The notes beneath the pieces were generated by a model that had not been told where the DNA came from, made no database searches, and saw only the letters and a list, made by a program, of their open reading frames with translations. DNA of 24,060 nucleotides from positions 1 to 24,060 of the IMG/VR virus record IMGVR_UViG_3300043772_001204. One strand, written 5' to 3'. The DNA comes from a virus. Position numbers and translations under genes: made by a program. Shown in pieces: positions 1 to 24,060 of the stretch (its first letter is position 1; the number at the start of each line of letters is the position of its first letter).

Positions 1-692
1 TCAACCGCGAGGCACTTGCCCACCGGGTTCGCGGTACGCAGCAGTTCGATCCCGCCCTCACCAGGCAGGAATAGGATATCCGCATCCTTGTCGTGATACC
101 TCACGACCTCAATCTTCGTGGACATGGCAGGGACCTGCTGCAAGATCACGTTCTGCAGTTGCGGGAACTTCGCAATCAAGTCATCAATGTGGTAGTTGAT
201 CGTCTGGAACAGCGCCTTCACCCGGTCACGCTTATCGCGCACCGTGTAGCAGCCCATCGAATCCAGCCACTTGATGCGCGGCATCTTCTCGTCCCAGTCA
301 ATCTCCACAATACCGGGAACGAAACCGTAAGTCACAAACCGATCAGCGGCAGTATAAGCCTGCTTCTGCAACTGCGAATACTGCACATAGTAGGTGGCGA
401 TACGGGTACGCATCTCTGCACGCTTCCGCGCAGAATCCGACACCATAGACGAGCTAGAGCAGTTGAATGAAGGCAGAGGCGCGATCACCTCAGACAGGTC
501 ACGCGCAGCCACATCCACCATGTTCGCCACAATCGGGCGAGTGAACGGGCCATCCTCAGGGAACAGTTCAGGGAACACCATTCCCATTTGACCGCCACGA
601 ACCTGCTTAATGTCACGCATCCGCTGGTCACGGTCATTGTTCTGCACACGCAGCCTGTTGTAGAGGCTGGCAACCTCAGCCGTTGTCGGCAC
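1..692 (-). CDS. phage portal protein, N-terminal part (cut by window edge)
   Basis: Leftward frame read from a GTG at 692, open to the left edge; about 230 residues are visible and the C-terminus is missing. The portal forms the dodecameric ring at the capsid vertex through which terminase pumps DNA. The product begins VPTTAEVASLYNRLRVQNND and contains FVTYGFVPGIVEIDWDEK and WLDSMGCYTVRD, the style of actinophage SPP1/HK97-type portals (recognised by eye). The GTG start is chosen because AGGAGG lies four bases upstream and the terminase stop at 701 ends just before it, so the two genes are coupled. The only nearby ATG (696) reads into a stop after six codons. Position immediately after terminase supports the call. 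Confidence 0.8.
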   Translation of the reverse strand, partial: MPTTAEVASLYNRLRVQNNDRDQRMRDIKQVRGGQMGMVFPELFPEDGPFTRPIVANMVDVAARDLSEVIAPLPSFNCSSSSMVSDSARKRAEMRTRIATYYVQYSQLQKQAYTAADRFVTYGFVPGIVEIDWDEKMPRIKWLDSMGCYTVRDKRDRVKALFQTINYHIDDLIAKFPQLQNVILQQVPAMSTKIEVVRYHDKDADILFLPGEGGIELLRTANPVGKCLAV

Positions 693-700
693 CCATCCTC

Positions 701-2581
701 CTACAGGGTCACGAACATGCGGTCACGTTCCGCATCATTCAAGTTAACCGTCGCTCGCGTGGACTTATCGAAACGGGTAGCGAACGGGTTATTCACGTGG
801 GAACGAGCAAAATTGCTCATCGCCATCACGCGATCACGGCAAGCAAGTTCAGCGAACCACAAAGCCATCACAATATCTGTCTTCTGCGTTTTAGGTGCGG
901 CAGGATGCCAGATCAGCAACTGCTCCACCAGCGACTTCGCCGCCTCACTGATAGCAGTAGAAGGCAGTTCAATTAGTTGACGTTTATCTTCCCAACCAGC
1001 CCACAGCGTCGTCATCGACGCCACACCGAAATCAACATCATGCTTATTGGAGCCAGTGAAATGCTCCCGCAACACGGCACCAGCACCAGCCAGATACTCG
1101 CGCACCTCGCGGTCCTGCGTCAGCATCGACTGGAAAGCGTTCTTCTCCACACGCCACTCAGTGATACCGTACTTAGTCGTCCACTCCCTGATCAGATCCC
1201 TGATCTGGTCCGGTGTCATCGCGGGCTTGTTCCAAATGTCCAGCACGAACCGTTTCTGTGTCGCCGGATCCAAACCAATCACCACGGCTGCTGTGTGCCC
1301 CGCCATTGCCGGGTCCAAGCCAGCTACACATATCAGACCATCCATCCCGTCAGGGCGACAGTTCACCATGCCCCTCGGCATCAAGCCCGTCATGCGGTTA
1401 CCGTTGATGGAGGCACGCATCGCTTCAGCGGAAAAAATACCCACATCGGCAACCTGCTGCTGCTGGTACACTAGCGCCCATGCTCTTGGACTAACTCGTG
1501 CCCTCTTCTTCGCTAGACGCGGCCCATCCCACTTCGGGAACAACCCGTCCTCGTCAGGTTCCGCATCGCGGCCCTTCACGCCCGGTTCCGGCTGGTTCGA
1601 CCTCGGCCACAACGTCACCCACTTAGCCGGATCCTCATCAGCATCCAGCAGGGCAGGCATCGCCAGGTACGTCCACGGGGACACCTCGTCTGGATACCTA
1701 TTAGCTTCACGGATCTCCGAATACAGATCCTTGCTTGCCAGCCTGGTCCCCACCACCAGCAAGGCACCCGTAGAAGAAATACGGGAAATCACCTCGGACT
1801 GCAACCAGTCAATCTGCTTCTCAAACTCGTGCGCGTTCGTCAAATCCACGCAGTCATCCATGATGATCAAATCGGCACGGGCACCATAAATGTGACCACG
1901 AATACCAAGAGCTTGGACGGTCGGGTCCTTTTCGCCCGAATCACGCGCATCGTCCGAAATGTAGATCATGTTCTGATTCCACGCCTCAGCCTTAGAATCA
2001 AAACCACCCACCGGGGCGTAGTTCGCGATCATCTCCGCATACTTCGGATGCGTCAAGCGCGTCTTGATGGCGTACAGCATCTTCTTCGCCATATCCTGCG
2101 TCTTCGACACCACAATCACGCGAATATTCGGATCCATACAAATCCGGTACGTCACATAGTTGATCGTCACCGACGTAGTCTTCGCATGCTCGGGGGGCAT
2201 GTTCACGATCAGCAGGTCCCGCTCACCCGGCTCATACGTCATCCCCGGATGACGCCAGCTAGGGTCATTCCCCTCAATCAGATCCACCACATTCTGCATG
2301 TGCGGGAACACCTTGGCATCCAAATACCTCTCAGAGAACTCTGAGAAAGGGATCTGCTCGCCCTTCACATGCTGCGCCCCCACACGCATCTGCCTGATCC
2401 GGTCAGCATCCAAAGCGAACTGGCGATCCTTACGCCGCCACTCCTCATACGTCGTCCGCGTCCGGCCAGCCATCTCCAGCGCGTCATTAATCGTACGGCC
2501 CTCAGCATAAAACTCAAGAAACCGCTTCTTCGCCTCAGCCGGAAGATCATTCCGCTTCCTGCCAGCACCGCTTGCAGCCAC
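701..2581 (-). CDS. terL: terminase large subunit
   Basis: This 626-residue ATPase/nuclease packages DNA into the prohead. An N-terminal helix-turn-helix-like stretch (about residues 20-60) resembles a small-terminase DNA-binding domain. The ATPase has a degenerate Walker A, MPPEHAKTT (128-136), a Walker B, DLIIMDD (237-243), and a coupling motif VVGTR (276-280). The RNase H-like nuclease has candidate metal ligands D423 (GLDPAM), E479 (VEKNAF) and D569 (KTDIVMA). All expected motifs are present, so it looks intact. The start is GTG with only a weak GGGG upstream. No small terminase gene lies just upstream; the 1-kb control region is there instead, so the small subunit is elsewhere or replaced by the N-terminal domain. 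Confidence 0.95.
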   Translation of the reverse strand: MAASGAGRKRNDLPAEAKKRFLEFYAEGRTINDALEMAGRTRTTYEEWRRKDRQFALDADRIRQMRVGAQHVKGEQIPFSEFSERYLDAKVFPHMQNVVDLIEGNDPSWRHPGMTYEPGERDLLIVNMPPEHAKTTSVTINYVTYRICMDPNIRVIVVSKTQDMAKKMLYAIKTRLTHPKYAEMIANYAPVGGFDSKAEAWNQNMIYISDDARDSGEKDPTVQALGIRGHIYGARADLIIMDDCVDLTNAHEFEKQIDWLQSEVISRISSTGALLVVGTRLASKDLYSEIREANRYPDEVSPWTYLAMPALLDADEDPAKWVTLWPRSNQPEPGVKGRDAEPDEDGLFPKWDGPRLAKKRARVSPRAWALVYQQQQVADVGIFSAEAMRASINGNRMTGLMPRGMVNCRPDGMDGLICVAGLDPAMAGHTAAVVIGLDPATQKRFVLDIWNKPAMTPDQIRDLIREWTTKYGITEWRVEKNAFQSMLTQDREVREYLAGAGAVLREHFTGSNKHDVDFGVASMTTLWAGWEDKRQLIELPSTAISEAAKSLVEQLLIWHPAAPKTQKTDIVMALWFAELACRDRVMAMSNFARSHVNNPFATRFDKSTRATVNLNDAERDRMFVTL

Positions 2582-2630
2582 GGAACACCCCTACCCTAAA
2601 TCCAGGGACCACCCACAGGGGGGCCACAAG

Positions 2631-2651
2631 CTATCCACAGCCTGTGGACAA
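2631..2651. promoter_or_regulatory. convergent pair of DnaA-box-like nonamers
   Basis: CTATCCACA at 2631-2639 faces TGTGGACAA at 2643-2651, whose complement TTGTCCACA is the actinobacterial (Streptomyces-type) DnaA-box consensus; the first differs from TTATCCACA at one base. Together they form a near-perfect dyad, TCCACAG-C-CTGTGGA. This could recruit host DnaA to an origin. It could also be an operator for the leftward terminase transcript, whose start lies 50 bp away. Confidence 0.5.
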
Positions 2652-2765
2652 CGGCACCTATAGTACAACGGCGAGGGTCCTCTCCCAGAGGACACACTAC
2701 ACCCGCCTATACCTACATTTAAACCTACACCTGACAAAAAAACCTACTGACAGAAAACCTATAAC

Positions 2766-2786
2766 GCGGCCCCCTGAAGGGGCCGC
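2766..2786. terminator. GC-rich hairpin, terminator-like
   Basis: GCGGCCCC and GGGGCCGC form a perfect 8-bp stem with a 5-base loop (CTGAA), followed on the + strand by TTATAAAA. Neither side has a long U tract, so termination strength is uncertain. It could insulate the leftward and rightward units. Confidence 0.5.
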
Positions 2787-3008
2787 TTATAAAACCCTCT
2801 ATATATATATCCTTGTCCAGACACCTCCAGGTGGACACCTAAAACCAAAGAATTTACCTAAATGTGACCGACCTCACACAAAAAAACGGACAAACAGGTA
2901 TATAACAGGCCAGCTACAGGGGGCACACAAGATTACAATACTATGCAAAATTAGAAGGGGATAGTATATATATATAGTATATGTGTTGTTTAACACCCTG
3001 GGGTCATT

Positions 3009-3022
3009 CGTACATATGTACG
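3009..3022. promoter_or_regulatory. 14-bp perfect palindrome, candidate operator
   Basis: CGTACATATGTACG is its own reverse complement. It lies between the A/T-rich tract and the first TAACCT repeats, about 300 bp upstream of the first early promoter. A symmetric site of this length suits a dimeric DNA-binding protein, but no partner can be named. Confidence 0.4.
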
Positions 3023-3084
3023 GTTAGGATAGGCTAACCTAACCTGCCCATAGGTCGCCTAATCTTCGGGCATATCCCCCCATA

Positions 3085-3103
3085 GGGGGAGGGTAGGGGA
3101 GGG
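3085..3103 (+). other. G-quadruplex motif
   Basis: Four G-runs (5, 3, 4 and 3 Gs) separated by A, TA and A occupy 3085-3103, a textbook short-loop quadruplex pattern. More GGG runs continue to about 3157. A stable structure could form in single-stranded DNA or in a transcript reading rightward. Folding is inferred from pattern only. Confidence 0.45.
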
Positions 3104-3225
3104 TAGGCGACCCTAACCCTATACTATAGGACAGGGTAAGGGTATAGGTAAGGGTAGGCTAACCTGCATTAGGCCAGGGTAGGCCAGCACCTAACGCCGT
3201 TAGGCGAGAGACTATCCTACCTGTC

Positions 3226-3266
3226 AGTAACCTACGGGAGCGTAACCTACGGGAGGGTAGGTTACT
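3226..3266. repeat. direct repeat GTAACCTACGGGAG x2 plus inverted arm
   Basis: GTAACCTACGGGAG is repeated exactly at 3227-3240 and 3242-3255. AGTAACCTAC at 3226-3235 is mirrored by GTAGGTTACT at 3257-3266. The unit can therefore be read as tandem sites or as a hairpin with a 21-base loop. It is the densest part of the TAACCT cluster. Confidence 0.5.
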
Positions 3267-3327
3267 GGCGGGTAACTTAGGGTTGCCTAACCTGGAGCTC
3301 TGTTACCATATTGTTATCTAATGTGGC

Positions 3328-3356
3328 TTGACAGGTTAGGTACATGATGGGATAAT
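3328..3356 (+). promoter_or_regulatory. rightward early promoter P1
   Basis: The -35 TTGACA (3328-3333) and -10 GATAAT (3351-3356) are separated by exactly 17 bases, close to the sigma-70 consensus. An AGGTTA word lies in the spacer. It reads toward the early genes starting at 3605. Confidence 0.7.
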
Positions 3357-3398
3357 GCCTGCCTGTCCTGGCCGTTATCTGATCGTTACCTAGTGGGC

Positions 3399-3428
3399 TT
3401 GACAGGTGGTCGCTAACCTGCTTAGATA
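3399..3428 (+). promoter_or_regulatory. rightward early promoter P2
   Basis: TTGACA (3399-3404) is followed after 18 bases by a weaker -10, TAGATA (3423-3428). The upstream flank repeats that of P1: both have GTTA(T/C)CTA(A/G)TG just before GGCTTGACAGGT, at 3313 and 3385. The -10 lies in the left arm of a 9-bp inverted repeat, so it may be operator-controlled. Confidence 0.5.
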
Positions 3429-3480
3429 GGGGTAGACAAGTGAACAGGGGAACAGGGGTAGGGGATAGTCACCTATCTAA
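3422..3480. promoter_or_regulatory. 9-bp inverted repeat overlapping P2, candidate operator
   Basis: TTAGATAGG (3422-3430) and CCTATCTAA (3472-3480) are perfect complements 41 bases apart. Between them AACAGGGG is repeated in tandem (3443-3458). The left arm covers the P2 -10, so protein binding or looping here could silence P2. Confidence 0.45.
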
Positions 3481-3521
3481 CGGGTCGCCCGGGGTACATG
3501 CTCTCACCTGTTCCTAATCAC

Positions 3522-3550
3522 TTGACAAGGCTAGGCAAGTGTGCTAGGGT
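3522..3550 (+). promoter_or_regulatory. rightward early promoter P3 (operon-proximal)
   Basis: TTGACA (3522-3527), a 17-base spacer and TAGGGT (3545-3550) preceded by TGC, an extended -10. The expected start is near 3557, giving a leader of about 50 nt before the first gene at 3605. Confidence 0.6.
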
Positions 3551-3604
3551 AGTATCTAGTAAGGCAAGGCAAGCAGGTCAGACTAGACGAGAGGAGACAA
3601 GGCT

Positions 3605-3922
3605 ATGTCTCGCGCATCGAGCGCGAGCGTGTACGGTTCTTCATGGATCGATTTGGGGCGTGTCCCTGCGCGGCGTAGCCGTCGTGCTTATGGGTTGCGT
3701 ACTGCGTCGCATCCTGACGGGTGGGCACCTAGTGGTGCCCGTGCCCGTCGCCGTACTCCTCGCGAGACGATCGACCCGACCACGGGTGTCCTGTCACCTG
3801 TCGCCGCTGACGATGAGGATGCTCCTGTCCGGCGCTACGTCAGGGAGACCCCTGCAGTGGACAGGATCGACTATGCCGCTGAGAGGCGCTTGGTCGAGCC
3901 CATCAAGATGGGAGAGTGGTGA
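3605..3922 (+). CDS. early arginine-rich protein of unknown function
   Basis: First gene of the early operon, 105 residues. The N-terminal half is strongly basic (PARRSRRAYG, ARARRRTPRE) and the C-terminal part more acidic. No known domain was recognised; the basic part could bind nucleic acid, but that is only composition. The ATG at 3605 follows the start-associated repeat, with GAGGAG eight bases upstream, and lies about 50 nt downstream of promoter P3. First position after three promoters suggests high immediate-early expression. Confidence 0.7.
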   Translation: MSRASSASVYGSSWIDLGRVPARRSRRAYGLRTASHPDGWAPSGARARRRTPRETIDPTTGVLSPVAADDEDAPVRRYVRETPAVDRIDYAAERRLVEPIKMGEW

Positions 3923-3923
3923 C

Positions 3924-4172
3924 ATGGATGGGGTGTGCCGATTGTGCGACGCTGACGCGAAGGCACAGGCTCACGGGTACTGTCATGGGTGCTTGGACTA
4001 CCTGACGGAGCCTTGGGACTTTGCCCGGTATCGGGTGACGTTGCGCCACGATGGTGGCGTGATGGTGCTGGATACCGTGGCGCGGGATGCTGACACGGCT
4101 AGGATGATCGTGTGTAATGCTGAGAGTGCACCGCCTAGTGCGGTAGTGTGGACTGAGAAACTTCCAGACTAG
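3924..4172 (+). CDS. small zinc-ribbon-like protein
   Basis: This 82-residue protein begins MDGVCRLCDADAKAQ and has two knuckles, C5-x2-C8 and C20-x2-C23 (CRLC and CHGC), so it probably binds zinc. The rest (RVTLRHDGGVMVLDTVARDA) looks like a small beta-rich fold. The ATG at 3924 is preceded by GGAGAG, and the gene begins one base after the previous stop. The frame is open further upstream, but that extension lacks a ribosome site and overlaps the previous gene. Function unknown. Confidence 0.75.
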   Translation: MDGVCRLCDADAKAQAHGYCHGCLDYLTEPWDFARYRVTLRHDGGVMVLDTVARDADTARMIVCNAESAPPSAVVWTEKLPD

Positions 4173-4188
4173 ACGAGAGGATAGGCGC

Positions 4189-4482
4189 ATGGCTAGGATC
4201 ACTAACGCTGACATCATCGCCGCATTGGAGCGACTGTCACGGGCACTAGATAGTGCCGGTGTGGGGCTTGGGGCAGGGCGAGACCTTGACCTAAGGCAAC
4301 CGTATGGTCAAGTGTGGTACGTGGTGTCTTATGATTTTGATGCGCGGTGGCGCTTCGATCACGACGTGCCGGGGTTCCGGGGTTCGTCGGGAGGGTTCGC
4401 GTCTAAGCGTGAGGCGCATGACGCTATCGCGCAGACCGCTAGGACGTTGTTCGATCTGGCTGACATGAGGGAGCGTGTGTGA
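4189..4482 (+). CDS. early hypothetical protein
   Basis: This 97-residue protein starts at an ATG seven bases after a start-associated repeat. An N-terminal helix (NADIIAALERLSRALDSAG) is followed by a beta-rich middle (YVVSYDFDARWRFDHD) and a C-terminal helix with ASKREAHDAI. No family was recognised. Its stop overlaps the start of the following membrane protein by one base, so the two are probably co-translated. Confidence 0.7.
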   Translation: MARITNADIIAALERLSRALDSAGVGLGAGRDLDLRQPYGQVWYVVSYDFDARWRFDHDVPGFRGSSGGFASKREAHDAIAQTARTLFDLADMRERV

Positions 4483-4658
4483 TGAGTGACTTCGCGCTAG
4501 GGCTGACTATCTTCCTGGCTATCATCCTGTCGCCTGTGGCGGTGGCTATGGTCATCACCGGGGTGCAGATGCTTTGGGAGAAAGCGTGGCAGCGTGGCTA
4601 CGATACGGCGTGGGAGCGTGCGGTGCACGCGCAAGATAATGGTATCAGGTTGATATAG
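4482..4658 (+). CDS. single-pass membrane protein
   Basis: This 58-residue product begins MSDFALGLTIFLAIILSPVA. One hydrophobic segment (about residues 5-28) is followed by a cytoplasmic-looking amphipathic tail rich in W, R, E and K. The ATG overlaps the preceding TGA (TGATG), with GAGGGAG upstream. Early single-helix membrane proteins in phages often act on the host envelope or in superinfection exclusion, but nothing here shows which. After it, 4660-4673 carries a short dyad, TTAGGT-TC-ACCTAA. Confidence 0.65.
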   Translation: MSDFALGLTIFLAIILSPVAVAMVITGVQMLWEKAWQRGYDTAWERAVHAQDNGIRLI

Positions 4659-4700
4659 CTTAGGTTCACCTAACTACTAGACTAGATGAGAGGACATGAC

Positions 4701-4940
4701 ATGCAGGGTATGTGGTCGGATGACGGTACTAGGTTTGCTAGTAAGAGGGCTTTGTCTGAGGCTGTGAAGGCTGGACAGATTGTGTTTCTTGAGGCTACGT
4801 CAGTGTTTGGGAATGAGTATGATGGTGCGTTAGATCATGCACCAGATGGGACGTACTACGTGGTGGGTCCTGACCCGTACAAGTCACGTAAGTGGTATGC
4901 TCAGGTGATCAAGCAGGGTGGCACGGTCAAGGTAAAGTAG
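4701..4940 (+). CDS. conserved actinophage-type early hypothetical protein
   Basis: This 79-residue protein contains DDGTRFASKRALSEAVKAG and VVGPDPYKSRKWYAQV, a signature familiar from small actinophage early proteins of unknown role. The ATG at 4701 lies six bases after GAGAGGA. An in-frame ATG at 4686 sits inside the start-associated repeat and is less likely. The stop TAG is part of the next copy of the repeat. Confidence 0.7.
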   Translation: MQGMWSDDGTRFASKRALSEAVKAGQIVFLEATSVFGNEYDGALDHAPDGTYYVVGPDPYKSRKWYAQVIKQGGTVKVK

Positions 4941-4955
4941 ACGAGAGGATGAACG

Positions 4956-5063
4956 ATGACGCGAGATGAGATGATCAAGAAGTTTACTGACATGATAGAT
5001 CGTGCCTATGAGAATGGGTGGGATGAGGGATACCGTAGAGGTTTAGAGGATCAGGATAACTGA
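4956..5063 (+). CDS. 35-residue charged peptide
   Basis: A very short gene reading MTRDEMIKKFTDMIDRAYEN and ending RRGLEDQDN; it looks like one or two amphipathic helices. Support comes from its placement: a perfect start-associated repeat ends seven bases before the ATG, and its stop falls just before another copy. No family recognised. Confidence 0.55.
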   Translation: MTRDEMIKKFTDMIDRAYENGWDEGYRRGLEDQDN

Positions 5064-5094
5064 ACGTAGACGACACGAGAGGATAGGTGACACC

Positions 5095-5346
5095 ATGAAG
5101 GTAGATAAGGACACGCTAGTCAGGATCACGGATGCTATTGCTCCGTTGGATACGCCGGAGTTGCGTCAGGACTACCGTGAGGGCCGCTTCCCTCGCGCTG
5201 ATCAGGTGGATGACCTGGATGTGCGTTACCGTTGGGATCTATTCTGGAAGGCAGGAGGGTGGCGTCTGCTACCTAGTGGACACGGGCTTGACTCTAGCCA
5301 CATTGACACGGCCTTGCGCCGTGTTGTTGCTGGCTTGGATAACTAG
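5095..5346 (+). CDS. conserved actinophage-type hypothetical protein
   Basis: This 83-residue protein has the pattern RYRWDLFWKAG and DSSHIDTALRRVV, which recurs in small actinophage proteins of unknown function. It starts at an ATG after a start-associated repeat interrupted by a short insertion, so the Shine-Dalgarno spacing is rather long (about 11 bases). Its stop TAG begins the next copy. Confidence 0.7.
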   Translation: MKVDKDTLVRITDAIAPLDTPELRQDYREGRFPRADQVDDLDVRYRWDLFWKAGGWRLLPSGHGLDSSHIDTALRRVVAGLDN

Positions 5347-5365
5347 ACGAGACAGGAGACGAGAC

Positions 5366-5734
5366 ATGACGACATACACTGACACGACGGTAGGCATTGA
5401 CGACTATTATCCTGCGCTGCCTGCGAAGGTGCTGGATGGTAGGCGTTGGAACGGTTGGGCTGTGCCTTTCTTCACGCTTGACACGGTTCGTGTGCTGGCT
5501 GAACTTGTGGAGCGTGACAGGATGGATGACGATGACCCGTATCTGGTGATCGATGGTGTCGATGGTGACGAGGTGCGTCTAGTGCAACCTCGCGCACAAG
5601 GTGACTACCTGAACTATGGTGAGTGGCATGCCGGTCAGGTTGTTGAGCCTACGATGATTGATGGTGTCGCTCACTACAGTGTGGGTGGCATGGACTGGTG
5701 CTGGCATGAGGTAGACGAGACTGAGGAGGACTGA
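5366..5734 (+). CDS. acidic early hypothetical protein
   Basis: This 122-residue acidic protein (DRMDDDDPYLVIDGVDGDEV, and ending ETEED) has an SH3-like beta pattern (VRLVQPRAQGDYLNYGEWHA) and a WCWHE motif near the end. The start at 5366 is chosen because GGAGACGAGAC precedes it; the frame is open further upstream only as an overlap with the previous gene. Its last codons contain TAGACGAGA followed by GAGGAGG, which serves the next gene. Function unknown; strong acidity leaves DNA mimicry possible but unproven. Confidence 0.7.
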   Translation: MTTYTDTTVGIDDYYPALPAKVLDGRRWNGWAVPFFTLDTVRVLAELVERDRMDDDDPYLVIDGVDGDEVRLVQPRAQGDYLNYGEWHAGQVVEPTMIDGVAHYSVGGMDWCWHEVDETEED

Positions 5735-5735
5735 C

Positions 5736-5996
5736 ATGGCTAAGGTTGCTTTGAGACACACTGATTCTGGTGCAAAGATTGTTGATCATGCACCTACGCT
5801 GACTGTTGCCAAGCTCATCGAACACCTGTCCGAAATACCCGGTGACACACCTGTCATCGCTGTCACCTCGGGTGAGTGGTCTACGGTAGCGGCTAACGTG
5901 ACAGGTATTGACGTTGAGTATGACGGTAATGATCCTGACGAGGTGTTTCTTGTGACGCTAGAGTGCACAGATAACTACGATCCGAGACAATGGTGA
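5736..5996 (+). CDS. early hypothetical protein
   Basis: This 86-residue protein contains LTVAKLIEHLSEIPGDTPVI followed by a beta-rich half, a layout seen in many short phage proteins that carry a 'regulate/limit' helix before a strand. No function is known to me. The ATG lies one base after the previous stop, with GAGGAGG upstream. It is followed after four bases by the start of the large cysteine-rich protein. Confidence 0.65.
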   Translation: MAKVALRHTDSGAKIVDHAPTLTVAKLIEHLSEIPGDTPVIAVTSGEWSTVAANVTGIDVEYDGNDPDEVFLVTLECTDNYDPRQW

Positions 5997-6000
5997 TGAC

Positions 6001-6639
6001 ATGAAGGTGCATTTCGTTCCGAAGACGAACAACAAGAAGACGGGTAAGGTCGCTGCCACGTACATCACGGGTGACACGTGCCCTGACAGGTGCCCATTCC
6101 TTGGTGTGTGCTATGCGAATCAGGGTACGATGGGTAACACTCCGTTCAAGATTGCTGACAAGCATGGCACGGAGGATCTGTCACGTACCGCTGACGGTAT
6201 CCGTGCGCTTCCTGATGGTGCGCTAGTGCGTCACGCTGTGTCGGGTGAGCCGACACCAGAGTACGTGGCTGAGATCGGTGCGGCGCATGAGGATAGGCCA
6301 GACACGTTGGGTTGGACGTATCTACATTCGTGGCCTGACAGGTCACCTGCCGAGTTCCCTGCGAACATGGTGCCTAATGCATCGTGTGAGACACGTGATG
6401 AGGTTGAGAAGGCTATAGGTAACGGTTGGGACACGGTTCTTGTGGCTACGGGTGAGGAGGACGAGCTCATCGGTAGTGTAGTGGCGGGTAAGCGTGTGAT
6501 CGTGTGCCCGAATCAGACACGTGGTGTCACGTGCGCTGACTGTAGGCTGTGTATGAAGCGTGATCGTGCTGTGACGATTGCGTTTCTGCCACACGGTGCA
6601 CATCGTAAGGTTTCGGAAGCAGTATCTGCTAAGAGGTAG
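6001..6639 (+). CDS. cysteine-rich protein resembling phage Gp88/DUF7227-type proteins
   Basis: This 212-residue protein has two cysteine clusters: C27-x3-C31-x5-C37 (DTCPDRCPFLGVCYANQG) and C169 with C178-x2-C181-x2-C184 (VTCADCRLCMKR). The N-terminus (KTNNKKTGKVAATYITGDTC then CYAN) resembles a widespread phage family with a CP..C....CYA motif that has been linked by its layout to radical-SAM-like or metal-cluster folds. The assignment is from memory of the motif. An iron-sulfur or zinc-binding enzyme is plausible; substrate unknown. The start follows the previous stop within four bases and no strong Shine-Dalgarno is visible. Confidence 0.7.
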   Translation: MKVHFVPKTNNKKTGKVAATYITGDTCPDRCPFLGVCYANQGTMGNTPFKIADKHGTEDLSRTADGIRALPDGALVRHAVSGEPTPEYVAEIGAAHEDRPDTLGWTYLHSWPDRSPAEFPANMVPNASCETRDEVEKAIGNGWDTVLVATGEEDELIGSVVAGKRVIVCPNQTRGVTCADCRLCMKRDRAVTIAFLPHGAHRKVSEAVSAKR

Positions 6640-12946: not shown

Positions 12947-13341
12947 TCACCATCAATGCACATGACTCCGATCAGTCCATAGTTGGCGAGATCCATCCAC
13001 GAGTCACGTAGACGCTCACCGTAGATGGGTGTGTCTGATGACAGCAGGTTCTTGATGCGTTCCATCTTGTCACCCATGCGGACCACCAGGGCAGTGAGCG
13101 GGTCGGGGTAGCCGTTGGCAATGTTTCCCGGTCCATAGTCCCTGTGACGCCCAACCATGATGTCTTCTGCTTCATCGAACACGCGAGCGACAGCGATGAG
13201 GAAGGATGGTTCTAGTCCTTGACTGGCGGCAGGTAGCCCCCGATGAATCCCTTCTGCTTGTCTAGGTGGATTTTCACTAGCCCAAGTCCCTGTAAGGCGA
13301 ACGTGAGCCGCTCCCAATCCTCTTCCAACAATCTCAGACAC
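12919..13341 (-). CDS. DUF1599-like protein
   Basis: As read from GTG 13341 it has 140 residues. The recognisable part is VGRHRDYGPGNIANGYPDPL then ALVVRMGDKMERIKNLL and RDSWMDLANYGLIG, the pattern of DUF1599, an all-helical family associated with nucleotide modification or hydrolysis. GTG at 13341 has AGGAGGG three bases upstream and overlaps the primase stop. Residues before about FDEAED show poor codon character, whereas another frame over 13212-13331 looks better, so the true start may be GTG at 13182. No strong ribosome site exists for that start. Confidence 0.65.
   Translation of the reverse strand: MSEIVGRGLGAAHVRLTGTWASENPPRQAEGIHRGLPAASQGLEPSFLIAVARVFDEAEDIMVGRHRDYGPGNIANGYPDPLTALVVRMGDKMERIKNLLSSDTPIYGERLRDSWMDLANYGLIGVMCIDGEWPGVKARK
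13212..13331 (-). CDS. possible hidden small gene, offset by one base
   Basis: From TTG 13331 (or CTG 13337) a 39-codon frame encodes LEEDWERLTFALQGLGLVKI then HLDKQKGFIGGYLPPVKD. It has balanced composition and mostly G/C third positions, unlike the same stretch read in the DUF1599 frame. AGGAGGG at 13345-13351 is seven bases from the CTG and 13 from the TTG. A non-ATG start is required, which lowers confidence. It ends just before the recognisable DUF1599 segment, as a separate upstream gene would. Confidence 0.4.
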   Translation of the reverse strand: MLEEDWERLTFALQGLGLVKIHLDKQKGFIGGYLPPVKD

Positions 13342-13954
13342 CAGCCCTCCTACGTATTCCTTCGACACCTTCACTGAGGAAGGTGCTGTTCACATCCATG
13401 CCGTCTGGCATGTGGATCACTACTGCTTGGTCTATGGTGGTAGCGATCTTCTTACCTAACTCTTTCCCTGGCTGGTCCCCGTCACACAGCACGAGGACAC
13501 GCTCATAGTCAAGGAAAGCCCTGCCGTAGAATGGCTTCCACGCTGAGGTTCCTTGCAGGGCGACAGCGGGGATACCGCACAAGCCTGCTGTGATGCAGTC
13601 AATCTCACCTTCGCAGATAGCGATATGGTCTGATGCCTGCCGGAAAGCCATCACGTTATACAAGATATGTTCTGACCCTGCACGGGACAGGTACTTCGGG
13701 GACTGCTCCTCCGTCACTGCCCTGAAACGAACGTCAACCACACCTGTGGGGGTGATGTAGGGGATGGACATGCGACCAATGAACTGCTCATGCCCGACAG
13801 CAACATTATCTACCGTGACGTACCCGAGAAGATGCTGCTCTGCTGCTGCCTTGGTAATCCCTCGCGCTGCCAGATACGCCGCTACCTCGTCCACGCTCCC
13901 GTGATAGTTCTTCACTGCTTCCGCTAGAGACAGTTTCAACGATTCGGAAAGCAT
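13334..13954 (-). CDS. DNA primase, TOPRIM catalytic part
   Basis: This 206-residue protein carries the DnaG-type core. AAYLAARGITKAAAEQHLLG (26-44) is the usual region just before TOPRIM. TOPRIM itself has ICEGEID (113-119, catalytic E115) and VLCDGDQPGK (155-164, D158 and D160 binding metal). It makes RNA primers for replication. It has no zinc domain; that is encoded by the preceding, overlapping gene. ATG 13954 is preferred over TTG 13975 because AAGGAGGTGA, a full anti-16S complement, lies eight bases upstream. Confidence 0.85.
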   Translation of the reverse strand: MLSESLKLSLAEAVKNYHGSVDEVAAYLAARGITKAAAEQHLLGYVTVDNVAVGHEQFIGRMSIPYITPTGVVDVRFRAVTEEQSPKYLSRAGSEHILYNVMAFRQASDHIAICEGEIDCITAGLCGIPAVALQGTSAWKPFYGRAFLDYERVLVLCDGDQPGKELGKKIATTIDQAVVIHMPDGMDVNSTFLSEGVEGIRRRAGV

Positions 13955-14198
13955 TACGCCAGTCACCTCCTTCAATCTCCTTGACTAAACCAACTACGTC
14001 GCCTTTGAACCCGCATGACATGCAGGCAACCCCGCCTGTGTCGTTGTTCACCCGGCAGGACGGTTTCACATCCGTGTGTAGACCGCAGGAGATGGTTTGC
14101 CACCCGTTCCTTGGGGAAGGTGTCTTCCATCCGTAGTGTTTCAACACTGCCCACAGGTCACCTCTTCTGTAGGTGTAGGAGGAGTGCGGCAAAGTCAT
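13806..14198 (-). CDS. DNA primase, CHC2 zinc-binding part
   Basis: This 130-residue product holds the zinc-binding domain of a DnaG-type primase, ISCGLHTDVKPSC then ACMSCGFKGD: C38, H41, C59 and C62. It is followed by GLVKEIEGGDWRNAFRIVE, the usual helix after the zinc finger. From about residue 90 the sequence becomes serine/arginine low complexity and overlaps the TOPRIM gene in another frame by about 150 bases, so the tail may be a by-product of the overlap. A +1 shift near 13954-13990 would restore a one-piece primase. ATG 14198 has GGAGG at short spacing; GTG further in is an alternative. Confidence 0.75.
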   Translation of the reverse strand: MTLPHSSYTYRRGDLWAVLKHYGWKTPSPRNGWQTISCGLHTDVKPSCRVNNDTGGVACMSCGFKGDVVGLVKEIEGGDWRNAFRIVETVSSGSSEELSRERGRGSGVSGSARDYQGSSRAASSRVRHGR

Positions 14199-14550
14199 CG
14201 GCCTCCATTACAACATAAGACTTGGACACATGATTCATTCGCCGCTTCACGACAGCGGCACCGATCACAAGATCAGCAGGCATGGGTTCATGCACATGCT
14301 TAGCTTCCCAACGCATAGCCTCACTGGTGGCTTCAGCCATGTAGCCCGACAGGTTTATGGCTTTCTCGTTCTTGGCTTCAAGGATCACGGCAAGGTCATG
14401 CACCCTGATGAGCAGGTCACCTTCGTCGTCCTTGCCCCGGCGCACCAGGCGTGTCGTGTTCAGGAACTTCTCCCTGAAGAACTGCTCCAGGTCTATCTCA
14501 AACGCTGCACCTTTACGCTTGTTCGACTTGGCTCTGCTACTGGCATCCAT
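14158..14550 (-). CDS. PD-(D/E)xK nuclease, Holliday-junction-resolvase-like
   Basis: This 130-residue protein has KGAAFEIDLEQFFREKF (13-29), DDEGDLLI (41-48) and VILEAKNEK (55-63): E18, D45, E58 and K60 form a plausible PD-(D/E)xK site of the archaeal Hjc/phage resolvase type. It would cut branched recombination or replication intermediates before packaging. ATG 14550 is chosen over an upstream extension because GGAG lies five bases before it and the extension is the out-of-frame zinc-ribbon gene. It overlaps the primase N gene by 41 bases. Confidence 0.75.
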   Translation of the reverse strand: MDASSRAKSNKRKGAAFEIDLEQFFREKFLNTTRLVRRGKDDEGDLLIRVHDLAVILEAKNEKAINLSGYMAEATSEAMRWEAKHVHEPMPADLVIGAAVVKRRMNHVSKSYVVMEADDFAALLLHLQKR

Positions 14551-14641
14551 GAATCTCCACCCCACAGTCACAGCACACCCAGTTCTCGTCGCCTTCAAAC
14601 GTCATCAGGCGCACGCAACCTTCATGCTTGCAGTCGTTCAC
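14537..14641 (-). CDS. 34-residue zinc-ribbon peptide
   Basis: GTG at 14641 overlaps the helicase stop (GTGA). The peptide is MNDCKHEGCVRLMTFEGDEN followed by WVCCDCGVEIHGCQ. C4, H6, C9 and C24/C25-x-C27 form a compact zinc site. Its end overlaps the nuclease start by 14 bases, so it fills the gap between two replication genes exactly. Function unknown; it may bind DNA or assist the neighbouring enzymes. Confidence 0.6.
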   Translation of the reverse strand: MNDCKHEGCVRLMTFEGDENWVCCDCGVEIHGCQ

Positions 14642-15420
14642 AGGTTAATATCCTTGATCTGCATACGGGCAGGGTCATACTCCAGCCACAAAGCCGTGGA
14701 ACCTGACGGGTCAGCAGGCCCATACCTGTTCTTCACGGGGGCAACAGCCATGAGACCATCAGACGGTGAGGCGAGGGTGCAGATAAGCGACGGGATCTGC
14801 GCTATCTTACCGTGTAGTGCTGCCCTAGGTGGGCAAGGGTTGCCTTGATACTGCTCCGAGGTGTGATGTAGCACAAGTACGGCAGCGCCTGTGTCACGAG
14901 CCCACCACTTCAACTCCCGCATCAAAGAACGCAGGGAACCGAACTCGTCACCATGCTCATGCAGAACGTCAATCGCGTTATCCACCACGAGCAGCCGCAT
15001 GTTGTCACCGTGCACTTCCCGGTACAGGGCAACCTCGTCAGCCAGGTCAGACAGCGATGGGGAGGCATCGAACATCCATGAGATGTGGGATGCCTGCTTG
15101 GAGAGAATGCCGGAAGCCCAACTGGAGTCAGCTTGGATCCTGTTCTCCACCTCATGCTGTGACAGTCCTGTCAGCATGGCTGTGGTACGTAGAGCCATCG
15201 TGGCCTCATGCGTGTCCATGCTGGCATACAATGTGGGTACACCTGACAGGACAGCGATAGATAGGGCGAGGGTTGATTTGCCTGCACCCGGTGGGCCTGC
15301 AATCATTGTCACCTCACCCCTGCGGATGGTGATTTGATAGTCGGAGAAAGACTTGAACGGGGCGGGGATGATAGCCCCGCCCCTGTCCAGTTGTCCGACT
15401 GCACGGTCAAGACGCCTCAT
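14638..15420 (-). CDS. DnaB/RecA-like replicative ATPase (helicase-like)
   Basis: This 260-residue P-loop ATPase has Walker A GPPGAGKS (42-49), Walker B MRLLVVDN (141-148) and VLVLHHTSE (181-189), as in the RecA/DnaB hexameric class. It lacks the DnaB N-terminal domain, so it is a compact phage helicase or a loader/RadA-like protein. Located between the nuclease and primase genes, it likely works with the split primase at the phage fork. ATG 15420 lies three bases after the previous stop with only AAGG nearby, so coupling is expected. Confidence 0.85.
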   Translation of the reverse strand: MRRLDRAVGQLDRGGAIIPAPFKSFSDYQITIRRGEVTMIAGPPGAGKSTLALSIAVLSGVPTLYASMDTHEATMALRTTAMLTGLSQHEVENRIQADSSWASGILSKQASHISWMFDASPSLSDLADEVALYREVHGDNMRLLVVDNAIDVLHEHGDEFGSLRSLMRELKWWARDTGAAVLVLHHTSEQYQGNPCPPRAALHGKIAQIPSLICTLASPSDGLMAVAPVKNRYGPADPSGSTALWLEYDPARMQIKDINL

Positions 15421-15423
15421 GCC

Positions 15424-15885
15424 TTAGGCTGGGAACGTGTCCCACTCAGGTGTGCCCCGCTTAATCCACACAGGGTCACACTTGGCCCCACCCTGGGGTG
15501 CGTTACACATCCACGCCTTCCACGGCCCCTTAGCCCCAACCTTCGACACAGGGTTACGGGCACCGTGAGCGCAAGCAGGTGCGACAGCAGACTGGAACGC
15601 CGCAGGGGGGCCAGCAGGGGAAGGTGCCTGCGGTGCGACGTTCCAGCCTGCGTCAGGGGCAGCAGGTGCAGGAGGCGGTGCAGCCTGCTGCTGGTACAGG
15701 GTTGACGCATTCGATGCGGCAACAGTGAGAGTCACAGACTCAACGAATGTGCCCATGTTTTCTGCGATCTCAGCCCAATGCATCTGGAACTCTGACGCAG
15801 AGTTACCACGCACGGTGAGCTGAACGTCGTGGTCAGCGATACGTACCCGCATGTTTGCGGAGAATGGTGCTTCAGTGCTAGACAT
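15424..15885 (-). CDS. hypothetical protein with Pro/Ala linker and C-terminal cysteine motif
   Basis: This 153-residue protein has an N-terminal beta/alpha domain (about 1-60, MRVRIADHDVQLTVRGNSAS). A disordered proline/alanine/glutamine linker (about 65-105) joins a C-terminal segment with ACAHGARNPV and WMCNAPQGGAKCDPVW. The cysteines and histidine may bind zinc. Proteins of this layout accompany Cas4-like nucleases in actinophages and might bind single-stranded DNA, but I cannot confirm that. AAGGAGG seven bases upstream fixes the start. Confidence 0.7.
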   Translation of the reverse strand: MSSTEAPFSANMRVRIADHDVQLTVRGNSASEFQMHWAEIAENMGTFVESVTLTVAASNASTLYQQQAAPPPAPAAPDAGWNVAPQAPSPAGPPAAFQSAVAPACAHGARNPVSKVGAKGPWKAWMCNAPQGGAKCDPVWIKRGTPEWDTFPA

Positions 15886-16561
15886 TAACAGCCTCCTTCA
15901 AATTGAACGATGGTGCGAACAGTGTAGCAGGATTGTGAACATAGCAGTGGGTGCGGACACCGCAACCTTTGCACATGGATGTGACATGGGGCAGGAAGAT
16001 TCCGGCCTGCACTCCAGCGTAAGTCTTAGCCACCCAGTAGTCAACCATCTCATCCGTGTACGGCTGAAGGTCATGGATGGTGGATAGGGATCCTTCACGG
16101 GCCATCCAGTAAGCACCATAAGGTGCGTCAATGCCGTACGCGGCTTTCAGGGCACGGCGATAGAACGCGAGCTGCATCGGTGCAGGGGTGGTTTTACCTG
16201 TCTTCAGGTCAACAATCAACACTTCACCTGTGTTGGAGTCAACGAATACCCTGTCGATGAAACCTTTCAACTGGATCAGTTCATCATTGACTTCAATGTC
16301 CACACGGACATCAAGTTCGATAGCAGGTTTACCGTCTTCCATCGTGAGAATGTGCAGGGACGGGTTGTTTTGCCGCCAGGTGATCCATGACTGCACGTAG
16401 GCTGGGCCGTTAGCCATCCACCAGGCGTAGTCCTCACCGTTAGGGGCAGCCTTCGTGGGCCTGCCACCTGCCCGAGGTGTCTTACCTTCAGGGAACTGTG
16501 CAACTTCTTGCTCTAGGGACTTGCGGAAAGCATCAAGCCCGATCTCCAGTAGTGGGTTCAT
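15878..16561 (-). CDS. Cas4/RecB-like exonuclease, catalytic C-terminal part
   Basis: This 227-residue protein contains LKGFIDRVF (98-106) and VLIVDLKTGK (114-123), with D103, D118 and K120 as the PD-(D/E)xK site. It also has the QLAFYRRAL motif (Q130) and the cysteine cluster C197-x2-C200-x5-C206. In Cas4/AddB enzymes these three cysteines and one N-terminal cysteine hold a [4Fe-4S] cluster; here the N-terminal one is in the preceding gene. The likely role is end resection for phage recombination. The ATG at 16561 overlaps the preceding TGA, and GAGGAG lies eight bases upstream. Confidence 0.85.
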   Translation of the reverse strand: MNPLLEIGLDAFRKSLEQEVAQFPEGKTPRAGGRPTKAAPNGEDYAWWMANGPAYVQSWITWRQNNPSLHILTMEDGKPAIELDVRVDIEVNDELIQLKGFIDRVFVDSNTGEVLIVDLKTGKTTPAPMQLAFYRRALKAAYGIDAPYGAYWMAREGSLSTIHDLQPYTDEMVDYWVAKTYAGVQAGIFLPHVTSMCKGCGVRTHCYVHNPATLFAPSFNLKEAVNV

Positions 16562-16749
16562 GCCTGATACTCCTCAAACAAGTGATGGTCGATGGCTTCT
16601 GTGGCTGTGTGTACGGCGGTGCCTCCGGCAAACCAGTAGGCAGGATCTTCGGCTACGCCAACGATCCTTGTTAAACGGTATTTTTCTCCGCAGTCCACAT
16701 AGGTGGAAAACTGGCTGTAGGAGATGTGCGGTATTGGTGTTTCACTCAT
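16558..16749 (-). CDS. Cas4/RecB-like exonuclease, N-terminal part
   Basis: This 63-residue product, MSETPIPHISYSQFSTYVDC then GEKYRLTRIVGV and GGTAVHTATEAID, is the usual N-terminus of Cas4-like phage nucleases: SxSQxxxYxxC, then GxxxHxxxE. C20 would be the fourth iron-sulfur ligand, while H47 and E51 belong to the nuclease core. It stops with TGA overlapping the next ATG. No Shine-Dalgarno precedes the start; TTGACT (16778-16783) with a poor -10 could drive a near-leaderless message. It is the first gene of the leftward replication operon. Confidence 0.75.
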   Translation of the reverse strand: MSETPIPHISYSQFSTYVDCGEKYRLTRIVGVAEDPAYWFAGGTAVHTATEAIDHHLFEEYQA

Positions 16750-16860
16750 AGCAGATACGGTAGCGTAGAGGTCTGACAGTCAACGGCATTGAACTTTTTC
16801 TTCGGCGTGTCGCGGCTGGTTTACAGCGGCGATAGCAGGTTACACTGTTACCTATATAGG

Positions 16861-16882
16861 TACAGGTATAGGTATACCTGTA
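16861..16882. promoter_or_regulatory. 10+10-bp perfect dyad, candidate operator
   Basis: TACAGGTATA and TATACCTGTA are exact complements separated by GG. The site lies about 110 bp upstream of the first replication gene in A/T-rich DNA and is flanked by CCTATATAGG and by a hairpin. It suits a dimeric repressor or an initiator; the cognate protein is unknown. Confidence 0.5.
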
Positions 16883-16916
16883 CAGATATATGTAAAGGTT
16901 GTACATATAAGTAAAG

Positions 16917-16941
16917 GAGCCAGCCCCCTAAGGGCTGGCTC
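16917..16941. terminator. strong hairpin, terminator-like
   Basis: GAGCCAGCCC and GGGCTGGCTC form a perfect 10-bp stem with a 5-base loop. Reading leftward the stem is followed by CTTTACTTAT, a weak U-rich tail. It is probably a back-up terminator for late transcription before the replication operon. Confidence 0.6.
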
Positions 16942-17056
16942 TATAGGTAATACTATATTATTATTAGACAGTGACCTAACTAATACTACTGCCGTAGTCT
17001 AAAGACACCCTCTAGAATGCCCCTGTATGGCCCTGTAAGGGCCGTAGACGAGACAA

Positions 17057-17095
17057 AACCCCCTCCCAGGTATCCGAAGACCCTAGGAGGGGGTT
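17057..17095 (-). terminator. rho-independent terminator of the late/lysis operon
   Basis: AACCCCCTCC and GGAGGGGGTT form a perfect 10-bp stem with a 19-base loop that can pair further. In the leftward direction it is followed by TTTTGTCT. It lies 35 bases after the endolysin stop and so ends the late transcript. Confidence 0.75.
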
Positions 17096-17129
17096 ATCCT
17101 CTCAGAATGGCTGAGAATGATTCTAGTTT

Positions 17130-17750
17130 TTAGACCTTGAACCACCGTTCAAGAAGACCTTTGATACCAGTTTGATCTGAAACCATGAGGCGAGCAACCC
17201 TACGGCGCTCCCTCCCAAGATCCAGGTGAGCCGGATCATTTTTTCTGCCGGGACTGTAGGTCTTATGGAATTCAAGAGCCTGCTTCGGATCTAGGTTGTA
17301 GTGCTTCATCAAGGCAGCCGTGCCCTTACGCAGTGAATCCAGCAGCGGCTTAGGCCACGCCTCACCTGGCGCACCCATGTCCGTCTCGATCCCCAGGTAG
17401 TACTGATTGCCCGTAGAGTTCGGGGCCAAAGCACTAGACCCGACACCCGCATGATTCGTCAAACCAGCCGCATACACAAACCACTTACCTGAACGGTCAA
17501 TCCAGATAGCAGCGCACGGAGCAAGATCAGAGTACATGCACCAATTGAGAGCACCCGGTGAATCCCCCGCTGGGGAAGCGTCGTGATGCCACATGATACC
17601 CCGAAGTTCAGAATACCCGAGGCCATTCCACCCCACCTGCTTCCATGTCTTCCCAGCGTACCTGCCGTACTTATATGTCATACCTTCAACAGGCACACCA
17701 GCCTGACGAAGAACCTTCACCAGATCCTTCAACCACACACCCGTACTCAC
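17130..17750 (-). CDS. endolysin, N-acetylmuramoyl-L-alanine amidase (Amidase_2/PGRP type)
   Basis: A 206-residue zinc amidase that cleaves the bond between muramic acid and the stem peptide at the end of infection. The domain fills most of the protein: WHHDASP (54-60, zinc ligand H55 or H56), GLTNHAG (96-102) and EFHKTYSPGRKNDP (160-173, with H162 and probably D172). A short basic C-terminus remains (GLLERWFKV), with no clear wall-binding domain. GTG 17750 overlaps the holin stop (GTGA). It is the last gene of the late operon, before the terminator. Confidence 0.88.
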   Translation of the reverse strand: MSTGVWLKDLVKVLRQAGVPVEGMTYKYGRYAGKTWKQVGWNGLGYSELRGIMWHHDASPAGDSPGALNWCMYSDLAPCAAIWIDRSGKWFVYAAGLTNHAGVGSSALAPNSTGNQYYLGIETDMGAPGEAWPKPLLDSLRKGTAALMKHYNLDPKQALEFHKTYSPGRKNDPAHLDLGRERRRVARLMVSDQTGIKGLLERWFKV

Positions 17751-18019
17751 AGATCATCATCCTCATCGGGCAGGACAACAGCCTCATCCACCAGTGACGG
17801 GCCAAGGAACGGACCCACGTTGTAGGAAGCAATCGAAGTCAGCACAGACACGACAGCGGCAGTCGCAGCGACAGCCAGACCCTGCACCCAGTCAATCGTC
17901 AGAACAGTCACACCGGCAACGAACAGAGCCACGAGAGCTTGAGCGAACGTCTTAACGGCACGCTCCCCGGCAGCGATCCAGAAACCACGATCATTCAGCA
18001 AGATGCTCAATCTCCTCAT
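17747..18019 (-). CDS. holin (r1t-like)
   Basis: This 90-residue membrane protein has two predicted helices, VKTFAQALVALFVAGVTVLT (about 22-42) and QGLAVAATAAVVSVLTSIAS (about 47-66). An N-terminal GFWIAAGERAVKTFAQA stretch and an acidic tail (PDEDDDL) match the r1t-type holins common in actinophages. It forms the membrane lesion that lets endolysin reach the wall. ATG 18019 is used; the end of the upstream gene overlaps the first codons, and its reverse-strand TTG at 18022 is less likely. Confidence 0.8.
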   Translation of the reverse strand: MRRLSILLNDRGFWIAAGERAVKTFAQALVALFVAGVTVLTIDWVQGLAVAATAAVVSVLTSIASYNVGPFLGPSLVDEAVVLPDEDDDL

Positions 18020-18263
18020 CAATCCTCACAATCTCCCGCTCAATGCGGGAGATCCGTGTAGCCATGTCATCCACCTTCGTATGCAAGTCACCCAAAGACT
18101 TGCCACCGTTCTTAGGCATGCGAGCTTCGATATACCTTTCGAGAGGTTTCACGATCAGGAACTTGCCTAAAGCAATCAGCGCACCAACAACGGCAGTCAA
18201 GAACGCCAAAACAATCGCAGCGTCCTGCACGATCTGAACCCAATCCGGTGTGTCGTAACCCAT
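17991..18263 (-). CDS. membrane protein with coiled coil, lysis accessory
   Basis: This 90-residue protein has one strong transmembrane helix (AAIVLAFLTAVVGALIALGK, about 15-34). After it come a basic stretch (RYIEARMPKNGG) and a C-terminal heptad-like coiled coil (VDDMATRISRIEREIVRIDE). Together with the adjacent holin and lysin, this suggests a second holin, an antiholin or a spanin-like partner. The ATG overlaps the TAA of the structural gene (TAATG). The precise role is inference. Confidence 0.7.
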   Translation of the reverse strand: MGYDTPDWVQIVQDAAIVLAFLTAVVGALIALGKFLIVKPLERYIEARMPKNGGKSLGDLHTKVDDMATRISRIEREIVRIDEEIEHLAE

Positions 18264-20149
18264 TACAACTCCCGACAGGTCACGACAAGCACGCCACCCA
18301 TACCAGACTGCTGACGCGGAGGTGAAGTCTGTACCATTTGCAGATCTTCAATGAGAATCGTGTACGTTTCTTTAGCCAAAAAATCCTGCAACACAACCGG
18401 CGTACCCTGCACCAAAGCATTACGCAGATTCTGCCAGCGAGTAGTCGCATAGCCAGGATGACCAATCCTCTGACCAAATCTGTCTGTCTCCTCATCAAAA
18501 CAAAGAAGTGGCAACCGCCACTGCTGCTTACGAGGAACAGCAGGAAGAGCCTTCAACTGCCAACCAGCAATCTCAGGACCCTTAGTGTTATCGGAAGAAT
18601 CACGAGTCAACGTGATCTTCAAACCAAGAGACTCAATAGGCACAGAAGGAACAACCTGCACCTCAACATTTGAAGACCCATCAGGGTACGTGTACAAGGC
18701 AGCTTCAGTTCCACCCTGCTGCACACTAGACACAGCCACAGTGCCCTCAAGCACAGACCTGCGAAGATTCAAAAAGCGGAAAGACTTATTCTCCAGTGTG
18801 TTATACCTGACCTGGCCCGTGTACAAGAAACCACTAGACACAAGTTGAGTGGGATGCTGCTCATACAGGCCGTTACTGTTCACCCCGACAACGATCCTGC
18901 CTGTGCAGCCAAGAGTGCACACCCCGTCAACAGAACCTGTCTTACCTGTGTCAAGGTCGGCAGCCCACGCTGCACGACCCTCAGAATCAAGATTCGACAA
19001 ATCGAACCGGATTACACCAGCCTTACCAGACCCGACATCCGCCACACCCACATACACGAATCGGTCAAACCCAGCCGCATAGCCAGTAGTTGCACCCGTG
19101 TACGACAACGGCCCATAGGTGACGGAACCATCACCGCCGAGCAAACCAATCCTGACACCCACATTCGTCATAATCACAATGTAGGAACCAAGATACGAGA
19201 ACAAGCCAAGAATAATTTCACCAGCAGGCATCTCAGCGACAGTCACCGCAGACGTAAGCGTAGGCAGTTCGCCGTCAGTCTCACTCACAGTAAACTTGTA
19301 GATCGTGCTAAGCGCACCAGCATGACCAGCAACAAGAATAGCGGCAGGAGCCTCAGCAGCCCCAGTCCAAGTCCAATCCGACTGCGGATGCGTGTAAAAC
19401 GCGGAAGGCAAATTGCCACCAGTAAACCCGCCAAGTTCGTACAGGTTAGCACCCCAAGCAGCAATCAGACGCTGCTTCACCCACCAGCCCCGGCCAGAAG
19501 TGTTCTTAGAATGTGTCCACAGCGAACTCGCTGTAGTCCCAGACGCAGCAACCTTATCAATACCGTCATCATGGAAAGCGAAAACACCAGAACCATACGA
19601 AGCCAGGTATTCCACATTCTCAGTGAAACCAGTAATAGTCGTGGCAGTAGTGCCATTCCACTTCTTCACACCACCATTACCTGTAAGCCCAAACGCATAA
19701 CACACGTTATTGGCCTCGTCACGAGCAGACGCAACATTCGCCAAACCAGTCGAAGTGAAACCTTCACGCACCGTAGGCAACAGTTTCAACACGCCAGGAG
19801 TCCACACATCAACACCCTGCGACCTGTTGAACCGTGTCATCAGACGCTCATTATCAGGCGGCTCAAGATAATTGATACCAGCGCCACCACTGAAATCCCG
19901 CTGTGACCGAAGCCACCAGCCCGTCAAAGACTGCTCACCAGGATCACGACTGTTATCGAACTGCTCCTTGTTCACCGAAGTAAACGCACGAGTCAACGGA
20001 AACTCGTCAGAAGCAACACCAAGGAACGGCTGACCAGCGATAGCCCACTCGTAAGCGAACGCGCCAAGAGTGAACGAGTTCAAGCTAGCAGAATAAGCAA
20101 CACCAATATCAAGCAGTACGCTATCGGTAATGTCAGTGGTGACAGTCAA
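18263..20149 (-). CDS. large virion structural protein, beta-rich (tail-associated)
   Basis: This 628-residue protein has a middle section (about 140-450) showing recurrent beta units of roughly 45-60 residues with WxxxLYEL, VAGHAG and FDRFVYVGVAD patterns. This suggests a beta-propeller, and a jelly-roll-like C-terminal domain follows (EIAGWQLKALPAVPRKQQW). It is probably a minor tail or host-binding structural protein. It starts at TTG 20149 after GAGGGG, with no nearby ATG. A hairpin in the 60-base gap before it may lower its expression relative to the upstream virion gene. Confidence 0.7.
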   Translation of the reverse strand: MTVTTDITDSVLLDIGVAYSASLNSFTLGAFAYEWAIAGQPFLGVASDEFPLTRAFTSVNKEQFDNSRDPGEQSLTGWWLRSQRDFSGGAGINYLEPPDNERLMTRFNRSQGVDVWTPGVLKLLPTVREGFTSTGLANVASARDEANNVCYAFGLTGNGGVKKWNGTTATTITGFTENVEYLASYGSGVFAFHDDGIDKVAASGTTASSLWTHSKNTSGRGWWVKQRLIAAWGANLYELGGFTGGNLPSAFYTHPQSDWTWTGAAEAPAAILVAGHAGALSTIYKFTVSETDGELPTLTSAVTVAEMPAGEIILGLFSYLGSYIVIMTNVGVRIGLLGGDGSVTYGPLSYTGATTGYAAGFDRFVYVGVADVGSGKAGVIRFDLSNLDSEGRAAWAADLDTGKTGSVDGVCTLGCTGRIVVGVNSNGLYEQHPTQLVSSGFLYTGQVRYNTLENKSFRFLNLRRSVLEGTVAVSSVQQGGTEAALYTYPDGSSNVEVQVVPSVPIESLGLKITLTRDSSDNTKGPEIAGWQLKALPAVPRKQQWRLPLLCFDEETDRFGQRIGHPGYATTRWQNLRNALVQGTPVVLQDFLAKETYTILIEDLQMVQTSPPRQQSGMGGVLVVTCREL

Positions 20150-20154
20150 AACAA

Positions 20155-20188
20155 CCCCTCAAGGGGTGGGGTCCGTAGACCCCACCCC
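20155..20188 (-). terminator. tandem hairpins between two virion genes
   Basis: GGGGTGGGGTC (20163-20173) pairs perfectly with GACCCCACCCC (20178-20188) through a CGTA loop. CCCC at 20155-20158 can instead pair with GGGG at 20163-20166. Reading leftward, TTGAGGGGTTGTTTTG follows, so it can act as a partial terminator or attenuator in front of the 628-residue gene. Confidence 0.65.
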
Positions 20189-20211
20189 CGTCAACTAGAA
20201 GGAGAACCCGA

Positions 20212-20817
20212 TCAGGTGAGGTCAAACCACAGGTAGGAGAAAGTAGCGGCAGCCTGGTCAATCGCGGCAGCAGACGAATTCACTGCATACACCGTAACCG
20301 TGTTCGCGGCAGTCACAGCGGCACCAGCAAAAGCCAAACCCGTAGTGAGGACAGGCACGTTGATTACAACAATGTCACCAGTAGCGGCACCAGTAAGCGT
20401 AAACGTCTTGCTGCCAGTCTCGCCAGCAGCAATCTCATCAAAGTTCACAGAAGCAGTACCGGTAGCAACAAGAGCCTTCAGCGACGCAGCCTTACCCACA
20501 TAACGGGCAGCAATCTCGGCAGCACCCAGGCGGTCACCAGGGTCAGGATCAACAGAGAACACCAGACCCTTATCGTCATTGATGTTCACCGTGCGCGTGC
20601 CGTCAGGGGTGTTCGCAATCTCAACACCATTGCGCTTAACGGAAATGACCACACCAGGGGTATCAACACCCGTGTAGTAGGTCTTTGTGGTAGTGATCGT
20701 GTCGGGAAAAGACACGGATGAGCTGAGGGCCGCGTTTGAAAACCACGACCCTCCAGTGAACTCAACGACAAGAGTGTCGCTGGCACCGTTCGATACGGTG
20801 ACAAAACCACCAGACAT
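20212..20817 (-). CDS. probable virion protein, beta-rich
   Basis: This 201-residue protein is rich in T, S, V, A and G with alternating strands, including a C-terminal Ig-like part (SKTFTLTGAATGDIVVINVP), ending FSYLWFDLT. It could be a decoration, tail or appendage protein; no family recognised. A very strong ribosome site, AGAAGGAG, lies seven bases upstream of ATG 20817, and hairpins stand on both sides, as for a highly expressed structural gene. Confidence 0.65.
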   Translation of the reverse strand: MSGGFVTVSNGASDTLVVEFTGGSWFSNAALSSSVSFPDTITTTKTYYTGVDTPGVVISVKRNGVEIANTPDGTRTVNINDDKGLVFSVDPDPGDRLGAAEIAARYVGKAASLKALVATGTASVNFDEIAAGETGSKTFTLTGAATGDIVVINVPVLTTGLAFAGAAVTAANTVTVYAVNSSAAAIDQAAATFSYLWFDLT

Positions 20818-20878
20818 AACTATTCTCCTTCTAGAGAGTGTTTCTCCTCACAGCTCCTCGCTAGTGAGGGCACAACAA

Positions 20879-20903
20879 AGGTGCGCCCACAAAGGGCGCA
20901 CCT
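20879..20903 (-). terminator. hairpin between small ORF and virion gene
   Basis: AGGTGCGCCC and GGGCGCACCT form a perfect 10-bp stem with a 5-base loop. In the leftward direction TTTGTTGTG follows, so a terminator is likely. If so, the virion gene at 20817 needs its own promoter within 20818-20878, where none is obvious, or termination is partial. Confidence 0.65.
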
Positions 20904-20913
20904 GTAGGGGTGT

Positions 20914-20967
20914 TCAGTCTTCGTCGTATTCGACGTATCCGAGGAAGTCCCAGATGTCGTCGTCCAT
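20914..20967 (-). CDS. 17-residue acidic peptide ORF
   Basis: The frame MDDDIWDFLGYVEYDED has AAGGAG five bases before its ATG, a better ribosome site than many longer genes here have. It ends 11 bases before a strong hairpin. It may be translated as a microprotein or work as a leader peptide controlling the downstream terminator. Nothing else supports it. Confidence 0.35.
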   Translation of the reverse strand: MDDDIWDFLGYVEYDED

Positions 20968-20985
20968 AACCACTCCTTATAGGCA

Positions 20986-21063
20986 GGGGCTGTTAACTAT
21001 GACCGTTCCGAACTTCCCATAAGTGGAAGTCAAGCTCGGCTTATGAGGGGTGGCGTTAACCCC
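20986..21063 (-). promoter_or_regulatory. structured intergenic segment
   Basis: GGGG (20986-20989) and TTAAC (20993-20997) can pair with GTTAA (21055-21059) and CCCC (21060-21063). Inside, ACTTCC/GGAAGT (21012-21030) and CATAAG/CTTATG (21018-21045) overlap, so they can form only alternately. It lies between the genes at 21069 and 20967 and contains no gene. It may be a leader or processing structure. Confidence 0.35.
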
Positions 21064-21068
21064 TAGGT

Positions 21069-21371
21069 TCAGGACGCCTCAGCGGCAGGGACTTGGCTCC
21101 ATGTCTTTGCGTCTTTGTCGAACACGTTATTGACCGCGATGGACTCCCAGTCCCCGTCCCAGCCGATGCCGTCAGCGAGGGCTTGCAGGTCGGTGCAAGG
21201 CCACGGCTGGAAGGTGTATTCGCAATCCGTGCAATGGGTGCAGATGAATACCTCAGCGGGGTAGTGCTCGCGGAGTTCGCTCCAGTAGTCCGTGATCTTC
21301 TGGGGAGCATCGGATCGGGCATGGATTTGTCCCATGACCTGCATCACCTTGTCGGTGCTGACCTCAGTCAC
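21069..21371 (-). CDS. hypothetical protein with four cysteines
   Basis: This 100-residue protein contains ICTHCTDCEYTFQPWPC, with C44, C47, C50 and C59 as a possible zinc site, after a helical N-terminus (MQVMGQIHARSDAPQKI). GTG 21371 has AAGGGGG six bases upstream. Located among tail-fibre genes, so it could be a small tail accessory or moron-type gene. No family recognised. Confidence 0.6.
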   Translation of the reverse strand: MTEVSTDKVMQVMGQIHARSDAPQKITDYWSELREHYPAEVFICTHCTDCEYTFQPWPCTDLQALADGIGWDGDWESIAVNNVFDKDAKTWSQVPAAEAS

Positions 21372-21381
21372 GGCTTCCCCC

Positions 21382-21618
21382 TTATGGCAGGACGAGGGTG
21401 GCGATCTCCTCGTCTGTGAATCCTAGCGTCTTGAAGCGGCTAACGGCAGCGGCGCGGGCGGCCTGTCGGGCCTCCTCGGCAGCAACCCGCTCAGCCTCCG
21501 CGACAGCGGCGGCGGCGGCGTCTGCCTCACGCTGCGCGATCTCCCCGGCGGTCAGGGGCCGCTCGGTCACGGTGCCGTCCGTGCAATCAACAATGACGGC
21601 GATGGGGGTGTCAGACAT
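21382..21618 (-). CDS. small alanine-rich coiled-coil protein
   Basis: This 78-residue protein begins MSDTPIAVIVDCTDGTVTER. A long alanine/glutamate helix follows (QREADAAAAAVAEAERVAAE), and the C-terminus FKTLGFTDEEIATLVLP is UBA-like. Short proteins of this layout sit beside tail-fibre genes in many phages and may help fibre assembly. AAAGGAG lies seven bases before ATG 21618; the longer open frame upstream has no such site. Confidence 0.7.
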   Translation of the reverse strand: MSDTPIAVIVDCTDGTVTERPLTAGEIAQREADAAAAAVAEAERVAAEEARQAARAAAVSRFKTLGFTDEEIATLVLP

Positions 21619-21628
21619 GGTGGCTCCT

Positions 21629-22147
21629 TTATGCCTTGGAGATGCCGTACAGGAAGAATGACGAGCCGCTCTTGAAACTGGCAGCATCCTCAGTTGTGAA
21701 ATCTATGCTTGTCACCGCTGACGTTACTGAGCTAAACAACGCCGCATGGGCAGCCATAGTGGCAGCAGTAGCGTTGTTCTCAGTCATTGAAATTGCACTT
21801 ACAGACTTTGCAGTCGTTCCCGCATAGTTGGGAATGTAAATCTCTATCGACGCAAATGTGTTGGAGGTGCAAGCGGGATCAGTAAGGAAGCCAAGCCCCC
21901 GTGTGGGAGACGTCGCTGATCCGGTACCTGAGCCTGTCCCGTATAGGTAGCGATGCGATGACTGATTGGTGCTATTGAGGTTCATGTAGAGAAAGTCAGC
22001 CTGTCCGACCGTGAGGTCGCCGCTGGATGACCGCGCTGAGATTACGATGTAGAGATCGGTGTAGGTGCCAGGGATGGATGAGAAGGTGACTGTGGCGGTA
22101 TCGCTGCCCAGCACATTCTTGGCGATCAGCTTCATGGTCGTCGCCAT
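21629..22147 (-). CDS. tandem fibre/receptor-binding-type protein, paralog 3
   Basis: This 172-residue protein shares with the next two genes upstream the frame ...LGSDTATVTFSSIPGTYTDL, then YLYGTGSG, then a central strand series and a C-terminal FFLYG. The IPGTY-(T/Q)(D/H)L motif recurs in many phage tail-fibre and capsid-fibre proteins and suggests a jelly-roll carbohydrate-binding fold. The start ATG lies within the stop of a 12-codon frame (TGATGG), so translation is relayed. Last of the three copies. Confidence 0.7.
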   Translation of the reverse strand: MATTMKLIAKNVLGSDTATVTFSSIPGTYTDLYIVISARSSSGDLTVGQADFLYMNLNSTNQSSHRYLYGTGSGTGSATSPTRGLGFLTDPACTSNTFASIEIYIPNYAGTTAKSVSAISMTENNATAATMAAHAALFSSVTSAVTSIDFTTEDAASFKSGSSFFLYGISKA

Positions 22148-22185
22148 CAGCGGCCCCCTGTCCTGAACTCATGGGTTAACGTCAT
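22147..22185 (-). CDS. 12-residue relay peptide MTLTHEFRTGGR
   Basis: The frame starts on an ATG inside the upstream paralog's stop (TGATG) and its own TGA contains the next paralog's ATG. It matches the 15-residue frame between the other two paralogs as MTLTxxFRTxG, with mostly synonymous differences. It may be a real micropeptide or a translational relay. Confidence 0.45.
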   Translation of the reverse strand: MTLTHEFRTGGR

Positions 22186-22691
22186 CACGCCGCCTTCAAT
22201 CCAAAGAGGCTGAACGTGGAGCCCGAAGCAAGATTTGGCCCATTCTCGGGGTAAAGCAAGATCGACGTAATTGCGGACGTAGACCGCCACAGGTTCACCG
22301 TGGCACCCGTCAGACTGTTATCCGAGTTCCGCGACAGCACAGTCTTGAACACGTTCGTATTGGCGTAACTCATAAAGTCGATCACGGTCGCGCAGAAGAT
22401 TCCCGAGGAGGAGTTAGCGGCAGGAAAACTGTCCACGGTTGCCAGCGTTAGATTAGAGTTTCGCGTGCTCAGAGCCGATGTGCCGTTGCCGTACAGGTAG
22501 GTGCGCGAGTAGTTGCTTCCTGAGTCGGAGTTGAAACGGAGGAGGAGAAAGTCATTGGTCGCGGAGCGGGTAGACCGGGCAAAGGCAACTAGGCGTAGAT
22601 CGGTGTAAGTACCGGGAATGTCGCTGAACGTGACCGAGGCCGCGTTACTTCCAAGGGTCTGCGAGGCGATCGGCTCATACGTCCTAGGCAT
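22185..22691 (-). CDS. tandem fibre/receptor-binding-type protein, paralog 2
   Basis: This 168-residue protein contains IASQTLGSNAASVTFSDIPG followed by TYTDLRLVAFARS, RFNSDSGSNYSRTYLYGNG and the C-terminal SGSTFSLFG. It aligns over its whole length with its two neighbours, so the array arose by tandem duplication, but residues between the shared motifs have diverged strongly. The probable role is a distal tail or head fibre that touches the cell surface. The start is relayed from the end of a 15-codon frame. Confidence 0.7.
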   Translation of the reverse strand: MPRTYEPIASQTLGSNAASVTFSDIPGTYTDLRLVAFARSTRSATNDFLLLRFNSDSGSNYSRTYLYGNGTSALSTRNSNLTLATVDSFPAANSSSGIFCATVIDFMSYANTNVFKTVLSRNSDNSLTGATVNLWRSTSAITSILLYPENGPNLASGSTFSLFGLKAA

Positions 22692-22731
22692 CAGCCACCC
22701 CCAATGTTCGGAACTGTGTCGTTAGAGTCAT
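22684..22731 (-). CDS. 15-residue relay peptide MTLTTQFRTLGVADA
   Basis: The ATG overlaps the upstream paralog's stop (GCATGA), and the frame ends seven bases inside the next paralog. It shares M-T-L-T-x-x-F-R-T-x-G with the peptide at 22147-22185. The arginine codon is CGA here and AGG there, and leucine is CTA against TTA, so the peptide rather than the DNA looks conserved. Confidence 0.45.
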   Translation of the reverse strand: MTLTTQFRTLGVADA

Positions 22732-23297
22732 GCGCGCACCCCGTACAGGGCAGCCGTCGTGTACTGACCAAATGTCTGTGACCCTTGATAGATAGACAGC
22801 GACGTAATGGCGCTACTGCTGTTGATCCACACGCCGCTGAACATTTGCAGGTAGCCTCCCGCGCCGTTCACATCGGCACCGCTCAGAGACCGAATGACCT
22901 TGTTCTTGCTTGTAGACGTGTAGTCAAGGATGTCCACGACCGAAGCGCCGAAGGTGCTAGCCCAACTAGAGCCACCTGTTGTGCCAATCAGCACCATTCC
23001 GCTGGATGTACTGGCCCCTGCCGCTGCTGACGCTCCATCCCCATACAGGTAGTGCGTTGCATAGTTCGCGGCTGTTGTGTCGCTATTGAATCGGCATTGA
23101 GCAGATGACACGACGGTCGTACTCGTAAACCGCGCGAGGAGCCGAATCTGTAAATGCTGGTACGTCCCAGGGATTGAGGTGAACTCAATGCTGGAAGCCC
23201 CGCCGCTGCCCACCGTCACCGTGGCAATCGACTCGAACGCGCCGCCAGGGAACACACCGAACCCAGCCAGCGACCCGAACTGACCCACAATAGGCAT
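22728..23297 (-). CDS. tandem fibre/receptor-binding-type protein, paralog 1
   Basis: This 189-residue protein has a glycine/phenylalanine-rich N-terminus (MPIVGQFGSLAGFGVFPGG) that may attach to the virion. The shared module follows: FESIATVTVGSGGASSIEFT then SIPGTYQHLQI, FNSDTTAANYATHYLYGDG and a C-terminal TAALYG. The longer N-terminus distinguishes it from the other two copies. ATG 23297 is seven bases from AGGTGAT and overlaps a two-codon ATG-CGC-TGA frame (23297-23305) that begins in the upstream stop. Confidence 0.7.
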   Translation of the reverse strand: MPIVGQFGSLAGFGVFPGGAFESIATVTVGSGGASSIEFTSIPGTYQHLQIRLLARFTSTTVVSSAQCRFNSDTTAANYATHYLYGDGASAAAGASTSSGMVLIGTTGGSSWASTFGASVVDILDYTSTSKNKVIRSLSGADVNGAGGYLQMFSGVWINSSSAITSLSIYQGSQTFGQYTTAALYGVRA

Positions 23298-23304
23298 CAG
23301 CGCA

Positions 23305-24060
23305 TCACCTGTACTGCGCCCAAGCCCCAAGCACCGTGTAAGTCGGGGTGCTTGCGGTCTTGATGATCGTGAAGGTAAAGCTGTCAATCCCCGCTGTCTG
23401 ATTCGCCTGAGCCGCAGTCGGCAGACTCGACCCGTTCAACCATCGCGGCGTCACCCCGGTCCCGTCGATCTGAATCGTTGTCGGGTAGTAGGCCGTCGTG
23501 CCGTTAGCGATAATCCACGACACCGTGATGGCGTCACCCGTCGCGAGCAGGCTATTCAGCGTGTTCGACGCATCCCCGCGAATGTTGATCGTGTGATTCG
23601 CGGTGGCGTTGGTCGAGTAGAACCAGACCCCAGCGGTGAGGACGTTGATCGCGACGGTGCCCGTGGCAGCCGAGGCGACCACATTGAACCGTTCCTCAGG
23701 CGCGAGCTGGATGATGCCCGTGGTCACATTGGTCCACGAGGCGTTGGTGCCGTCAGTCGTGAGGAGGCGGTTCGCGTTGGATGTCTGACTGGGCAGGCTG
23801 ACAGGGGCGGCAGCCCACTTGAGGCCCGTCGAGGTGGACGAGTCAGCCGTTAGGACCTGATCATTAGAGCCGACCGATAGGGCCGTGACAGCCGTCCCGT
23901 TAGAGGAAATCAGGCTGCCTTTTGAGCCGCTAATTAGGGCTTTAGTGACATACTGCGTATGAACGTCCGTAGAGTTGTCATTAACGTGTGAGTTCGTCTC
24001 ATCGAAATCACGAGCTGACACACCATGCCGGAACACAGCACCAGCATTGTGAGACACAGC
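23305..24060 (-). CDS. tail-fibre-like protein (cut by window edge)
   Basis: Open from the right edge; about 250 residues are visible and the N-terminus lies outside. The stretch ISGSKGSLISSNGTAVTALS followed by VGSNDQVLTADSSTSTGLKW is the repeat type found in many phage fibres, and NRLLTTDGTNASWTNV is a second copy of that kind. The C-terminal domain (about the last 140 residues) is a beta-rich tip. GTG at 24057 is in frame but is probably internal. It leads the series of fibre paralogs. Confidence 0.75.
   Translation of the reverse strand, partial: AVSHNAGAVFRHGVSARDFDETNSHVNDNSTDVHTQYVTKALISGSKGSLISSNGTAVTALSVGSNDQVLTADSSTSTGLKWAAAPVSLPSQTSNANRLLTTDGTNASWTNVTTGIIQLAPEERFNVVASAATGTVAINVLTAGVWFYSTNATANHTINIRGDASNTLNSLLATGDAITVSWIIANGTTAYYPTTIQIDGTGVTPRWLNGSSLPTAAQANQTAGIDSFTFTIIKTASTPTYTVLGAWAQYR

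Follow-up and report, generated by a model that had tools for sequence, protein, structure and literature searches.

Rows of tandem fibre genes in some environmental phages are interrupted by mini-genes of 12-15 codons that, as judged from sequence, most likely pass ribosomes along the row. This would be a known type of translational coupling in an unusual place. The case described here comes from a 24,060-base DNA (hereafter the window), which is a whole virus record and carries two such micro-ORFs, m1 and m2. If translated, they would rank with the smallest recurrent phage cistrons, and would show how fibre arrays can be kept at set ratios while the fibre bodies diverge. They also bring a warning: the conservation of a micro-peptide may largely result from start, stop, and ribosome-binding signals stacked in a short stretch.

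The fibre array and its micro-ORFs

The right end of the window carries a minus-strand row of fibre-like genes, in the order A, B, C, and D (Table 1). B, C, and D are paralogs, B and D having 33-38% identity to C. The predicted structure of fibre C is all-beta (mean pLDDT 84.6). Its closest solved structures are weak matches, mostly beta-sandwich folds, with TM-scores up to 0.43; hence, "fibre" is a label drawn from position and family matches, not proof. At the protein level, fibre C matches three phage records. With regard to possible hosts, fibre relatives were found in just three contigs, of which two belong to an actinobacterial MAG and the third to a Polynucleobacter MAG. The profile of fibre B, rebuilt from its matches, recovers B itself at 8e-49. 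At the nucleotide level, the 4-kb array region had no match in phages and a 141-nt junction query had none in plasmids; the sole match of a 61-nt m1 query was 21 nt long, at chance level, in four Arthrobacter phage records.

Table 1. Features of the fibre array in the window.
Feature	Position	Strand	Remarks
Fibre-like gene A	23305-24060	-	5' end beyond contig; PHROG 5906 match, C-terminal half
Two-codon frame ATG CGC TGA (MR)	23297-23305	-	fills A/B gap; TGATG overlap at both ends
Fibre paralog B	22728-23297	-	
Tandem stops TGA CTC TAA	22722-22730	-	fibre B frame
Micro-ORF m2, MTLTTQFRTLGVADA	22684-22731	-	between fibres B and C; ATGA overlap at start
Shine-Dalgarno of fibre C, GGGGGT	22697-22702	-	inside m2; from sequence and pairing energies in relatives
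Fibre paralog C	22185-22691	-	168 aa; predicted all-beta
Shine-Dalgarno-like site for m1, AAGGCGG	22190-22196	-	last codons of fibre C (..LKAA-stop)
Tandem stops TGA TGA CGT TAA	22176-22187	-	fibre C frame; overlap "MTLT"
Micro-ORF m1, MTLTHEFRTGGR	22147-22185	-	between fibres C and D; TGATG overlap at both ends
Shine-Dalgarno of fibre D, AGGGGG	22154-22159	-	inside m1; from sequence and pairing energies in relatives
Fibre paralog D	21629-22147	-	172 aa

The codons of m1 are ATG ACG TTA ACC CAT GAG TTC AGG ACA GGG GGC CGC TGA. The stop codon of fibre C shares its A with the m1 start codon, and the m1 stop codon shares its A with the ATG of fibre D. Those of m2 are ATG ACT CTA ACG ACA CAG TTC CGA ACA TTG GGG GTG GCT GAT GCC TAG; its ATGA closes fibre B and its last 8 nt lie inside fibre C. 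A sequence-only reading of this DNA had described both frames as filling the fibre gaps and overlapping the upstream stop and the downstream start, and both were found as claimed. The codon differences it had quoted between residues shared by the two peptides are also correct. It had missed the MR frame of the A/B gap. In contigs with a different type of fibre B, a simple TGATG or TAATG stands at the A/B position, where the window has MR.

A nucleotide consensus of m1 and m2 matches the window three times, against a shuffle average of 0.32, and none of 100 shuffles reached three. Matches free of mismatches are limited to the two micro-ORFs and an inverted site at 21057. Inverted m1- and m2-like DNA lies downstream of the array at 21051-21075 (+) and 20992-21017 (+), the first at 84% over 25 nt, and a related motif (CCTAGGGGTTAAC, sense) recurs downstream of arrays in several relatives. 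The stretch at 21051-21075 was considered in terms of candidate inverted recombination sites.

Recurrence in related virus contigs

Related loci were collected with a fibre-domain profile, and every junction between neighbouring fibre genes was listed, whatever lay between them; a junction was left out if the model start lay past position 6 or if the genes were more than 300 nt apart. The counts rest on the matches listed (at least 599 stretches in the scans), some near-identical contigs being counted more than once. Like the pairing counts and the all-haplotype silent-change counts given below, they include five contigs chosen by peptide pattern (L050, L060, L070, L072, and L075) and one found by DNA pattern (L158).

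Among the matches listed, related virus contigs show 312 distinct fibre-fibre junctions. The genes overlap or are less than 25 nt apart in 258 of these, TAATG being the commonest form. The gap is 25 nt or more in 54 of the listed junctions, and 49 of the 54 contain an ATG-started micro-ORF, which begins -1 to +11 nt from the upstream stop (mostly -1 or +2) and ends at most 15 nt from the next start. Among the remaining five, L029, L107, and L147 are in-frame N-terminal extensions of the next fibre, L085 has an ORF that ends 17 nt further on, and L200 is devoid of ORF.

Gaps of 25-75 nt (52 of those listed) contain 49 micro-ORFs where 21.6 are expected, although related rows are not independent. 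With the ATGA fixed, an ORF of this type survives in about 80-95% of B/C gap shuffles for most homologues. The corresponding figure for the C/D gap is about 8% in the window and ranges over about 3-45% among its homologues; for the AT-rich micro-ORF forms, it is 2-5%. An open frame alone is unremarkable for the B/C gap; what stands above chance is the recurrence in relatives.

Several micro-ORF families were distinguished: m1 (17 haplotypes), m2 (15 tested and four divergent), MTTN[FL]RK, and MLT[TI]NF. Unrelated peptides, MTTNFRKAA and MLTTNFIYRLAIQSRKAGN, occupy comparable junctions in AT-rich relatives. The pattern MTTN[FL]RK..TAATG, which is blind to fibres, matched 12 contigs, all of them at fibre genes. 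Eleven of these matches lie between two fibres and one (L248) follows a fibre that ends the stretch examined; L248 encodes an identical nonapeptide, from which its DNA departs by two silent changes, and its frame relation is different. Similarly, 19 of 20 matches of a fibre-blind DNA pattern in viral contigs are at fibre genes. With a peptide-selecting pattern, 26 of 49 matches lie away from fibre genes and look like background.

The sequence-only reading had named decay through frameshifts or stops as what would refute it. None was seen for the C/D micro-ORF. At B/C, the peptide was lost in L050 and L085 and partly in L075, but an ORF is still present.

Ribosome-binding signals and proposed coupling

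Across the 49 listed junctions with a micro-ORF, Shine-Dalgarno pairing is seen at both starts. The fibre start that follows the micro-ORF pairs with the anti-Shine-Dalgarno at a median of -9.4 kcal/mol, and the micro-ORF start at -6.3 kcal/mol, as compared with -2.7 kcal/mol at a control site inside the same fibres and -6.3 kcal/mol at direct junctions. A second in-frame stop within four codons is found at 46 of the 49 micro-ORF junctions vs. 20 of the 258 direct ones, among those listed. The codons of the usual fibre end (..YGIKAA-stop) contain AAGG, which serves the next fibre directly in most relatives. At a junction with a micro-ORF, this AAGG serves the micro-ORF, and a stronger site within the micro-ORF serves the next fibre. 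Since the fibre C-terminus ..YGIKAA encodes the Shine-Dalgarno sequence of the next gene (e.g., window 22185-22199), its conservation is partly regulatory.

The genes are co-directed and joined by ATGA- or TGATG-type overlaps, as in translational coupling by overlapping stop and start codons. The start offset shifts the frame in L028 (+4) and in L153 (+7). In L025, the overlap between the end of the micro-ORF and the start that follows is lost. Short gaps persist through these changes. That the frame relation is not kept while short gaps persist argues against a fusion by frameshift or readthrough, a reading that was rejected because L028 and L153 differ in frame where a fixed relation would be needed.

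We consider it somewhat more probable than its converse that each micro-ORF is a short cistron which couples neighbouring genes of a tandem fibre operon. They are probably translated; we infer translation, re-initiation, and a benefit from the overlaps, Shine-Dalgarno sites, tandem stops, conservation, and recurrence, which are themselves present in the DNA. A ribosome that finishes a fibre at TGATG or ATGA would restart at once on the micro-ORF, aided by AAGG or AAGGCGG in the last codons of the upstream fibre. It would then read 12-15 codons through the Shine-Dalgarno sequence of the next gene, end on its start codon, and restart again there. The strong Shine-Dalgarno within the micro-ORF could also load fresh ribosomes, and the tandem stops would catch ribosomes that miss the first stop, thereby preventing fusion of two fibre chains. 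The unit would thus punctuate a series of fibre modules, the bodies of which diverge or are swapped.

Against a relay, an m2-type ORF is nearly unavoidable given ATGA, and a strong Shine-Dalgarno could start the next fibre alone. In the five RNA segments folded, there was also nothing out of the ordinary for a ribosome to unfold. Moreover, as 258 of the 312 listed junctions couple directly without a micro-ORF, none is needed for coupling. Thus, because the micro-ORF is added to rows that are coupled elsewhere without it, the benefit would be tuning, insulation, or a stronger restart, not coupling itself. The hand-over of ribosomes from fibre to fibre that the sequence-only reading had imagined is plausible and now better supported than before. 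Indeed, the architecture is real and recurrent, persists through changes of frame and of junction type, and shows Shine-Dalgarno pairing at both starts.

In a broader hypothesis, which we regard as doubtful though open to argument, phages whose fibre cassettes are exchangeable would have acquired, by evolution, micro-cistrons that serve as standard punctuation. Tandem stops, a restart, a strong Shine-Dalgarno, and a second restart would together free the output of every fibre gene from any influence of the body swapped in. Such micro-cistrons would be a natural counterpart of the synthetic bicistronic leader, and would have arisen more than once in the fibre family.

Conservation of the peptide and of the nucleotide signals

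From shared residues written with different codons, the sequence-only reading had concluded that selection acts on the peptide. This claim is supported in part: an excess of silent changes is seen in the reading frame and is absent in the two other frames. However, the first four residues follow from the start codon and the upstream tandem stops, the GG follows from the next Shine-Dalgarno sequence, and third positions are far more conserved than in the flanking genes. The peptide thus appears at best weakly selected, much of it being explained by nucleotide signals.

Codons 1-4 are ATG ACN YTA AC, and the upstream fibre frame reads the same nucleotides as TGA (TGA) CNY TAA. Of the 17 m1 haplotypes, 16 have NTA as codon 3 with an A after it, as do all 15 m2 haplotypes; by comparison, YTA accounts for 20% of the Leu codons of fibre genes at these loci and for 9% in the window genes. 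In L158, Leu is replaced by Val (GTA) and the TAA is kept. The Shine-Dalgarno of the gene that follows lies in codons 10-11.

Codons 5-9 were compared by silent and replacement changes counted on a minimum spanning tree; the counts are therefore approximate, and the tests, which ignore recombination, are indicative. With fibre-anchored haplotypes, that is, without the six pattern-found contigs (L050, L060, L070, L072, L075, and L158), 14.5 changes are silent and 17.5 are replacements, for an expected silent share of about 0.22 (combined p about 0.007). The numbers are 9.5 and 9.5 for m1 (p 0.003) and 5 and 8 for m2 (p 0.18), the m2 tests having been run without the divergent forms L021, L050, L075, and L085. 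When all haplotypes are included, 19 of 41 changes are silent (p 0.0008) and third positions show an excess (p 0.004). The dN/dS value, about 0.3-0.5, is confounded by the stops, the Shine-Dalgarno, and the conservation of the island in which the micro-ORF lies. Identities at codon positions 1, 2, and 3 of the micro-ORF are 0.81, 0.93, and 0.71 for m1 (23 junctions) and 0.92, 0.90, and 0.66 for m2 (18 junctions); in the fibre bodies near those junctions, position 3 falls to 0.32-0.41 and positions 1-2 to 0.37-0.62. The identity island and this position pattern together indicate conservation at the nucleotide level, with a codon rhythm within it.

Alternative explanations

The island of identity is also what would be expected of a conserved DNA linker, whose homology would let fibre bodies be swapped by recombination, the ORF being secondary. 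Across the 23 m1 and 18 m2 junctions, identity peaks at the junction, third positions included, and the window and L004 have identical m1 while their fibres C and D are just 55% and 51% identical in protein. However, a linker does not predict the codon periodicity inside the island and needs no ORF, since direct junctions without a micro-ORF show a weaker island. We regard this explanation, which is compatible with coupling, as rather unlikely. That the micro-ORF is a relic, a fibre gene minus its body whose first and last codons were left and stayed open by chance or coupling, seems quite unlikely. Its appeal comes from m1, where MxxTHE resembles MxxTYE at the start of fibres (for residues 2-6, six of seven variants give p 0.002-0.02 and one gives p<0.001), from the end of MTTNFRKAA, which resembles the fibre end ..KAA (p<0.001), and from AAGGCGGCATAATGGCTAA, which in L153-type contigs matches the usual fibre junction. 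These resemblances are motifs of a few residues, though, and m1 ends are unlike fibre ends (p 0.2-0.8). Moreover, m2 starts resemble fibre starts weakly (p 0.09-0.3) and MLTTNF/MLTINF starts not at all (p 0.3-0.9), and a pure relic would hardly be kept across 23 distinct m1 junctions.

The silent and third-position excesses described above would fit a functional peptide, for instance a small component of the tail or a nascent peptide that acts in cis. We hold this to be distinctly improbable, given that comparable junctions in relatives carry different peptides, that position 8 of m2 can be R, Q, T, W, or A, and that the m2 peptide is lost in L050 and L085, while most arrays have none. A promoter or another regulatory DNA or RNA element is highly improbable: a TTAAC..GTTC-like stretch does recur, in inverted orientation at 21051-21075 and, in several relatives, downstream of the array, but a search of 20800-24060 for sigma-70-like promoters, the type covered, and a search of Rfam gave no match, and folding is not unusual. 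Other candidates were rejected. In a junction RNA hairpin model, all five folded segments were no more stable than shuffles (z +0.3 to +1.9). Peptide profiles of 14 micro-ORF peptides did not match a detached N-terminal tag such as those of L029, L107, and L147 (p 0.08-0.72), and dispersed copies of a mobile element were not found among the nucleotide matches described above.

Relationships with known short coupled ORFs

The sequence-only reading knew of no named system of this kind. This has to be corrected, as short coupled ORFs that deliver ribosomes have been described, among them MIRUs and bicistronic designs (PMC12548453, PMC4633059, and PMC10367133). Hence, the micro-ORFs of fibre arrays are not a new category. 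In the open-licence PMC literature, we found no paper on micro-ORFs between fibre genes, and what sets them apart from the known systems is the place between two long phage fibre genes, plus the tandem stops.

According to a 2025 review (PMC12548453), short ORFs can deliver ribosomes to the next gene, and the mycobacterial interspersed repetitive units (MIRUs) are cited as a natural case; they are inserted at start codons with a 4-nt overlap (Supply et al., 1997, cited therein). As summarized there, MIRUs share with the present frames a short ORF at a start codon, a short overlap with the next gene, and little effect on the host operon. The micro-ORFs likewise overlap the stop and/or start codons of their neighbours in an operon. 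On the description given, however, MIRUs are dispersed mobile repeats, whereas here each phage fibre array has two frames that give no indication of being mobile, and the nucleotide matches described above do not include numerous copies scattered over unrelated operons of the genome.

Bicistronic designs use a short leader cistron (Mutalik, 2013, cited in PMC10367133), which, as described there, holds a second Shine-Dalgarno and ends on the target start (TAATG). At the listed micro-ORF junctions, the Shine-Dalgarno of the second cistron is likewise inside the leader ORF (median -9.4 kcal/mol at 49 junctions), and the leader stop overlaps or abuts the target start (49 of 54 listed gaps within 15 nt). 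The fibre micro-ORFs differ in being natural, in lying between two long genes rather than at a 5' end, and in the extra stop for the upstream gene. In mycobacteria, coupled small ORFs have been described for which the identity of the peptide need not be important (Shell et al., 2015; PMC4633059). They have the same overlap tetramer to the next gene and are thought there to deliver ribosomes whatever the peptide; in contrast, those described start leaderless transcripts, whereas the micro-ORFs here would be fed by the upstream gene. Finally, the MR frame (23297-23305) may be compared with the two-codon minigene of axe-txe, also a tiny ORF ahead of an operon gene, whose translation raises txe expression in cis (PMC8708949). 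In that toxin-antitoxin operon, as reported there, stop and start are 15 nt apart, unlike MR.

Additional observations

The family of 18-19 codons formed by MLTTNFIYRLAIQSRKAGN and its relatives lies between fibres in the AT-rich contigs L240 (4906-4965, +), L241 (from 4118, reverse-strand count), and L128 (from about 4504, +). Fibre N-terminal extensions in L029, L031, L107, and L147 have a common look (M-A-I-T-x-I-K-T-S-S ...) and are possibly attachment tags. The window also encodes a tyrosine integrase (8812-9705, +), a sigma-70 region-4-like protein (11321-11944, -), and a C-5 cytosine methylase-like protein (7638-8345, +). A 17-codon acidic ORF (MDDDIWDFLGYVEYDED) is followed at 20879-20903 (-) by a ten-pair hairpin with a T-rich tail, likely a terminator.
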